Assembly: GCF_014695975.1 (NCBI RefSeq)
Contig: NZ_JACJPI010000081.1
Coordinates: forward strand, 186,001 to 250,000
Length of the DNA stretch: 64,000 nt
Reading direction: 5' to 3'
Source: Leptolyngbya sp. FACHB-321
Lineage (GTDB): Bacteria > Cyanobacteriota > Cyanobacteriia > Leptolyngbyales > Leptolyngbyaceae
This document shows positions 1-64,000 of this stretch, one piece after another; the stretch's first letter is position 1, and the number at the start of each line of letters is the position of its first letter. The notes under the pieces are model-generated. The model had not been told where the DNA came from, made no database searches, and saw nothing but the letters and a program-made list of their open reading frames with translations. The translations under genes were made by a program, and so were the position numbers.

Positions 1-367
1 GCATCTGAGCTTGGAACGTGGGGGCAATTTGCGCTAGATAATTGGTTCCGAGCGCGGCTTGCATACTGGCTTCTGCTCGCTGATTGGCAGCCGGAAACTG
101 GCTCAACGGTAAGGTACTGATGACCAGGCTAAAAAGACTACAGGCAAGCACAATCCGTTGCCAGCGCTTACGAACAAACCGTAAGGCGAGTAGAACCGCG
201 ATCGCATTAGCCCCCATTAACCAGGGGCTTACCTCTGGCGCACCCACGCCCAACGGCAACAGTGCAAACGTGGGCGCAGGCACAACAATCCAGGCAGTGA
301 GAAAAAAAGCCACTCCACCAATGAGCAGCGTTAACCCTTCCAGCAAGGCGTTAAACAGGTTGGGCAT
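1..367 (-). CDS. N-terminal part of a membrane protein cut by the window edge
   Basis: On the minus strand an ATG at 365-367 opens a frame without stops to the left edge, giving about 122 residues of a longer protein. It begins MPNLFNALLEGLTLLIGG and shows a hydrophobic first segment (residues about 8-30), a short Pro-rich turn, a second membrane segment (about 50-65), a basic patch (RFVRKRW) and a third hydrophobic segment, then a soluble start. This resembles the membrane leader of some cyanobacterial secreted or membrane-anchored hydrolases, but the catalytic part lies outside the window, so function is not assignable. The opposite strand over the same stretch has an open frame that I take as a shadow. 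Confidence 0.55.
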   Translation of the reverse strand, partial: MPNLFNALLEGLTLLIGGVAFFLTAWIVVPAPTFALLPLGVGAPEVSPWLMGANAIAVLLALRFVRKRWQRIVLACSLFSLVISTLPLSQFPAANQRAEASMQAALGTNYLAQIAPTFQAQM

Positions 368-507
368 TTAAGACGGCTCAGTAGGGTGCTAATGCGACCA
401 ATTTTGGCTTAAAACGAGTGGTTGAGTTGATCTTGTGTAGTGGTTTTACAGATACCGCTCTCACTTTGGCGCTAAAATTCTGTCGCTCAGCAGATTGATG
501 TAGAGTC

Positions 508-1152
508 ATGTCCTCTTTCAGGTTGTGGTGGCGCATGGACAAAGCAAGCGATCGCACAAAAGGTCTTTTTAAGAACGTTACAGTAGCTGCTCTTTGGTGG
601 CTGGCAAGCGGGTCAGCGATCGCGGTTGCTGCCCCAGCAGATGTGTTTATGCCACACCTCGATCGCATCCGTCAGAACCTACCGCCGAACGTTGTTATGC
701 GCCTGCCCTCACAGATTCGGCTGAGTTATCCCGCTGATGAAGAGTTTATTCAAACCTTAGCAGTGCGAATTAGTACGTCAGATTCGCCACCGCGCATTAC
801 GGTTGGTCTATTTAGCTGTGAAGATGATTCGCCTTTTTGCCGCATTGGCACTTTTTCGGCAGTCAATACGGCGATTGCTCAAGCGCAGCAAGACTACCAG
901 AAACACATGGCGGCTGCCGCTCCAATCCAGCTTGCCAGGACAATTCGCGGCTATTTGCTCATGGGTACTGCCAAACAACCACCCTCTGAGTTTTCATCCA
1001 TTATGTGGCAACAAGATGGGATGTTTTATACCGTCAGCCTTGCTAACCCAGAGCGCCAAAATATGCTCTACATGGCAGTCTATATGGCAAATGAGGCTCC
1101 CTTTACCAATAACACCGCTTTGAGAAAAGCACCGCTCAAGTCAGCACCCTGA
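508..1152 (+). CDS. Secreted protein of unknown function
   Basis: 214 residues from ATG 508; a second in-frame ATG at 535 (MDKAS...) is an equally good start. A basic stretch (DRTKGLFKN) followed by a hydrophobic run ending in AIAVAAPA looks like a signal peptide cleaved near residue 42 in the longer numbering. The mature part has two Cys close together (CEDDSPFC), which may form a disulfide in the periplasm. No family motif is recognised. It is a single gene, followed by the convergent ion-channel gene. Confidence 0.65.
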   Translation: MSSFRLWWRMDKASDRTKGLFKNVTVAALWWLASGSAIAVAAPADVFMPHLDRIRQNLPPNVVMRLPSQIRLSYPADEEFIQTLAVRISTSDSPPRITVGLFSCEDDSPFCRIGTFSAVNTAIAQAQQDYQKHMAAAAPIQLARTIRGYLLMGTAKQPPSEFSSIMWQQDGMFYTVSLANPERQNMLYMAVYMANEAPFTNNTALRKAPLKSAP

Positions 1153-1207
1153 AAAAGACTGCGAGGCAATCGCTTTGATTGCCAATTAAAAGTATAGGCA
1201 AGGAGCC

Positions 1208-2077
1208 TTAAGGCTCGGATCTAGGCATTGCTAGCGCGATCGCTTCTAGCTTCATCCCACAGTGCTTACAAAAAACGGCATCGGCATCATGGAGCGCTAG
1301 CTGGCAGTTTGTACAAGTTCTCTGTACCTGATTGGCAGTTTTTACCAGCCGCTTCACTAAATCGCCCAACTGCCAGGGAATAAGCGCAATGCCCGTTAAA
1401 ATCATGAGCACGGTTAAGAGGCGACCCGCTTCTGAGATAGGCGTGACATCACCAAAACCCACCGTCGTCATCGTGGCAACCGAAAAATAAACGGCATCAA
1501 GAAATGTCCGAAAGGCTTGAGCATTCGCTGGATGCTCGACCTGATAAATTAGCCCAGAAAAAACGAAAATGATAATAAACAGCGTCAAAAAGATACGAGC
1601 GAAAATGGCGCTGTCTTCTGTCGTGACATAACCAAAGATCGTTCTACCTTCGATAAAGCGAAGGAGCCGTAGAATCCTAAACCAGCGGAAAACACGAATA
1701 AAGCTGAGATTAAAAATGCCAATTAAAAGTGGCAAAATTGCTAGCAGATCAATCAGAGAAAGAAGATTGAAGCAAAAGCGGATCTTGTTTTCAGCACACC
1801 AAAAGCGCAGCAGATATTCGATCGCAAAAATGACCAGAATGCTTTTGTCGATCGCATCTAACGTCAGCCGTAGTAGCTCTGGAATCGGATACGTCTGGGC
1901 AACGAAAATGGCTGACGACAGCAGCACCAAACCTGTAACACTTAAATTAATCGCCTTGCCAATCGGCGTTTCAATGTCGTCCAGGTAAAAGCTGATTTTT
2001 TGCTGTAGCGACATGGAACTAAGCAGCAGGTGAGAGGCGGCAGATGTGTTGGAGCGTTTGAGCATTATATCGTTCAC
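1208..2077 (-). CDS. Voltage-sensor-type potassium channel with C-terminal zinc ribbon
   Basis: 289 residues, six transmembrane segments in the plasma membrane. The S4-like helix RVFRWFRILRLLRF (residues 128-141) carries regularly spaced arginines, and the pore loop has the K+ filter TTVGFGD (204-210), so this should be a tetrameric voltage-gated or voltage-gated-like K+ channel (ion transport family). After the last helix a zinc ribbon follows with CTNC (255-258) and CKHC (270-273), which could bind Zn2+ in the cytoplasm and influence gating or assembly. The first possible start is GTG at 2077; ATG at 2065 (MLKRSN) is an alternative. Monocistronic by spacing. Confidence 0.85.
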   Translation of the reverse strand: MNDIMLKRSNTSAASHLLLSSMSLQQKISFYLDDIETPIGKAINLSVTGLVLLSSAIFVAQTYPIPELLRLTLDAIDKSILVIFAIEYLLRFWCAENKIRFCFNLLSLIDLLAILPLLIGIFNLSFIRVFRWFRILRLLRFIEGRTIFGYVTTEDSAIFARIFLTLFIIIFVFSGLIYQVEHPANAQAFRTFLDAVYFSVATMTTVGFGDVTPISEAGRLLTVLMILTGIALIPWQLGDLVKRLVKTANQVQRTCTNCQLALHDADAVFCKHCGMKLEAIALAMPRSEP

Positions 2078-2169
2078 TTTAAGCCTTTCGGGTTTACTCT
2101 AGCTGCTTGGCAAGGGTTAAGATGCGGTTGTTGGTCTGTCAGGCTAACTCATAAAGATGGTCTAAATGT

Positions 2170-2394
2170 ATGTCCCAAAAGATCTCGATGGGCGATCGCG
2201 TTCGTCTCGTTGCTCTTCCTAGCTTCATCAAGACGGCTGATCCCATGCCAATGTTGCGTCCTCCGACAGTGCTATCGATCGGTGCAGAAGGCGTTGTCGT
2301 CAACCAGCGTCCTGGCAACTATTGGAGCGTACGCTTTGCTAATGGCACCTTTTTACTCGAGCCGCAGTATTTGCAACCGATCGGTATTGAGTAG
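2170..2394 (+). CDS. sipA: SipA, NblS-interacting regulatory protein (DUF3148)
   Basis: 74 residues; a compact SH3-like beta protein. The strings GDRVRLVALPSFIKTADPMP and MLRPP, then the C-terminal FLLEPQYL, match the cyanobacterial SipA/DUF3148 family, which binds the sensor kinase NblS (Hik33) and enhances its autophosphorylation in high-light and nutrient-stress signalling. The size equals the family norm. The start is ATG 2170. No kinase gene is nearby, so the link to NblS rests on family knowledge. Confidence 0.9.
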   Translation: MSQKISMGDRVRLVALPSFIKTADPMPMLRPPTVLSIGAEGVVVNQRPGNYWSVRFANGTFLLEPQYLQPIGIE

Positions 2395-2662
2395 TAACCA
2401 ACAGCAATATTGGCAAACTGCCCTACCTTGCAGTGATTGGCGATTGCCTCTTCTTGACGGCTCAAACCATGACTAGCAGGCTGTTGGTCCTTGATTGCCA
2501 CCCTGTCGCTTTCACTTTCATAATTGGCATTATGGGCGCAGAACGGTTTGAACTCTAAGCCTATGGTGAGAAAGTTGTCTTGTGGGCGGTGGCTTATCAA
2601 GTTGAAGTGATTCAATAGAGAAGAGTGCAACGGCAATTTGCCTGTCGTTTAGAAGTGTGACG

Positions 2663-3973
2663 ATGACTCCCAACGCTCCTGATTCAAATGTGCCACTGAA
2701 CGAGACGGCTCGTGCTGAGGGCGACGGTCTAGCCACCAGCAACGGTAATGGCTTGGGTCATAGTGCTGCGTCCCCTGTCAATGTTTCTGCGGTGAATCAG
2801 TCGGTGCCATCGCTTCTCCCGTCTGTTGTCCCTGGTCCGATCGCGCAGTCCAATCTTTTTGAGTCACCTCGCCGCGTGTCCTCTACCGCGATCGTGCTGG
2901 GTGCAACGGCTGTAATGGTCGTGGGTTTGGTGTTTAATCTAAGTTGGTTGGGGTTTATCGGTGCCACGATCGCCCTAGTTACGTCTTTTCGTGTGCTTTG
3001 GCTTCCGTTTCTGCGTCCTTTTATTAGTGAGCTGTTCTCCAGTCAGGAAGTTGCGGTGCCGATCGCCTTCGTGGGTGGCTTTATTGCCCTGGTTACGCTA
3101 TTAAAGTTTATTGGGGTCGATCGCTGGTTTGGCGGTTTGCTGGCTCAGGCAAACTGGGATGCGGTCGGCGCTCTGGGTGAAGTGTTTGGTGCGGTCGGAC
3201 AAATTTTGATTGCGCTGTTGGCGGTTTACATTGCGTGGCGACAGTACGTGATCGAAAAGGACCTGACCATTCAGCAAAACCTCATTACGCAACAGCAGAC
3301 GATCGACAGCTTTTTTCAAGGTATTTCTGACCTGGTGCTGGATGAAGACGGCTTGCTAGAAGACTGGCCGCAGGAACGTGCGATTGCAGAAGGACGCACT
3401 GCCGCTATTCTCAGTAGCGTTGATGGCGGCGGCAAAGCCAAAATTATTCGCTTTCTCAGTCGTGCCCGCCTACTAAGTCCGCTAAAACGCGACCAACGGC
3501 TGGGGCGGGCAATTTTGGATGGTACGGGTGGCTATGAAGAAGATCGCGTGTACGGCGTGCGGGTGATTGATCTGGGTGTAATGCTAGCAGGAGCCGTCCT
3601 ATCAAATTCCGATCTACGCTGGACTGACTTGAGTGAAACAAACCTGATTCGCGCTGACCTGAGCGGCTGCGATCTGGTTAGAACTAACTTTTCCGGTACG
3701 ATTCTCTGTCAGGCAAGTTTGCGTGGCTCGGACTTAAACGGCACCCGTTTCTTCTACGGCAAAGCGGCAACAGCTAGCCCCCGTAGCAAAACTGAACTGC
3801 CCGATTACCGCACCGGAGCCTATACCGGGGCTGTAGTGGAAAATGCTGATTTCACAGGCGCTGTCCATATGTCTCAAGAACAGCGCGAATATTGTTGTGC
3901 TTGGGGAGGTGCCAAAACTCGCAGTTCGATTCCGGGTGGCTGTGAGGGCATTCCAAATAAGCTAGGGCAATAG
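2663..3973 (+). CDS. Membrane protein with pentapeptide repeats
   Basis: About 436 residues from ATG 2663 (a GTG two codons earlier is possible). The order is: a disordered Ser/Pro/Asn-rich N-terminus (1-70), four hydrophobic segments between about 75 and 195 with a short linker, a soluble helix rich in Gln (QQNLITQQQ), a region around 225-300 of no known fold, then pentapeptide repeats of the A(D/N)LXX type (LSNSDLRWTDLSETNLIRAD and on, about 300-360), which form a right-handed beta-helix used for protein contacts. The C-terminus has a short Cys pair (YCCAWGG). Exact function is unknown; such tethered pentapeptide proteins are common in cyanobacteria. Confidence 0.8.
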   Translation: MTPNAPDSNVPLNETARAEGDGLATSNGNGLGHSAASPVNVSAVNQSVPSLLPSVVPGPIAQSNLFESPRRVSSTAIVLGATAVMVVGLVFNLSWLGFIGATIALVTSFRVLWLPFLRPFISELFSSQEVAVPIAFVGGFIALVTLLKFIGVDRWFGGLLAQANWDAVGALGEVFGAVGQILIALLAVYIAWRQYVIEKDLTIQQNLITQQQTIDSFFQGISDLVLDEDGLLEDWPQERAIAEGRTAAILSSVDGGGKAKIIRFLSRARLLSPLKRDQRLGRAILDGTGGYEEDRVYGVRVIDLGVMLAGAVLSNSDLRWTDLSETNLIRADLSGCDLVRTNFSGTILCQASLRGSDLNGTRFFYGKAATASPRSKTELPDYRTGAYTGAVVENADFTGAVHMSQEQREYCCAWGGAKTRSSIPGGCEGIPNKLGQ

Positions 3974-4110
3974 GGGCAGCGGCTTTGAGCAGATGCTGTG
4001 CGTCTAGTAGGTGCCAGGTGTAGAGTAAGTGGACGTGAGCGTTAGGCTAGCGATCGCCTGACAACACACCTTCGCTCTTTTGTTTTTTCAGCCTTCTCAG
4101 CCTAAACCTT

Positions 4111-4818
4111 GTGCGGCACTTAAAAATCAGCAGAATCAGCCTTCTCCTTACCGTTGGCGGCATTGCGGCAATGGCTTTGATACTGTCTGTGCTGGGACGC
4201 ATTGACATCGTGCAACTTCAGGGATGGTTGCAATCGGCGGGCGTTTGGGCACCGCTGCTTTACATTCTGCTGTATACGATCGCGACCGTTTTCATTTTGC
4301 CTTCGACGCCGCTAAATCTATTGGGTGGGGCACTGTTTGGTCCCTGGCTAGGGACGCTGTGGACAAGTGTGGCAGCGATGATTGCCGCGATCGCCACTTT
4401 TGCCTTTACCCGTACTATCGGACGTAAGGCGATCGCTCGTAAACTGTCTGGACGCTGGCAAACACTGGATGTCGAAATTCGTCGAGGCGGTCTGTTCTAC
4501 ATGATTGCGATCCGTTTGGTGCCGTTTATGCCCTACGGGTTACTCAACTTTGCGGCGGGGCTTACCTCTGTCAGCTACCGTGATTATTTGCTTGGTACGC
4601 TGCTCGGCACGACTCCTGGCATTTTGCCCTATGTGTTGCTGGGTAGTTCTGGTCTAAGAGCCGTCCGCACAGGTGACTTGCTGCCCTTAGTAGGAGCGTT
4701 GGCTCTGACTGGTATCCTGATTGGAGGTTCCACCTGGTACCGTCGGCGACGCTCTTCGCGTGCAGCCAGTCCGCCACCTGATGCGCCCTCAAAGCGACTT
4801 GATCCGCAGGATAGATAA
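4111..4818 (+). CDS. TVP38/TMEM64 family membrane protein (VTT domain)
   Basis: 235 residues from GTG 4111. Six or so hydrophobic helices include the VTT/SNARE-associated core: [20 protein letters not shown] with G-A-LFGPWLG next to it, and later the R[17 protein letters not shown] segment, both signatures of the DedA/TVP38 superfamily, whose members move or scramble lipids. The C-terminus is basic and Ser/Pro rich ([14 protein letters not shown]). It stops at 4818, two bases before the ATG of the glycosyltransferase at 4821, so the two are probably co-transcribed and perhaps work on the same lipid-linked substrate; that pairing is inference. Confidence 0.85.
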
Positions 4819-4820
4819 CT

Positions 4821-5810
4821 ATGCAGCCTACCTATTCGTTCATCGTGCCCGTCTTTAATGAGGAAGCCACGCTACCGGAACTGTATCGCCGTTTGAGTGT
4901 GGTGATGGACAGTATGGATGGTGCTGTCGAGCTAGTTTTGGTGGATGACGGCAGCAGCGATCGCTCACTGGCAATGATGCGTGAGCTACACGATCGCGAT
5001 CACCGCGTTTGCTACCTCAGCTTTGCCCGTAACTTTGGGCATCAGATTGCGGTCACTGCGGGACTGAATTTTGTCCGTGGGCAGGCAATCGTGGTGCTGG
5101 ATGCTGATTTACAAGACCCGCCCGAACTGATTCCTGACCTGGCAGACGAGTGGCGACGGGGCTATGAAGTGGTTTATGCCCAACGAGTGCAGCGCCATCG
5201 GGAGGGCTGGTTTAAGCGCCTGACGGCATATGTTTTCTATCGGTTGCTGCGCCAGCTTGCGGATGTTGATATTCCAACCGATACGGGCGACTTTTGCCTG
5301 ATGGATCGGCGCGTCGTGGATGCCCTCAATGCTATGCCAGAGCGAAATCGGTACATTCGAGGGCTACGATCGTGGTTAGGCTTTCGGCAAATTGCGATTC
5401 CGTTTGAGCGCGACGCTCGCTTTGCGGGTGAGGTAAAGTATACGTTCCGTAAATCGCTATCACTGGCGATTGATGGCTTGGTGTCATTCTCTAAAATCCC
5501 TCTTCGCATTTCCACCTACGTAGGGCTATTTGCGGCAGTGATGGCGATCGTAATGGCGGCTCTAGTACTCTACTGGCGCTTTTTCTCACCTGTTTCACCG
5601 CTTACCGGCTATGCCACGATCGCTGTTGCCATCTTTTTCTTAGGAGCCGTGCAGCTTTTTAGCATTGGTATTCTGGGTGAATACATTGGACGCATTTACG
5701 AAGAAGTCAAAAATCGTCCTGTTTATATTCTGAGAGAAGTGAATGGGTTTGAGCCTGTTGCTGCTAGACAAGGAGTGCCCACTAGTTGGAATGCGTCAGC
5801 CCGACCCTGA
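4821..5810 (+). CDS. Family 2 glycosyltransferase, polyprenyl-phosphate sugar transferase type
   Basis: 329 residues. The N-terminal GT-A domain has [16 protein letters not shown] (41-47) and the metal-binding DADLQDPPE (94 on), followed by the acceptor-side string [14 protein letters not shown] typical of dolichol/undecaprenyl-phosphate mannosyl- or glucosyltransferases (DPM1/GtrB/ArnC-like). Two C-terminal membrane helices (about 235-258 and 268-292) precede the conserved [15 protein letters not shown]. It should move a sugar from a nucleotide donor to a polyprenyl phosphate at the cytoplasmic face. The sugar is not readable from sequence. It lies directly behind the TVP38 gene in a likely operon. 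Confidence 0.9.
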
Positions 5811-6055
5811 TGCAAACTTGCCAGGAGATGCATAATTTACAGTGTGGGATATGCGGATATGAGAGGATGAATTGCTCGATACAATAGCAATTGCTTTCTG
5901 ATCGATGCTAGTAGAAGCGTTGCTAAATAGCAGGATGTTTTTCGTCCTTGCTACTCTTTTAGGACAGCGCTTTGTTCAGGAACGCTATGAGTGGGTTGGC
6001 GCGATCGGGCAGCAGTATAGATTCAGCAGTACAGATTATCGTAGGGAGTGAGAGT

Positions 6056-7141
6056 GTGCCAAAAGCCGCCAGATACTTATTAATTGGATCGACCGAAGCC
6101 TATAGCGGCAAGTCCGCAACGGTGCTTGGCATTGCTCATTACTTAAAAGCACAAGGGCTAGATTTGGGCTATGGTAAGCCGCTAGGAACCTGCTGGAGCA
6201 AAGACGCAACCAGCATTGAAGAAGATGTACAGTTTGTTGCTGATGTGCTCCACTTGCCCGCCGATCGCCTGCAACCAACCATTTTGGCGCTGGATGAGCC
6301 GACGATTCAAAGGCGCATTCGAGGTGACGATCGCGTTGACTATCCGCAGGCGCTCAAAAAATATCTTCAAATGCGGGGTCCCGATCTGGTACTGCTCGAA
6401 GGTCCAGCGAATCTGGAGGAAGGCAGCCTGTTTGACCTCTCGTTGCGGCAGGTGGCAGAAGGTGTGAATGCCAGAATTTTGTTGGTGGCACGCTTTCACT
6501 CACTGCTGATTGTCGGCGCACTCATTTCTGCAAGACGACGCTTGGGCGATCGACTTCTGGGTGTGTTGATCAGTGACATTCCTGAAGACCGTTTTGAAGA
6601 AGTCAAAACAACTGTACAACCGTACTTAGAAGAGCGGGGTATTCCAGTTTTTGGGCTGCTACCGCGCAGCGCTTTACTGCGTAGTGTCAGCGTAGGTGAA
6701 CTGGTCAGCCAGCTTAAAGCCGAGGTGCTGTGTCGTGGCGATCGGTTGGATCTAATGGTCGAAAGCCTCAGCATTGGCGCGATGAACGTCAATTCAGCGC
6801 TGAAGTATTTTCGCAAAGGGCGCAATATGGCGGTGGTTACTGGGGGCGATCGCACCGACATTCAGCTTGCCGCGCTGGAAACCTCCACTCAATGCCTGAT
6901 CTTGACTGGACAAATGCCTCCTTCACCAGCCATTCTCAATCGTGCTGAAGATCTAGAGATTCCTATTCTGTCAGTTGATTTAGATACACTGACAACCGTT
7001 GAGATTGTCGATCGTGCCTTTGGTAAAGTGCGCGTCAAGGAACCCGTTAAAGTCGAGTACATCTGCAACTCAATGGCAGAAAATTTTGATGCTGCACGGT
7101 TGATGACAGAACTGGGGCTAGAACCTGCGGTGACGGTATGA
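6056..7141 (+). CDS. BioD-like/DRTGG domain protein (phosphotransacetylase N-terminal type)
   Basis: About 361 residues. The P-loop string GSTEAYSGKSATVLG near the N-terminus belongs to the dethiobiotin-synthetase-like NTPase fold found before the phosphate acetyltransferase domain, and the second half is a DRTGG domain (VLISDIPEDRFEE, then VVTGGDRTDIQLAAL). The acetyltransferase domain itself is absent, so this is not a Pta enzyme; its job is unknown but the family is widespread in cyanobacteria. I place the start at GTG 6056 (VPKAARYLLIGS) because GGGAG lies about 8 nt upstream and homologues begin near PK..RYLLIGS; the frame also extends back to a TTG at 5972. Confidence 0.8.
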   Translation: MPKAARYLLIGSTEAYSGKSATVLGIAHYLKAQGLDLGYGKPLGTCWSKDATSIEEDVQFVADVLHLPADRLQPTILALDEPTIQRRIRGDDRVDYPQALKKYLQMRGPDLVLLEGPANLEEGSLFDLSLRQVAEGVNARILLVARFHSLLIVGALISARRRLGDRLLGVLISDIPEDRFEEVKTTVQPYLEERGIPVFGLLPRSALLRSVSVGELVSQLKAEVLCRGDRLDLMVESLSIGAMNVNSALKYFRKGRNMAVVTGGDRTDIQLAALETSTQCLILTGQMPPSPAILNRAEDLEIPILSVDLDTLTTVEIVDRAFGKVRVKEPVKVEYICNSMAENFDAARLMTELGLEPAVTV

Positions 7142-7224
7142 GAGTGGGAAGTGTGAAAAGGTGAATGACTGAAGAGGGAGCTTTTGCCAGCCGTCTTTCT
7201 AATTCACCCTTTATCTCTTCCTCC

Positions 7225-7926
7225 TCACCGTTGTTGCACTGCCATCGTCACAAGACTAAATAACTCCTGCGGATCGCCAGTACTGCCGAAGGCTCCCTGT
7301 TCGCGTGCTTCAAACTTTAAGCGGGCTTCATTCGAGCTACCGTAGACGATGACGGGTGTCTTGACACCGAGGCGCTGCAACTCCTGAAGCAGCAGATAGC
7401 CCGCCGAGTTGGTGCCTGTTTGCCGCATATCAGAAACGATCGCGTGATACGGCATAAGCCGAATTTTTTCTAGTGCGTCCTGTACCGATGGGCAGATGGT
7501 AAACGCAATGCCGAGTGCCTCAAGCGATCGGATTTCGTGGGCATTGTCTGCGGGATGATCGTCAACCCAGAGCACTGAGGCAGTGGCAAGCTGTTGGGCT
7601 ACTTTGGGCTTCATCGTTTGGCTTACCACTGTAGCGATTTCCTTTGCTTCGTTGGCACCTGGAAGCTGGGGTTGATTATGCGTTGCGTCGCCCGATTTGA
7701 TAGCGGCGGCTGACCCTAACAACACACCTGCTTCAATGCGCCGTTTTGCTGTTGCTTCTAAACCGGATGCACCGGCTCTAAAGGTGAATTCGCCTAGGTT
7801 GTTGACGAAATTCCGTAGTGGCGCACCAAAGTAAACCAGGATGAAGAGAATCAGCAGTTGCCAGCTTAGTGCCTGCACCAGTGAAATCAGCACTTGTAGC
7901 AATTTGGTCAGGTCGTCGATCGTCAT
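7225..7926 (-). CDS. Membrane-anchored, atypical receiver-domain protein
   Basis: 233 residues. One hydrophobic segment near residues 12-35 anchors it; a helical linker (35-105) follows, then a CheY-like receiver: VLWVDDHPADN supplies the acidic pair, AIVSDMRQTG the candidate phospho-acceptor Asp, VIVYGSS the Ser/Thr switch. The usual conserved Lys of the TKP motif is not seen: the corresponding string is GSTGDP. This VLWVDD variant is seen in atypical receivers and may not be switched by phosphorylation. No output domain. The gene begins nine bases after the stop of ftsE, so the two are almost certainly co-transcribed. Confidence 0.75.
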   Translation of the reverse strand: MTIDDLTKLLQVLISLVQALSWQLLILFILVYFGAPLRNFVNNLGEFTFRAGASGLEATAKRRIEAGVLLGSAAAIKSGDATHNQPQLPGANEAKEIATVVSQTMKPKVAQQLATASVLWVDDHPADNAHEIRSLEALGIAFTICPSVQDALEKIRLMPYHAIVSDMRQTGTNSAGYLLLQELQRLGVKTPVIVYGSSNEARLKFEAREQGAFGSTGDPQELFSLVTMAVQQR

Positions 7927-7935
7927 CAGCGTTTG

Positions 7936-8700
7936 CTAGCCTTTCGGGCGATAAAGGTAGCCGTTGCGAAGCTGCACTGCTGGATGGTTGGAGAGGCGAA
8001 TCAAGCTTTCATCATGGGTTGTGACGATCACGGTAATGCCCACTGAATTTAGCTTTTTGAGAATTTTGATGACCTGCCAGGAGTTTTCTGGATCAAGGTT
8101 TCCGGTTGGTTCATCTGCTAGCAAGATGGGTGGTGTGCCTACGATCGCCCGTGCAATGCTGACGCGCTGCTGTTCTCCACCCGACAACTGCTCTGGAAAG
8201 CAATTTGCTTTATGCGTTAAACCCACCATTTTGAGGGCGGGCTGCAAGCGACGATGAATTTCTTTGCGCGGTAGCCCTTGTGCCCAGAGGACAAACGCTA
8301 CGTTTTCCAGCACGGTACGACGGGGAATGAGCTTGTAGTCCTGAAAGACAATACCAATACGACGGCGCAGTTGAGACAGACGATCGCCTCGTAATGTTGT
8401 TAGATCATAGCCGTCTACCCTTACATCACCATCATTGACACGTTCTTCGCCGTACAGCAGCTTCAGCAGTGTTGATTTCCCAGAGCCAGACGGACCTGTG
8501 ATGAACAAGAAATCGCCCCGCTTAATTTCCAGGTTGAGATTTACCAGTGCCTGACTGCCGTTGTCATAGGTCTTGGTTACTCCTTGCAGCGTGATGATCG
8601 CATCTCGCAGCGTGGCACGATCGCCCCCATTGGCAGGGCTGGTATGGGCTGTGGGGATGGCACTACCTCTGGTAGCTTGACCGTTCAAAACCTGAGTCAT
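7936..8700 (-). CDS. ftsE: FtsE-type ABC transporter ATPase
   Basis: 254 residues with a disordered 30-residue N-terminal extension. Walker A is GPSGSGKS (69-76), the Q-loop is IGIVFQDYKLIP, the signature LSGGEQQRVSIARA and Walker B ILLADEPTGNLD. VFQDYKLIPRRTVLENVAFVL is diagnostic of FtsE, the cytoplasmic ATPase that pairs with the membrane protein FtsX to control septal peptidoglycan hydrolysis. No ftsX follows; instead a receiver-like membrane protein does. Start ATG 8700. Another ABC ATPase of the MacB/LolD class is the main alternative, but the Q-loop region favours FtsE. Confidence 0.88.
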   Translation of the reverse strand: MTQVLNGQATRGSAIPTAHTSPANGGDRATLRDAIITLQGVTKTYDNGSQALVNLNLEIKRGDFLFITGPSGSGKSTLLKLLYGEERVNDGDVRVDGYDLTTLRGDRLSQLRRRIGIVFQDYKLIPRRTVLENVAFVLWAQGLPRKEIHRRLQPALKMVGLTHKANCFPEQLSGGEQQRVSIARAIVGTPPILLADEPTGNLDPENSWQVIKILKKLNSVGITVIVTTHDESLIRLSNHPAVQLRNGYLYRPKG

Positions 8701-8911
8701 ATGCTATCAACACTCGCAGAATCCACCTATTACACCACAAAAGTCAAAGGATTGGGCTTTCTCATTGATAGTCCGTAATGCCTAAACCGTGGTGAATGAT
8801 CTCTGAGCGTTCACTCTAAAGTCTCTGAATTCTATGGAAAGAACAGTAGGTTTGCACCATTGCCCTGTGTCCTTGTTGGTATAGCATGATGCAAAAACTC
8901 AGTAGTCCAGA

Positions 8912-9652
8912 TTAATCCAGGTAATCCTGGTCTAGGTGTGTCAAATCATGGTACGCGCTAATCCAGGGTCTGATCTTTGTTTGCCACTTTTCCCGATCGC
9001 CGGGTTGTAATTGTTCTGCCTGCGTAATCTGACGATAGGCTTCAATATCTGATGATCGATCCGTTGTTTTCACTAGCTTGCCCTGCTCAAAGGTCAGTTC
9101 GTAGACGGTTTGATAGCGCGTAGAAGGGTATGTGCCTCGGTATGGAAGTAAAGCCGGTTTGCCATTATCAAGCACGACGCTAATTGTCATCTCTTCTCCA
9201 ACGAAGCCGTCACAAAGCAGTAGGCTACCTGTAAAGGGTACTGGTTGACTGCATGTATTAGTCATGAAAGACCATGTTTCAAGGCTTACAGTTGTAGTCC
9301 TGGTGATGAGTTCGCGGCTAGTACTGAAGAAGCTAGTTCTTCTGGTGTACGAGTTAAGGACAGTGATCGTAGGTCTCTGCCCCAAAATGCTAGGTGCTGC
9401 TATATGGGCTGTTGACGAGTCTTTTTCTAAGACAAGAGCGAGCCTGATTAGAAAAAGCGAAGCCCTCACGATCGTGTAGGTGCAGCGACAGCGACACTCC
9501 AAATGCTGAGGGACGATCGTCGGTCTAAGCCCCTGTCTTGTAGGATCGATTAAGCCTGATCCAATCTTGCCTGAGAGTATATAGGTGTGTCCCTGGTAAA
9601 GCACTAGATCGCTGTGCTGAATGTCTTCCAGTTCAACCACTGTATTTTCCAT
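8912..9652 (-). CDS. Protein of unknown function
   Basis: 246 residues, soluble, no signal peptide and no recognised motif. The sequence alternates hydrophobic and Thr/Ser-rich stretches suggesting beta structure (HTYILSGKIGSG, RPTITVLNSYTRRTSFF, MTISVVLDNGKPALLPYRG), ending in an acidic DLTHLDQDYLD. It starts ten bases after the stop of the upstream glycosyltransferase gene on the same strand and is probably in its operon. An opposite-strand open frame at 9264-9479 is shorter and less plausible. Confidence 0.6.
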   Translation of the reverse strand: MENTVVELEDIQHSDLVLYQGHTYILSGKIGSGLIDPTRQGLRPTIVPQHLECRCRCTYTIVRASLFLIRLALVLEKDSSTAHIAAPSILGQRPTITVLNSYTRRTSFFSTSRELITRTTTVSLETWSFMTNTCSQPVPFTGSLLLCDGFVGEEMTISVVLDNGKPALLPYRGTYPSTRYQTVYELTFEQGKLVKTTDRSSDIEAYRQITQAEQLQPGDREKWQTKIRPWISAYHDLTHLDQDYLD

Positions 9653-9662
9653 TGGCTACTTT

Positions 9663-10424
9663 CTAAGCATGCCCTTGCGTCACCCGATACACTAGCGATC
9701 GCCAGGCAAATTGGGGTAACGCTAGCATCCGTCGCCAGCGCCAAGGTTCTTGATACAGGCGATAAACCCATTCCAAATGATTGTCGCGCAGCCACCCAGG
9801 AGCGCGAGTTTTGACGCCTGCCCAGATATCGAAACTGCCACCCACGCCAATCCAAATTGCGTTGGGGCAAAGGTGACGATGTTCAGCGATCCAAAACTCC
9901 TGTCGGGGCACACCCAAGCCAACGAGAATGAGTCGAGGCTGAGTCTCCTTTAGCATTTGTAGAAAGCGTGGAGTGTCGTCGGCAGTGAGGTAACCGTGCT
10001 GGGTGATGGCGATCGCCAATCCAGGCATTCGCGCCTGCAACTTTTCTGCCGCTTGCTGCGTGACTCCTGGTTTCCCGCCAAAGAAGGCGACCGTACCGAG
10101 CGAGGGCGATCGTCCAAACTCGCGCAGCAGTAATTCTGCCAGTTCAATCCCCGGACAGCGTTGCGTCGATCGACCATACAGCTTCAGATACAGCACAATC
10201 CCCGCACCATCAGGAATCACCAGATCCGCTTGCCGAATGATGGTTGCTAACGGCAGATTTTGCTCGGCTGCCATCGTCATTTCCGCATTCAACGTCACCA
10301 CATGACAGCCCTGTTGCTGCTGTGCACATGAAACCAGCCACCCGGCATAATCATTTAGCAAATGAACAGGCAAACCCAATACTGCAAACGGCTCTGGTGC
10401 TTCTAATGGAACAAACTTCTGCAC
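9663..10424 (-). CDS. WecB/TagA/CpsF family glycosyltransferase
   Basis: 253 residues from GTG 10424. Family motifs are clear: VVTLNAEM (donor-site region), DLVIPDGAGIV with the catalytic Asp, TVAFFGGKPGV, and LILVGLGVPRQEFWI, then IWIGVGGSFDIWAG. Members (WecG, TagA, CpsF) transfer N-acetylmannosamine(uronic acid) or related sugars to lipid-linked intermediates of surface polysaccharide. It acts peripherally at the inner membrane. The exact sugar is unknown. The downstream unknown gene follows by ten bases. Confidence 0.9.
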   Translation of the reverse strand: MQKFVPLEAPEPFAVLGLPVHLLNDYAGWLVSCAQQQQGCHVVTLNAEMTMAAEQNLPLATIIRQADLVIPDGAGIVLYLKLYGRSTQRCPGIELAELLLREFGRSPSLGTVAFFGGKPGVTQQAAEKLQARMPGLAIAITQHGYLTADDTPRFLQMLKETQPRLILVGLGVPRQEFWIAEHRHLCPNAIWIGVGGSFDIWAGVKTRAPGWLRDNHLEWVYRLYQEPWRWRRMLALPQFAWRSLVYRVTQGHA

Positions 10425-10600
10425 AATGCTGCCTCACGCACTTAGAGATAATTTTCAAACACTAGATTTTACCGTAGAAGTTGTTTGCATCAGGCAGGTT
10501 TAACTTTTGGGTTTTGACTTCTTCTATCGCTACTGCCCCTGCTTTGCTTGTCGCGTTTACAACGTTATACTCCTGAGTTTTCGCCTTCAGCCCTCAGCCT

Positions 10601-11578
10601 TTATCCCATCTCCTTCGGCACCATGCCCAGCCGCTGCAACAACTGTTCATCCTGTGTGGTTTCAGGGTTTGGAGTGGTTAACAGCACTGGTCCTGTGAAG
10701 ATAGAATTAGCTCCCGCTAACAGGCATAGCGCTTGCAGTTCATCGCTCATTTGCAAGCGTCCGGCAGAGAGGCGAACGATCGCCTGTGGAAACAAAATCC
10801 GCGTGGTCGCCACCATCCGCACTAGCTCGATGGCATCCACAGGGGGCGTATCTTTGAGCGGCGTTCCGGCAACAGGCACCAGACAATTGATGGGAATCGA
10901 CTCTGGCACCGGATCAAGCTCTGCCAGTGCTGCTAAAAGGGCGAGGCGATCGCTGACCGATTCACCCATGCCAAGAATGCCACCGCAGCAAACCGAAATA
11001 CCAGCGGCGCTAACGGCTTGAATGGTTTCCAGGCGATCTTGATAGGTGCGCGTGGTAATCACCTTGCCGTAGTAATCCGGTGAGGTATCGAGATTGTGGT
11101 TGTATGCCGTCAGTCCCGCTTCTTTCAAACGTTTCGCTTGATGGGGTTTGAGCATTCCCAACGTGCAGCAGACTTCCAACTCCAGTGCCGCAACCTGACG
11201 CACCATTTCTAGCACTCGCTCAAATTGGGCACCATCCTTCACCTCTCGCCAGGCAGCACCCATGCAAAAGCGGGTCGATCCATGTGCCTTCGCGGCTTTC
11301 GCTTCAGCCAGCACCGTTTCAATATCGGCTAATGGCTGTGGCTCTAGCTCTGTTTTATTGTGAACGCTTTGAGAACAGTAGGCGCAGTCTTCAGGACACA
11401 GCCCCGTTTTGATATTGCAAAGGGTACAAAGCTGCACCGCGTTGGGATTGTGATGCTCTCGATGGACTTGCTGCGCCTTAAAAAGTAAATCGGGCAAAGG
11501 TTGGTGATAAAGGCGATCGATCCGGTCATGCAGCGTCTCTGCGGCAGCATTTAAGGGGTTAGACAGCGCTGTAGTCAT
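10601..11578 (-). CDS. bioB: Biotin synthase
   Basis: 325 residues, normal for BioB. The radical-SAM cluster motif CPEDCAYC supplies Cys 61, 65 and 68; [14 protein letters not shown] and [13 protein letters not shown] and GGILGMGES are BioB signatures, and Arg in VRLSAGR near residue 262 matches the [2Fe-2S] ligand region. It inserts sulfur into dethiobiotin, the last step of biotin synthesis, in the cytoplasm. Other bio genes are not in the window. The C-terminal [15 protein letters not shown] is typical of cyanobacterial and proteobacterial forms. Confidence 0.95.
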
Positions 11579-11640
11579 AAAAAATCCTATACATTCCTGT
11601 AAGGACGGTGTAATGTCCCTACGCGATCGCTTTCGTTAGA

Positions 11641-12465
11641 TTACACCGTCTCCAGGATCTGTGGATAGAGAAATTGATAGCCTGCCTCGCGCAGCTTTTG
11701 ATTCGACACTCTAGCGTTATACGGGCGAGTGCTAGACTGCGACACATTCCACGTCACGTTGGGCAACCCGTGAGTCGCAAACAGCCGCTCTAGCAAGACT
11801 CCTGTTGTAGTTGGCACCGTCCCTACCAGGTTGTAGACTCCCGTTAATGACTGCTGCCGCGCAAAGTCGATCGCGCCCACAATGTCATCCAGATGTACCC
11901 AGTTGGCGGCATCCTCTCCGTTTCCTGGTCGTGTAGTGCCTGCTGCTCGCCCAAAAATTTTGGTCAACTCGCGCCCCGGACCATAGATACCACCCAAACG
12001 CAAAACGCAAACCTTAAGCACATCACTGGCAGCAAGCAAAATTTGCTCTGTCTCTGCTAGAAGCTCACCATTACGGTTTGCAGGCACAATGTCTGAAGTC
12101 TCATCGACCCAACCACCTTGCCGATCGCCATACACCGCATAACTGCCCGTATAAATTACCTGCTGCACTGTTGGAGCATCTTTGAGCGCTGCTACCAATG
12201 TTTTTGCCGTTTGCAGATAGGTTTCCTCATAGGCATTCGCATTTGGCGCACCGATACTGAGTAGGACGATCGCTTGATCTTGAAGGAGCGATCGCACTCC
12301 TGCCTCATCGTTTCCTTTCACCACTTGCACCCGCTGTGCTACTGACTCTAGGTCAGCCACGCGATCAGGCGTTGTCGTCGTTGCCGTTACTGTCAACGTC
12401 GATCGCCACCGTTGAGCAACCGCTTTGCCCACATAGCCACAGCCAATAATTGTTGCGTTTGTCAA
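11641..12465 (-). CDS. NAD(P)-binding SDR-family protein, YeeZ-like
   Basis: 274 residues; the frame's first usable start is TTG 12465. The Rossmann motif is IIGCGYVGKAVAQRW at the N-terminus; YTGSYAVYGDRQGGWVDE and LRLGGIYGPGRE mark the extended SDR/epimerase-like fold (YeeZ/YlbE-type), with ANWVHLDDIVGAI as the substrate-side loop. The Tyr-x3-Lys pair is not obvious in the active-site region, as is usual for this atypical group, so the reaction is unknown. 62 bases separate it from bioB downstream on the same strand; functional coupling to biotin synthesis is not implied. Confidence 0.8.
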   Translation of the reverse strand: MTNATIIGCGYVGKAVAQRWRSTLTVTATTTTPDRVADLESVAQRVQVVKGNDEAGVRSLLQDQAIVLLSIGAPNANAYEETYLQTAKTLVAALKDAPTVQQVIYTGSYAVYGDRQGGWVDETSDIVPANRNGELLAETEQILLAASDVLKVCVLRLGGIYGPGRELTKIFGRAAGTTRPGNGEDAANWVHLDDIVGAIDFARQQSLTGVYNLVGTVPTTTGVLLERLFATHGLPNVTWNVSQSSTRPYNARVSNQKLREAGYQFLYPQILETV

Positions 12466-12572
12466 AAGCGTTACCAGTTATTCAAAAGGCAGAAGGATGA
12501 AGGCAAAAGGCAGAAGATAACGGCTGTATGAACTCAAAGCGTCTTTTGCTTCCCCTGCCTCCTTGCTTCCCC

Positions 12573-12593
12573 TACTCCCTACTCCCTACTCCC
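12573..12593. repeat. Heptanucleotide tandem repeat (TACTCCC x3)
   Basis: Three perfect head-to-tail copies of TACTCCC lie between the rhomboid stop and the SDR start, within a pyrimidine-rich stretch. This matches the short tandemly repeated heptamers (STRR) known from cyanobacterial intergenic DNA. Confidence 0.75.
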
Positions 12594-12599
12594 CATTCC

Positions 12600-13205
12600 C
12601 TAAACTCCCGACACTTTCCGCTTCGGTGTTAGCAGTCGTGCTGCCAGCACACCACCCAAAAAGCCGAAGAGATGCCCTTCCCAGGAAATGCCCATCTGTG
12701 TGGGTAGTACACCCCAAAGGAGGCTGCCGTAAAGGGTGCCGACAAAGAGCGACATGGCGATCGACGTCATGCTGCGCTCAAAATAACCCCTTGCTAACAG
12801 GTAGCCCAGATACCCGAAGACCACGCCACTCGCGCCAATGTGGATTGCAGAAGAGCCAAACATCCAGGTGCCTAAACCGCTGACAAAGGCAGAGACAAGG
12901 CTCACCCAAAAGAAATCGCTGGTTTCGCGCAGCATAATCAGCCAACCCAGCACCAGAAACGGCACCGTGTTGCCAATGAGGTGTGCAAAGTTGCCATGCA
13001 AAAAGGGCGCAAACAGAATGCCTCGCAAACCAACAACATTACGTGGATAAATGCCGTAAATATCCAGCGTTTGGCGAAGCCCCGCCCGAAACACAAACTG
13101 ATCAAGAATCTCGACTGCCCACATTACGACAACCAAGCCGCCCAAAATCCAAAGCTGAGTCTTGATCTCCTGGGCAATTGCCTTTTCTTCGCCGCTACTG
13201 CTCAT
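12600..13205 (-). CDS. Rhomboid family intramembrane serine protease
   Basis: 201 residues, six predicted transmembrane helices. HGNFAHLIGNTVPF is the helix-2 signature, IHIGASGVVFGYLGY holds the nucleophile Ser126 in GxSG, and WEGHLFGFLGGVLAA holds catalytic His178. It would cleave membrane-anchored substrates within the plasma or thylakoid membrane. Substrate unknown. The basic tail (TPKRKVS) ends the protein. Start ATG 13205. Confidence 0.92.
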   Translation of the reverse strand: MSSSGEEKAIAQEIKTQLWILGGLVVVMWAVEILDQFVFRAGLRQTLDIYGIYPRNVVGLRGILFAPFLHGNFAHLIGNTVPFLVLGWLIMLRETSDFFWVSLVSAFVSGLGTWMFGSSAIHIGASGVVFGYLGYLLARGYFERSMTSIAMSLFVGTLYGSLLWGVLPTQMGISWEGHLFGFLGGVLAARLLTPKRKVSGV

Positions 13206-13399
13206 GCTCTGCCTCTTGCGTCATACGTCTGTAAGTATTCTCGATCGATCTACACCCGTAGCCAACTACTCTCCGCTATTGTACAAACTCTGCCCAACGA
13301 TCGCTGTGCTTACAAAACACTCTAGATAGTGATGGCACTGGAAAAAGGGCAGTTGAGTTGATTATCGTGTGTACAGCGATTAATCTCTGAGGCATACAC

Positions 13400-13633
13400 A
13401 TGGCAGGTGAACCAACCGTTACGCTTACGATCGCCTTTAACGACCTGGAACTGGACAGCGAGGAACTAGAAGCACAAGCCCAAAACCTGCTGGCAAATCA
13501 TTTGCTCACACTACGTTTCTCGATGATCCACCACTGGCTAGGCAAGTTCTTTACCGAAACGCATAAGCGGATCCTAGAAAAACTGTATGCCCTGCTTTTT
13601 TGCTGCCGTGATCGCCTTTACCCCAGAGGCTGA
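13400..13633 (+). CDS. Small unknown protein, possibly a truncated gene
   Basis: 77 residues from ATG 13400. The N-terminal part, VTLTIAFNDLELDSEELEAQ, reads like the first beta-strand and helix of small cyanobacterial proteins that sit beside caspase-like or other effector genes; the later part (HHWLGKFFTETHKRILEKLY, then CCRDR) does not continue that pattern and may be out of register with an ancestral frame. Upstream the leader gttgagttgattatcg has no strong ribosome site. It may be a remnant. No effector gene is adjacent. Low confidence that it is a functional gene. Confidence 0.35.
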   Translation: MAGEPTVTLTIAFNDLELDSEELEAQAQNLLANHLLTLRFSMIHHWLGKFFTETHKRILEKLYALLFCCRDRLYPRG

Positions 13634-13713
13634 GGACACGGACAGACGATCGGTCATAGTAGAGTGGTAAGCATTCTGTCACCGTTTGTGTGATTGATTT
13701 AAAGGTGTTCAAA

Positions 13714-14388
13714 ATGTCTCAGCGCGATCGCCAAATGTGGGATGCCGGACGCTTTTGGCAAACCCTCACTTACTTTGAAACAATTCCTGTTGTTAGCTGG
13801 TTCCAAAAAATGGTGTTTGGCTCAACTCCGCTTCCCAATCTGCAACCCCAAGCCGATGTGTTGTTTGACTTTCGCCAACCCAATGCTGCCCTTAACCAAA
13901 CGTGGGGTGCCCTTGATGATGTTGTTATGGGTGGGGTGAGCAACAGTTCCTTTCAGCTAAACGAAGGGGCAGCAAGCTTTAGCGGCATCGTCTCGACCGC
14001 TAATTCTGGCGGCTTTGCCTCCGCTCGTACTCGTAATTTTGAGCCACCGCTAAACTTAGCTGCTTATACAGGTGTGGCACTGCGGGTTAAAGGCGATGGA
14101 CAGCGCTACAAGCTACTACTGCGTGACGAAGATAGCTGGGATAGCCTTGCCTATGCTTATTCGTTTGACACGATCGCCCAGGAGTGGGTGACGATTCAAA
14201 TTCCCTTCGTGCAGATGGTGCCGGTATTTCGGGCTAAAACTCAGCCCACGGCGCGATCGCTTAACTCGGCTCAGATTCGCTCCTTGCAACTGATGTTGAG
14301 CAAGTTTGAATATGACGGAGCATTGAATCCGCACTTTACACCTGGCGCGTTTTGCTTGCGTGTCGAGGCGATCGAGGTTTACAAATAG
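13714..14388 (+). CDS. CIA30-family protein
   Basis: 224 residues from ATG 13714 (MSQRDRQMWDAG); the frame extends to a GTG at 13690. The strings LFDFRQP, WGALDDVVMGGVSNS, FSGIVSTANSGGFASAR, and YKLLLRDEDSWDSLAY are typical of the CIA30/NADH:ubiquinone-oxidoreductase intermediate-associated domain, a galactose-binding-like beta-sandwich. In cyanobacteria and plants, members are linked to assembly of electron-transport complexes, but the exact client is uncertain. The family usually has this single domain. A hairpin at 14422-14456 may end the transcript. Confidence 0.85.
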   Translation: MSQRDRQMWDAGRFWQTLTYFETIPVVSWFQKMVFGSTPLPNLQPQADVLFDFRQPNAALNQTWGALDDVVMGGVSNSSFQLNEGAASFSGIVSTANSGGFASARTRNFEPPLNLAAYTGVALRVKGDGQRYKLLLRDEDSWDSLAYAYSFDTIAQEWVTIQIPFVQMVPVFRAKTQPTARSLNSAQIRSLQLMLSKFEYDGALNPHFTPGAFCLRVEAIEVYK

Positions 14389-14421
14389 CCTCAAGGCACT
14401 GCATCCATTCCAGGCATGAAA

Positions 14422-14456
14422 AAGAGCCAGAAGCCAGAACGTTTCTGTAGGCTCTT
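14422..14456 (+). terminator. Hairpin after the CIA30 gene
   Basis: AAGAGCC (14422-14428) pairs with GGCTCTT (14450-14456), extended inside by AGAA/TTCT with a 3-nt bulge. It is 33 bases beyond the stop. The T-tract is short (TTATT), so a terminator is plausible, not certain. Confidence 0.5.
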
Positions 14457-14545
14457 ATTCCAATCCGTTAGTGTTAATCCACTTAAACTAGGGCTGACTT
14501 AGCTCAGCAAATTAACGGCACTGGGATTAAATAGGAGCACAATTA

Positions 14546-15415
14546 TTGGCACTTGATACCGATCGAACCCGCCCGCATGACAGTCTCAGACTGCTTTTGC
14601 TGGGTAAATTTTCTGTGGGGCGAGTGGTGCGATCAGTCCTTTTCATTTACCTGGCGCTCGGTGCTTATGCCTTCTTTTTTGCTGATCGCCAGATCTTTCA
14701 ACCGCAGCCTTCGAGCTATCAGGACGATCGGACAACGCTCAAGCTTGCCAGCGCCCCCAATATACAAATCTCTGCCGTCTATCTACCTCACCCCAAGGCA
14801 ACCTACACTATCCTTTACAGCCACGGTAACGCCGAAGACCTGGGAGATATTCGTCCGCGTCTGACACAGATCCAGGCGATCGGTGTGAATGTTTTTGCCT
14901 ATGACTATCGGGGCTATGGCACTAGCCAGGGTAGTGCTTCCGAACAGGCTGCTTATCAAGATATTGACGCTGCCTACCGCTACCTCACGACAACGCTAAA
15001 GCAGCCACCCAACCGCATCATTGCCTATGGGCGATCGGTGGGCAGCGGTCCTAGCATTGATTTGGCGACCCGTCAGGCTGTGGCTGGGTTAGTGGTTGAA
15101 AGCGGCTTCAAATCTACATTTCGGGTGCTTACCCATGTCCCTCTTTTTCCCTTCGACAAGTTTCCCAATATCAACAAAATTGGTGCTGTTCCTTGTCCTA
15201 TGCTCTTCATTCACGGCACTCGCGATCGCACAATTCCGCTTCAGCATGGGCAAGCACTCTTCGATCGTGCCAATCAACCTAAGACATTTCTCATAGTGGA
15301 CGGTGCAGACCATAACGATGTCGAGCAAGTTGCCGGAGAGCGCTATACTCAGGCACTACGAACCTTCATCCAAACACTTGATCAGGCTGCACCATACCCA
15401 AAAAACTCTCAATAA
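14546..15415 (+). CDS. Membrane-anchored alpha/beta hydrolase (ABHD17/YfhR-like)
   Basis: 289 residues. TTG 14546 is preceded at about 8 nt by AGGAG and is the best start; no ATG is in frame nearby. A hydrophobic anchor (VLFIYLALGAYAFFF, 31-45) is followed by the hydrolase fold: oxyanion loop SHGNAEDL, AYDYRGYGTSQG, nucleophile elbow GRSVGSG with Ser164, acid Asp227 in HGTRDRTIP and His256 in GADHNDV. This is the Bem46/ABHD17-type serine hydrolase, acting on an unknown ester or thioester at the membrane. Confidence 0.88.
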   Translation: MALDTDRTRPHDSLRLLLLGKFSVGRVVRSVLFIYLALGAYAFFFADRQIFQPQPSSYQDDRTTLKLASAPNIQISAVYLPHPKATYTILYSHGNAEDLGDIRPRLTQIQAIGVNVFAYDYRGYGTSQGSASEQAAYQDIDAAYRYLTTTLKQPPNRIIAYGRSVGSGPSIDLATRQAVAGLVVESGFKSTFRVLTHVPLFPFDKFPNINKIGAVPCPMLFIHGTRDRTIPLQHGQALFDRANQPKTFLIVDGADHNDVEQVAGERYTQALRTFIQTLDQAAPYPKNSQ

Positions 15416-15438
15416 AAAAGCCCGACGTGAATCGGGCT
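15414..15438 (-). terminator. Rho-independent terminator of psb30
   Basis: AGCCCGA (15419-15425) and TCGGGCT (15432-15438) form a 7-bp stem with a 6-nt loop. Read on the minus strand the stem is followed by TTTTTT, so it ends transcription coming from psb30; the hydrolase gene on the plus strand stops right at its edge. Confidence 0.8.
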
Positions 15439-15559
15439 AGTCACTACTCTCTCATATCCGAAAAACGTTCAGGCAAGTACAGCGTTAAAGCAACTGACAC
15501 GACTCATTTACAACGTGTGCAGTCAAAAAGCAGGTACTTGCAGAAAGAAAGCTGTTGCT

Positions 15560-15655
15560 CTAGAGATCGCCACCACTAGCTGCCAGCAGAAAAATTACAA
15601 CAGGACCAGCGATAACGACCGCGGCTAACATCGCAAGCTGAATGATCGATTCCAT
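15560..15655 (-). CDS. psb30: Photosystem II protein Psb30 (Ycf12)
   Basis: 31 residues, a single membrane helix, too short for most gene finders. The sequence MESIIQLAMLAAVVIAGP followed by VVIFLLAASGGDL has the Psb30/Ycf12 pattern: an N-terminal QL segment, the AGP kink and the FLLA-x-x-GG/N-x-L end. Psb30 is a peripheral photosystem II subunit in the thylakoid membrane near PsbJ/cytochrome b559 that stabilises the complex. The ribosome site AGGGAGTAAGGA lies just before ATG 15655. A clear terminator (15414-15438) follows, and direct repeats AAAGTTAA lie about 100 bases upstream. Being monocistronic is usual. Confidence 0.88.
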   Translation of the reverse strand: MESIIQLAMLAAVVIAGPVVIFLLAASGGDL

Positions 15656-15997
15656 GTCCTTACTCCCTATCAGTCACTAAAATAAACTTGATGCGCGGAC
15701 GTAACTTTTCCGCAACAACCAAATCTTATCTGGCTGCTTATGCCAGTTCTAAGAAAGTTAACAAAAGTTAAAATAGCAATCAAGCTTGAATCGGTGCACT
15801 CTCAGGCGCTCGAACCGTTAAGCTCGACGAAGGGCTATGTGGATAGATTGAGTTGTCAACCGTCAGCCTCAACTCCGCACTCAAAACGTGCCAACCTCGA
15901 AACGTTCTAACATAAATAGAGGGACGCAAAACCTTACTTTTAGCCATCTTTAGGTACACAAGCCCTCCTTACTCTTCTCCCCTTACCCCTCACTCTC
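15656..15997. other. Intergenic region upstream of psb30
   Basis: 342 bases between divergently read psb30 and the cysteine-cluster gene. It should hold the psb30 promoter. The only structure I see is the direct repeat AAAGTTAA-ca-AAAGTTAA at 15754-15771. No RNA gene is recognised. Confidence 0.6.
15754..15771 (-). promoter_or_regulatory. Direct repeat upstream of psb30, weakly HLR1-like
   Basis: Two copies of AAAGTTAA two bases apart; on the psb30 strand this reads TTAACTTT-TG-TTAACTTT. Tandem octamers separated by 2 nt are the layout of the HLR1 site bound by RpaB at photosystem genes, but each half has about two mismatches to (G/T)TTACA(T/A)(T/A). Candidate only. Confidence 0.25.
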
Positions 15998-16372
15998 ATG
16001 CCAACTTGGCGCTGTGTAAAGCAGTGTGGTGCCTGTTGCCACCTAGACCCAACCGATCGACCCGATTTAGAAGACTACCTTTTACCCACAGAACTGGCGC
16101 TTTACCTGAGCATGGTTGGTGATGATGGCTGGTGTGTGCACTTTGACAAAGCCACCCGCGAATGCAGCGTTTACAACGATCGCCCCCGCTTTTGTCGCGT
16201 TGAACCAGACGTTTTTCAAGATCTGTTTGGGGTGGAACCAACTGAACTGAACGACTTTGCGATCGCTTGCTGCCAAGAGCAGATTGAAGGTGTCTATGGC
16301 GATCGCAGTCTGGAGCAACTCCGCTTCGAGCGTGAGGTTGGCATCGGACCCATTAGCAACATTGACCTTTAG
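15998..16372 (+). CDS. YkgJ-like cysteine-cluster (zinc/iron-chelating) protein
   Basis: 124 residues. CVKQCGACC at residues 6-14, then CVHF, CSVY, CRVEP and the late CC pair give the eight-Cys pattern of the YkgJ/UPF0153 family, thought to bind a metal or Fe-S cluster. The first motif matches xCxxCGxCC. Function is unknown; it is cytosolic with no signal. Start ATG 15998 is not preceded by a strong ribosome site. The downstream gene is 61 bases away on the same strand. Confidence 0.85.
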   Translation: MPTWRCVKQCGACCHLDPTDRPDLEDYLLPTELALYLSMVGDDGWCVHFDKATRECSVYNDRPRFCRVEPDVFQDLFGVEPTELNDFAIACCQEQIEGVYGDRSLEQLRFEREVGIGPISNIDL

Positions 16373-16433
16373 CAATAAGTTGAAGATAATGAAAAGAAAA
16401 TGAAAGCCAATTCCTTTTCTTTTTAGAGTTGCC

Positions 16434-16943
16434 GTGGAAGTTTCATCGTCTGCTGTTGACATCACTCCTTTGCTAGAAACGACTCATCTGGTTAAACCGT
16501 TTAGCAAAGCTTATCTTTTGACGGAACCAGTATTGATCGAACCAGAACCGTTGCCAAAGACTGAAGGCACGCCCCATCATCAACTGACTGGCAGCACGAT
16601 CGCGCCGACTGTTGCCCCTTCTGCGGTGGCTGCACCCTCGTCGATCGCTAAAGATGGTGCCAACTCCCAATGGAAAGTGTTTGGCACTACCTTTATCACG
16701 ATCTTTTTGGCTGAGTTGGGCGACAAAACTCAGGTGGCGACGCTCCTGATGTCTGCTGAGTCTCATGCGCCGTGGATTGTGTTTACAGGGGCTGCTGCTG
16801 CTTTAGTGACAACAAGCCTGCTTGGTGTTCTCGTTGGTCAATGGCTATCATCCCGCGTCTCGCCCAAAACGCTCGATACCGCTGCTGGCATCATGTTGGC
16901 GTTCCTCTCCCTCTGGCTCTTTCTGGATGTTATGAGGATGTAG
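16434..16943 (+). CDS. TMEM165/GDT1 family half-size transporter, larger subunit
   Basis: 169 residues from GTG 16434. The first ~75 residues are polar and Pro/Ala rich; then a single UPF0016 repeat of three helices with the family motif ELGDKTQ (in TIFLAELGDKTQVATLLM). Full-length homologues (Synechocystis Mnx) have two such repeats; here the second is the separate gene at 17031. Paired half-size proteins of this type (Hmx1/Hmx2 in Synechocystis) form a heteromeric Mn2+ exporter at the plasma membrane. E and D of ELGDK line the cation path. Co-transcription with 17031 is likely. Confidence 0.88.
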   Translation: MEVSSSAVDITPLLETTHLVKPFSKAYLLTEPVLIEPEPLPKTEGTPHHQLTGSTIAPTVAPSAVAAPSSIAKDGANSQWKVFGTTFITIFLAELGDKTQVATLLMSAESHAPWIVFTGAAAALVTTSLLGVLVGQWLSSRVSPKTLDTAAGIMLAFLSLWLFLDVMRM

Positions 16944-16964
16944 GGAAGGATTGCGACATGGATT

Positions 16965-17027
16965 GAAACTCAAAACTTAAAACTTAGAACTCAAAACTTA
17001 GAACTCAAAACTCAGAACTTAAAACTT
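16965..17027. repeat. AACTCAAAACTT-type short repeats
   Basis: Between the two transporter halves, AACT(C/T)AAAACTTA(G)- units are repeated about five times with small changes. The same words occur at 37765-37831 before recF, so it is a dispersed A-rich cyanobacterial repeat. Confidence 0.65.
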
Positions 17028-17030
17028 TCT

Positions 17031-17336
17031 ATGGATTGGCATCTTTTAGGCATCAGCTTTATCACGGTTTTTCTGTCGGAGTTGGGCGACAAAAGCCAAC
17101 TAGCAGCGATCGCCCTCAGCGGCAACTCAAAAGCGCCTCGCACCATCTTTTTTGGCACGGCTGCTGCTCTTTTATTGGCAAGTCTGCTGGGTGTCTTCGT
17201 TGGCGAAGGTACTGCTTACTTTCTACCAGCGCGTCTGGTCAAGCTTACAGCAGCACTTGGGTTTGCAATGATGGCAATTCGGCTCCTGTTGCCCAAGTCA
17301 GATGCTTCTGAAACGTTAGAACGTGTTCCCGAATAG
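17031..17336 (+). CDS. TMEM165/GDT1 family half-size transporter, smaller subunit
   Basis: 101 residues, three membrane helices and one copy of ELGDKSQ (FLSELGDKSQLAAIAL). It is the partner half of the gene ending at 16943; together they give the two-repeat fold with two ELGDK motifs needed for Mn2+(Ca2+)/H+ exchange. The C-terminus is acidic and short (SDASETLERVPE). Start ATG 17031. Only a repeat array of 87 bases separates the pair. Confidence 0.88.
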   Translation: MDWHLLGISFITVFLSELGDKSQLAAIALSGNSKAPRTIFFGTAAALLLASLLGVFVGEGTAYFLPARLVKLTAALGFAMMAIRLLLPKSDASETLERVPE

Positions 17337-17403
17337 GCTTAGTCTCTACGTTTTTCATCTTCACGCCCTAAAATGAAGACTGAACGCTGGAGTTGAGAAA
17401 CCT

Positions 17404-17667
17404 ATGGCTGCTAACGTCGAGATTTATACCTGGAGTACTTGCCCCTTCTGCATTCGGGCAAAAGCACTGCTCGATCGCAAAGGTGTCGAGTACACCGAAT
17501 ATTGCATTGATGGCGATGAACCAGCGAGAAGTAAGATGTCTCAACGCGCAAACGGTCGACGTTCTGTACCGCAGATCTTTATTAATGATCAACACATCGG
17601 TGGGTGTGATGATATGACAGCGTTGAATGCACAGGGCAAGCTCGATTCACTCCTACAAGCTAGCTAA
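17404..17667 (+). CDS. grxC: Glutaredoxin, GrxC type
   Basis: 87 residues, thioredoxin fold. The dithiol active site is CPFC (Cys13, Cys16); SVPQIFINDQHIGGCDD supplies the cis-Pro loop and the GG-x-DD glutathione-binding end. It reduces disulfides and glutathionylated proteins with glutathione. The next gene, 111 bases on in the same direction, makes glutathione, so the pair forms a thiol-redox unit; this grx-gshB order is common in cyanobacteria. Confidence 0.95.
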   Translation: MAANVEIYTWSTCPFCIRAKALLDRKGVEYTEYCIDGDEPARSKMSQRANGRRSVPQIFINDQHIGGCDDMTALNAQGKLDSLLQAS

Positions 17668-17778
17668 ACGGCAAGCTAGCTAAACTTGTTACCGTTTCCA
17701 GCCTACAGTCCGCCTACTAACCACGGCTCGACTAATGCTGCCATCTGAATCATTGACCACTGACAAAGGTTAAACCCT

Positions 17779-18777
17779 GTGAAATTTGCATTCATCATCG
17801 ACCCGATCCAGCGACTTGACCCTGGGCACGATACCAGCGTTGCCTTAATGGAAGCCGCACAGGTGCTCGGGCACGAAGTCTGGATAACGCAGGCAGCACA
17901 ACTGAGTGTTGTGGACGGCAAAGCCTTGGCACCGTTAGAGCGTGTTGACCTTACACCAGTAACACTTGTTGAGGGTCTGTGGAGCGCGGCTAATCCCTGG
18001 TTTAAGGTGAGTGATCGCGCCCTCTTACCATTAGAGGCAATGGATGCCGTTTTTATGCGGACTGATCCGCCTGTGACAGTGCCTTACCTTTACGCCACGT
18101 ATATTTTGGACTATATCGATCCTGCTAAAACGTTGGTGGTCAACTCTCCCGCAGGCATTCGAGCCGCCAACGAAAAAATGTACGCGCTGCAATTTGCTGA
18201 TGCGATTCCAGAAACAATTGTGAGCCAGGATAAGCAGGTGATCCGGCAGTTTGTGGAGCGCAAAGGCGTGGCAGTTTTGAAGCCCCTGGGTGGCAAGGCA
18301 GGAGAAGGCATTCTCATCTTGGAAGCGGGCGATCGCAACATTAATTCACTGGTCGAAATTAGTACCAATCAGGGGCAAGTCCCTGTGATGGTGCAAACCT
18401 ATTTGCCAGAAGCAAAAGATGGCGACAAACGCATTATTTTGCTGGATGGTGAACCAATCGGGGCTGTCAACCGGATTCCAACTGGCAACGAATTTCGGGG
18501 CAATATGGCAGTAGGCGGCAGAGTTGCTCAAACCACCATCACCGAAAGAGAGCTTAAAATCTGCGCTCAACTTGCGCCCACGCTGCAACGTGATGGTCTG
18601 GCGTTTGTTGGCATTGATATTATTGGCGGCTACCTGACCGAAGTGAATGTCACTAGCCCTACAGGTATCCGTGAGATCGATCGTCTGGACGACATTCGCT
18701 TGGGGCAACAGGTTATCGAGTGGGTTGTCCGCACTCAACAGGCTAGTAATAAAGCGGTCGCAAAAACGCTGGCGTAA
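17779..18777 (+). CDS. gshB: Glutathione synthetase
   Basis: 332 residues, ATP-grasp fold. The N-terminal MKFAFIIDPIQRLDPGHDTS, the MRTDPP loop, VLKPLGGKAGEGI (nucleotide binding), DGDKRIILLDGEPIGAVNR and the C-terminal VNVTSPTGIREID are GshB signatures. It joins gamma-Glu-Cys to Gly with ATP in the cytosol. Start is GTG 17779, preceded by AAAGGT at about 10 nt. Follows the glutaredoxin gene. Confidence 0.96.
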   Translation: MKFAFIIDPIQRLDPGHDTSVALMEAAQVLGHEVWITQAAQLSVVDGKALAPLERVDLTPVTLVEGLWSAANPWFKVSDRALLPLEAMDAVFMRTDPPVTVPYLYATYILDYIDPAKTLVVNSPAGIRAANEKMYALQFADAIPETIVSQDKQVIRQFVERKGVAVLKPLGGKAGEGILILEAGDRNINSLVEISTNQGQVPVMVQTYLPEAKDGDKRIILLDGEPIGAVNRIPTGNEFRGNMAVGGRVAQTTITERELKICAQLAPTLQRDGLAFVGIDIIGGYLTEVNVTSPTGIREIDRLDDIRLGQQVIEWVVRTQQASNKAVAKTLA

Positions 18778-18857
18778 ATGCTGCTTAGGCAGCCGAAATT
18801 TGCGCGATCGCTGTTGATGTATTCTTTAAGCCCCAAAACGAATCACCTCTCAAAACA

Positions 18858-18894
18858 AGATGGACAGCAACAAGCCCCCCGTTGCTGTCCATCT
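18858..18894 (+). terminator. Perfect 14-bp inverted repeat after gshB
   Basis: AGATGGACAGCAAC (18858-18871) pairs with GTTGCTGTCCATCT (18881-18894) around a C-rich 9-nt loop, and outer ACAAG/CTTGT extend it with a small bulge. It lies 80 bases past the gshB stop. No T-run follows, so it may be a terminator of the hairpin-only kind or a repeat element. Confidence 0.5.
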
Positions 18895-19044
18895 CGCTTG
18901 TCTCTTGGTGTTGGTGTCTAAGTGACCCAACCTGTTTCTACGGTAGCGAGCGGAAGAGACAAATAGGTAAAGTCGCTATAAAGGGAGGCTAGAAACACGT
19001 AAGGCTTTTGTGTCTTTTGCTACTAACTGCTCCTATGTCTGGCG

Positions 19045-19638
19045 CTAACTAATGCCTGTGCCTGTAAACGGAGTGCCCCAAAAAGCCCAGTTTTCCTTAT
19101 TGAATGGCGACCGCCACTTAGAAATCAGTGCAGACTCTAAGCGTTGGCGATCACGGGTCTGCGTTGGTGCCAATGACCAAAACGCGATACCTAGCAAGGT
19201 TTCGAGCTGATTTTGGTAATGAACCTGCCGATAGTTCAGCAGATAACGCTTGCAATCATGTTCGCCTTTCCATCGCTGTCCAGATTTCACCGTCTCGCCA
19301 ACGTAGAGCAGAATTGGCAGCGTGTAGTCAATGACAAAGTAAAGTGCTGCTACACCATGATCGCTCGCTTTCCAGCGCCAGAATTCTGTATTCTGCTGCG
19401 ACAAGCTAAACGGATCAAGACTATCTGGGTCTGCCTTCGGAGCAGGCGCGTCAAATAACGTGCCTTGCTGTAAGGGTGGCGAGATCGTCACCTGCTGCTG
19501 ATAGTGAAAAAGCCGCTGTTTCCATGTCTGCAAGGCTTCAGCGCTAATTTTCAACCCTTCTGCTGGCTGGGTAGCGTAGCCCAACGTCTTTTGCTCAGAC
19601 ACTGAAAAAAGCGAAAGCTGCTCACGATACTTTGTCAA
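19045..19638 (-). CDS. GIY-YIG nuclease-like protein
   Basis: 197 residues; the first start in frame is TTG 19638. The N-terminal third is polar; the core LPILLYVGETVKSGQRWKGE carries the (L/I)LYVGxT... variant of GIY-YIG with Arg further on, and LESALISKWRSPFNKENW supplies the Glu/Asn-containing end of the nuclease fold. Family members cleave DNA using one metal ion, but cyanobacterial forms of this size are not characterised. Single gene. Confidence 0.7.
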   Translation of the reverse strand: MTKYREQLSLFSVSEQKTLGYATQPAEGLKISAEALQTWKQRLFHYQQQVTISPPLQQGTLFDAPAPKADPDSLDPFSLSQQNTEFWRWKASDHGVAALYFVIDYTLPILLYVGETVKSGQRWKGEHDCKRYLLNYRQVHYQNQLETLLGIAFWSLAPTQTRDRQRLESALISKWRSPFNKENWAFWGTPFTGTGIS

Positions 19639-19850
19639 ATCAACTGCTACCTATAGCGTTCTTCTTGTTAAGGGTACGCTACTAGTGAAAAAAAGGCACG
19701 CAAAGCGCCAAATTTACGTCAAAGTAGGAGCCTTCGCTACACAAGGAAAATTTGAAAAGCTCCTTTTTCGTTAGAGTATGCCTATTTCCCAAAGAGAGTT
19801 CTGCAAAGCCATTGCTACGATCGCTCTGCTTAACAGTACGCAAACGAAAA

Positions 19851-19876
19851 CAGACTGCCCAAATTAAAGCAGTCTG
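19851..19876 (-). terminator. Terminator after the STAS gene
   Basis: CAGACTGC (19851-19858) and GCAGTCTG (19869-19876) form an 8-bp perfect stem with a 10-nt loop; on the minus strand TTTTCG follows. It begins 33 bases after the STAS stop. Confidence 0.7.
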
Positions 19877-19908
19877 CGGCTGTATGATTCCCAGCAAAAC
19901 AAGTTAAC

Positions 19909-20298
19909 CTAACTCGCAATGCCTCTCGGTACGCCTTCTAGTGCCTCTTGCTCAGTTTCAAAAATCTCAAACACCGAGTCCATCATCGTCACTTCAAACA
20001 CTAACTTCGCTTCAGGATGGACGTTGCAAATGCGGAAGCTGCCGCGTACTTTGTCGGCATCGCGCATTCCAGCAACAAGCGATGTTAATCCAGAGCTATC
20101 AATAAAGTTAACCTGACCCAGATTGACGACTACATGGTGGCTGAGCTTAGAAATAGATTCCTGTAGCTTTAACCGAAACTGCCATGCCGTTGTAATGTCA
20201 AGCCGCCCCGTAGGCGTTAAAACGATGACAATCGTCCCGTCTTGGGTCGTATGGGTTTTTTGCTCCATGTGAATTGATTTTTGCTCCATAGGGAACAC
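19909..20298 (-). CDS. STAS domain protein (anti-sigma factor antagonist type)
   Basis: 129 residues. GRLDITTAWQFRLKLQESI, then VVVNLGQVNFIDSSGLTSLV with the phosphorylatable Ser in DSSG, and VFEIFETEQEAL give a SpoIIAA-like STAS domain, used in partner-switching with an anti-sigma factor/kinase. GTG 20298 has AGGAG 7 nt upstream; in-frame ATGs at 20289 and 20268 repeat ATGGAGCAAAA and are alternatives. The kinase partner is not in the window. A terminator follows at 19851-19876. Confidence 0.88.
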   Translation of the reverse strand: MFPMEQKSIHMEQKTHTTQDGTIVIVLTPTGRLDITTAWQFRLKLQESISKLSHHVVVNLGQVNFIDSSGLTSLVAGMRDADKVRGSFRICNVHPEAKLVFEVTMMDSVFEIFETEQEALEGVPRGIAS

Positions 20299-20538
20299 TT
20301 ACCCTCTCCTAAGAACGGTGGTTATGTTGGCGATTTTAACCGAAGCTTTGCGCTGTGTCTCGACGATCAAGGTCTGTATCAAGCTACATAACCCCTTCAA
20401 GCAATAGTTCCCTAGAGAAAGGCAATAACATCGCCCTTTAAGCATGACCTGACACACATTACAGGCGTAAACGAGTTAAGTGTGACCATCACACAGCTTG
20501 CAATATGGGTGCAAAAAATATCCTACCAGTAGTTTATC

Positions 20539-21594
20539 CTAGACTTCTTGGGATGGTAATGTCCAGTTGACCCAATCTTGTGGTTTCAAGAAGGTTTCGT
20601 AGAGGGTAGCTTCTGGAGTGTTGGGTTCTGGGGTATAGCCATATTCCCAACGTACAAGCGGGGGCAGCGACATCAGAATCGACTCAGTGCGTCCGTTAGT
20701 CTGCAAGCCAAAGATGGTGCCCCGATCGTACACGAGGTTAAATTCGACGTAGCGTCCACGCCGATAAAGTTGAAAATTGCGTTCACGTTCGCCATATTCG
20801 TGTGAACGCCGCCGTTCAACAATTGGCAAATAAGCAGGCAAAAAGGCTGTACCGCAGCTTTGGATAAAACCAAAGAGATCGTCCCAGTTGCGGTTATGGA
20901 CTGTACCAACAGACTGGCTATGGCGAGCTGCTGCCGTATCGCTTTGAGAACCGGGGTAAGCAACTGGGTAGAGAATGCCCTGCGTATCTTGGTAGTCAAA
21001 GAAAATACCGCCAACGCCACGTGTCTCCTGACGATGCTTCAAGTAGAAGTATTCGTCGCACCAGAGCTTGAATGTGGGGTAATACTCTGGATGGTGGCGA
21101 TCGCACGCTTGCTTCAGCGTTTGGTGGAAGTGAACCACGTCTTCCGCAAAGGGATAGTAGGGTGTGAGATCAATCCCCCCTCCAAACCACCAAACAGGAC
21201 CAGCTTCAAAGTAGCGATAGTTGAGGTGAACTGTGGGGATGTAGGGATTGCGTGGATGTAAGACCATCGACGTGCCCGTGGCATAAAACTCATAGCCTCT
21301 GGCTTCGGGGCGCTGCATGACGATCGAGGGCGGCAGATCTTTGCCCCATACTTCCGAAAAATTGACGCCACCCTGCTCAAAAACGTCGCCTTCTCGCATC
21401 ACGCGCGATCGACCACCACCGCCATCTTCACGTACCCAGCTATCTTCCTGAAACGTTCCTTTGCCATCAACTTGTGCTAAACCCTGACAAATCTGATCTT
21501 GCAAGCTGCGAAGAAACTGGCTGACGCGCTCGCGCGAATCGGAGGGTGGAAGCGTGGTCGAGGTCGCCGACTCAGAGGTGGAAAAAGCAGTCAT
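20539..21594 (-). CDS. hemF: Oxygen-dependent coproporphyrinogen III oxidase
   Basis: 351 residues from ATG 21594 (MTAFSTS); the frame extends 42 codons further without a good start, and the family length of about 340-350 supports 21594. Conserved strings: [12 protein letters not shown]-like [72 protein letters not shown] and [12 protein letters not shown]. The enzyme oxidises coproporphyrinogen III to protoporphyrinogen IX with O2, serving heme and chlorophyll synthesis. Confidence 0.96.
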
Positions 21595-21816
21595 AGTCAA
21601 TTTCGATCGCTCTAAATGCTTTCTTAGCGTACCGTGAATTGTACCTGTAACCAAGACAGTTGAAGATGTGTGAATTAGTGTGAAGGAAAGCGGGAGAAGG
21701 ATGAAGCGGTGGAAGGGCAAAGAGCAAAGAGTGGAAGGGAAAGCAAAGAGGTTTTTGAGTTCATTCTGTCCTCTGCCTCTACCTTTCGCCTTCTGTCTTC
21801 TACCTGCCTTCCCCGC

Positions 21817-22269
21817 TCAGTTCACTAAGCGCTCTAAGTACCGCTCAATTAACAAAATGGCAACGATGTCGTCGATTGGGCGTGGGATGGTACGAAATGA
21901 TTGGGGAATGAGACTGGTTAGCCCCTGAGCTGGGTACATTTGCCAGTAACGATCACGGGCTTCTAGGCTGCTGTGTCGTTCATCCACCATGATGATGCGA
22001 AGTGGATCGGTGAAAGCCTGACCGAGTTTTTGCTTCCAGTCTTTGGCAGTGGTTTGGTCGCCCATAATCAGCAGTGAAATCGGAAATTGGCGACGCAGTG
22101 CTTGAATGGTGTCGATCGCTGTCTCTGCTTCAACGACTTGATGGTAGCGCAACGTGCGATCGACACCAAGCACAGCTAGACCACATTTGCGTCGCCCTGG
22201 ATCAAAGCCCAAGATCACGGGTTGGTCAGACGCAGGTGGTTCAGTTGGCGCAGAGGAGCTAGAGTGCAT
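21817..22269 (-). CDS. YqgF/RuvC-like nuclease family protein
   Basis: About 150 residues from ATG 22269 (MHSSSS); the frame runs to 22308. ILGFDPGRRKCGLAVLG is the first acidic motif of the RuvC-like fold, LLIMGDQTTAKDWK the second strand, IIMVDERHSS supplies Glu, and PIDDIVAILLIERYL the C-terminal acidic pair. Such proteins process the 5' end of 16S rRNA (YqgF/RuvX) or act on branched DNA. This form differs from canonical RuvX (GIDFGTKRIG) and is the second cyanobacterial type. It lies 53 bases from the DUF3084 gene upstream on the same strand. Confidence 0.75.
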   Translation of the reverse strand: MHSSSSAPTEPPASDQPVILGFDPGRRKCGLAVLGVDRTLRYHQVVEAETAIDTIQALRRQFPISLLIMGDQTTAKDWKQKLGQAFTDPLRIIMVDERHSSLEARDRYWQMYPAQGLTSLIPQSFRTIPRPIDDIVAILLIERYLERLVN

Positions 22270-22322
22270 GGCATTGTGGAACGACAGAAGAACATCAAAG
22301 CAGAGCATTGCAGCACTAGGCG

Positions 22323-23729
22323 TTAGGGTTTTTGCCTATCAGTCGTTGGTGTATCAGTCGTTGATGTACCAGTCGTCGGTGTATCAGTCGTTGGTGTATC
22401 AGTTGTCGGTGTTAAGTTTTTCGTGCGGAGTATCACTCGCCCGTTTTGAACGGCAACTAACTCAAGGTTAAGTGGTCCAGCCGTATAGATTACGTCTGCG
22501 GCAACTGCCTTTAACTCAACTGTTTGTTTGTACTGCTTTAACTGCTCAACAAAGGTAATGACATCTTGAATGCGCCCGATTTGCACCGAATCAGCTAAAA
22601 TTCCGAGGTTGCGAGCACGGAAATTAGCACTGGCAAGGAGTTGGTTGATTCGCTGTTGAAGCTCAGCATCGGGTGTCGCTGATGGATTAAGTGAGGTGCC
22701 AGCCACAACGTCCCCAGCTAAAAAAACAACCCGATTACGCACGGCATCGGCAAAAACCTGAATCAACTTTTCACCTACCAGGTAGTTTGCGCTTGAGTAG
22801 ATGCGAACAATGTAATCTTGTCCATCATCAATTTGTTCAATTAGTTGTTTAACCTCGGCATTCGTAATTTGCACTACTTGTTCGGAGGCTCCTGGTCGCA
22901 CGGAGCGAAGCGCTGCCTGGTTTGCCTCTCGTAAGATTTGATCAACCGCTTGTTTGGCGGTCGCTGAGTTTGTTGTCCGAATGGCGACAGACGCAAGCAC
23001 TTGACCACGCTGAATCGCAACATTGCCGATGCGTAAGCCCTCTGCCGTTAACCGCAACCGTTGGACATCTTGGACTAACGCTTCTTGCTGCTGTTCAAGG
23101 TCTTTAAGGCGGGCTTCACGCTGTTGAATGATCTGGTCTCTTGCTCGCACTTCTTGTTCACGTTGGCCAATGACCTGATCGCGCTGTGCCTGCAATTGGC
23201 TAATTTCTGACCGCAGTCGGAGTGCCTGTTGTGAGACGATCGTCAGCCGACTTTGGGTGCTGCTAAGTGCAGCCTGCGTTTTGGCTGTTTCTGCCTGGGC
23301 ACGCGATCGCTCAGTGATCGCCCCTTTTAGTGATTGATTGGTCTCGGTCAGTTGCTTCTTTGCCGTGGTCAGTTGCTTCTTTGCCGCTTCGCGATCGGTA
23401 CGCGATTTTGTTAGTTCGCTCTCAACTTGCCCTTTCTGGCTTCTAGCTTGCTCTAGCTCAGTGCGAGTATTTCGCAAACGGCGTTGAATAGTGCCAAGCT
23501 CAAAAAGACCGGTTCGCAGTTGGTTGCTGGCAGCAATCAAAACCCCTAGCGTAGAAGCTGAAATGAGAATACCCGTCATGATAGTAACAAGCGTGGCGGT
23601 CTTTCGAGGACGCAGCTTGAATAAACTAAGGCGAGCTTTGCCCACACGAGTACCGATGCGATCGCCCAATGTGGCAATTACCGCACCAAGTATCAGCACT
23701 GCCACAATCAGAATTTCGCCGCCGGACAC
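22323..23729 (-). CDS. DUF3084 membrane protein with long coiled coil
   Basis: 468 residues from GTG 23729. Two membrane helices (about 5-20 and 48-68) flank a basic loop, then a coiled coil of about 170 residues rich in Gln, Glu, Arg and Lys, then a globular region (GLRIGNVAIQRGQVLASVAI and on) that is the conserved DUF3084 part of cyanobacteria. The C-terminus is a Thr/Pro/Asp tail of five-residue repeats (TTDTP). Function unknown; the layout suggests a membrane-tethered scaffold. Confidence 0.85.
   Translation of the reverse strand: MSGGEILIVAVLILGAVIATLGDRIGTRVGKARLSLFKLRPRKTATLVTIMTGILISASTLGVLIAASNQLRTGLFELGTIQRRLRNTRTELEQARSQKGQVESELTKSRTDREAAKKQLTTAKKQLTETNQSLKGAITERSRAQAETAKTQAALSSTQSRLTIVSQQALRLRSEISQLQAQRDQVIGQREQEVRARDQIIQQREARLKDLEQQQEALVQDVQRLRLTAEGLRIGNVAIQRGQVLASVAIRTTNSATAKQAVDQILREANQAALRSVRPGASEQVVQITNAEVKQLIEQIDDGQDYIVRIYSSANYLVGEKLIQVFADAVRNRVVFLAGDVVAGTSLNPSATPDAELQQRINQLLASANFRARNLGILADSVQIGRIQDVITFVEQLKQYKQTVELKAVAADVIYTAGPLNLELVAVQNGRVILRTKNLTPTTDTPTTDTPTTGTSTTDTPTTDRQKP
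22338..22412. repeat. 15-bp tandem repeat coding the C-terminal TTDTP tail
   Basis: About five copies of a 15-mer close to TATCAGTCGTTGGTG lie in tandem, in frame with the DUF3084 gene, giving the (T)TTDTP repeats. Copies differ at one or two bases. It can vary in copy number without a frameshift. Confidence 0.8.
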
Positions 23730-23996
23730 ACTTATACTCCCACAAGCCCCACTTCTACAGCACTATGAAGCTGTTGGGACGAATTCACATACAGCGTACC
23801 TTAACTCGTTAAATTCTGTAGCGCGTTGTGAAATTCGTAACTGTGAAAGATGTGAGGAGCAAGAAGTGAGGAGGAAGGTGATCATGAGGTAAAGCAATGA
23901 GGGTTACAAGGCTTAAACAAACACCTATCAGTCCTCCCGTGCTGGTCTTTCCCTGCAAATCGATCGCTTCTGACAGGTTGACTCCTCTGCTAAGAA

Positions 23997-24668
23997 CTAA
24001 GTAAATTGCTGACTCAGCGTCACTGGGTTATGCACCGTGATTTTCTTCTTGTGGATTGAAATCATTTTGTCTTGTCGCAGATCTCCGAGTAAACGAGTCA
24101 CTGTTACGCGGGTTGAACCGATCGCCTCTGCAATCGCCTGATGGGACAATTTGAGGTCGATCGTAATGCCATCATTTGTTGGCATACCAAAATCGCGGCA
24201 CAGAATCAGCAAAAAGCTCACCAAGCGAGACCCCATATCTCGATGTGCCAGCGTTTCAATCATCATCTCCGTTTGCAGGATGCGTGAGGAGAGGCCACGG
24301 AGCAAAATCATGGATAGCTCAGGGTTATCCTTTAGCGCTTTCTCGACCTGCTCGATCGGAACTGAAAGCAGTTCTACAGGTGTAAACGCAACAGCATGAT
24401 AAAAGCGATCGGACTTATGCCCCGTGATGAGCGACAGCACACCAAACACGCTATTTTCTCGTAGCAACGCGACCGTGATTTCCTCACCCGCTTCGTACAC
24501 TCTAGAAAGCTTGACCGCACCGCGCACCAGAAAATACACACGCTCTGCCGGGTCGCCTGGAAAGAAAATAGTCTTACCCCGTTCAAATGTTTCAACAACG
24601 GGTGGAAAAGCACCACCACCCATTTGTCGAAATACTGATGCCAGCGGTCTATCTTGCGTCACTACCAT
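23997..24668 (-). CDS. ntcA: Global nitrogen regulator NtcA
   Basis: 223 residues. The CRP-like sensory beta-roll ([40 protein letters not shown]) binds 2-oxoglutarate in this family; the HTH is [20 protein letters not shown], the near-invariant NtcA recognition helix. Together with PipX it activates or represses nitrogen-assimilation genes at GTA-N8-TAC sites. Monocistronic; a one-mismatch site lies 99 bases upstream (24767-24780), fitting the autoregulation known for ntcA. Confidence 0.97.
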
Positions 24669-25043
24669 ATCCCCTTACCTGGTGCTCCCACATTACCCGC
24701 TCACACTGTCCAGCCCATGCCGTCCAGCCCACACGACAGAAGACAAATTGAGACGATCAAGAGTTTGTAACTTAGAACACTTAAACTCACTCCAGTCGGC
24801 TTTTTTGTGCCTGATGTTACACATTCTTCTGTAGGCAGTCACATTAAGCGCCTGATAGCCACTTAGCGGGCTCCCTACGCCAGTGTGAACGCAAAAGCAG
24901 CGATCGCTTCAAATTACCCTAACAAGAACAAAATAACTCAACAAATTTCAGCGATCGACGACCGTTCAGCGGCTCACTACCCTTGATGCTCCATCTTTGA
25001 GTATTCTTGAAGCACTCGAAGTTGCTGTTGAAGATAGATCGCC
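24669..25043. other. Divergent intergenic region ntcA-fabI
   Basis: 375 bases holding both promoters. Apart from the NtcA-like site at 24767-24780 I see no RNA gene or repeat. Confidence 0.5.
24767..24780 (-). promoter_or_regulatory. Candidate NtcA site upstream of ntcA
   Basis: On the minus strand GTG-N8-TAC (plus strand GTA-N8-CAC), one mismatch from the NtcA consensus GTA-N8-TAC, 99 bases before the ntcA ATG. Spacing would suit autoregulation. One-mismatch sites occur by chance, so this is tentative. Confidence 0.3.
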
Positions 25044-25835
25044 ATGCTAGACCTGACCGGAAAAAATGCCCTTGTAACTGGCATAGCCAACAATCGCTCG
25101 ATCGCCTGGGGCATTGCCCAACAGCTTCACAAAGCAGGCGCAAACATTGGCATTACCTACTTACCCGATGACAAAGGACGCTTTGAAAAGAAAGTGGCTG
25201 AGCTGGTAGAACCATTGCAGCCCAGCCTCTTTGTACCTTGCAACGTTCAGAATGATGCTCAAGTCGAAGAAACATTTGCCACTGTCAAAGAGCAATGGGG
25301 CAAACTCGATATCCTCATTCACTGCCTTGCCTTTGCCAATAAGGAAGACTTAACTGGACATTTCGTGGATACGTCTCGTGACGGCTTTGCTACAGCGTTA
25401 GATATTAGCGCTTACTCATTAGTCAAGCTCTGTGCAGCAGCAAAACCATTGATGACAGAGGGCGGCAGCATCGTCACGTTGACTTACCTGGGCGGCGTGC
25501 GGGTTATCCCAAACTACAACGTGATGGGCATTGCCAAAGCCGCGTTAGAAATGAATGTGCGCTATCTTGCTGCTGACCTTGGCGTTCATAACATTCGTGT
25601 CAATGCCATTTCAGCCGGACCTATTCGCACCCTTGCCTCCTCAGCCGTGGGTGGCATTCTCGATATGATTCACCATGTTGAGCAAGTAGCCCCCCTGCGC
25701 CGGACGGTTACACAGATTGAGGTTGGCAACGCTGCCACATTCCTTTGTAGCGACTTGTCAAGCGGCATTACCGGGCAGATTCTTTATGTTGATGCTGGCT
25801 ATGAAGTGATGGGAATGTCGGAAGCCAAGGGCTAG
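25044..25835 (+). CDS. fabI: Enoyl-ACP reductase (NADH)
   Basis: 263 residues. ALVTGIANNRSIAWGIA is the FabI nucleotide-binding loop, LAFANKEDLTG the second signature, and the catalytic Tyr-x6-Lys is seen in YNVMGIAKAALE; AGPIRTLASSAVGG follows. It reduces trans-2-enoyl-ACP in the last step of each fatty-acid elongation cycle. Start ATG 25044. Ends at a hairpin shared with the convergent thrC gene. Confidence 0.96.
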   Translation: MLDLTGKNALVTGIANNRSIAWGIAQQLHKAGANIGITYLPDDKGRFEKKVAELVEPLQPSLFVPCNVQNDAQVEETFATVKEQWGKLDILIHCLAFANKEDLTGHFVDTSRDGFATALDISAYSLVKLCAAAKPLMTEGGSIVTLTYLGGVRVIPNYNVMGIAKAALEMNVRYLAADLGVHNIRVNAISAGPIRTLASSAVGGILDMIHHVEQVAPLRRTVTQIEVGNAATFLCSDLSSGITGQILYVDAGYEVMGMSEAKG

Positions 25836-25842
25836 GCAAGCA

Positions 25843-25900
25843 AAGGATAAGGGCTGGAGGCTAAAAATTAGCCCTTATCCTTCAGCCTTCAGCCTTTTTT
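25843..25900 (+). terminator. Terminator between fabI and thrC
   Basis: AAGGATAAGGGCT (25843-25855) pairs perfectly with AGCCCTTATCCTT (25870-25882) over a 14-nt loop; a second short arm and TTTTTT (25895-25900) follow. It sits just past the fabI stop and between convergent genes. Confidence 0.7.
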
Positions 25901-27040
25901 CTAAAACCCCATTGCCCGCGCTACTGTATCCAACACTGGCTCAATGCCCAGACGAAGCTGGTTTTGGCTATGCTTGATGGCAGTATCAGGATCTTTGAGT
26001 CCATTGCCTGTAAGAACGCAGACGACCGTAGCGCCAGAGGGAACTTGCTCTTTGACCTTTAGCAGTCCAGCTACCGAAGCCGCGCTAGCAGGTTCACAAA
26101 AAATACCTTCCTCAGATGCCAGTAGGCGATAAGCGTCCAAAATTTCAGCGTCAGTAACGGCAGCAAAACTGCCCTGGCTCGCGTGCTGTACCGCGATCGC
26201 CCGATCCCAGTTCGCTGGATGCCCAATCCGAATGGCAGTAGCAAGAGTGTCTGGTTGTTCAACAGGCCGCCCAGTGACAAAGGGCGCAGCTCCAGCAGCT
26301 TGGAACCCCATCATGCGAGGTAACTTGGCGCAGCGCTGTGCCTGGTGATACTGGCAAAAACCCATCCAGTAAGCAGTGATGTTACCTGCATTGCCAACTG
26401 GGATACAGAGCCAGTCTGGTGCGTCTCCCAACGCATCCACAATTTCAAAAGCGGCAGTTTTTTGCCCTTCTAAGCGATAAGGGTTTACCGAATTGACCAA
26501 CGTAACGGGATAGTGCTCAGACATCGTTCTCACAATGCTCAACGCCTGGTCAAAATTGCCCTTAATTGCTAATACCTCTGCACCATAGAGTAACGCCTGC
26601 GCCAATTTTCCTAGCGCTACGTAGCCCTCAGGGATCAAAACGAACGCTTTCATGCCACCGCGACGAGCGTAAGCAGCAGCAGCAGCGGAGGTATTGCCTG
26701 TGCTGGCACAGATCACCGCTTGCGCGCCTGCTTCTTTTGCTTTAGAGATCGCCATTGTCATGCCCCGGTCTTTGAAGCTCCCGGTGGGGTTTAGACCGTC
26801 GTACTTTACGAGAACCTTTACTTGCCTGCCAATTTGGGCCGCGATCGCAGGCGCAGGGATCAATGGTGTATTGCCTTCATGCAGTGTCACTACGGGCGTT
26901 TGGTCAGTAACAGGCAGATAGGGGCGATATGCTTCAATTAACCCGTGCCAGCCTGCTTTTGCTGCTTGAGCAACAGGTCCAGAGTGAGCAGATGGCTGTG
27001 CGGGAGAGCGATGGGAGTCAGCAGGCAAAACAGTGGTCAC
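25901..27040 (-). CDS. thrC: Threonine synthase
   Basis: 379 residues from GTG 27040. The PLP lysine is Lys90 in [41 protein letters not shown] and [13 protein letters not shown] are ThrC fold-type-II signatures. It converts O-phosphohomoserine to threonine. The first 25 residues are Ala/Pro/Ser rich and probably disordered. Convergent with fabI. Confidence 0.95.
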
Positions 27041-27487
27041 AGGCTTTACGCGATCGAACTAAGCGGGTTTGCAGATGACAATCCTAGCGGCTGTTAACCC
27101 TACCTATGGCGATCGACGTTGCGTTGATCGAGTATGGTTTGGTCAGTCGAAAGTGACGTCAATCTCAGTTTACCCCGAACGCTCCTTTTACCTCGATCGC
27201 TAGCGTTCGTGGTTACGACATCTTCCTTTCAGGCGGGGCGGCACTAGTGCTTCTGCAATGGTTTTTGACTGTTAGGCAATTGTCAACTGTCAAAGATGTG
27301 CCCAGCAGTAAGCTTAGACGTCTTCCAAAAAAACAAGGGTTGCAGTTGGTGTCGTCTCTGCTAACATTTTGTTTCCGTAATTTTGCCAGTTTCAAAACTG
27401 ACTCCTGTGATTACAGTTTGCGGAGGGCATTGCTAAAATTTTGTAAAGTTTGGGTTAAGATTATACCTGCGGTGTGAGTAAGTACAA
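27041..27487. other. Divergent intergenic region upstream of thrC and the 27488 gene
   Basis: 447 bases. The 60 bases before the 27488 gene are A/T rich (ttttgtaaagtttgggttaa, then gattatacct), as expected for a promoter. I see no RNA gene. The plus-strand open frame at 27247-27477 has no support. Confidence 0.5.
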
Positions 27488-27736
27488 ATGACTAGCCAAA
27501 TTCTAACTAGCAACAGTTCAATACGTGTGCCTGCCTCCGAAGCAGAGCAACTTCAAGCACAGAAGGCTGAAGCAGCCGTTGTCGATCAGCATCGTTCACG
27601 CTTGATCGAAGCAATGAAGTCTCAGTACCAGTTGGACCAGCAAGTTGAGTTTCTTCATCTTCAAGCAGAAGCCGATTTGCTTTTACAGCAGCTACAGGCA
27701 CTTAAGCAGAAACGTGCAGCATCCTCAGCACAGTAG
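27488..27736 (+). CDS. Small helical protein of unknown function
   Basis: 82 residues, charged and helical: residues 20-75 (EQLQAQKAEAAVVDQHRSRL, then a QLD..EFLHLQAEADLLLQQL stretch) form a probable coiled coil. The string DQHRSRLIEAMKSQYQLD looks strongly conserved in type, and I believe small cyanobacterial proteins of this kind exist, but no function is known. Start ATG 27488. A hairpin (27823-27861) follows 87 bases after the stop. Confidence 0.7.
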   Translation: MTSQILTSNSSIRVPASEAEQLQAQKAEAAVVDQHRSRLIEAMKSQYQLDQQVEFLHLQAEADLLLQQLQALKQKRAASSAQ

Positions 27737-27822
27737 TTTGCTTGGTGCAGTAAAAGATTTTTTCAGGAGCAACCTATCCCTAAAGTGAGTTGTAAACCAG
27801 GCGGGCTAGAAAGGGATGGCGT

Positions 27823-27861
27823 GCTTCAGCGATCGCCCCATTCTCTAGCAATCGCTGAAGC
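27823..27861 (+). terminator. 11-bp hairpin after the 27488 gene
   Basis: GCTTCAGCGAT (27823-27833) pairs perfectly with ATCGCTGAAGC (27851-27861), loop 17 nt. There is no T-run, so termination is only possible. It is in a 332-base stretch (27737-28068) otherwise without signals. Confidence 0.4.
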
Positions 27862-28068
27862 AAATAACACTATGAATTAGCAACGCAATCGGCGATCGTA
27901 CTGTCAAGTCTTTCAAGTTTGCCGTGCGATCGTCCTATTACCAGACTCGTTACTCAATTAACGGCTCTAGGCAAACAGCGCTTTGCTAGTACGTCCAGGC
28001 TTTCATTTCCAAAGCTTAGGTTGCGTCAAGCTTTATACTTGGCATGGCTTCATCGGTTGACGTTGCTT

Positions 28069-28893
28069 ATGCGCTCTTTCTGGTTTGACCCTTACCTTTG
28101 GATACACCTTGCGGGGTTAGCAGCACTCCCCATTTTTCTGGAGATCTGTTTGGTCGGGTTCGCGATTGGTGATCCACTCCTACCAGTGTGGCTAGAGGTC
28201 CTGCTGGTAGGAGTAGTGGGTGCTGCTCCTGTCTTGTGGATGCAATGGCAGCGTCCGTTCTACATTTTTAGTGTGATGGCAGTAGCAGTGAAGCCAGAGC
28301 AACTCACTGATGACCAACGGCGGCTGTTAGTTCTGTTTAAATCGCAGCGCAATCGTGTGTTGGCAGCAGTGGTGCCAGTCTTCTTAGTTTTTCTGTTGTG
28401 GAAGATCTACGCTATTGCTCCGATCGCCGCACCTGGTGTTTCGTTTCTTCCTAAATGGCGTTTCTTCGGGCTACTGCTGGCTGCAGGTGCCTTTCTTGGT
28501 AGCAATCTCTTTATGCAGGTGCCTATCAGCGTCGCTAGCGTCATGTTAACCACTGAATCAGCATTTGCCGCTACGCCCCCTTATCCGTTGGAGTCAATCC
28601 GACGTAGTTTTACACTGGTGGGTTTACGGGTCAATCGGTTTTTGCCGCCTCTTCGTCCTGACGTAAAGCTAGCATTGGTCGAAACGGTGCCATTAACCGC
28701 TACTCAAGCTACGCCTCCCCCTTCGCAAGCGTCACCTGGTAATGATCCCCTTGCTAGTGATTTATGGGTAGAGTCAGAAACCCCTGTGGTCACAGCATCG
28801 GCAACCGACAGTGATGCTGTGACATCCGTTGCCAGCGATGAGGCAACAGGCAGCAATGCAGATAAGCTTGCATCAGAACAAATAGACTCTTAG
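28069..28893 (+). CDS. Low-complexity-tail membrane protein
   Basis: 274 residues from ATG 28069 (MRSFWFDPYLWIHLAGLAAL); the frame runs back to a TTG at 27919 but the MRSF..DPYLWIHLAGLA start is the known start of this cyanobacterial family. Four hydrophobic segments are spread over residues 10-175, one with basic flanks (LFKSQRNRVLAAVVPVF). After PPLRPDVKLALVETVPL the last ~75 residues are Ser/Thr/Ala/Asp-rich low complexity, as the family name says. Function unknown. Probably ends a single-gene unit. Confidence 0.8.
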   Translation: MRSFWFDPYLWIHLAGLAALPIFLEICLVGFAIGDPLLPVWLEVLLVGVVGAAPVLWMQWQRPFYIFSVMAVAVKPEQLTDDQRRLLVLFKSQRNRVLAAVVPVFLVFLLWKIYAIAPIAAPGVSFLPKWRFFGLLLAAGAFLGSNLFMQVPISVASVMLTTESAFAATPPYPLESIRRSFTLVGLRVNRFLPPLRPDVKLALVETVPLTATQATPPPSQASPGNDPLASDLWVESETPVVTASATDSDAVTSVASDEATGSNADKLASEQIDS

Positions 28894-29003
28894 TCAGTAG
28901 ATGTTGATACTGGCAATCTCTTTGGGGATCGCTGTTCTCCTTGGCTCTTGCTAGAGGCTCAAACTTCACGCCTACAATAGAGTGAGTACCCTTTGGCTTT
29001 GCT

Positions 29004-29531
29004 ATGAGTAATGATTTAGGGTCGCCCCAACGCTTTCCCAGGGTGCCGAATGATCGCCGGGTGGCAGCTTTTGCGATCGACTTTGGCGCAGCATCTCTAT
29101 TAAGTACTCTGGGTGGAGCCAGCGCTGTTATTCCTCTCTTTATCTTGAGCTGGTATGGGCTACGAGTCATTCTTGTTGTCAAAAACCAGGGGCAAAGTTT
29201 AGGACGGTGGGCGCTAGACATGAAAGTGCTTGACCCGAAGTATCGGGCTTTGCCAGGTTTGGTTGAGCTAACTAAACGAGAAGCACTGACGGGCGGCGGT
29301 AGCCTGTTACTGTTGCTTAGTATTGTGAATCTCAGCCCCACCAATGGCTTAATTTTGATCGCGCCGATCCCGTTGCTGGTGGATTGTGGTTTAGCATTCC
29401 TGGATAACGACTTTCGGCAAGCATGGCACGATCGCATTGCCCGCACCGTAGTGATTCAGACCCGCCGGGGCTACTCACTCGACATCAAGCTTAAAAAGAT
29501 GTTTGCTCAAGTGAGCGATCGTGTGAAATAA
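29004..29531 (+). CDS. RDD family membrane protein
   Basis: 175 residues. [16 protein letters not shown] holds the R..A..(I)D motif of the first helix; two more helices and the [12 protein letters not shown] and [11 protein letters not shown] ends complete the RDD domain. Some RDD proteins act as Na+/H+ antiporters, most are uncharacterised. It is 46 bases before rpmG on the same strand. Confidence 0.85.
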
Positions 29532-29577
29532 TGGATGTTTGTGTATATTTCGTCCTTCTTCACTGATTTGTAGGATT

Positions 29578-29772
29578 ATGGCTAAGGGTAAAGGTGTTCG
29601 CATTGTAATTACGCTGGAATGTACCGAGTGTCGCACCAATCCCGACAAGCGATCGCCAGGGGTCTCCCGCTACACATCCACCAAAAATCGTCGCAATACC
29701 ACTGCGCGGATTGAGCTAAACAAGTTCTGTCCTCACTGCAATGGGCATAAGGTTCACAAAGAGATCAAGTAA
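29578..29772 (+). CDS. rpmG: Ribosomal protein bL33
   Basis: 64 residues from ATG 29578 ([20 protein letters not shown]). The zinc-binding Cys pairs are CTEC and CPHC. It is part of the 50S subunit near the E site. The frame extends back to 29539, but MAKGKGVR is the family start. Followed by rpsR 98 bases on, the usual cyanobacterial order. Confidence 0.97.
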
Positions 29773-29870
29773 ATCGCTATCAATAGCGTCTAGTCGGCAG
29801 TCCGAATTATTATGACGCTGACCTTTACTAACCCTGTAATTTACTGACCACTGACTACCGATCAACTACC

Positions 29871-30086
29871 ATGACTTACTTCCGTCGCCGGGTTTCGCCC
29901 GTTAAGCCCGAAGATCCCATTGATTACAAAGACGTTGATCTGCTCCGCAAATTTATTACCGAGCGCGGTAAGATTTTGCCACGCCGGATCACGGGTTTGA
30001 CTGCCAAACAGCAGCGTGCGCTTACACAGTCTATTAAGCGTGCCCGCATCATCGCCTTGTTGCCCTTCGTGAACCAGGAAGGGTAG
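29871..30086 (+). CDS. rpsR: Ribosomal protein bS18
   Basis: 71 residues; [39 protein letters not shown] and [20 protein letters not shown] are the bS18 pattern. It binds the 30S platform with bS6. Its gene lies between rpmG and a ribonuclease gene on the same strand, so the three may form an operon. Confidence 0.97.
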
Positions 30087-30208
30087 GTTAAAGCATAGGG
30101 TATAGGGTTCAGGTCTTTTAAGGTTTAGCCTCGGCGGCTTGAAGATTTTGTCTCATTCTCTTCACCTGCATCCTGTACCCAGTTTTAACCGTATACCCCC
30201 ATACTTTA

Positions 30209-32221
30209 ATGGAGAAGGGCACCCTTGTTGAATTTCGGCTTGGCAGTGAGCGTCGCCTTGCTGTTGTAGAGCGTCCAGAAGGCAAAAAACACTGGATTGC
30301 CACTGACAATCGCGGTCAGTCACACACGCTTCACCCCCGCCAAATCACTTACGAAGTGGAGGGGACCTATAAGCCAACAGATATTACTCCTTTTTTAAAG
30401 GAAATTCAGCCTTATTTAGACCCGTCTAACCTGGAAATTGCCTGGGAATTTCTGGCTGAAGACGGTGAAGCCGCTGATCCTGCGAAGATGGCACTGTTGC
30501 TCTTCTCGGATCAAGCGCCACCTCTGAGCTATGCCGCTCATTGTTTGCTGAGTGAAGATAAGCTCTACTTCAAGCTGAAAGGCGATCGCTATGAGCCTCG
30601 CCCTCAAGCTCAGGTGTCGGAGCTGAAGCATCAGTTAGAAATGGAGGCACAACGTCAACAGGAATGGCAGAGCTTTTTAGCACGGGTAGAAGAATCTTTA
30701 GCAGGAAAGCCTGTCGAATGGCAGCCTAGCGATCGCCCTCGTCTTGATGCCCTTGAGCGCTTTGCTACGTTTGGTGAAGAAGCGACCCACCGCGCACCCG
30801 CTTTGGAAACCTTGTTACACTTGAAGCGATCTGAGACATCTCAGGCTGCGTTTCAATTACTGGTCGAGATGGGGCTGTGGAGTGCCCACGAGAACTTGGC
30901 GTTGCGGCGTAGCCAGATTCCAGTTCATTTTCCTCCCAGGGTATTGGATGTGGCACATCATTGTTTGACCTCTCCGCCGCCTGACCTCAACGCCGATCGC
31001 CTGGATTTAACTCATCTCAAGGTTTATACCATTGACGATGAAAGCACACTTGAGATCGATGATGGTCTCAGTCTGGAATATCTCGAAGATGGTGTGCAGC
31101 GATTGTGGATTCACATTGCCGACCCAACTCGCTGGCTGTCACCTGGTGATGAACTAGATTTAGAAGCCCGTCGCCGCATCACAACGCTGTACCTGCCGAC
31201 CGGCATGATTTCAATGTTTCCGGCAGAGCTAGCCACTGGACCGATGAGCTTGGTGCAGGGGCGGGTTTGTTGTGCACTAAGCTTTAGCGTTATTTTGAGT
31301 CCAGAAGGCGCAGTGCAGGACTATAGCATTTATGCCAGTCTCATTAAGGCAACGTATCGCCTTACCTATGATGATGTGGATGAAATGTTGGAGCTTGGTG
31401 TACAAGCGGAGTCAGAATTAGAGGCGATCGCACGGTGGGCAAAACGCCGCCAAACCTGGCGGCAGTCACAAGGTGCGATCAGCATTCATATGCCAGAGTC
31501 GTCCATTAAAGTCTATAACGACGAAATTACGATTCAGGTATTGAACGATTCGATGGCACGCCAGTTGGTAGCCGAGATGATGATTCTCGCTGGTGAAGTT
31601 GCTGCTCGTTATGGTCAGGCACATAACTTGCCCATCCCTTTCCGCAACCAACCACAGCCAGAATTACCGTCTGAAGAAGAGTTGCTGCAACTGCCATCGG
31701 GTCCGGTGCGCTCGTGCGCGATTCGGCGATGTATGCCCCGTAGTGAACTGAGTATTACTCCAGCTCGACATGCCAGCTTAGGATTAGATACGTATACTCA
31801 AGTTACGTCACCCATCCGACGCTATAGCGATCTGCTATCGCATTTTCAGATTAAGGCGCATCTTCGTGGTGCCCCCCTTCCCTTCTCGGCTGAAGCCGTA
31901 AAGGAGCTAATCCTTAGCATTAGTTCTGCTGCCTACGAAGCCGTTCTCGTGGAACGTCAGACCAACCGCTATTGGGGGCTTGAGTTTCTACGGCGCAATG
32001 CGGATGAAATTTGGGATGCCCTCATGCTGCGTTGGCTAAGGGAACATGAAAATCTTGGGCTGGTGCTGCTAGAAGATCTGGGTATGGAGCTACCGATGCG
32101 TTTTACCCGACCAGTTACTCCGGGCGATCGCCTGGAGCTTAAGGTTAGCCACGCTGATCCTCGTCAGGACATTATTCATTTTCAAGAAATGATGTATCAA
32201 GAAGCCCAGGCAAAAAGTTAG
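30209..32221 (+). CDS. RNase II/R family exoribonuclease
   Basis: 670 residues. After an N-terminal beta region, the RNB catalytic domain starts near residue 265: TIDDESTLEIDDGLS gives the acidic Mg2+ site, then WIHIADPTRW, RRITTLYLPTGMISMFP and CALSFSV; HASLGLDTYTQVTSPIRRYSDL is the end signature. A C-terminal part too short for a typical S1 domain follows. It degrades RNA 3' to 5'. Naming it rnb or rnr would be a guess: length suits RNase II. 122 bases after rpsR, likely same transcript. Confidence 0.92.
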   Translation: MEKGTLVEFRLGSERRLAVVERPEGKKHWIATDNRGQSHTLHPRQITYEVEGTYKPTDITPFLKEIQPYLDPSNLEIAWEFLAEDGEAADPAKMALLLFSDQAPPLSYAAHCLLSEDKLYFKLKGDRYEPRPQAQVSELKHQLEMEAQRQQEWQSFLARVEESLAGKPVEWQPSDRPRLDALERFATFGEEATHRAPALETLLHLKRSETSQAAFQLLVEMGLWSAHENLALRRSQIPVHFPPRVLDVAHHCLTSPPPDLNADRLDLTHLKVYTIDDESTLEIDDGLSLEYLEDGVQRLWIHIADPTRWLSPGDELDLEARRRITTLYLPTGMISMFPAELATGPMSLVQGRVCCALSFSVILSPEGAVQDYSIYASLIKATYRLTYDDVDEMLELGVQAESELEAIARWAKRRQTWRQSQGAISIHMPESSIKVYNDEITIQVLNDSMARQLVAEMMILAGEVAARYGQAHNLPIPFRNQPQPELPSEEELLQLPSGPVRSCAIRRCMPRSELSITPARHASLGLDTYTQVTSPIRRYSDLLSHFQIKAHLRGAPLPFSAEAVKELILSISSAAYEAVLVERQTNRYWGLEFLRRNADEIWDALMLRWLREHENLGLVLLEDLGMELPMRFTRPVTPGDRLELKVSHADPRQDIIHFQEMMYQEAQAKS

Positions 32222-32284
32222 AAGAGAGGCCGTCGGTGGCTTTTTAGCCCTTACCTACTGCCTCTCGATAACAACTGCCTGTAT

Positions 32285-32830
32285 CTATCCCACCTGTGTC
32301 TCCTGGCAAATAGGTTTGTGTACCCCAAACCCAGAGATAAAGAACTCAAAGCGGGTATAGCTCAACTCCACTAAATCGCCATCGTTTAGAAGCCGTTGTT
32401 CTAACGCAGGCAAGCGTCGACCGTTGAGGAATGTACCATTGCTACTGCCTACGTCCATAATGTAAAAGCCGCGATCGGGACAATGCCCAATCACTGCATG
32501 GCAGCGAGAAATGGATGAGCTTTTAATAGAAATAGCACATGTACTGTTGCGACCAATCAACCAGCTTGCACCGACTGATGTTACCTGGGTTGCACGATCG
32601 TCCGGTAGATTAGTAGTTAAAAAAGCGGTACGGCCCGTACTGACTGCCTGAATATAGAAAGAACTAACTTCACAACGGCTAGAAGCATTTAGAACAGGTT
32701 CAATAATGGTTGCGACTTGACTAAGATTTGGACCACAGTCGTCAAGCAAGCATTGGGAGAGGGACGGATTTTTCTCCAAAAAATTAAGAGTGCGTCGATC
32801 AGAGTCACTAGAGGGCTTCAGATTCAACAT
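32285..32830 (-). CDS. FHA domain protein
   Basis: 181 residues. The N-terminal half (1-90) is not recognised; the C-terminal half is an FHA fold with WLIGRN, SISRCHAVI and GSSNGTFLNGR, which binds phosphothreonine peptides. The N-terminal part may bind a partner. It is downstream (same strand) of an AAA-like gene but 770 bases away. Start ATG 32830. A Ser/Thr kinase partner is expected from the family but none is near. Confidence 0.9.
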   Translation of the reverse strand: MLNLKPSSDSDRRTLNFLEKNPSLSQCLLDDCGPNLSQVATIIEPVLNASSRCEVSSFYIQAVSTGRTAFLTTNLPDDRATQVTSVGASWLIGRNSTCAISIKSSSISRCHAVIGHCPDRGFYIMDVGSSNGTFLNGRRLPALEQRLLNDGDLVELSYTRFEFFISGFGVHKPICQETQVG

Positions 32831-33601
32831 AATTCCTTTCTGGATTAAACAACTTCTTTGCGAAAATAGTCAAAGCCTGAGCCGTCTACTACTTGAAGCA
32901 CTGATTACGGCAGAGTAATCATTACAGCAGCAGTCAACGCTCAAGGGAAACACAGGCAACACGAAGGTTCTGAGACTAGATGCTTACTTATCTATTTAGT
33001 TACAAACTATTTAGTTGCGGAATGCTGTGCGTAAACGATGTAGCCTATAGCACTGCTATCCTGGGTCGTTGGCTGTGCTCTACAGTTGATGTTGCCTCCT
33101 CAACTTCGGTTAGTATTGCCCCTGAATCCTGATTAATAAACGGTTATAGCTGCTGGGCTTCCAGTGGTATCACCCTTAGGGGGGATGCACGTTGCTATGT
33201 AAACTAAACAACACAGTCGAAGCTGATGACAACCGTGAACTAAAACAACTTGTCAGATGCTTTACATAGCTACGTAGGTTTACAGATCTTCTTGAAGGTG
33301 ATGTTAATTTTTCTTTACGTAGGTTAAAGTCGAACGCTTTATAAAGCGTCGATGACAGGCGGCAGTGAAAAGCGCTCTAGATGCTTGGAACGCCAGTGAT
33401 AGCACTTCCTGCACTCATACCTCACAGAGTTTTAGGAGTGGGTTGAGGCGGACGATCGTGGCGTTGTAGAGGTTGGAACACTCGTGTCGTAACATCAACG
33501 CAGTGGAGCGCTGGTTTCTGATACCGCGAGGTGGCGTTACAGGCTTTTTGAGAAAGTCGTACACGGCGTTCCAGTTTTTAGTAGCGCTACAGTCTACGCC
33601 T
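32831..33601. other. Long intergenic region with palindromes
   Basis: 771 bases without a credible gene. Visible structures: inverted repeat GCTATGTAAA/TTTACATAGC (33194-33203 / 33261-33270), direct repeat TACGTAGGTT (33271-33280 and 33317-33326), and the 16-bp palindrome ACGCTTTATAAAGCGT (33334-33349). A short minus-strand frame at 33415-33672 overlaps the next gene and has no support. It may carry the FHA gene's regulatory region or an RNA. Confidence 0.5.
33334..33349. repeat. Perfect 16-bp palindrome
   Basis: ACGCTTTATAAAGCGT reads the same on both strands. It could be an operator or a two-fold protein site. No assigned regulator. Confidence 0.6.
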
Positions 33602-34747
33602 TTAGGAAAGATGATGTTTAAGCCAAAAGGCAAGTAACGGCATCGTGATGCGATAACCGTAATCTGGTCCATAAACCAAACCTTTTTGTTCTAGGCTGGC
33701 TAAAGCACCCTGAAGTCCACCGCCTCTCGACAGCTTGTGTTTCTGAATATACTCCCGTGAGTGTGGGCTGTCTGTGGGGTCAAGCGCTAAACTCTCAAGC
33801 ACCCGTACCTGACTAGGCGGTAGCAGCAAAATGAGTGATTCAAAGGTCAAGGATAAGTCTTCCACCAGTGCTAGCGTGCTGCGGTAAACATGATGAGGAT
33901 AAACTGTGTGTGCTTTGAGCTGTTTTGAGGCTGGCTGGTCAGTGCTAGAAGTCGCTGCTGAAGTGCATCCATTCTCAAACATATGGTGATCGAGCCAAAG
34001 ACGACGTGCAAGGGCGATCGCGTCTCCCACATGCCCTTGAACAACGGTCAAAAACAGTTCCAGAGCCTCACTTTCAGGTTCAATCTGTAGCCCTTCGGTT
34101 GCCATTGCTGCCACAATCCAAGGGCGCAAGGCTGCATCCTCAAGGGGACCCAGGAAGACAACCTGTACGTTGCTGTCTTGCACCCAACTCTCTGCCACAG
34201 TAGCTATGAGGGCGTAACTCACCTGTGTCTGCTGCTGAATTTCTTGCCGTAGGTAGCGCTGCCACTTGCCTGACCGATCCCAGGAACGAATATGGGCAAA
34301 GTTGAGAAAAACAAGCACCACGCGGCAGCCAAGCCCTTCTGCCATTGCTTGTGGCAGTGCCAGCAGACTTTGAAACAGTAGCCATTCATCTTTCGGCGCA
34401 GAATGCCAAACAAGCCGTGCTTGCCCACTAGAGAGTGTCTCTAAAATAATGGGTTGCTTTTGGCTCCACTGTTGCAGCAGTGCTCGATCGGCTGCGGCCT
34501 GGAATGCTACGGCAACACCTTCGGCTAGCAGTTGAAGAAACCGATTACTATCGGTCGCACGCAAACAGTCAATCTCAATTACTCTAGCCCCAACGATTTG
34601 GGCTGCATGACGCAGCAGCGTCTGCCGACCGCTGCCTGGTACTCCTGCAAGCAGCAAATCACCATCTGTAGCCAAAATTTGACTGACCTGTTGCAACTCC
34701 CTTTGTCTGCCAAGGAGCGTTTTTGGCGTAAACGGATTCACAACCAT
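33602..34747 (-). CDS. AAA/STAND-like protein with degenerate Walker motifs
   Basis: 381 residues. The NPFTPKTLLGRQRELQQV start is typical of AAA proteins, and LLLAGVPGSGRQTLLRHAAQ is the Walker A site, but Lys is replaced by Arg (GSGRQT). The expected Walker B strand reads RVVLVFLNFAHI, with Asn for Asp. Both changes suggest weak or no ATP hydrolysis. A helical C-terminal part ends in a winged-helix-like segment (LQGALASLEQKGLVYGPDYG). Role unknown. The P-type ATPase gene diverges from it. Confidence 0.75.
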   Translation of the reverse strand: MVVNPFTPKTLLGRQRELQQVSQILATDGDLLLAGVPGSGRQTLLRHAAQIVGARVIEIDCLRATDSNRFLQLLAEGVAVAFQAAADRALLQQWSQKQPIILETLSSGQARLVWHSAPKDEWLLFQSLLALPQAMAEGLGCRVVLVFLNFAHIRSWDRSGKWQRYLRQEIQQQTQVSYALIATVAESWVQDSNVQVVFLGPLEDAALRPWIVAAMATEGLQIEPESEALELFLTVVQGHVGDAIALARRLWLDHHMFENGCTSAATSSTDQPASKQLKAHTVYPHHVYRSTLALVEDLSLTFESLILLLPPSQVRVLESLALDPTDSPHSREYIQKHKLSRGGGLQGALASLEQKGLVYGPDYGYRITMPLLAFWLKHHLS

Positions 34748-34882
34748 TGTGAAGAAAAAAGGGGGCGTGAGAAAGGGTTTAGGTGGTGTATGATCGCTTC
34801 ACACTATTTAATAGTGCCGATAATTTGCTTTAGGCACTATGATCAAGTGCTGTAGGTGTTATAGCATTCTCTGCCATTCACT

Positions 34883-37756
34883 ATGACTGTTAAATCCTCT
34901 TCACCCGGTCCCGCATTAACCTGGCATACTCTTGGTGTGCGGCAGACTTTAGAACAATTTCAAACCGATCGCCAGTCTGGCTTGACTTCTCAGCAAGTGA
35001 CCGCCCAATTGGAGCAATACGGCACCAATGAACTGATTGAAGCGGGTGGACGTAGCACTTGGGAGATCTTATTAGACCAATTCACCAACATCATGCTGCT
35101 GCTGCTGATTGCAGTGGCACTGATTTCTGGAGTGCTAGATTTCTTTGATTGGCGAGCCGGTAAGCTTAGTCCGGGCGAAATTCCCTTCAAGGACACGATC
35201 GCCATTATTGCGATCGTTATCTTAAATGGATTGCTGGGCTACTTTCAGGAGAGCAAGGCAGAAAAAGACCTGGCAGCTTTGAAGAAACTGGCATCGTCAA
35301 GGGTGCGAGTGATTCGGGATGGCAAGACGATCGAAGTAGACTCGAAAGAGTTGGTTCCTGGCGATGTCATGCTCTTGGAGGCGGGCGTACAAGTGGCAGC
35401 CGATGGTCGCCTGATAGAAGCTTCCAACTTGCAAATTCGGGAGTCGGCGTTAACGGGTGAGGCGCAAGCAGTCAGTAAGCGCGTCGAGACGGAATTGCCA
35501 GCAGAAACGCCGCTGGGCGATCGCATCAATCTGGTGTACCAGGGCACGGAAGTACTACAGGGTCGGGCAGCAGCCATTGTTACTGGCACAGGTATGCAGA
35601 CTGAGTTAGGGCGTATCGCCACCATGTTGCAGTCTGTAGAGGCGGAAGCCACACCGTTACAAAAGCGCATGGCACTCCTCAGCAAAGTACTGGTAACGGG
35701 TGCGTTGCTTTTAGTTGCCCTTGTAGTCCTTGGCGGCATTGGTTATGCCACCTGGCAAAGTGGAAAGAACTTGCTGGAAGTGGCGCTGAGTGACGTCGGC
35801 AAAGAGTATCTGGAAGTATCGCTCAGTATGGCAGTAGCGATCGTTCCCGAAGGTTTGCCAGCCGTTATTACAGTCACGCTAGCGTTGGGAACGCAGCGGA
35901 TGGTTAAACGACAAGCGCTGATTCGTAAGCTGCCTGCCGTTGAAACCCTTGGCTCGGTAACCACCATCTGTTCTGATAAAACAGGGACGCTGACGCAAAA
36001 TAAAATGGTCGTGCAGTTGCTCCACACCAGCAGCACCTCTCTCCGCGTCACTGGGGATGGCTACAGCCCTACTGGTGCGTTTGCGCCTGTTGAAGCCAAC
36101 GCTGCCACAGTTGATCCGCAAGAGCAACCAGAACTATTGAATCTGCTGACTGCCTGCACAGTTTGTAACGATGCTGTTTTGCAGGAAGAGAAAGGCTCAT
36201 GGATTATTTTGGGCGACCCTACTGAAGGGGCATTGCTGACCTTAGCAGGCAAGGCAGGGTTTGAAAAAGATCAATGGGCGAGCAAACTGCCGCGCGTTGC
36301 TGAGTTCCCCTTTTCTTCTGAGCGCAAGCGTATGAGCGCGATCGTCGAAGTGTTGGACACTGATCCTACCCTCACTAGCGACGGCTCACACTACATCATG
36401 TTCACAAAAGGCTCTCCTGAGCTGATTCTAGAGCGTTGTACACAGATTCAGGTGGGTGATGCGGCACAGCCGATCGCCGAGGAGCAGCGCCGCAAAGTTC
36501 TGGAACAGAATAACCAGATGGCAGGGCGTGGGCTGCGCGTTTTGGGTTTTGCCTGCAAGCCGTTAACTGCCATTCCTCCTGAGGGGTCTGATGAAGTCTC
36601 AGAGCGTGAATTAGTTTGGCTGGGGCTGGTAGCCATGCTGGACGCTCCCCGTCCAGAAGTGCGTGATGCCGTTGCTCGTTGTCGCTCTGCAGGGATTCGC
36701 CCTGTCATGATTACTGGTGATCACCAACTGACGGCACAAGCTGTAGCAGAAGATCTAGGTATTGCTAAACCAGGCGATCGTGCCCTTACTGGCAACCAAT
36801 TAGAGCATCTTAGTCTGGAAGAGTTGGCGAATGAGGTGGAAGATGTGAGCGTCTATGCCCGTGTCGCCCCTGAGCATAAGCTGCGGATTGTGCAAGTGCT
36901 GCAACGCAAGGGGCACGTCGTAGCCATGACAGGTGATGGTGTAAACGATGCGCCAGCTCTTAAGCAAGCCGATATTGGTATTGCGATGGGCATTACCGGT
37001 ACGGATGTGAGCAAAGATGCCAGCGATATGGTGCTGCTGGATGACAACTTTGCCACGATCGTCGCGGCAACTGAAGAGGGGCGCGTCGTTTACACCAACA
37101 TTCGCCGCTTTATCAAATACATTCTGGGTAGCAACATTGGTGAACTGCTCACGATCGCAGCCGCACCGCTTCTTGGTCTTGGTGGTGTACCGCTATCACC
37201 CTTACAAATCCTCTGGATGAATCTGGTGACAGATGGTTTACCGGCGCTAGCGCTGGCAGTCGAACCGGCAGAGCCTGACGTAATGAGGCGTCCGCCCCAC
37301 GATCCGGGCGAGAGCATTTTTGCGCGTGGGCTAGGCGCTTACATGATTCGGATTGGGATTGTGTTGGCTATCCTGGCGATCGCGCTGATGTCATGGGCTT
37401 ATGGCTATACACACGCCAATCCTACGGCTGAAGATCCGAGTGGCGATCGCTGGAAAACGATGGTTTTTACCACACTCTGTATTGCCCAAATGGGTCATGC
37501 TCTGGCAATTCGTTCGAATACGCGCCTGACGATTGAACTCAATCCGTTGACTAATCCCTTTTTGTTAGGAGCGGTGGTTGTAACTTCACTGTTGCAGCTA
37601 GCATTGGTCTATGTCCCCTTTCTACGTAGCTTCTTCAACACACATTACTTAAGTGGTTTTGAACTCGGTGTTTGCCTGGGTGTCAGCGTACTGATGTTTG
37701 TGTGGGTAGAGTTAGAGAAGCTCGTGTTTCGGTGGTATGCCAAGACGAAGAAGTAG
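34883..37756 (+). CDS. P2A-type Ca2+-transporting ATPase (PacL-like)
   Basis: 957 residues. The N-terminal cation-ATPase domain, A-domain ESALTGEAQ with TGES-like loop, M4 motif IVPEGLPAV, phosphorylation site [14 protein letters not shown]-site KGSPE, and hinge [21 protein letters not shown] are all in place. PEGLP and the C-terminal helices match SERCA/PacL calcium pumps, which export Ca2+ (perhaps Mn2+) across the plasma membrane. Synechococcus PacL is the nearest named case. Start ATG 34883. It diverges from the AAA-like gene. Confidence 0.93.
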
Positions 37757-37764
37757 CAAATTTT

Positions 37765-37831
37765 GAGTTTTGAGTAGCGCTTTGCGCCGCTACGCTAGAG
37801 AGTTTTGAATTGCATCTTTAACTCAAAACTC
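37765..37831. repeat. Inverted and dispersed repeat before recF
   Basis: GAGTTTTGAG (37765-37774) and CTCAAAACTC (37822-37831) form an inverted repeat; inside, GTAGCG (37774-37779) and CGCTAC (37788-37793) pair around CTTTGCGC. The AACTCAAAACT words match the array at 16965-17027. Confidence 0.6.
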
Positions 37832-37857
37832 TTAATTCGTAACTCATTACTCTACCC

Positions 37858-39072
37858 ATGTACCTCAAAAGGCTTCACCTTCGCCAGTTTCGCAATTACC
37901 TGGATCAGACAGTAGAGTTTGATGCGCCTAAAACTATCCTTTTAGGCAATAACGCTCAGGGCAAATCTAACTTGCTGGAGTCGGTGGAGTTACTCTCAAC
38001 GTTGCGATCGCACCGGACGTCTCGCGATCGCGACCTCATCTACACAGGCAAATCGAGTGCTCAAGTCGCGGCACAGCTAGAACGAGATGTTGGCTCGATC
38101 GACCTCGCGTTTACCCTGCGCCTTAATAGCCGTCGTACTGTTGCCATTAATAGCGAAACGGTACGACGGCAACTTGATTTTCTGGGCATTGTGAACATGG
38201 TTCAGTTTTCGAGCCTGGATCTCGATCTGGTTCGTGGTGGTCCGGAGCAGCGACGCAACTGGCTGGATGGTCTGTTAATTCAGCTAGAACCTGTTTATGC
38301 TCACATCTTGCAGCAGTACAATCAGGTGCTGCGACAGCGCAATGCGTTGCTGAAAAGCAAGCAGCGCTCAACGTTCAATGGTCAGCAAGCAGGACAACCA
38401 GAACAGCAATTTGACTCAAACCTGGCACTCGAGATTCAACCTACTGACCCATCCCCAGCACCTGACAACCAACCTCCCCAAGACGAACTTGCCCTTTGGG
38501 ATGCTCAGCTTGCCGCAACTGGTACGCGAGTAATTCGGCGGCGTGCCAGGGTTTTGCAGCGACTGGCTCCACTGGCACAGCGCTGGCATCGTGAAATCAG
38601 CGGTAGTACAGAAGAGTTGACCATTAACTATGCGCCCAACGTTGCGTTAGAGCAAGATGAGCCAGCCTTAATTCAGCAGGCATTTCTGGCAAAAATTCAA
38701 GAACGGGCGATCGCCGAGCAGTACCAAAACACGACGCTAGTCGGACCCCACCGCGATGAAGTTGCCTTCACCATCAACGAAACCTCAGCACGACAATATG
38801 GTTCTCAAGGACAGCAGCGTACTTTAGTGCTGGCGCTGAAACTCGCCGAACTCAAGCTGATTGAAGAAGTTATTGGCGAACCGCCCCTGCTGCTGCTTGA
38901 CGATGTGCTAGCAGAACTTGACCTCAGCCGCCAAAACCAGCTTCTCGAAACGATTCAAGACCGTTACCAAACGCTGATTACAACGACGCACCTCGGTTCT
39001 TTTGACGCACAATGGCTGTATTCTTCACAGATTTTTTCGGTCAAGCAGGGGCAATTAGCAGAAAGGATTTAG
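37858..39072 (+). CDS. recF: DNA replication/repair protein RecF
   Basis: 404 residues, slightly longer than the usual 360-380. Walker A is GNNAQGKSN (30-38), the signature and Walker B region is [18 protein letters not shown] and [16 protein letters not shown]. RecF, an SMC/ABC-type ATPase, loads RecA at gaps with RecO and RecR. A Gln/Pro/Asp-rich insertion at about residues 165-215 ([12 protein letters not shown] to PPQDE) accounts for the extra length. Start ATG 37858, converging with the HtrA gene. Confidence 0.95.
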
Positions 39073-39174
39073 GCATTAGCTGTTCGCTAATTTTTCAATG
39101 TCCAATGCTTTGTCTCAGCCGCCAGCCACCAGCGTAGGATTCAAAGCTGATAGCTGACCGCTGAACGTTAAGAG

Positions 39175-40362
39175 CTAGGCGGCATCTTTCAACTCAGCCG
39201 TTTGTACAGGCAACTGTTTGGTGATGTCACCGCGCAGCACTTTAACCTGCAATGTTTGACCCAAGCGGCTGTTTTCCACGATCGTCTGTAGCTGTTCTGC
39301 TGTCGTGATTGCCTGCTCGTCAATCTGAGTGATCACATCCCCACGCCGTAGCCCTGCTTTAGCGGCAGGTGTATTAGGCAGCACCCGCACGACAATAACG
39401 CCATTGACCTCTGGCACTACAAAGGCAGAATTGGGATCACTGTTGTTCTGTCTGGCAAGTTCCGGGGTCAGCAGGGTCATTTGCACACCCAGGTAGGGGT
39501 GGATAATGCGCTCACCCTTTGCCAGTTGATCTTTAATTGCCTTCGCTTTGTTAATGGGGATAGCAAAACCAATGCCCATTGCGTCGGCTCGGATGGCAGT
39601 GTTGATGCCAATCACTTCACCCTGATCGTTGACTAAGGGACCACCAGAGTTCCCAGGATTAATCGCAGCGTCTGTTTGAATAAAGTCCAGGCGCTTATCA
39701 GGAATACCAACTTGAGCGCTTGAGCGCTTAAGCGTGCTGACAATGCCCAGCGTGACGGTGTTGTCTAAACCTAAGGGATTGCCAACAGCGATCGCCCAGT
39801 CGCCTACTTGAATCTGGTCAGAATTGCCGAGCGAGGCAACAGGTAGACTGCCACCGTCGATTTTTACAACTGCCAGATCTGTGACGGCATCGGCACCGCG
39901 CACCTTGCCTTCAAAGATTCGTCCATCTTTTAGTGTGACTGTTACTTTGTCAGCACCATTCACCACATGGGAATTGGTTAAAATAACCCCGCCACGGTCA
40001 ATAATGAAGCCCGATCCTTGTCCCCGCAGATGTTCTTCACGAGGCGCTTGGGGAAAGCCATCTTCACCAAAAAAGCGACGAAAGAAGGGGTCTTCTAGCA
40101 TGGGGTCGGGGCTGCTGCGGCGAGTCACCGTTCGCTCTGTATCAATACGGACGACGGCTGGTCCTACCAGGTTCACTGCCTTTGCTACAAAGCTACCCTT
40201 GCCAGCGGCTTCTGGTATCTGTTCTGGTTTAATCGCGGTGACGGATGGCGACAAGGTACTTGCCTGAGCTGGCAATATGGGCAGCGCCAAAGCAACCATG
40301 AGTATGATCACCAGAACATCCACAAAAAATGGGCGTAACAAGCGGGAAGTTGAGAATCTCAT
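39175..40362 (-). CDS. HtrA/Deg-family serine protease with PDZ domain
   Basis: 395 residues. A hydrophobic N-terminal segment ([18 protein letters not shown], 14-31) is a signal or anchor for the periplasm or thylakoid lumen. The trypsin-like triad is His132 (TNSHVV), Asp162 (TDLAVVK) and Ser239 (GNSGGPLV). A PDZ domain spans about 285-385 ([20 protein letters not shown]). Cyanobacteria carry HtrA, HhoA and HhoB; which one is not certain. It shares an intergenic region with the divergent metal sensor. Confidence 0.93.
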
Positions 40363-40488
40363 AGCACCGACCTACAGGTATCAAATGTAGCTGTTTTGTT
40401 TCTTCACCTATTTTGACAGGCTAAACTCTAAACTGTAGCTATCATACGGACCAAGCTTTAACCTGGGCTAGAATCAGGAGTACATATA

Positions 40489-40872
40489 GTGGATAAGCCA
40501 ACTTCAATGGCAACTTCTGAACGCCCCCAGAACCGAGAAAGCAATCGCTTGGAAGAACCCCACCTCCACAGCCATGAGCATGACGCTTCTACTCACCCTC
40601 ATGTGCATAGTGATGAATCGCTCAAGCGTGTTGTCAATCGCTTGTCTCGCATTGAAGGGCATATTCGAGGCATCAAAATGATGGTACAGGAAAGCCGTCC
40701 TTGTCCTGATGTGCTGGTGCAGGTGGCGGCTGTACGTGGAGCGATCGATCGTGTTGCCCGCATCATTCTGGACGAACACTTGACGGAGTGTATCGGTCGA
40801 GCTGCCAAAGAAGGCAACATCGAAACGGAGATTGAAGAATTAAAGGCAGCCCTTGATCGCTTTTTGCTTTAG
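40489..40872 (+). CDS. CsoR/InrS-type metal-sensing repressor with His-rich N-terminus
   Basis: 127 residues from GTG 40489; ATG 40507 is an alternative. The four-helix CsoR/RcnR core begins near 43 (LKRVVNRLSRIEGHIRGIKM). The metal-site pattern is Cys72 (SRPCPD), His97 and Cys101 (DEHLTEC), matching the Cys-His-Cys set of Cu(I)- or Ni(II)-binding members. The His-rich extension (EEPHLHSHEHDASTHPHVHS, 22-41) resembles cyanobacterial InrS, a Ni sensor. It represses by binding DNA without metal. No exporter gene is adjacent. Confidence 0.88.
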   Translation: MDKPTSMATSERPQNRESNRLEEPHLHSHEHDASTHPHVHSDESLKRVVNRLSRIEGHIRGIKMMVQESRPCPDVLVQVAAVRGAIDRVARIILDEHLTECIGRAAKEGNIETEIEELKAALDRFLL

Positions 40873-40908
40873 CAATGCCGACGGACGCCTTAGATAGGTG
40901 TTAAGGCA

Positions 40909-41610
40909 CTAAATCATCAATCGTTCTAGAGCATGCGGGTCGGGAATAGTGAGGGTATCGCGATCGCGCATGATCAGTCCCTTCTTCTCTAGCTTGCTCA
41001 ACACACGTGTCACTGTCTCCCGTGCTAGACCGCTGAGGCTACTCAACTCACGGTGGGGCAGATTGGGAATTTCAGTGCCAGTTGAAACCTTCTTGCCCTG
41101 TCCATCTGCCAGAAACAAAAGAATGTCTGCCACTCGTGAGGTGCTATCAGACTCACGTAACCGCAACCGACGATTGACCTGACGCAGGCGACGCGCCATG
41201 AGCTGTGCTAGCCGAATGCCAGATTGCGGCTCTGTATGCAGTAGGTTGACAAAATCTTGCGCAGGCATATTGCCAATAACAGTTTGTGCGAGGGTGATCA
41301 CATCGGTCGATCGTGGCACTTCGTCTAGGGGTGCCATTTCACCAAACAACTCGCCTTTGCCCAAGATATTAAGCGTGATTTCTTTGCCATCAAGGTTGTA
41401 AGTGCGAATCTTCACCCAGCCATTCAGGATGAAGTATACCGAGCTACCCCAGTCATTCTCCAGCAGAATGACCTGATTAGCTGGATGGCTCCGCATGACA
41501 ACGTGTGCAGTGGCTTTGTCAACGGCAGCTTCCGGTAGCCCTTCAAAAAAAGGAGCCGAACGAATCGATATATTGGCGTGCGTATCTCTAGGACTATACC
41601 GATCTTCCAT
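40909..41610 (-). CDS. Crp/Fnr family transcriptional regulator
   Basis: 233 residues. The cNMP-like beta-roll is residues 18-130 with GKGELFGEMAPLDEVPRSTD, a variant of the phosphate-binding cassette (RxA changed to RST), then a dimer helix and winged HTH LSSLSGLARETVTRVLSKLE. Without the full Arg-Ala set, cAMP binding is uncertain. Not NtcA. Upstream lies the long 41611-42518 region. Confidence 0.9.
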   Translation of the reverse strand: MEDRYSPRDTHANISIRSAPFFEGLPEAAVDKATAHVVMRSHPANQVILLENDWGSSVYFILNGWVKIRTYNLDGKEITLNILGKGELFGEMAPLDEVPRSTDVITLAQTVIGNMPAQDFVNLLHTEPQSGIRLAQLMARRLRQVNRRLRLRESDSTSRVADILLFLADGQGKKVSTGTEIPNLPHRELSSLSGLARETVTRVLSKLEKKGLIMRDRDTLTIPDPHALERLMI

Positions 41611-42175
41611 GTGGCTGCCACGTCATAATGCTCGATTCAGGGTAAATGATAGTGCAAGGGTGAAAATCTGGTTGACAATCTTGGAAACGAAGTCGCTAGC
41701 TGCAAAATTGGCTGTTTGCTGTAAACACTAAACTTTTGTGCTTAAGAGCGCTCTTCTTACCAACTATCAAGCTCTAAAATGACCAAGTGTCTTTATCAAA
41801 CCCCTAGCAGGTAGGCTCTTAGCTGCTAGATTCGTGCCTTAATTTCATGTTGCTAGAAAGCCGGAAAGTGACCAGAACATACCCTTGAAGGGCAGATATA
41901 CTGAGACTAGATGCACAGAAACCATAGTCATAATACCCTAAAGCACTTCTGACTTAGTTATGATTGCCTAGTGATTGTAACGGCATTGCCTCTTAACCGT
42001 TAGAAGCATCAGGTTGCTGGTCTGCCATTGTATACTTGCTATCCACTGCTTTGGTTTAAGTTCTAGGGCTGGGATTTTGGGGAATTTGTCACTCTTTACA
42101 ATTTCCTGACGTACACTTTACTTTGTCCAGATGTGGTGTTCGTTAGCGATCGCCATTTCCTGGAAAGGAGGTAAC

Positions 42176-42202
42176 GTGTTAGCACAAACTGCTTTTCGAT
42201 GA
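42176..42202 (+). CDS. Candidate leader minigene (8 codons)
   Basis: A strong AAAGGAGG at 42164-42171 precedes GTG 42176, opening an eight-codon frame (M/V-LAQTAFR, stop TGA 42200). The downstream CCTCCTT (42214-42220) can pair with this ribosome site, or locally with AAGGCGGC at 42202-42209, so two structures compete, as in translation-coupled attenuators. It lies 320 bases before the giant repeat gene. That it is translated is inferred. Confidence 0.3.
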   Translation: MLAQTAFR

Positions 42203-42307
42203 AGGCGGCATAGCCTCCTTGCTGAAACTGAGAATCATCAAGAAGAAAGCAGTTAGTCCTTATTACTGCTATGTCTTCTCAAGCTGTTTATTCTCAAGTT
42301 GCTAAAC

Positions 42308-42333
42308 GTTAAGGCTGTCTCTGAGACCTTAAC
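42308..42333 (+). promoter_or_regulatory. Hairpin in the leader of the giant gene
   Basis: GTTAAGG (42308-42314) pairs with CCTTAAC (42327-42333) and TCTC/GAGA inside extend the stem. No T-run, so a structural element is more likely than a terminator. Confidence 0.45.
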
Positions 42334-42429
42334 TTAGACAAGGTAATGCGCTAACCGCTCCTCAGTCTGGTTTTCAGGGCGATCGATACAACTGCTCAAA
42401 CCGCATTCTTATAAGCTTTGTCAAAGCTC

Positions 42430-42456
42430 AGTGAAGCTGTTTTAGGAAGCTTCACT
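42430..42456 (+). promoter_or_regulatory. 9-bp hairpin 63 bases before the giant gene
   Basis: AGTGAAGCT (42430-42438) and AGCTTCACT (42448-42456) form a perfect stem with a 9-nt loop. No T-run follows. Confidence 0.45.
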
Positions 42457-42518
42457 ATATTAGATGTGGTAGTCATTTTCTGGGCTGCTTCTGCTTAGTA
42501 CTCGTCAGGGGTTACATT

Positions 42519-45500
42519 GTGACTTCTCAGAAGGATCAAATTCAAGCGCTGATTACCGATATTGACGGTGTCCTCCAAAAGACAACGCCTCGTCTTCCGT
42601 GGGTTGTCTCTGGAGAAATCACGCAACAGCGCCAGGTACTTGAGCGTGTGCGTAATTATCTTGTGGCGTTTCAGCGGCGACAGTTTGCGGGTGAAGGCTT
42701 TGGACAAGCAGAAGCCAGACCAGATTTGCTGGCGCATGACATTTACTATCAAGCGCCACCGTCCTATTCTCCGACAGAGTCTCAGCCGACGCAGCAGGCA
42801 TATGGGCAGAATGAAGCGAACGCCCAGCAGATGTTACAGGCGATCGTTCAGGAAATGGGTTCTTTGCGCTCTAACCTGATGCAGCCGCTCCAAGCAGATC
42901 TGGAGGTTTTGCGCCAGCAGCGAGAAGCGTTGACACAGGAAATCCGTCAGCTTGAAGCACAGCGTCAAGGCTATGCAGGGCAAATGCCTGGGCAGCAGCA
43001 GTTAATTGCAGAGTTTTTGCAGGCGTTGATGAGCCGGCTGCAAGAAACGTTGCCACAGCAGGTCGCGCAGACACTAGGTAGTAGTAACCAGCAGGCTTTG
43101 CCTTACGCCAATAATTTGGCTTTAGCAGGGGCAGCACCCTCGGTCATCTCCACTTCTGATGCGCCGTCGCAAGGATTGGGCAACATACAGGTGTCGCAAG
43201 CCTCATCCGATGAGCTGCTGATCCGACTCGACTCGACGTTGAGCATTGTGTTTGAATCGCTTCAGCGCAATGTGCAGGCATATCAGGAGTCGCTGTCTCA
43301 GGGGCTGGATAAAATGCACAGCATGGGGCAGCAGGGCGAGGTGATGTTTTCGGCGCTGATTAGTCACCTGGCGCAGCAGCTTGGACGTGAAACGTCGTCT
43401 TACTTACAGCCTGCGGCGGATCAGGCACTTGGACGATCGCCAAGCATCCCCTCATCAAAGCAGCAATCGCCTACGCCAGCAGTGAATCCGGCTCTGTTTG
43501 GTCAACCTGATGCTGATGCGGCATCGCAGCCCTTTGCGCTACCGTTCCCTGGTACAGAAATCTCTGATAGCTTTGGTGATGTCAGCACTGTCTCGTCTAC
43601 CAGTGTGTCCGTGCCATCGGTGGATTCGGCGATCGACTCTTGGCTGCGTTCTGCCAGCGGTGCTAGTGATCCGTCTGACGTTGCTTCAGACGTTGACGTG
43701 GAGCTTGCCGCCTTAAATCTGGAAGGCTTTGACCTTAGCCAGTTAGCGGCTCAGGATGTGAATGCTTTACTGGAGTTGGATGCAAATTTGCTCGGCACTA
43801 ACCTGCCACCCCAACCCCTTTTGTCACCAGTAGTGCCTGCCGCTCCAGAGACACTTTCTAGTAATGCGCCAACGGTGGAAGACACGGCTGATATTGATGC
43901 GGCGCTTAAACTGCTGGAGCAGCTAAGTTCTGAACTCCAAGAGCAGCCGTCCTCTGTTGCTGATGCCGATGCTCAGATCGATCGGATGCTAAATAGCCCA
44001 ACAGCTTCAGCGGAAGATGCCTCAACCGTCAGCATTCCTGATGATGCCAGGGATGAACTGGATGAATTCTACGAGAGTTTGTTTGGTACTAACGCGATCG
44101 CAGCATCAACGGAAGAGGCATCCGGCTCAGTTGCTTCCAGTGCCACTGAAGTTTCGTCTCCACGAACGGCTGAACCAGTTGCTGAATTTACCATCGAGCC
44201 GGAACCCGCGATCGCGCTGCCGGATACTCAGCCCTTTGATGCTCAGCCATCAGACGTTTCACCCATTTCTACACTTCCGGCTGAAGCCCAGGCTCCGGCT
44301 GACACTCTAGCTGAACCCACTGTCCCCTCTGTGCCATCTGCTTCTACGGCGTCTGATCCGACGTTAGGCTGGTTGCCAGTAGCACCTTTGGATACACCAG
44401 CAGCAGAGCCAGAGATTCCGGTAGCGTTGCTAGAAGACGAACTAGTGAACGGCTGGGATTTCGCTGATGCTGAGAGCGCTTTGTCTGAACCTGCGACCAC
44501 TCCCGTTACCGATAATCCACCCGCTACTGATGATCTACTGAGCGGCTGGGATCTTGTGGTAGACGATCGTGCCCCCTTCCAATCCGATGCGTCGCCGTCC
44601 CTTTCAACCGATACGTTGGCAGACTTTTTTGGCGAGAGTGAACCATTGGCAGCAGCGTCTAGCTCAGACGTTTTGTCTGAATCTACGACCGCTCCCGCTA
44701 CCGATAATTCGCTCGCTACTGATGATCTATTGAGTGGCTGGGATCTTACGGTAGACGATGCGGTAGATGCTCGCGCCCCCCTCCAATCTGATGCGCCATC
44801 GTCCCTTTCAACCGACGATACGTTGGCAGACTTCTTTGGTGAGAGCCAGCCAATGGCAGCAGAGGGTAGTGCAGACGTGTTATCTGAACCTGCGACGGCT
44901 CCTGCTACTGATGATGATCTATTAAGCGGCTGGGATCTTGCGGTAGACGATCGCGCCTCTCTCCAGTCCGATGCGCCGTCGTCCCTTTCAACCGATACAT
45001 TGGCAGACTTCTTTGGTGAAAGCCAGCCATTGGCAGCAGAGGTTAATCCAAATGTTGCTTCGCCGTTGGTTCTTACACCAGCTAATCAACAAGACAAGGT
45101 AAGCGAGGATATTACCAGGCTGGACGATGTGAGCGAGGACGAGATTAGCTCCCTTGATGATTTATTTGGGGAATCAGAGTTCGGCTCAGATATGCCTGCT
45201 GAAGGGCAGCCTCTGGAACCTACGATCGCCGCTGCTTCTACAGCTTCAGCGCCACCGCAGCCTCTGGTTACTCCGCCAGCTAGCTCTAGACGGTCTTCTG
45301 AGGGCAGTTCGACTCAGACTCCGCCTACTGATTTGGCAGAAGGCTACCTCTCTGACGATCGCTACACCCCTGCCTCGCCTGAGGAAGATTTACTGTCGCT
45401 TGCTGAACCGGTTGAAGCACTCGATTCAGAACTATGGCTTGATGAAAACACGCTGAGTCGTCTGAGCGAAGACCTTTTCAACTTAGAGGAGGTGATTAAT

Positions 45501-46904
45501 GAATCTTCACTGTCTTTCAGTAGTGATTCTGATGCCAACACCTCTTCGCTCTTTTCAGATGCGGTAGCGCCGTCTGAGCCAGCTCCACCCTCTACTGAAG
45601 CCACCAGCACTGTAAGCGAGTGGAGCGATGGTTTACTAGACGATTTTGCAGTTGATGAGTCGGCTTACAACGACGTTGTGCGGGACGATTTTGCTCTAGA
45701 TGAGTTTTCTGCTACACCGTCAGCTACGCCCCCAGCCACCTTCCCCCTTGAATCTGAGGCTCTCTCGATCGCTGCTGATCCACCCGGCACTTTCGTTTTA
45801 GAGGGCATGGATGATTTGTTCGCCAATACGCCTGTGGCACCGCCCGTTAGTCCAATTTCGCCTCCAGTGCCACCGATCGCGATGGAATCGCCAGCGTCTT
45901 TTACGTTGGAAGGGATGGACGACCTCTTTGGGGATGCTCCGACTGCCGATCAGCCCTTTACTACTGACTCGGCTTCAACAGCAGAGCCACCCTTCACCCT
46001 AGAAGCCTTTACGCTGGAGGGCGAGGAAGATTTGTTTGCTGATGCGCCTGGGGCTAGCACTGGCTCCTTGCCTATTGACTCGGCTTCAGCCGCAGAACCA
46101 GCTTTCACGTTGGAAGGTGTGGATGATTTGTTTGCCGATACGCCTGTGGTAGATACGCTCCCTGAGGCAGCTCAACCGTTACCCTTCACGCTAGAAGGCG
46201 TAGATGAACTGTTTGCTGATATGCCGCCAGTGCCTGCTAAATCACCAGCGCTTGATGTGCCGCCAGCCGTTTTAAGTGCTGGTAGTCTGCCAGTTCCGTC
46301 TGAAGCCACAACCGGAGCCCCGATCCAAGCTGACCCTGTTGCTGCTTTCACCTTCGAGCAAGTGGGTGATCTGTTTATAGAACTGCCAGAGACTGACGCA
46401 TCAACGGTCGCAGCTCCAAACGTTTTACCGACGGAAAGCCCTGCCTTAACTGATCCCTTTACTCTAGAGCAAATCGGTGATTTGTTTGTGGAAGTGCCGA
46501 CTGAAGAGCCCCTTCTTGATGGGCGATCGACCGAAACCCCAGCCGTTTCACCGGAGCCATCTGCTGCGCCCTTTACCCTGGAGCAAATGGGTGATTTGTT
46601 TGTGGAAACGCCTGCATCGCCAGAGCCAGCCCTGGAATCATCTGCTGCGCCCTTCACCCTAGAGCAAATGGGTGATTTGTTTGCTGAAACGCCGTCTGAA
46701 ACGTCTGAAGCTCAACCAGTTGCCGACCCGCCCGCTATACTGCAAACCTCGCAGCCAGCGGCAACGTCTGAGCCGTCGGCGCTGGAGCAGGCATTTGCTA
46801 GCCTGATGGGTTCGTTTGATGATCCGCAGGCACCCTTGCCACCGGCACCTGGCACAACAGAATCGACCACGGAGACTCCCGAAAAAAAAAAGGGGATGAG
46901 TTAG
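42519..46904 (+). CDS. Giant acidic repeat protein, N-terminal part of a probable frameshift product
   Basis: 1461 residues from GTG 42519 (AGGGG 7-8 nt upstream). The first ~260 residues are soluble with a coiled coil (QADLEVLRQQREALTQEIRQ and on). The rest is very acidic, Ser/Pro/Thr/Ala rich and disordered, with repeated short motifs: three ~65-residue units with LLSGWDL and ADFFGES (44523-45043), then nine units near FTLE(G/Q)-x-(D/G)DLFxxxP (45787-46692). No signal or membrane helix. It ends PEKKKGMS at an A-run; see the frameshift entry. Function unknown. The Hsp70-like gene follows in the -1 frame. Confidence 0.8.
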   Translation: MTSQKDQIQALITDIDGVLQKTTPRLPWVVSGEITQQRQVLERVRNYLVAFQRRQFAGEGFGQAEARPDLLAHDIYYQAPPSYSPTESQPTQQAYGQNEANAQQMLQAIVQEMGSLRSNLMQPLQADLEVLRQQREALTQEIRQLEAQRQGYAGQMPGQQQLIAEFLQALMSRLQETLPQQVAQTLGSSNQQALPYANNLALAGAAPSVISTSDAPSQGLGNIQVSQASSDELLIRLDSTLSIVFESLQRNVQAYQESLSQGLDKMHSMGQQGEVMFSALISHLAQQLGRETSSYLQPAADQALGRSPSIPSSKQQSPTPAVNPALFGQPDADAASQPFALPFPGTEISDSFGDVSTVSSTSVSVPSVDSAIDSWLRSASGASDPSDVASDVDVELAALNLEGFDLSQLAAQDVNALLELDANLLGTNLPPQPLLSPVVPAAPETLSSNAPTVEDTADIDAALKLLEQLSSELQEQPSSVADADAQIDRMLNSPTASAEDASTVSIPDDARDELDEFYESLFGTNAIAASTEEASGSVASSATEVSSPRTAEPVAEFTIEPEPAIALPDTQPFDAQPSDVSPISTLPAEAQAPADTLAEPTVPSVPSASTASDPTLGWLPVAPLDTPAAEPEIPVALLEDELVNGWDFADAESALSEPATTPVTDNPPATDDLLSGWDLVVDDRAPFQSDASPSLSTDTLADFFGESEPLAAASSSDVLSESTTAPATDNSLATDDLLSGWDLTVDDAVDARAPLQSDAPSSLSTDDTLADFFGESQPMAAEGSADVLSEPATAPATDDDLLSGWDLAVDDRASLQSDAPSSLSTDTLADFFGESQPLAAEVNPNVASPLVLTPANQQDKVSEDITRLDDVSEDEISSLDDLFGESEFGSDMPAEGQPLEPTIAAASTASAPPQPLVTPPASSRRSSEGSSTQTPPTDLAEGYLSDDRYTPASPEEDLLSLAEPVEALDSELWLDENTLSRLSEDLFNLEEVINESSLSFSSDSDANTSSLFSDAVAPSEPAPPSTEATSTVSEWSDGLLDDFAVDESAYNDVVRDDFALDEFSATPSATPPATFPLESEALSIAADPPGTFVLEGMDDLFANTPVAPPVSPISPPVPPIAMESPASFTLEGMDDLFGDAPTADQPFTTDSASTAEPPFTLEAFTLEGEEDLFADAPGASTGSLPIDSASAAEPAFTLEGVDDLFADTPVVDTLPEAAQPLPFTLEGVDELFADMPPVPAKSPALDVPPAVLSAGSLPVPSEATTGAPIQADPVAAFTFEQVGDLFIELPETDASTVAAPNVLPTESPALTDPFTLEQIGDLFVEVPTEEPLLDGRSTETPAVSPEPSAAPFTLEQMGDLFVETPASPEPALESSAAPFTLEQMGDLFAETPSETSEAQPVADPPAILQTSQPAATSEPSALEQAFASLMGSFDDPQAPLPPAPGTTESTTETPEKKKGMS
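44523..45043 (+). repeat. Three ~195-bp coding repeats (LLSGWDL ... ADFFGES)
   Basis: Units start near 44523, 44721 and 44911. Each has (A)TDDLLSGWDL, DD-R-AxxQSDAxxSLSTD, and LADFFGESxP. DNA similarity is high, so the copies are recent. Confidence 0.75.
45787..46692 (+). repeat. Nine coding repeats of the FTLE...DLF motif
   Basis: Copies read like FTLEGMDDLFGDAP, FTLEGVDDLFADTP and FTLEQMGDLFVETP, separated by Pro/Ser/Ala linkers of different length. The conserved core is acidic with LF, suggesting repeated binding peptides. Confidence 0.75.
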
Positions 46905-46922
46905 TTAATCTGCCCTGGCAGA
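46871..46922 (+). other. Candidate -1 frameshift (slippery) site
   Basis: Ten A (46882-46891) followed by GGGG. In the giant gene's frame the codons are GAA AAA AAA AAG, so A AAA AAG (46886-46892) is in register, identical to the E. coli dnaX slippery heptamer. GGAG at 46871-46874 is 11 nt upstream, near dnaX's spacing. TCTGC/GCAGA (46909-46922) forms a small downstream hairpin. The -1 frame has no stop from 46883 to 48790. Transcriptional slippage or an 11-A true run would give the same fusion. Confidence 0.6.
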
Positions 46923-46969
46923 CAGTCGATCGAGCCGCATCACCTGAGTTAACGCACGATCTGCCGGAT

Positions 46970-48790
46970 GTGCCTGCCGATGAGTCTCCGATTGCTGCTG
47001 CTACCTTTGGACCAGATGCTCTGTGGTGTCTCGGTATTGATGTCGGAACGACTGCCCTCTCAGCAGTCTTGTTGCACTACCAGACAGGACAAACGTATCC
47101 TCTCGTTTGGCAAGAAACAGAAACCTCCGAGCAACCCCTAGCTAGCCTGCCTGCGATCGCCTATCTGTCTGCCTCACAATTGCAGCAGGCACCCGAAGCC
47201 CCTGACGCTTTGGGTTATCAGGCATTAGAGTTAGCACTCAGCACCCCAAGCCAAGCAGAAATGCCGTCTGGTCTGCTGTTAAGCAACATTAAACCCTACT
47301 TGAACGCTGCCACGCCTTACGTGAATGAGCCGACTCAGACCTGGGAGCCTGTACTTCAGTGGTCTGACCAACAAACACTGGCGCTGCGTTGGTATCACCA
47401 GGCGCTGGTAGCGCTGCTTGAAACTTTACAGGGCAAAACGGCGGGCTTAAGGGTTATCGCACCTACGTTGACAGTAGAAACGTTTCAAGCGGCACTCGCC
47501 AACCTGAGCAGTGTTGTTGTTGGTTGCCTAACCGGATGGTCAGATACTTACTGCTTCAATGTGCGAGAAGCGGTGCTGACAGCAGGGCTAGTCGAGCGCG
47601 CTGAACAAATTTATTTCATTGAAGATGCGATCGCTGCACTGCTTGCCACTCTGCCCCAGCCAATTACCCCAGAGCGCCAGTTCAATGACTTCCCGCTTTC
47701 TAACAAGGCAGAGGTATCGTTACAGGGTGGCACTCTGGTTGTAAGTGCAGGCGCAACTACTACTGAACTGCTGCTGGTTGATGTGCCTGCTGATGTCACC
47801 TTACTGAACCGTGAGGCGCTGTATTTACGCAGCCTTGCCTATGCCGGTGATGCGCTCGACCAGGATATCATCTGCCAAATCCTCTACCCCTCTGCTAGTC
47901 ATTGGGATGAGCTAGCGTTGCAAAGCCTGGATCTACCGCTTCCTGGAGAACCCGATCAAGAAGCCCGCGATCGCTTACAGCAGCGGCTCCGCAGCAGTGA
48001 ATTAGGAACTCATTTGCTGAATGCGGCTAGACAGCTCAAACTCGCTCTTCAGCAGCAAGACTCTGCCACTTTTACGCTTAACAACCAGCAGTGGACGGTG
48101 AGCCAGCAAGAGCTGCACAATCAGGTCGTCACACCGTATCTTCAGCAGTTGAACCGAGAGCTGAATGTATTGCTGAATCAAAGCGGTATTGTAGTACAGG
48201 CAGTGCGGCAGGTTATTTGCACAGGAGGTACGACAGCGCTCCCCGCGATCACCCACTGGCTGAAGCAAAAGCTCCCCAACACGCGCCTCATTCAAGCTCT
48301 AGAGCCAGACGGTAGGGATGGTCATCTCATTGCCCGTGGTTTGGCAACCTTACCGCATTACCCACAGGTGTTAGATGACGTGCGCCATCAGTACAGTGAT
48401 TACTTTCTGCTGCATGAGTTGATGCGGATCTTGCCCGATGAACCACTCTTTGTGGGACGCATTCTGCAACTGCTAGAAAACCAAGGTATTAATACCTCTT
48501 TTTGCCAGCGCCCAATCCTTAGTTTGTTAGAAGGACAACTGCCAATCGGTCTGGTGCCGTCGAATGATAACTCAAGCCTGCTTACAGCGTCGTCTCGACA
48601 GAATCCTGATTATCAGTTTCTCCTTTCAACACCACTTTTTCTCAGGGGAGGGAATCAGCTTTACGGGTTCAATCCAGAAGGACGCGATCGCCTTCAGCGC
48701 TATCTGGCAGCACTCCTGACAGACACACACCAAAAACTGACAGAACCATTGCCGATCGAGTTCGGTGCTGCTGTAAGGGCGGGAGGCTAA
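46970..48790 (+). CDS. Hsp70-like ATPase, probably made as a -1 frameshift fusion
   Basis: 606 residues from GTG 46970, which has no visible ribosome site; the frame is open back to the A-run at 46883 and reads KKKGDELVNLPWQTVDRAAS before it. Actin-fold motifs: phosphate 1 GIDVGTTALSAVLL, connect 1 IEDAIAALLATL, phosphate 2 in a weakened form VVSAGATTTELLLVDV, and adenosine VICTGGTTALPAI. The substrate-binding beta domain of DnaK is not visible; the C-terminal part (residues about 470-606) is a different, unknown region. It may act with the giant repeat part as one 2090-residue protein. Confidence 0.8.
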   Translation: MPADESPIAAATFGPDALWCLGIDVGTTALSAVLLHYQTGQTYPLVWQETETSEQPLASLPAIAYLSASQLQQAPEAPDALGYQALELALSTPSQAEMPSGLLLSNIKPYLNAATPYVNEPTQTWEPVLQWSDQQTLALRWYHQALVALLETLQGKTAGLRVIAPTLTVETFQAALANLSSVVVGCLTGWSDTYCFNVREAVLTAGLVERAEQIYFIEDAIAALLATLPQPITPERQFNDFPLSNKAEVSLQGGTLVVSAGATTTELLLVDVPADVTLLNREALYLRSLAYAGDALDQDIICQILYPSASHWDELALQSLDLPLPGEPDQEARDRLQQRLRSSELGTHLLNAARQLKLALQQQDSATFTLNNQQWTVSQQELHNQVVTPYLQQLNRELNVLLNQSGIVVQAVRQVICTGGTTALPAITHWLKQKLPNTRLIQALEPDGRDGHLIARGLATLPHYPQVLDDVRHQYSDYFLLHELMRILPDEPLFVGRILQLLENQGINTSFCQRPILSLLEGQLPIGLVPSNDNSSLLTASSRQNPDYQFLLSTPLFLRGGNQLYGFNPEGRDRLQRYLAALLTDTHQKLTEPLPIEFGAAVRAGG

Positions 48791-48843
48791 AGGCTGCGAG
48801 TGTGTCCAGACGAAAGAGGTTTAACAACTCTTAGATCTAGCGC

Positions 48844-50220
48844 CTACTTGTGTCGCTCGCGAAACTGCTTGACGACCTGATCAAGCCCAACGGCACGGGA
48901 GGCTTTAAAGAGGATGCGATCGCCGGGTTGCACCAGTGTGTGCAAGCGTTCAACGACTGCGGCGTGGCTCGAAAAACATTCTGATAGCAGTGGATCTGCC
49001 CCTGCTGCGATGGCATTTGCTTCGGTTGCGTCTGCCAAAATCAACAGGCGATCGAGCTTAAGCTCTCTTGCCGCAACACCAATGCGATGATGGAATTCGG
49101 GCGATCGCTCTCCCAGTTCCTTCATCGTGCCCAGCACAGCAAGCCGACGGGTTCCTGGCGTTTGCGCTAGCAACTGTAGCGATGCCAGCATTGATTCCAC
49201 TCCAGCATTGTAGGTTTCATCTAGAAGCACCACATCGTTGAGCAACTCATAGCGTTGGGCGCGTCCGTCTGGTAGTGTCACAGCAATCCCCTGTGCCAGG
49301 GGTGCCCAATCAACACCTAATGTTTTTGCTACTGCCAGGGCTGCCAAATAGTTCAAGGCATTATGACGACCGGGCAAGGGTAAGGGCAATGCCCAGCCTG
49401 CTACATCTAATGTTTGGGGATCGGTCAACTGCCCATGCAGATCGCCACCGTCTAAACCATAGGTCAACGTTTTGCCCTGCCAGACAGTCGCAGCCGTTTC
49501 CATCAGTAAGGGCAAGTCCTGATTAAGAATGGCGATGCTGTCGCTGGGCATTTCTGCTAAAAGCTCACACTTTGCCTGAGCGATCGCCAGTTCAGACCCC
49601 AACCGACCAATGTGCGCCGTCCCAACGTTAGTAATAACAGCAATATCAGGACGTGCAATCTGGGTCAGCAGCGCAATTTCTCCGCGAGCGCGCATTCCCA
49701 TTTCAATGACTGCAAACGTATGCTCTGCGCCCAGTTCAAGTAAAGTCTTAGGCACACCAATCTCGTTGTTGTAGTTTGCCTGACTTTTAAGAACCGTTCC
49801 CTGCTGCGAAAGCACCGCTGCAATCAATTCTTTCGTCGTAGTTTTGCCGACGGAGCCTGTAACCGCAACCACGGGAATGGTGAACTGGTTGCGCCACCAG
49901 TGCGCGATCGCCTGGTACGCCTGCAAGGTATCTGCTACAGGCAGCAGTGGCAAGGCGCTAGTGTCACTATTTGCTGCCGAAGCATCATGCCAGAGTTGAT
50001 CCACGATCACCGCGATCGCTCCCTTCGCGGCAGCCTGCTCAATAAAGGCATGACCGTCAAACGTCTCACCCCTTAATGCCAGAAAGACATCACCAGCTTT
50101 AAGCAATCGGGTATCGGTGGTGATTCCTGCAGCGAGAGCCGTTAAGTCAGCAGTTGCGGGGTTAGTTGGTGTTGTACCCAGGATGTCGCTCAGTTGAGCG
50201 ATCGTTGCACGGAAAGACAT
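48844..50220 (-). CDS. murF: UDP-MurNAc-tripeptide D-alanyl-D-alanine ligase
   Basis: 458 residues. VVAVTGSVGKTTTKELIAAV is the Mur-ligase P-loop; LKSQANYNNEIGVPKTLLEL and VITNVGTAHIGRLGS are MurF signatures; LLDETYNAGVESMLASL is the C-terminal domain start. It adds D-Ala-D-Ala to the peptidoglycan precursor with ATP in the cytosol. Start ATG 50220. It converges with the Hsp70-like gene. Confidence 0.96.
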   Translation of the reverse strand: MSFRATIAQLSDILGTTPTNPATADLTALAAGITTDTRLLKAGDVFLALRGETFDGHAFIEQAAAKGAIAVIVDQLWHDASAANSDTSALPLLPVADTLQAYQAIAHWWRNQFTIPVVAVTGSVGKTTTKELIAAVLSQQGTVLKSQANYNNEIGVPKTLLELGAEHTFAVIEMGMRARGEIALLTQIARPDIAVITNVGTAHIGRLGSELAIAQAKCELLAEMPSDSIAILNQDLPLLMETAATVWQGKTLTYGLDGGDLHGQLTDPQTLDVAGWALPLPLPGRHNALNYLAALAVAKTLGVDWAPLAQGIAVTLPDGRAQRYELLNDVVLLDETYNAGVESMLASLQLLAQTPGTRRLAVLGTMKELGERSPEFHHRIGVAARELKLDRLLILADATEANAIAAGADPLLSECFSSHAAVVERLHTLVQPGDRILFKASRAVGLDQVVKQFRERHK

Positions 50221-50367
50221 ACTAAAAAAGTCAGCAAAAAGGGATTGCTGCCATTGAACGCTAACCCTACCCCTTTGGCAAGCTTTAAGTAAATTTGTTT
50301 GGCTATGTCAGTGCCAGCAATTGTGCTTTTACCCTGCTTCTACGAGGCACTTGCTGTAGCGTCCAGG

Positions 50368-51036
50368 CTACATACCACTAGCAGGCTGATCATCTGGTTG
50401 TGGATCACTGCTGACAACGACCTCTTTCACTTTGCGAGATTCTAGCCAGAGCGGAATGGCAATCCACGCGATCGCAATCAGCAGCATCACAAAGGCAAAC
50501 TGACCCGCCCAGGCAACCATGCTCTCTAACGGTACAAATTGACCTGCAAAGTAAGAAAGGCTCACAACTACTGATGCCCAGGTAACTGCCCCCAGCGTGT
50601 TGTAAACAGTGAACTGGAGATAAGGCATCTGCACAATACCAGCCAGCGGACTAGCGAACGTTCGCAACAGGGCGATAAAGCGGCCCAGAAAGACCGTCCG
50701 AGGCGCATTCTCTCCGAACTGGCGCTTGAGCGATTCCAACTGTTCTTCCCGGATACGAAATATGCGACCAATGCTTAAGAGCAGAGGCCAACCACCACGT
50801 CTGCCAATCCAGTAGCCCACGTTTCCACCGAAGATTGCTCCTAGTGAGGCATCTGCCAGCACAATCCAATAGTTCAACTGATCGTTACCAGCTAAAAAGC
50901 CACCCGCTATGGTGACTGTCTCTCCAGGAATCGGTAGCCCAAGACTTTCCAGGAAGATGCCTGAAAAGACTGCCCAATAGCCATACTGCTGCGCAATTTC
51001 TTGAATCGTCTCGATCGAGATAAAGTCCAGTGTCAT
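50368..51036 (-). CDS. DedA family membrane protein
   Basis: 222 residues. FLESLGLPIPGETVTIAGGFLAG is the DedA signature with the membrane-embedded Glu; GGNVGYWIGRRGG, FGENAPRTVFLGRFIALLRTF and ASPLAGIVQMPYLQF complete the VTT fold. Family members scramble or flip undecaprenyl phosphate or phospholipids and use the proton gradient. Sited near murF, though with 147 bases between them. Confidence 0.93.
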   Translation of the reverse strand: MTLDFISIETIQEIAQQYGYWAVFSGIFLESLGLPIPGETVTIAGGFLAGNDQLNYWIVLADASLGAIFGGNVGYWIGRRGGWPLLLSIGRIFRIREEQLESLKRQFGENAPRTVFLGRFIALLRTFASPLAGIVQMPYLQFTVYNTLGAVTWASVVVSLSYFAGQFVPLESMVAWAGQFAFVMLLIAIAWIAIPLWLESRKVKEVVVSSDPQPDDQPASGM

Positions 51037-51358
51037 GCAATGTGGCTACTAAGAGAATGTCATTCTGTATCAATTTTGACGCGATTCTTGAAAATCTGTC
51101 AATGAAGCCATCTTCAACTGATCTTATGCCTCGTTTTTTAGCCTGACCTCAGTTCAATTTCTAGGAAATGACTTAACTGAACATTGAGTGTTGCAGCTTA
51201 CACTGTAGAGCTTGCAGCGAATCCATGAAAATTAGCTTGTTAGCTTGAACTTGTTCACGAAATCCTGGGGTGCTTGAAATCATTGCTCGCAACATGAAGC
51301 TGATTGAGCTAAGAACGCAAAATTCATGTCTATCGATCGCTGCTTGAAGGAACTGAGG
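51037..51358. other. Intergenic region upstream of dedA
   Basis: 322 bases upstream of dedA and downstream of the photolyase gene. I see no RNA gene, repeat or clear terminator in it. Confidence 0.4.
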
Positions 51359-52837
51359 CTACCCAGCTTTAACAGCGGCATTGTAAAGCGTTTCATTAGC
51401 GGCTGCAGACTTAAACAGATCAACTAGCGGCTGAGGATAATCGACACCAAGCCTCATGCCAAAGCGTTGCTGTTCCACAGGCAGCAGTTTCCAGGGTTCA
51501 TGTACTTTGCTATCAGGGACTTTGATGAGTGCTGGAAGCCAATGTTTTACATACTCACCATTAGGATCGTAGTCTTTAGACTGTTTGAGAATGTTGAAAA
51601 AGCGAAAGCCACGGGCATCGTTGCCTACACCTGCGGTGTAGTTCCAGTTGCCCCAATTGCTGCACACGTCGTAATCAAGCAGCAATGATTCAAACCATTC
51701 TGCACCCATCCGCCAGTCAATGCCCAGGTTTTTGGTGAGAAAGCTAGCCACATTCTGCCGACCACGATTGGATATAAAGCCCGTTGCTGCTAGCTCTTGC
51801 ATATTGGCATCAATCAGGGGAAAGCCCGTTGTACCGTTACGCCAACGATCAAAGCGCTGCCAGTCTTGCTTCCAGGCGATCGCAATACCTTGCAAGCCTG
51901 AGCGCCGAAACACGCGGTCGCCATGCTTGGCGCAGACAAAGCGAAAATAATCTCGCCACAGTAGCTCAAACACGAGCCAGTAAGTAGAGTCGTTTTGCAC
52001 TCGCTCAGTTTCATACTGCTGTATCTGCTCGTAGATGTAGCGAGGCGATAAACAGCCTAAGGATAGCCAGGGCGAAAACTTGGAAGAGTAGTTTGCTCCC
52101 AACATCCCGTTGCGTGTCTCTTTGTAGACCTTCAGGCAGTCCTGTTGCCAGATGTAGTGCTGTAACCGTGCCAGCCCTGCTGTTTCGCCGCCTTTAAATG
52201 CCAAAACGGCACGATCGTCATGGGCGGGTGCTGCTAACCCTAAGTCTGCTAGTTGAGGCAGATCGCCTGATTCTACTGCTGGTAAAGGGGGTAACTGAGT
52301 CGGCGATCGAAGCGCTGGGTTGACCGTGGACTGCTTCTCTACCTGCTTGCGAAAGTGGGTAAATAATTCTGGGAGCTGGCAAAGCTCAAAGGGTAAATCA
52401 TCAGGATGGTAGAGCGTGTGCCCCCAAAACGGTGTAAACGTGACACTTAAAGCTTTGAGAGCCTGCTGAAGCATGGTCTCAACTGCTGTCTCCTCAGAGG
52501 TAATCTCGCGATGATAGTACACCGCCGTAATGCCCAATTGCTGTACGAGTTGAGGGATGATGACTTCTGGTAACCCCTGACGTACTACTAGATCGCTGCC
52601 GATCGCCCGTAGCGATCGACGCAAATCAGCAACGCTTTCTAGCAAAAACTGGGCACGAAAGGCTCCCGTCTTAGGAAAACCAAACGACGTCTGACCAAAC
52701 TGTCGCGGATCGAAGCAGTAAACGGGCACAATTTGTGCAGACATTGCCTGCATTTCTGCTACTGCTGTCTGTAACGGTTCATGGTCATGCAGCCGCAAAT
52801 CCGCACGATACCAAATAAGAATCTTTGCCTGAACCAT
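51359..52837 (-). CDS. DASH-type photolyase/cryptochrome
   Basis: 492 residues from ATG 52837 (MVQAKILIWYRADLRLHDH); the frame runs back to a TTG at 52894. The photolyase N-domain and FAD domain are complete: RNGMLGANYSSKFSPWLSLG, FELLWRDYFRFVCAKHGD, GFPLIDANMQELAATGFISN, and the C-terminal GNWNYTAGVGNDARGFRFFN and YDPNGEYVKHWLP, which mark the DASH class over CPD photolyase. Members bind FAD and MTHF and repair single-stranded CPD, perhaps signalling too. Confidence 0.93.
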   Translation of the reverse strand: MVQAKILIWYRADLRLHDHEPLQTAVAEMQAMSAQIVPVYCFDPRQFGQTSFGFPKTGAFRAQFLLESVADLRRSLRAIGSDLVVRQGLPEVIIPQLVQQLGITAVYYHREITSEETAVETMLQQALKALSVTFTPFWGHTLYHPDDLPFELCQLPELFTHFRKQVEKQSTVNPALRSPTQLPPLPAVESGDLPQLADLGLAAPAHDDRAVLAFKGGETAGLARLQHYIWQQDCLKVYKETRNGMLGANYSSKFSPWLSLGCLSPRYIYEQIQQYETERVQNDSTYWLVFELLWRDYFRFVCAKHGDRVFRRSGLQGIAIAWKQDWQRFDRWRNGTTGFPLIDANMQELAATGFISNRGRQNVASFLTKNLGIDWRMGAEWFESLLLDYDVCSNWGNWNYTAGVGNDARGFRFFNILKQSKDYDPNGEYVKHWLPALIKVPDSKVHEPWKLLPVEQQRFGMRLGVDYPQPLVDLFKSAAANETLYNAAVKAG

Positions 52838-52970
52838 ACTCTGACTACTATTTTCTCTGCTTCTGTTTGTCTCTACATGCTGTTGCTTTGTCAACTTCTA
52901 ATGCAGGTGGTAATCATGCATACTCTCTTACAGTATTAACCAATTCTCTACGTTTCGGCTCTGAAGCATC

Positions 52971-53008
52971 AATCAAAAAGCCTCCGCACATGCGGAGGCT
53001 TTTTGATT
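52971..53008 (-). terminator. Strong terminator after the GlsB gene
   Basis: AATCAAAAAGCCTCCGCA (52971-52988) and TGCGGAGGCTTTTTGATT (52991-53008) are perfectly complementary, with GC core and A/T flanks on both sides, so it can work in both directions. It lies 48 bases past the GlsB stop. Confidence 0.9.
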
Positions 53009-53056
53009 AATCAACTCTTATTCTGTACTGTCCTAAAGCTAGCCAGAGCCAACCTC

Positions 53057-53326
53057 TTAGTAAGCGCGTCTAGAAAGCTGGTAGTACAGGAAGATAGCAA
53101 TAATAGAACCCAGCACTGCAACCACAATACCAGAAATACTCAGACTCGCACCTGCAAGAGATAGTGTTCCAGTTGTTAACAGGCTGACAACTGCACCGCC
53201 TATAAAGGCACCAATAATCCCTAGAACCATCGTTGATAAGATGCCACCACCCTGGGCACCGGGATAAATAGCTTTAGCAATGGCACCAGCAATTAAACCC
53301 AAGACGATCCAAGCAATAATGTTCAT
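53057..53326 (-). CDS. GlsB/YeaQ/YmgE family membrane protein
   Basis: 89 residues, three hydrophobic segments full of Gly. MNIIAWIVLGLIAGAIAKAI then GGGILSTMVLGIIGAFIGG is the transglycosylase-associated (GlsB) signature. Members are small stress-related inner-membrane proteins of unclear role. The terminator at 52971-53008 follows. Start ATG 53326. Confidence 0.93.
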   Translation of the reverse strand: MNIIAWIVLGLIAGAIAKAIYPGAQGGGILSTMVLGIIGAFIGGAVVSLLTTGTLSLAGASLSISGIVVAVLGSIIAIFLYYQLSRRAY

Positions 53327-54045
53327 CTTTTAACTCCAGTATTTCAAAGTAAGTTTGCACGTAACCGAACCAGGCAAACCTTTTTACTGAGCCATCCCAT
53401 TACAATGTCAATGTTTTCTCAAGTTGTCGGCAGAACAGGCATTTTACTCAACGCATTGCATAGGGATAATTAGATTGAGAGATGGCTTGATGCCCTGTTC
53501 TTGTCGCTTTTTGTTATGTGAATAAGATACTCAAAGTACTCCTTTGAACCTGACTACCGCGAGTAAGAGGTTGTTGTCTGGCAAAAGGAAGAGTCTTTTA
53601 CCCGCTCCACCTGTGCTTCTTATAGAGAAATAAGGATTTCCGGCGAGCGAGAGTCAATACATCTAGCCTTAAAGATGGTTTGAAAAGGCTCTAGCAGTTA
53701 AAACCGTGACTACATCAACAAAGTCTGCCAACGTGGACTATCGAAAGTCAAGGGTTTTACAACCTGCGGCGGCAGTCTATAACCCGTTGGGTACAGCTGC
53801 ACTAATGTCTCTGTAGCTGCGACTTAAGTTGCCAAGGCTACAAGAATTTAGACTCTTAAAACATCCTCTTAGCAACCCTTAGCCCTTACCCTTCTTGCCA
53901 TACATAGGCTCGAAGTCCTGCTATCGCTCTGATAGCAGGACTTCGAGCTAAATCTACTTCTCCTCAGGATGCAAGAAGGTTCAGAGGATAAGGGCAAGTT
54001 GCAAAACTGAGACTCACCTGTCATGGCTGGAGTGCTGCCTCATGC
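53327..54045. other. 719-bp intergenic region with a large nested dyad
   Basis: No gene stands out; a 23-codon frame at 53405 lacks a ribosome site. The end near 53882-53995 is a strong inverted structure (separate entry). The upper part should hold the GlsB promoter. Confidence 0.5.
53882..53995. repeat. Nested inverted repeat with perfect 18-bp hairpin
   Basis: GCTCGAAGTCCTGCTATC (53908-53925) pairs perfectly with 53931-53948 around GCTCT. Outside it, CCTTCTTGC (53890-53898) pairs with GCAAGAAGG (53971-53979) and GCCCTTA (53882-53888) with TAAGGGC (53989-53995). No T-run, so it may be an RNA or a mobile-repeat relic as well as a 3' element of the transporter gene. Confidence 0.75.
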
Positions 54046-55701
54046 CTACTGATTCTTGGTAACAGTGTCAAATGTCTCTGAGCCAAGGGGGCTGGGTACC
54101 CACCCGTCGATCGCTTTCCGTTTTGCTAACAAGGGCTGGGAGTGAACGATCGGCAGGCGTAAAATTTCGCGATGGAGTATGGCATCAACTTGGCTGTACA
54201 GTTTTGCTCTGGTTGCTTTGTCGCTTGCTTCTCGTGCTTGATTGAGCAGTTGGAAGAGGCGATCGTCCTTCCAATTACCTAAATCCGCCGTGCCGCCTGG
54301 ACCAAAATGATAGTAGAGAAAGTTGTCGGGATCACCATAGTCTCCTGTCCAGCCCATCATAAACGACTGGTAGCCAGGTGGCTTCAGACGATCAGCCTGG
54401 TAGGCTGCCCAATCTTTGGTTTGTAAGGAAACCCGAATACCCACAGCGCTAAGGTCGGCGGCGAATGCTTCTGCGATCGGTTTTGGTGTTGGGTAGTATG
54501 GGCGCGAAACAGGCATATACCACAGATCTAGGTCGAATCCGTTAGGGTAACCAGCAGCAGCAAGTAACTGCTTGGCTTGTTCTGGGGCAAAGGGATAAGC
54601 AGCTAGCGTTGCGTCTTGTGACCAGCTAAGTGTTGGCGGCGTAAAGTGGGCATCATGCACACCCAGATCACCCCAAAAGGCTTTGACGATCGCGGGGCGG
54701 TTGATGGCAAGGGCGATCGCTCGGCGCACGCGCACATCTGCCAACGGCTTGTAGCTAGGGTTCAATGCCAGAAAACCAACATTGAAAGAGGGACGCATCA
54801 CCGCATCCAGATTGGGATCGCTGGTCACCTCGTTTTTCTGGTCAGGGGCAAGGTCTACCGTGAAGTCGCTTTGTCCAGCCCGGAGTTGTGCTAAACGAGC
54901 CGCAGGATCAGTTACGAAACGCACGACTAGCTGATTGACTTTTGGTAAACCCGTTTGCCAGTAGTTTGGATTTTTCTCCAGTACGATGCGATCGCCTGTG
55001 CGCCATTCTTTAAACACAAAGGGTCCAGTGCCAATCGCCAGCGAACCCGGCGTACCGTAGCTGGCACCTGCTTTTCTAATTGCCGCCGGACTAGCAATGC
55101 CAAAATAACCAGAGGCAAGCGCATTAGGGAACCCTGCAAACGGCTGTTTTAGCTTGAACTGGACGGTTGCTGGATCAAGCACAGTGACACTCTGCAACAG
55201 TGAATCAGGGCTACCCTTAAACCCGCCAAATAAGCCTGCCCAGATCTCGTAGCGTTTGCCAGCATTCCGGTAGCCATTGGGATGTTGCGGATCCCACCAG
55301 CGCTCCACGTTGAATTTCACAGCGTCTGCATCAAAGGCTGTGCCGTCATGGAAGGTTACGCCTTGGCGCAGTTTGAACGTCCAGGTTGTTGGATCAGTTG
55401 TGCGCCATTCGGTCACTAGAGACGGTTTCAGGTCAGTAGTACCAGGTTTGAACGTGATGAGGCGATCGTAAATTTGATCCTGCACAATGATGGAGTTGCC
55501 ATCAGTAATGTTGCCTGGCTCCAAATTGATCGGTTGCCCTTCAGAGCCATAGATCAGTGCGTTGCCTGGAGCACCCGTTGAGCCAGTTGGTGTTACTGCT
55601 TTCTGCTGGTTGCTACTGGTGCAATTGGTCAGAGCGATCGCGCAAACAAACGCCACGGCTAGCCAGAGTGATCGCCACCGATAAAATGCCGCTTGTCGCA
55701 T
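54046..55701 (-). CDS. Family 5 ABC solute-binding lipoprotein (peptide/nickel type)
   Basis: 551 residues. The signal peptide ends in the lipobox LTNC with Cys27 lipidated. The family-5 pattern is seen: LVTEWRTTDPTTWTFKLRQG and TFHDGTAFDADAVKFNVER, ADVRVRRAIALAINRPAIV, and the C-terminal FMMGWTGDYGDPDNFLYYH. It binds oligopeptide or a related ligand outside the plasma membrane. The permease and ATPase are not in the window. DUF2470 gene lies 14 bases upstream, probably co-transcribed. Confidence 0.92.
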   Translation of the reverse strand: MRQAAFYRWRSLWLAVAFVCAIALTNCTSSNQQKAVTPTGSTGAPGNALIYGSEGQPINLEPGNITDGNSIIVQDQIYDRLITFKPGTTDLKPSLVTEWRTTDPTTWTFKLRQGVTFHDGTAFDADAVKFNVERWWDPQHPNGYRNAGKRYEIWAGLFGGFKGSPDSLLQSVTVLDPATVQFKLKQPFAGFPNALASGYFGIASPAAIRKAGASYGTPGSLAIGTGPFVFKEWRTGDRIVLEKNPNYWQTGLPKVNQLVVRFVTDPAARLAQLRAGQSDFTVDLAPDQKNEVTSDPNLDAVMRPSFNVGFLALNPSYKPLADVRVRRAIALAINRPAIVKAFWGDLGVHDAHFTPPTLSWSQDATLAAYPFAPEQAKQLLAAAGYPNGFDLDLWYMPVSRPYYPTPKPIAEAFAADLSAVGIRVSLQTKDWAAYQADRLKPPGYQSFMMGWTGDYGDPDNFLYYHFGPGGTADLGNWKDDRLFQLLNQAREASDKATRAKLYSQVDAILHREILRLPIVHSQPLLAKRKAIDGWVPSPLGSETFDTVTKNQ

Positions 55702-55715
55702 GAGTGCCGTTCCTG

Positions 55716-56000
55716 TTATTTGCCTGTCTGCCTTGCTTGCTTCACCAGATCAATTAGCGTGTGATGTGCATCTTCTGCATCTTGCAGCGTGTGATCAAAC
55801 AAAATTCGGGTCGGTGTGGCAGTGCCATCCACTTGCGCCAGCAAATCCATGCCATGCGCGTCGATCGCGACCATCTCGGCAGCGGTTGCAGTGGTCGTCT
55901 TGCCAAACACTTTGGCGTACATCAGCACAGCCTCGGCATGGTCTTCGTTCATGTGGCGACAGATGCGATCGCTAATTTGCGGTGAAAATGATTCAGACAT
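55716..56000 (-). CDS. DUF2470 domain protein
   Basis: 94 residues. RICRHMNEDHAEAVLMYAK and AIDAHGMDLLAQVDG, then RILFDHTLQDAEDAHHTL match DUF2470, the domain that also ends HugZ-type heme-binding proteins. The paired His/Glu of MNEDH suggest heme or flavin contact. Stand-alone forms have no proven role. It is upstream of the solute-binding gene by 14 bases. Confidence 0.9.
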   Translation of the reverse strand: MSESFSPQISDRICRHMNEDHAEAVLMYAKVFGKTTTATAAEMVAIDAHGMDLLAQVDGTATPTRILFDHTLQDAEDAHHTLIDLVKQARQTGK

Positions 56001-56012
56001 AATGAAGGGTTC

Positions 56013-56438
56013 TCAGCTTTTCGTGCGGATGAAGTATTCAGACGTGTTCTGAGTGGGCGTGCGGTAGAGGAAGAGTTCATTCCCGTCGGGCAGGCTATAA
56101 ATACGATAAACCGCTTCTATTGTAGTCAACTGACGATCGCGTGGAATGCCACGATTTTCAGGGAAATAACCGCCCCGGTTAACAACGGTATAGTCATCAA
56201 GAATCGTTGCTGCATCGTTAACGATGGTTTGGAACGAACTGCTTGCGAAGTTGGGGTCTGTTTGCAAATTTGCTAATGTGCCGCCCGAAAGCGTCGTCGA
56301 CCGTGTGGCTAGTTCTCTGACCTGGTTTAGCAAAAGCACCCCACCACGAATTCTAGTTTGAGCGGTGGCAGGTTGATTGAGGCTGGCAGCGAGTGTCGCT
56401 GCGATCGCAAAACTGACAAGCCAACGAAAGCGCATCAT
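56013..56438 (-). CDS. Small secreted protein of unknown function
   Basis: 141 residues. A clear signal peptide (RFRWLVSFAIAATLAASLNQ, cleaved near ATAQ at residue 27) and a mature part with Asn/Thr/Arg-rich loops (RGGYFPENRGIPRDRQL) that ends YRTPTQNTSEYFIR. No family recognised. It is 12 bases upstream of the DUF2470 gene on the same strand. Confidence 0.75.
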   Translation of the reverse strand: MMRFRWLVSFAIAATLAASLNQPATAQTRIRGGVLLLNQVRELATRSTTLSGGTLANLQTDPNFASSSFQTIVNDAATILDDYTVVNRGGYFPENRGIPRDRQLTTIEAVYRIYSLPDGNELFLYRTPTQNTSEYFIRTKS

Positions 56439-56694
56439 TGTTCAGTCCTCTGTCTTAGTAAGTCTTAGTAAGTACTTGCGTCGATACTCTGGTTTGCTGG
56501 TTACTCAGTAATAACACTAGGGCAGCGAAGTTCTTTTAGTCAGTTTCTCCTGTCACTGGCGCGATCGACAATACTTGCAGCATAATTTGGCTAAGAGCCT
56601 AGCTAATGGAAAGCTAGGAAAACTGCCTAAACTGGCAGCAAGGTTTGTGAGTGGTAGTACAATTGAACCAAAACGGCGTTTGCCTGGGAGCTTT

Positions 56695-57417
56695 ATGAGC
56701 TACGACGATCGCAACGAGCGCTATAGGGGTGGCTCTTTACTCCAGAGCGTTGGCTGGATGCTAGCAGGAGGAATCGCAGTGACAGCGTTGAGCGTTGGGC
56801 TTGGGGGCTGGCAGCTCGGCGATCGGCTCCTGGCAAGCGTGCAAAATCTTTTTAACCAAGCCCAGCCTGCACCCAAAGTAGACGTTCAATCCGTTGTGAT
56901 TCAGCAGATGAAGGATGTGAGTGAACTCACTACTGCTGTCTTCACGATGCAGGCAGTGGTGCCGACTAGCCAGGATGCAACCCTTAATGGCTTTGTACTC
57001 GGCACAACGAAACTTCTTTATATTGCCTATGGCGAGGTGAAAGCGGGCGTTGATCTGCAACGTTTGACGGTTGCCAATGTGCAGGTGACAGAAAACGGTC
57101 TGCAAATTCAGTTGCCCCCGCCGCAACTGCTCGATCGCAAAATTGATGTGAATCGTTCTAGCGTCTACGACTACAACCGTGGCACGTTCGGGTTAGGACC
57201 TGATGCCGCACCCACACTACAGGTACTGGCACAACAGGAAGCGCTACAAAAAATTGTTGAAACCGCTTGCGCTGATGGTGTGCTAGAAAAAGCCAACGAT
57301 CGCGCCAAGCTAGTCGTAACGCAATTGCTGACCACCACTAGCTACAAAAACGTCGTTGTGACGACACAGCCACCTGCACCAGGTAGTTGCCCTATTGCAG
57401 CACCCGTAGGTAAGTAG
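56695..57417 (+). CDS. DUF4230 membrane-anchored protein
   Basis: 240 residues from ATG 56695 (MSYDDRNERYRGG), chosen over a TTG at 56575 because GGGAG lies 6 nt upstream. One membrane anchor (LQSVGWMLAGGIAVTALSVGLG) is followed by the DUF4230 domain: VIQQMKDVSELTTAVFTMQA, LYIAYGEVKAGVDLQRL, LPPPQLLDRKIDVNRSSVYD. These small lipoprotein-like domains sit outside the membrane; their function is unknown. Ends PAPGSCPIAAPVGK. Confidence 0.85.
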   Translation: MSYDDRNERYRGGSLLQSVGWMLAGGIAVTALSVGLGGWQLGDRLLASVQNLFNQAQPAPKVDVQSVVIQQMKDVSELTTAVFTMQAVVPTSQDATLNGFVLGTTKLLYIAYGEVKAGVDLQRLTVANVQVTENGLQIQLPPPQLLDRKIDVNRSSVYDYNRGTFGLGPDAAPTLQVLAQQEALQKIVETACADGVLEKANDRAKLVVTQLLTTTSYKNVVVTTQPPAPGSCPIAAPVGK

Positions 57418-57786
57418 TGATCGCACTAAAAACTGTGTATGAGATGTGAAACGTTGTGCAAGCAATTTTTATTTCTTAAGACGAAAGCTTAAAAAACTAA
57501 GTCCTGAGGAATTAAGCTGTTTGTAGCTATTTAGTGCGATCGTTTTGGGCACCTTAGATGGGTATTTAAGGCTGTAGCTGCGTGATTGCTTCATTGCTGA
57601 GGCATTGCACCGCTGCTACGCGCTGATGTTCCCAGAAGCAGTTGCCCCATTCCACCTGCCACTCAAATTTTTGAAGCTACACAGTTAAGCCCCCTACTGC
57701 ACTAGCTGCTTCCTTCGAGAGGAAGTGAATTGACAAGCAATTGGTTACTTTGCTTGCCAGCACCTCACAACGACAGGAGCTAACTC
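57418..57786. other. Intergenic region before the AhpD-like gene
   Basis: 369 bases. The last bases carry ACAGGAG 8 nt before the ATG of the next gene. Otherwise I see nothing assignable. Confidence 0.4.
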
Positions 57787-58356
57787 ATGCAACTTCGGGT
57801 AAAGTCTTCCTTAAGCGCTGCTTCGTCCTGCCAAACGTTTAAGCAAATTGAGCAGACGTTCGGTACTGGTAAAGTGCCACAAGTTTTTAGACTGCTGAAA
57901 TCACAGCCAGTTCTACTGGCGCACCTTTGGGGGCAGTTTCATGCCCTTGTGCTTCATGGTGATTTGCCAAGAGTGTTGAAAGAACTGGTGGGGCTAGTCG
58001 TAGCGGCTGCAACTCACTGTGATCACATCCGTGTGTTTTTACTGCACCATCTGTCGCAGCAATCTGCCGAGCCAGAGATTTTAGCGGCGATCGTGCAGGG
58101 CAACTATGACGCGACGGGGCTCAGCCATGCGACACGCGCTGTCCTCCAGTATGCTGCAATCGCGATCGCCAACCGTACTGCCTGTGGGAGCGTAGCGAAG
58201 CAACAATGGCAAACATTACATCACCAAACCATGCAAGCGCTTGAGGACACTGGTTTGGAAGAAAGTGAGCGGTTAGAACTTATTGCAACGATCGCGCTCT
58301 TTGAACAACTTTGTACAGTTGCCAATCTGCTACACCTTGGCTCAGAGTCGCTGTAA
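57787..58356 (+). CDS. AhpD/carboxymuconolactone decarboxylase-like protein with altered active site
   Basis: 189 residues. LKELVGLVVAAATHCDHIRVFLLHH is the CMD helix where AhpD normally has E...C-x-x-C...H; here the pair is CDHI, so the second Cys is Ile and only one thiol is left, with Glu and His kept. Reductase activity through a disulfide is therefore doubtful. The rest (ATGLSHATRAVLQYAAIAI) fits the family fold. Start ATG 57787 with ACAGGAG upstream. Confidence 0.8.
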   Translation: MQLRVKSSLSAASSCQTFKQIEQTFGTGKVPQVFRLLKSQPVLLAHLWGQFHALVLHGDLPRVLKELVGLVVAAATHCDHIRVFLLHHLSQQSAEPEILAAIVQGNYDATGLSHATRAVLQYAAIAIANRTACGSVAKQQWQTLHHQTMQALEDTGLEESERLELIATIALFEQLCTVANLLHLGSESL

Positions 58357-58383
58357 GAGCAGCCAGGAGCATGACAGCAGGCT

Positions 58384-59754
58384 TTAAGTCAGACAAATTT
58401 GCTCTAGCGTCGTGACAAAATCTGGATACGAGACTGCGACTGCTTCAGCACGATGGATGGTGGTGGTGCCAGTAGCGGCAAGGGCAGCGATCGCCAGGCT
58501 CATGGCAATCCGATGATCGGTATAGCTATCGACGGTGGCTCCAGTTAAAGGTGTGCCGCCTACAATTTCCATGCCGTCGGGCTGTTCTGTGATGCGTGCG
58601 CCCATCTGGTTAAGCTGGTTAGCCATGACAGTAATGCGATCGCTTTCTTTAACGCGCAGTTCGGCAGCATCTTGAATCACCGTTGTCCCCTCAGCAAACG
58701 TAGCCGCAACTGCTAACACTGGAATTTCGTCAATCAAGCGGGGGATGATGTCTCCAGCAAGCGTACAGGCGCGGAGCGGGGGACGATCACCAGTGCCTGC
58801 ATAGCGCACCCGCAAATCGGCAACGGGTTCGCCAGCGACTAGACGTTGCTTTTCCTGGGTAATGTCTGCGCCCATGAGCGTCAGAGCTTCCAGCACACCA
58901 GTCCGGGTCGGGTTAACGCCTACATTCTCGATCGTCAGATCGGCACCGGGCACGATCGCCCCAGCTACCAGCCAGAAGGCGGCAGAGCTGATATCCCCTG
59001 GTACAACTACAGCCTGACCGTTGAGTTTAGTTGGTCCGGTGACGGTAACGCTATGGGTATCGGGATCGACCGTCAGATTGGCTCCGAAGGCTTTGAGCAT
59101 TCGTTCGCTGTGATCGCGTGAAAGAGCAGGCTCGGTAATAGTGGTTTCGCCTTCAGTCATGAGTCCGGCTAGCAGCAAGCAAGATTTGACCTGGGCAGAG
59201 GCGATCGGCGAATGGTAATGGAGCGGTCGCAGGGTTGTTCCCTGAACGGCTAACGGCGCAAAAGCGGCATCTTTTCTTCCCCAAAGCTCGGCTCCCATTT
59301 GCCGTAAGGGTTGCACGACGCGAGACATGGGGCGCGATCGTAGTGAACTGTCGCCTGTCACGGTGAAAAAGCATCCAGGCTGCGATGCCAAAACGCCCAA
59401 CATTAACCGGAGTGTTGTGCCAGAGTTGCCTGCGTTGAGTACGTCCTCTGGTTCTAGCAAACGCCCTAAGCCGATGCCTTGCACTGTTACGTGTTCTGTA
59501 TTGAGCGCTGAGATCTTGGCTCCCATGGCGCGAAAGCAGGCGGCAGTACTGTGCGGATCTTCTCCCAACAGTAGTCCGGCGATCGTTGTTTCCCCTTCTG
59601 CCAGCGCGCCCAGCATGAGCGCCCGATGCGAAATGGATTTATCCCCCGGTACTCGAATCCGTCCGTTAAGCACCAGTTCAGTTGGTGGTGGTGCAATTGT
59701 AAGTGCGTGGTGAGGCTCAGAAGCATTAAGGGAAATCACGTTCGGCAGTGGCAT
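58384..59754 (-). CDS. aroA: EPSP synthase (3-phosphoshikimate 1-carboxyvinyltransferase)
   Basis: 456 residues. [20 protein letters not shown] and [14 protein letters not shown] are the PEP and shikimate sites, SSRPMSR-like [13 protein letters not shown], and [22 protein letters not shown] close the active site. Class I- or II-type is not decided, but the LxGNAGT motif is here [11 protein letters not shown]. It makes EPSP in the shikimate pathway. Start ATG 59754. Confidence 0.96.
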
Positions 59755-59818
59755 GGGGATCAGATAGACTGTAACGGCATTGCGTAGCGATCGTACCCTC
59801 TTTCACGCCGACTTATTC

Positions 59819-60310
59819 ATGCAGACTCATCATCAAAAGCCTGTCTGCCTGCTGTTTACCTCAACTGATCTGCCCGTTTGGTCGGGGCTAGAAACAGTTG
59901 GCACGCTCTACCAAAAAGATCAAGAGCAGTTTCATCTGTTGATGACTGAGCCAGCCGTGAGTGATCGCGACGTTTGTGTGGGCAATCAAGATGTGACAAC
60001 GCTGCCAGCCGTAACGACACCCCGCCTATTATGGCTGGAGTTTTCGCCGTATCAGGTTACGTTGACCATGCAAGGGCAGGGGCAGTTTAGCTATCGCCAT
60101 CTTTGGCGGCAGGGTATCTATGGCTCAAGCCGTTACTGGTTGCATGATGCAGCCGATCAGCGCATGGGGCAATTCCAGCTGCGAAATTTCACCCGTAGCT
60201 TGACGCTAGAAGGTAGCCCTCTACCCACGTTTTTGCGCGTTGAGTATGAGCTGTGGGCAGCAAAAATGCAGCTTGGACACTACGTACTCAACCTTGAAAT
60301 TCGTCACTAA
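59819..60310 (+). CDS. Conserved-looking protein of unknown function
   Basis: 163 residues from ATG 59819 (MQTHHQKPV); a TTG at 59780 lies upstream. Soluble, alternating strands: WLEFSPYQVTLTMQGQGQ and HLWRQGIYGSSRYWLHDAAD, then TLEGSPLPTFLRVEYELWA. No family recognised. It diverges from aroA, so the 64 bases between starts hold both promoters. Confidence 0.7.
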   Translation: MQTHHQKPVCLLFTSTDLPVWSGLETVGTLYQKDQEQFHLLMTEPAVSDRDVCVGNQDVTTLPAVTTPRLLWLEFSPYQVTLTMQGQGQFSYRHLWRQGIYGSSRYWLHDAADQRMGQFQLRNFTRSLTLEGSPLPTFLRVEYELWAAKMQLGHYVLNLEIRH

Positions 60311-60410
60311 CTGCTAGCGATCGCCCCAGATCCCCGATTCCTAACACCAGGTTTAGCCTTATCAGGATGGTACAAAGAAGTCGAGGATCTAGGCTCTCTA
60401 GCTAAACCCG

Positions 60411-62126
60411 TTAAAAGACAAAGGTGGTGCGAATGACACCGATGACAATATCGCTGTTAGCGCTGTTATGGTCAGGTGCCGTTAGCCAGATGATGCCGGG
60501 CGTAATGGCAATATTATCAGTGAGTTGAAACTGATAAAAACCCTCAACGTGCAACGACGTATCCCTGTCTTCTAAAAAGTTGAGTTGAGTGCTGGCTCGC
60601 GTTACTTTTGGCTCCATCCCAACAATGATGCCTGCCACGCTACCTTTGCGGAAGAGATCTGGAAAGGCAAGACCGACTGCCCAATTCCAAATATCGACGC
60701 TGCCTCTGGTGCCGCTCAAGACGTTGGCGCTTGTGTAGCCGATGGAGCCGTTGATCACAATTTTAGGGCTAAGTTGGAACGATGCTTCTAACCCAAAGGA
60801 ATCGCTATTGAAGGCAGAGTCTACAAAGTTTGCGTTGAGAAAATTAGCATTATTGCTGCCACCACTGCCATTTGCTTGAAAGTTGTTGTTGTAAGCACGG
60901 ATGTAGGTCAGACCGATCGCCAGCGGCTCAAAGGGTGTAAATGTGAGTTGAGCGATCGCGCCAAAGGGACCATTAAACAGACCGCTACCAGGTGTCGGTA
61001 TTTCCGGCTCGTTTGCGAGATAACCCAGGCTCAACTCAAGGTTGTCACTGAACTTATGTGTAATGCCAATACCCGCACCATTGACCAGATAGTAAATTGG
61101 GTTACGGGTGCCAAACTGAGAGAGCGCACCGCTGCCGCCATCACCATCCAAAAAAGGGTTAACGGTATTGGTAAAGTCGTCGATCGCGCCAGCATTCGCT
61201 TCAAGCACTATGGTCGTTTTTTCGCCTACCTTGAATTGATACAACAGGGCATCAATCTCAACGCTGTTGCCAGAGTCGGCTGCAAGGCGCAAATCACCTT
61301 CGGGCGTGAACGTTGCATTAGAGGAAAAGGACGCTACGTTACCTGCCTGTAACCGGACGCGCAGCAGGTCTTCGCCGTTAAAGCTCGTGTCCACATCCAA
61401 CCGGATGCGATCACCCAGAATCGTATTCTTTTGAACGTCATTACCGTTAACTGTATTGCCTGCTGCCACGCCTGCCAGGGCAAAAACCACCTCGCCGCCC
61501 AGCTTTGTCGTAGGGGAAAACTGCTGCTTTTCTAAGGTGGCAGTGCGAGCCTCTAAGCCATCTACACGACCGCGTAAGGTCACTAATTCGGGTGCAAAAT
61601 ATTCCTGCAACTTCTGCAAGATTGCCAGGTCTTCTTTTTTCACCAGATCAGCCGTACCCGCTGCGATGAGTTCATTCACGCGATCGAGGCACGCATTCAA
61701 ACCAGCCGCAAATTCGTAGCGAGTCAGTGCCCGATTGCCTCGATAAGTTCTGTCGGGATAGCCCACAATACAGCCGTACCGTTCAACCAATGATTGCAAT
61801 GCTTGAAAAGACCAGTCTGTTGGCTTTACATCCGTTAGCTGAGAAACAGATGTCACCTGATCAAGCTCGTCAACACTGTTAGTCGCTCCATCTGCCAGTT
61901 CATTTGCTAGGTCACTGGACTGAAGGCGATCGTCCCCGTCTGGTCGTACCGCAAGTGGTTGATTGATCCTGGCAACCGTGAGATCTGCGATCGTGGACGC
62001 AACCGTTGCAGACTCTGGTTGAGGGACGTTGAGCGTTGCCTGGGGCGCTTGCGCTGAAGCAGCCAAGACCGCCGTACTCAAAAGGGCAGGACTCAGCAGC
62101 AACGAATGAACAAACCGTTTGAACAT
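60411..62126 (-). CDS. Iron-uptake porin (SLH plus OprB-like barrel)
   Basis: 571 residues. Signal peptide (LLLSPALLSTAVLAASAQA). An SLH domain (VTSVSQLTDVKPTDWSFQAL, ERYGCIVGYPDRTYRGNRAL), a short coiled coil with Lys/Glu/Leu, then an OprB/porin barrel ending in an aromatic VIRTTFVF as outer-membrane proteins do. This family (Synechocystis Slr1841/Slr1908-type) forms outer-membrane channels that pass inorganic iron. A Fur-like palindrome is 121 bases upstream of its ATG. Single gene. Confidence 0.9.
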   Translation of the reverse strand: MFKRFVHSLLLSPALLSTAVLAASAQAPQATLNVPQPESATVASTIADLTVARINQPLAVRPDGDDRLQSSDLANELADGATNSVDELDQVTSVSQLTDVKPTDWSFQALQSLVERYGCIVGYPDRTYRGNRALTRYEFAAGLNACLDRVNELIAAGTADLVKKEDLAILQKLQEYFAPELVTLRGRVDGLEARTATLEKQQFSPTTKLGGEVVFALAGVAAGNTVNGNDVQKNTILGDRIRLDVDTSFNGEDLLRVRLQAGNVASFSSNATFTPEGDLRLAADSGNSVEIDALLYQFKVGEKTTIVLEANAGAIDDFTNTVNPFLDGDGGSGALSQFGTRNPIYYLVNGAGIGITHKFSDNLELSLGYLANEPEIPTPGSGLFNGPFGAIAQLTFTPFEPLAIGLTYIRAYNNNFQANGSGGSNNANFLNANFVDSAFNSDSFGLEASFQLSPKIVINGSIGYTSANVLSGTRGSVDIWNWAVGLAFPDLFRKGSVAGIIVGMEPKVTRASTQLNFLEDRDTSLHVEGFYQFQLTDNIAITPGIIWLTAPDHNSANSDIVIGVIRTTFVF

Positions 62127-62721
62127 GAATACACTTCCTCACACAATTGAAAGACATAACCCCTACTCCCAGGTAAGCCACGGCACACAAGACGATCGCC
62201 ATTAGCTGGGACTCTACTGTCTCGTCAATTATTGCACTAAAATAGGAATGATAATCATTCTTATTCGTTTGCAGCCGCTCAAAGAATAGACTAGAGCGTC
62301 TGTCCTCCGCTTACTATCCCCCCCTCCCCCTTGGTGGAAGAAGCAGGCAGAGGGATCTAGTCCTTCTTGAGCAGGCATGGTGCTGCCTTTAAAATTAGAA
62401 CGTAGGATGCAGCGTACACTTCTGCTGAGTAAGAACCGCGTCGCTAGCGGTTGTAACTGCCTTTCCCTCATGTTCGGTGAACACAATCTGGTTAGTCCTT
62501 ATAGCAGCAGCTTTGCACAATCACCTATTGCCAAGTAGGGATTGTAAGCGCCTTTCACTATTACGAAGAGGCTCCAGATTAGAAGGCCTGCGTGCTCTAA
62601 ATGACAATAATTGACAGTAAGCTTTTTTAGCCTTTATACTCTGTGTTTGTCGGAACCTTTTTGAAATTCATTTTCAAGAAGCTGTCATTTCAACTACACC
62701 TCAGGAACGGCTGGTTTCGTT
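62127..62721. other. Divergent intergenic region porin-multicopper oxidase
   Basis: 595 bases holding a Fur-box-like palindrome (62247-62259) and, near the oxidase, TTGAAA/TTTCAA half-sites (62661-62677). Minus-strand frames here have no support. No RNA gene is recognised. Confidence 0.5.
62247..62259 (-). promoter_or_regulatory. Fur-box-like palindrome
   Basis: AATGATAATCATT, a perfect 13-bp palindrome inside the 19-bp Fur consensus GATAATGATAATCATTATC, 121 bases upstream of the iron-porin ATG. It fits repression by Fur when iron is plentiful. The oxidase start is 463 bases away on the other side. Confidence 0.7.
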
Positions 62722-63762
62722 ATGCCCGATCGCTATGCTCTTGATCTCGAACGTTGGAGTCGGCGTAGCGTGTTGAAGGTCGGGTTAGCGGGAGCTGGGT
62801 TAGTGGGGGGCGCGATCGCGCTGCGGACGCTTTGGCAATCACGATCGCAGCTTGTTCACGTACCAATGTCCGAGCCGGCGATCGCTGAGCCAAAAGGGTT
62901 TACTCCGCTTACTACATTGCGGCAGTTTGACTACGGTAGTGTAACGACGGAAAACGGGCGTACCGTGCGCGAGTTTCGCGTGGAAGCACAAACTTCGACC
63001 GTACAGCTGAACAGTGCGACCTCCTTTATCACCTGGAACCTAAATGGGCGGGTGCCAGGACCTACATTTCGCGCGACTGAGGGCGATCGCATTCGCGTCA
63101 TCTTCTACAATCGCGCTGGGCACTCCCACTCACTGCACTTTCATGGTGTACACAAATCAGAAATGGATGGCATCAAACCTGTCCGCAACGGTGGTGTGTT
63201 CATCTACGAATTTGATGCTGAGCCGTTTGGTGTGCATCTCTATCACTGTCATATTGCTCCTGTAACGCGGCACATCGGCAAAGGCTTATACGGGATGTTT
63301 ATTATTGATCCGCCGACCCCTCGTCCCCCAGCCGATGAAATGGTGCTGATCATGGCTGGGTATGATGTAAATGACGATCAGAAAAACGAGCTTTATGCGT
63401 TTAATGGGATGCCACACTACTACATGAACCATCCCATTCGCATTCAGAAAGACCAACTTATTCGGCTGTATGTGCTGAATATGATTGAGTTTGACCCGGT
63501 TGCCACGTTCCATCTACACGCCAACTTGTTTCAGGTGTATCGCACGGGACGGCATTTACAACCCGATGACGAAACAGATGTCATCACGATGGGGACGGCA
63601 GAGCGGCACATTCTAGAGTTTGCCTACCGCTACCCTGGCAAATTTATGTTTCACCCACACCAGGACGACATTGCTGAAGCAGGCTGTATGGGTCTGTTTG
63701 AAGTGGTCGATCGCACTGCGTCTAACCCTTCGTCTAACACGACTGAAGCCCATGCTATGTAA
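62722..63762 (+). CDS. Two-domain multicopper oxidase with Tat signal
   Basis: 346 residues. The Tat motif SRRSVLKVG (13-21) sends it folded to the periplasm. Domain 1 has HFH (139-141), HCH (175-177), His184 and Met192, so a type 1 Cu site; domain 2 has FHLHANLF and FHPHQDD for the shared T2/T3 sites. This is a small, two-domain laccase-like or nitrite-reductase-related enzyme of the trimer-forming kind. Substrate unknown; metal oxidation is one possibility given the iron porin next door. Confidence 0.88.
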   Translation: MPDRYALDLERWSRRSVLKVGLAGAGLVGGAIALRTLWQSRSQLVHVPMSEPAIAEPKGFTPLTTLRQFDYGSVTTENGRTVREFRVEAQTSTVQLNSATSFITWNLNGRVPGPTFRATEGDRIRVIFYNRAGHSHSLHFHGVHKSEMDGIKPVRNGGVFIYEFDAEPFGVHLYHCHIAPVTRHIGKGLYGMFIIDPPTPRPPADEMVLIMAGYDVNDDQKNELYAFNGMPHYYMNHPIRIQKDQLIRLYVLNMIEFDPVATFHLHANLFQVYRTGRHLQPDDETDVITMGTAERHILEFAYRYPGKFMFHPHQDDIAEAGCMGLFEVVDRTASNPSSNTTEAHAM

Positions 63763-64000
63763 CCAGTTCAAGCACGTCCTCTAAAGTTACTCTTAAGAAT
63801 AATTCTCAGAGATTTAGGGAATTTTGTTGACAAGCATTACAGCAAGCCATCAAAATATAGCTCACAAAGATTACTGGTAATTAGTTGCAATAAGAACAAT
63901 GTCAGACTGCTGCTTATCTCCCAGAATGAGTGAGCTTCAAGCCTGGAACTTCAGCGCTGATTCGCTGCAACCCAGATAAAGCAGTGCTTTTGCATTTTTT

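Follow-up and report, generated by a model that had tools for sequence, protein, structure and literature searches.

To our knowledge, few bacterial genes outside mobile elements are known to use programmed transcriptional slippage. The described cases include Thermus dnaX, as well as cases from Shigella and from IS elements (PMC5009743, PMC1088944). In Thermus thermophilus dnaX, transcriptional slippage takes place at nine A (PMC1088944, PMC5009743), and the cyanobacterial locus considered here resembles it in that a poly-A tract within a cellular gene would give rise to a long and a truncated product, a design which matches that of the fused relatives of the locus. However, in Thermus dnaX the reading frame is continuous in the DNA, and slippage shortens the product, whereas in the window, i.e., the whole stretch of 64,000 nucleotides that was analysed, the two frames do not match in the DNA and slippage would lengthen the product. 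Moreover, the protein is a different one, and each of the three frame states is represented among its cyanobacterial orthologues. The two-ORF dnaX genes with 7-10 A, of which twelve have been described, the three species named being Chlorobi (PMC3711429), are likewise similar in that an out-of-frame poly-A tract joins two ORFs whose relatives are single ORFs, although the gene differs.

Poly-A slippage has also been described for transposases of IS elements, those of the IS630 type slipping in both directions (PMC3711429), and the IS elements of Nostoc PCC 7120 carry runs of 8-10 A, which suggests that runs of this length are prone to slippage in a cyanobacterium (PMC1088944). These transposases, too, have a poly-A tract with +1 and -1 orthologues, a cyanobacterium included. 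However, IS elements are mobile, whereas the gene described here is chromosomal and has a Crp-type gene as its conserved neighbour. In turn, dnaX of Escherichia coli uses -1 ribosomal frameshifting (PMC3711429) and has the heptamer A AAA AAG in common with the cyanobacterial locus, but the cyanobacterial set has neither a Shine-Dalgarno (SD) word nor a hairpin in common and does not conserve the direction of the shift. A non-conserved direction is considered to be a mark of transcriptional realignment as opposed to ribosomal frameshifting (PMC3711429). Among the papers listed on slippage or realignment in cyanobacteria and on Hsp70-like giant proteins, no title or opening of an abstract was found to report the gene, which might be an unnamed entry in the supplementary tables of PMC3711429 or PMC1088944; a giant protein combining coiled-coil and acidic regions with an Hsp70-like ATPase is apparently undescribed.

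Reading frames at the A run

The giant 0-frame ORF reads GAA AAA AAA AAG GGG ATG AGT TAG across the run (Table 1). A reading made from the letters of the window, hereafter the sequence-only reading, had noted an A run containing A AAA AAG in the 0-frame, a stop four codons further on and a -1 frame remaining open up to the end of the ATPase ORF. All of this is confirmed, and the -1 frame is in addition free of stops upstream to about position 46823. A shift by one base at the run would yield a protein of, by computation, 1455 + 635 = 2090 residues, and the proposal that such a fusion exists beside a truncated form of 1461 residues is supported, the two frames being most likely joined through a programmed event at the A run. 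No other A10 is found on either strand of the window, where shuffled sequences contain a mean of 0.35, and there are four exact A10 runs in the entire 6.7-Mb genome.

Table 1. Features at and around the candidate slip site, numbered from the first letter of the window
Feature	Position	Strand	Remarks
Divergent upstream gene for a Crp-family regulator	40909..41610	-	Pfam cNMP_binding + HTH_Crp_2
0-frame ORF, 1461 aa, GTG start	42519..46904	+	ORF list; putative short product ending EKKKGMS-stop
GGAG	46871-46874	+	5' of run; window sequence
A10, candidate slip site	46882..46891	+	ten A in window sequence; A9-A11 in 79/161 distinct loci
-1 frame ORF, 635 aa	46883..48790	+	stop-free; linker, Hsp70 NBD fold, helical C-terminal extension; putatively in long product only
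0-frame stop TAG	46902..46904	+	four codons past run; frame H+1 relative to ATPase
Hairpin arms TCTGC / GCAGA, 5 bp	46909-46913 / 46918-46922	+	3' of run; window sequence
GTG	46970..46972	+	first start codon of ATPase frame in ORF list; judged not the normal start

Taken together with the comparisons below, the A10 run is probably (with a probability of roughly three in four) a programmed slip site at which slippage of RNA polymerase would allow for two proteins to be made from one gene. The polymerase would slip on the rA:dT run and thereby generate transcripts of mixed run length. In the window, the unslipped mRNA would be translated into the coiled-coil/acidic protein ending in KKKGMS, and an mRNA with one extra A or with two fewer into the fusion with the Hsp70-like ATPase, while relatives having the run in frame would need no slippage for the fusion and would owe the short form to it. 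We thus infer the same two products, N-only and N-Hsp70, whatever the frame of the DNA.

Conservation of the run and changes of frame among relatives

Matches to the ATPase part were found in 37 of 58 related genomes with the window protein as query, and an alignment-based search of the class gave them in 315 of 388 genomes, both counts including weak matches which might be ordinary Hsp70s. In total, 189 loci were fetched and, after removal of 28 duplicates, 161 distinct loci analysed. Two sets, one of 30 loci and one of 80 (the best 80 of 282 found), were top matches to the window protein or to the alignment, and 79 further loci were chosen by hand among the matches listed, comprising most of the short open frames not already taken and a spread of long ones. 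Because the sample is therefore enriched for short frames, the ratio of split to fused loci is biased and does not reflect a natural frequency. Loci were classified according to the offset of the upstream reading frame from that of the ATPase, termed H, where split+1 loci require a -1 shift or one added A and split+2 loci the opposite shift. The classes comprise 103 fused, 37 split+1 and 9 split+2 loci, one separate pair, three doubtful splits, and eight loci left without a class owing to contig ends or damage (L007, L011, L014 and five loci without a run). The script alone gave 46 split loci, 43 of them with a run of at least nine A; by hand, the run-bearing loci L013, L121 and L130 were set to split+1, the run-less L045, L063 and L135 were set apart as doubtful and L124 as separate. 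As these decisions favour the run count, the proportion of split loci bearing a run is given here as 46 of 49, with the doubtful ones counted.

A run of A9-A11 precedes the ATPase in 79 loci (63 with A10, 9 with A9 and 7 with A11), namely in all split+1 and all split+2 loci, in three of the eight unassigned loci, in none of the three doubtful splits and not in the separate pair, as well as in 30 of the 103 fused loci, for which the longest A run within 1200 nt before the ATPase motif was counted (offsets -890 to -77), so that a few of these runs may not represent the same site. Of 65 A10 runs on both strands of the 1.75 Mb of sequence from these loci, 63 are counted junction runs, and in all 46 assigned split loci the run lies inside the overlap of the two ORFs, which spans 13-221 nt. 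Among the members of the genus searched, A10 is found at the junction in seven of seven genomes, and all six with a readable upstream side are split+1 with the ATPase in -1. Of the 19 coded families that were tabulated, 14 include at least one run-bearing locus. Conservation across genera of a homopolymer (8 or more A/T) at the junction, as looked for in genes with programmed transcriptional realignment (PTR), is thus observed.

It is disfavoured that the run owes its presence solely to conservation of an E-K-K-K peptide. Only 37 of 76 runs read GAA AAA AAA AAG, the other 39 reading otherwise, and run starts are seen in all three codon phases, so that more than a peptide appears to be conserved; since 62 of the 76 share one phase, some preference for the peptide is possible. 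In fused loci without a run (n = 73), KKK occurs in the linker of one, L185, encoded as AAG-AAA-AAA, and KK encoded as AAA-AAA within A8 runs in five. In these 73 of the 103 fused loci, the 1200 nt that precede the ATPase motif contain no run of nine or more A, so that the short form either is lacking from some relatives or arises by another route. Furthermore, L124 has clearly separate genes with a gap and no run, its ATPase beginning MSNDWYLGID at an ATG, and L045 may be similar, with separate genes and an own ATG; therefore a covalent fusion is not always needed.

Of the 76 run-bearing loci with an assigned state, 37 need a shift by -1, nine need the opposite shift and 30 are fused, i.e., the direction of the shift is not conserved among orthologues, as is found for PTR genes. 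On a FastTree phylogeny of the ATPase part, which has long branches and on which counts of changes are minima, the frame state has changed 18 times or more in the whole set and 15 times or more among run-bearing loci, and the run has been gained or lost 15 times or more. Split states arise repeatedly in different families. In the Nostocales clade, the 18 loci with a run are all in frame. Between near relatives, the site differs chiefly in the run or in one flanking base: L071 (A10, fused) and L092 (A9, split+1) share 92.7% of residues, and among L081 (A10, fused), L131 (A10 minus one flanking base, split+1) and L133 (A11, split+2) 81-90% of residues are shared. The candidate slip-site gene is therefore, being widespread in cyanobacteria, present in all three frame states and variable by single bases of the run between close relatives, a natural experiment on how slippage may relax the keeping of the frame. 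Ordinary gene calling would annotate its split copies as two genes and omit the short form of the fused ones.

Stops and substitution rates were compared as well. The first stop in frame H+1 lies at codon index 4 or lower after the run in 34 of 37 split+1 loci, where it is partly built into the definition of the class, and in 9 of 9 split+2 and 15 of 30 fused loci, where it is not; the corresponding figures for frame H+2 are 13/37, 1/9 and 5/30, and plain codon counting gives an expected share of about one in five as an estimate. The other 15 of the 30 fused run-bearing loci, all from the Nostocales clade, have their H+1 stop 11-33 codons on. For the ATPase part, dN/dS was 0.06-0.21 in the eight split+1 pairs tried (0.13 or lower in six), 0.19 in one split+2 pair, 0.08 in one split+1/split+2 pair and 0.09-0.18 in three fused pairs, compared with 0.25 for L071/L092 and 0.32-0.38 in the group of L081, L131 and L133; in three pairs dS exceeds 1.6 and is near saturation. 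These low values indicate that the out-of-frame ATPase part is under purifying selection, which is weaker in the Microcoleus-type group.

Proposed polymerase slippage and alternative explanations

Orthologues that need a -1 shift, the opposite shift or none at all and nonetheless all have a run fit transcriptional slippage. The sequence-only reading had instead put forward a dnaX-type -1 ribosomal frameshift with stimulators, mentioning transcriptional slippage as an alternative; it is this alternative that turns out to be the better reading. A change of frame on the ribosome, either by -1 frameshifting at A AAA AAG or by sliding on the run, which might likewise yield more than one frame, has in its favour that A10 contains slippery heptamers in every phase, that 37 of the 46 assigned split loci require exactly -1, that sliding of ribosomes on A runs has been described (PMC4363877) and that magnesium chelatase cassettes with 7, 9 and 11 A shift by 10, 40 and 63%, respectively, in E. 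coli (PMC3711429). In three-lysine reporters, however, A9 and A10 yielded little product and A11 a robust amount (PMC4363877), and dnaX-type programmed ribosomal frameshifting (PRF) would predict a conserved -1 direction, whereas the shift required is the opposite one in nine of the 46 assigned split loci, and the 30 in-frame loci keep the run. Nor does the set display the SD word 5' of the run combined with a stem-loop 3' of it that characterises dnaX-type PRF. SD-like words 5' of the run occur in 6 of 37 split+1, 3 of 9 split+2 and 3 of 30 fused loci, near the expected 4.0, 1.0 and 3.4, and the mean z of the 3' fold is close to that of shuffled sequences (-0.54, -0.05 and -0.14, respectively). 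The GGAG and the hairpin that had been proposed as stimulators are indeed present in the window but are not supported as stimulators, neither being conserved: both are absent from the equivalent place in the five other genus members compared, and the 70 nt 3' of the run in the window fold no better than shuffles (z = +0.87). At the place of GGAG, the genus member L034 has AGGA. A 3' fold with z < -2 is found in 5 of 37 split+1 loci (one of them L032 from the genus, with z = -2.8), 0 of 9 split+2 and 2 of 30 fused loci, and a ribosomal part is therefore possible in some lineages; as the general explanation, recoding on the ribosome is improbable. A 5' hairpin that might stimulate slippage of the polymerase was not seen either (mean z of 0.12, 0.24 and -0.39), and no hairpin common to the set of loci was found on either side of the run.

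The differences in run length (A9, A10 or A11) and in frame between near relatives would also be in line with a phase-variation switch, in which replication slippage turns the ATPase on and off between cells or lineages. However, the genus members searched have the same out-of-frame A10 despite an identity of their ATPase to that of the window of 64-71%, and the phase is constant across the readable members (with one genome per species). Switch-like rates would be expected to mix the phases, both here and in the Nostocales clade, where all run-bearing loci are in frame, and the purifying selection on the out-of-frame ATPase also argues against a switch, which is accordingly given little credence. 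Even less probable are two ordinary overlapping or coupled genes with the ATPase translated from its own GTG. That codon exists, 37 of the 46 split loci have some ATG, GTG or TTG in the linker, four of these with a 4-nt SD core, and L124, possibly together with L045, shows that separate genes do occur. Yet nine of the 46 have no such codon between the run and the ATPase motif, 42 lack a linker start carrying a 4-nt SD core and 30 lack one with even a 3-nt core, so that an internal start at the GTG is disfavoured; two genes would, moreover, leave the A run unexplained, and 103 of the 161 loci are fused. As to a homopolymer error concealing a true A11 and thus one plain gene, homopolymers are error-prone and L011, L013 and L135 look damaged, but A10 is found in all seven genus genomes searched and, together with split frames, in G030, G058, G019 and G285, which are listed as one-contig assemblies, and split states are seen in one family after another. 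The junction is therefore unlikely to be a sequencing artefact, and a plain gene with eleven A can for practical purposes be discounted. Of the observations that the sequence-only reading had named as speaking against it, eleven A instead of ten was thus not borne out, whereas relatives with separate genes do exist, in the form of the more distant L124.

Domains, neighbouring gene and a second linker family

The 0-frame protein consists of an N-terminal helical or coiled-coil region followed by a long acidic low-complexity stretch, with 18.9% D+E, 1.9% K+R and nine DLF-type repeats in residues 301-1461. A structure model of the N-terminus contains helices only (pLDDT 65.7, pTM 0.26), which are therefore predicted with moderate confidence. 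Of 71 relatives examined, 63 matched a start pattern whose first residue is V or M, and in 62 of these 63 the start codon of the giant ORF is GTG. Neither Pfam nor NCBIfam gave a match above cut-off for the 0-frame part, and no Pfam family was found at E 0.001 for two complete fused relatives. The divergent Crp-family gene is conserved in 27 of the 32 loci compared, the window being counted among them. The search of neighbouring genes for a functional clue yielded this gene but did not reveal a function; as a conserved neighbour it is a first lead on the giant ATPase.

The model of the ATPase part (606 aa from the GTG; pLDDT 89.1, pTM 0.91) has the fold of an Hsp70 nucleotide-binding domain, as found in the Hsp70/actin-like ATPase superfamily, plus a further helical part. 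Its best structural match is DnaK (Z 23.4; Foldseek E 3.3e-16), the top 11 rows all being DnaK chains with Z 22.4-23.4 over 333-374 residues. Nevertheless, identity to the Hsp70/DnaK domain amounts to 13-20% in the structural alignments listed, and unlike Hsp70/DnaK the ATPase part sits behind a giant acidic coiled-coil part. It is not a canonical DnaK/Hsp70 chaperone by the curated models, reaching neither the Pfam HSP70 cut-off (19.3 vs 20.6 bits) nor that of TIGR02350 for DnaK (14 vs 822.55). D24 and G26, which we take to belong to the first phosphate loop, are invariant among 32 aligned sequences. The Hsp70-like part is a putative ATPase. Since both products would share the N-terminal coiled-coil part, the number of subunits bearing an ATPase head within an assembly might depend on the slip ratio, in analogy to the two dnaX products in Thermus, a weaker suggestion that is somewhat less likely than not.

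It is quite possible, if short of probable, that phase-neutral slip sites of this kind are located at the linkers of several giant multidomain proteins of cyanobacteria, where the frame of the DNA could wander among the fused, +1 and -1 states without loss of either product, because slippage of RNA polymerase would always supply both frames. A second of the four A10 runs in the genome is found in a synthase (Pfam PP-binding and KR), where it forms an in-frame part of the linker joining four carrier-protein domains to a ketoreductase. Among the relatives compared, L221 matched the carrier part only, the linker of L198 is open without a run, and L199 changes frame near the equivalent place, likewise without a run. 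L195 has A10 in frame in the homologous linker, and L196 (A9), L197 (A8) and L216 (A10), three split loci from two relatives, are split there.

Loci with a separate ATPase gene or a broken frame

The Hsp70-like ATPase has an ATG of its own at the relative locus L124, and perhaps also at L045, with no run of nine A remaining at either; L052, which falls in one group with them in the tree, carries a run of eleven A and has the giant part and the ATPase fused in one frame. The frame is broken without an A run at L063 and L135, while at L011 and L013 one gene is broken several times, and these breaks at all four loci may be due to assembly errors or decay.

Start codon, repeats and upstream neighbours of the giant gene

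The giant gene begins with GTG in 62 of the 63 relatives with a recognised start, a constancy which is unusual given that this is a weaker type of start. The encoded protein has nine acidic DLF-type repeats (e.g., FTLEGMDDLF), which are possible docking motifs. Upstream, a divergent gene for a Crp-family regulator was found in the window as well as at 26 other loci (32 compared), and near it lie relatives of the DUF2232 membrane protein and of the CobT-type phosphoribosyltransferase of L053, each at 21 of 32 loci.

Coordinates of the features
Feature	Position	Position in genome
Crp-family regulator gene	window 40909-41610	
Giant-gene start codon (GTG)	window 42519-42521	
DLF-type repeats	window 45140-46700	
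Synthase linker A run, window genome	L190:1502-1511	G000 C2:42565-42574

A runs elsewhere in the genome

Runs of eight to ten A also occur in the linker of a second gene, coding for a tandem carrier-protein/ketoreductase synthase; the frame continues across the run in the window genome and at L195, and is split there at L196 (L196/L220), L197 and L216. Across the whole 6.7 Mb window genome, exact runs of ten A number four, about ten times below the expectation roughly extrapolated from shuffles of the window scaled to the genome, a scarcity compatible with their being selected against.
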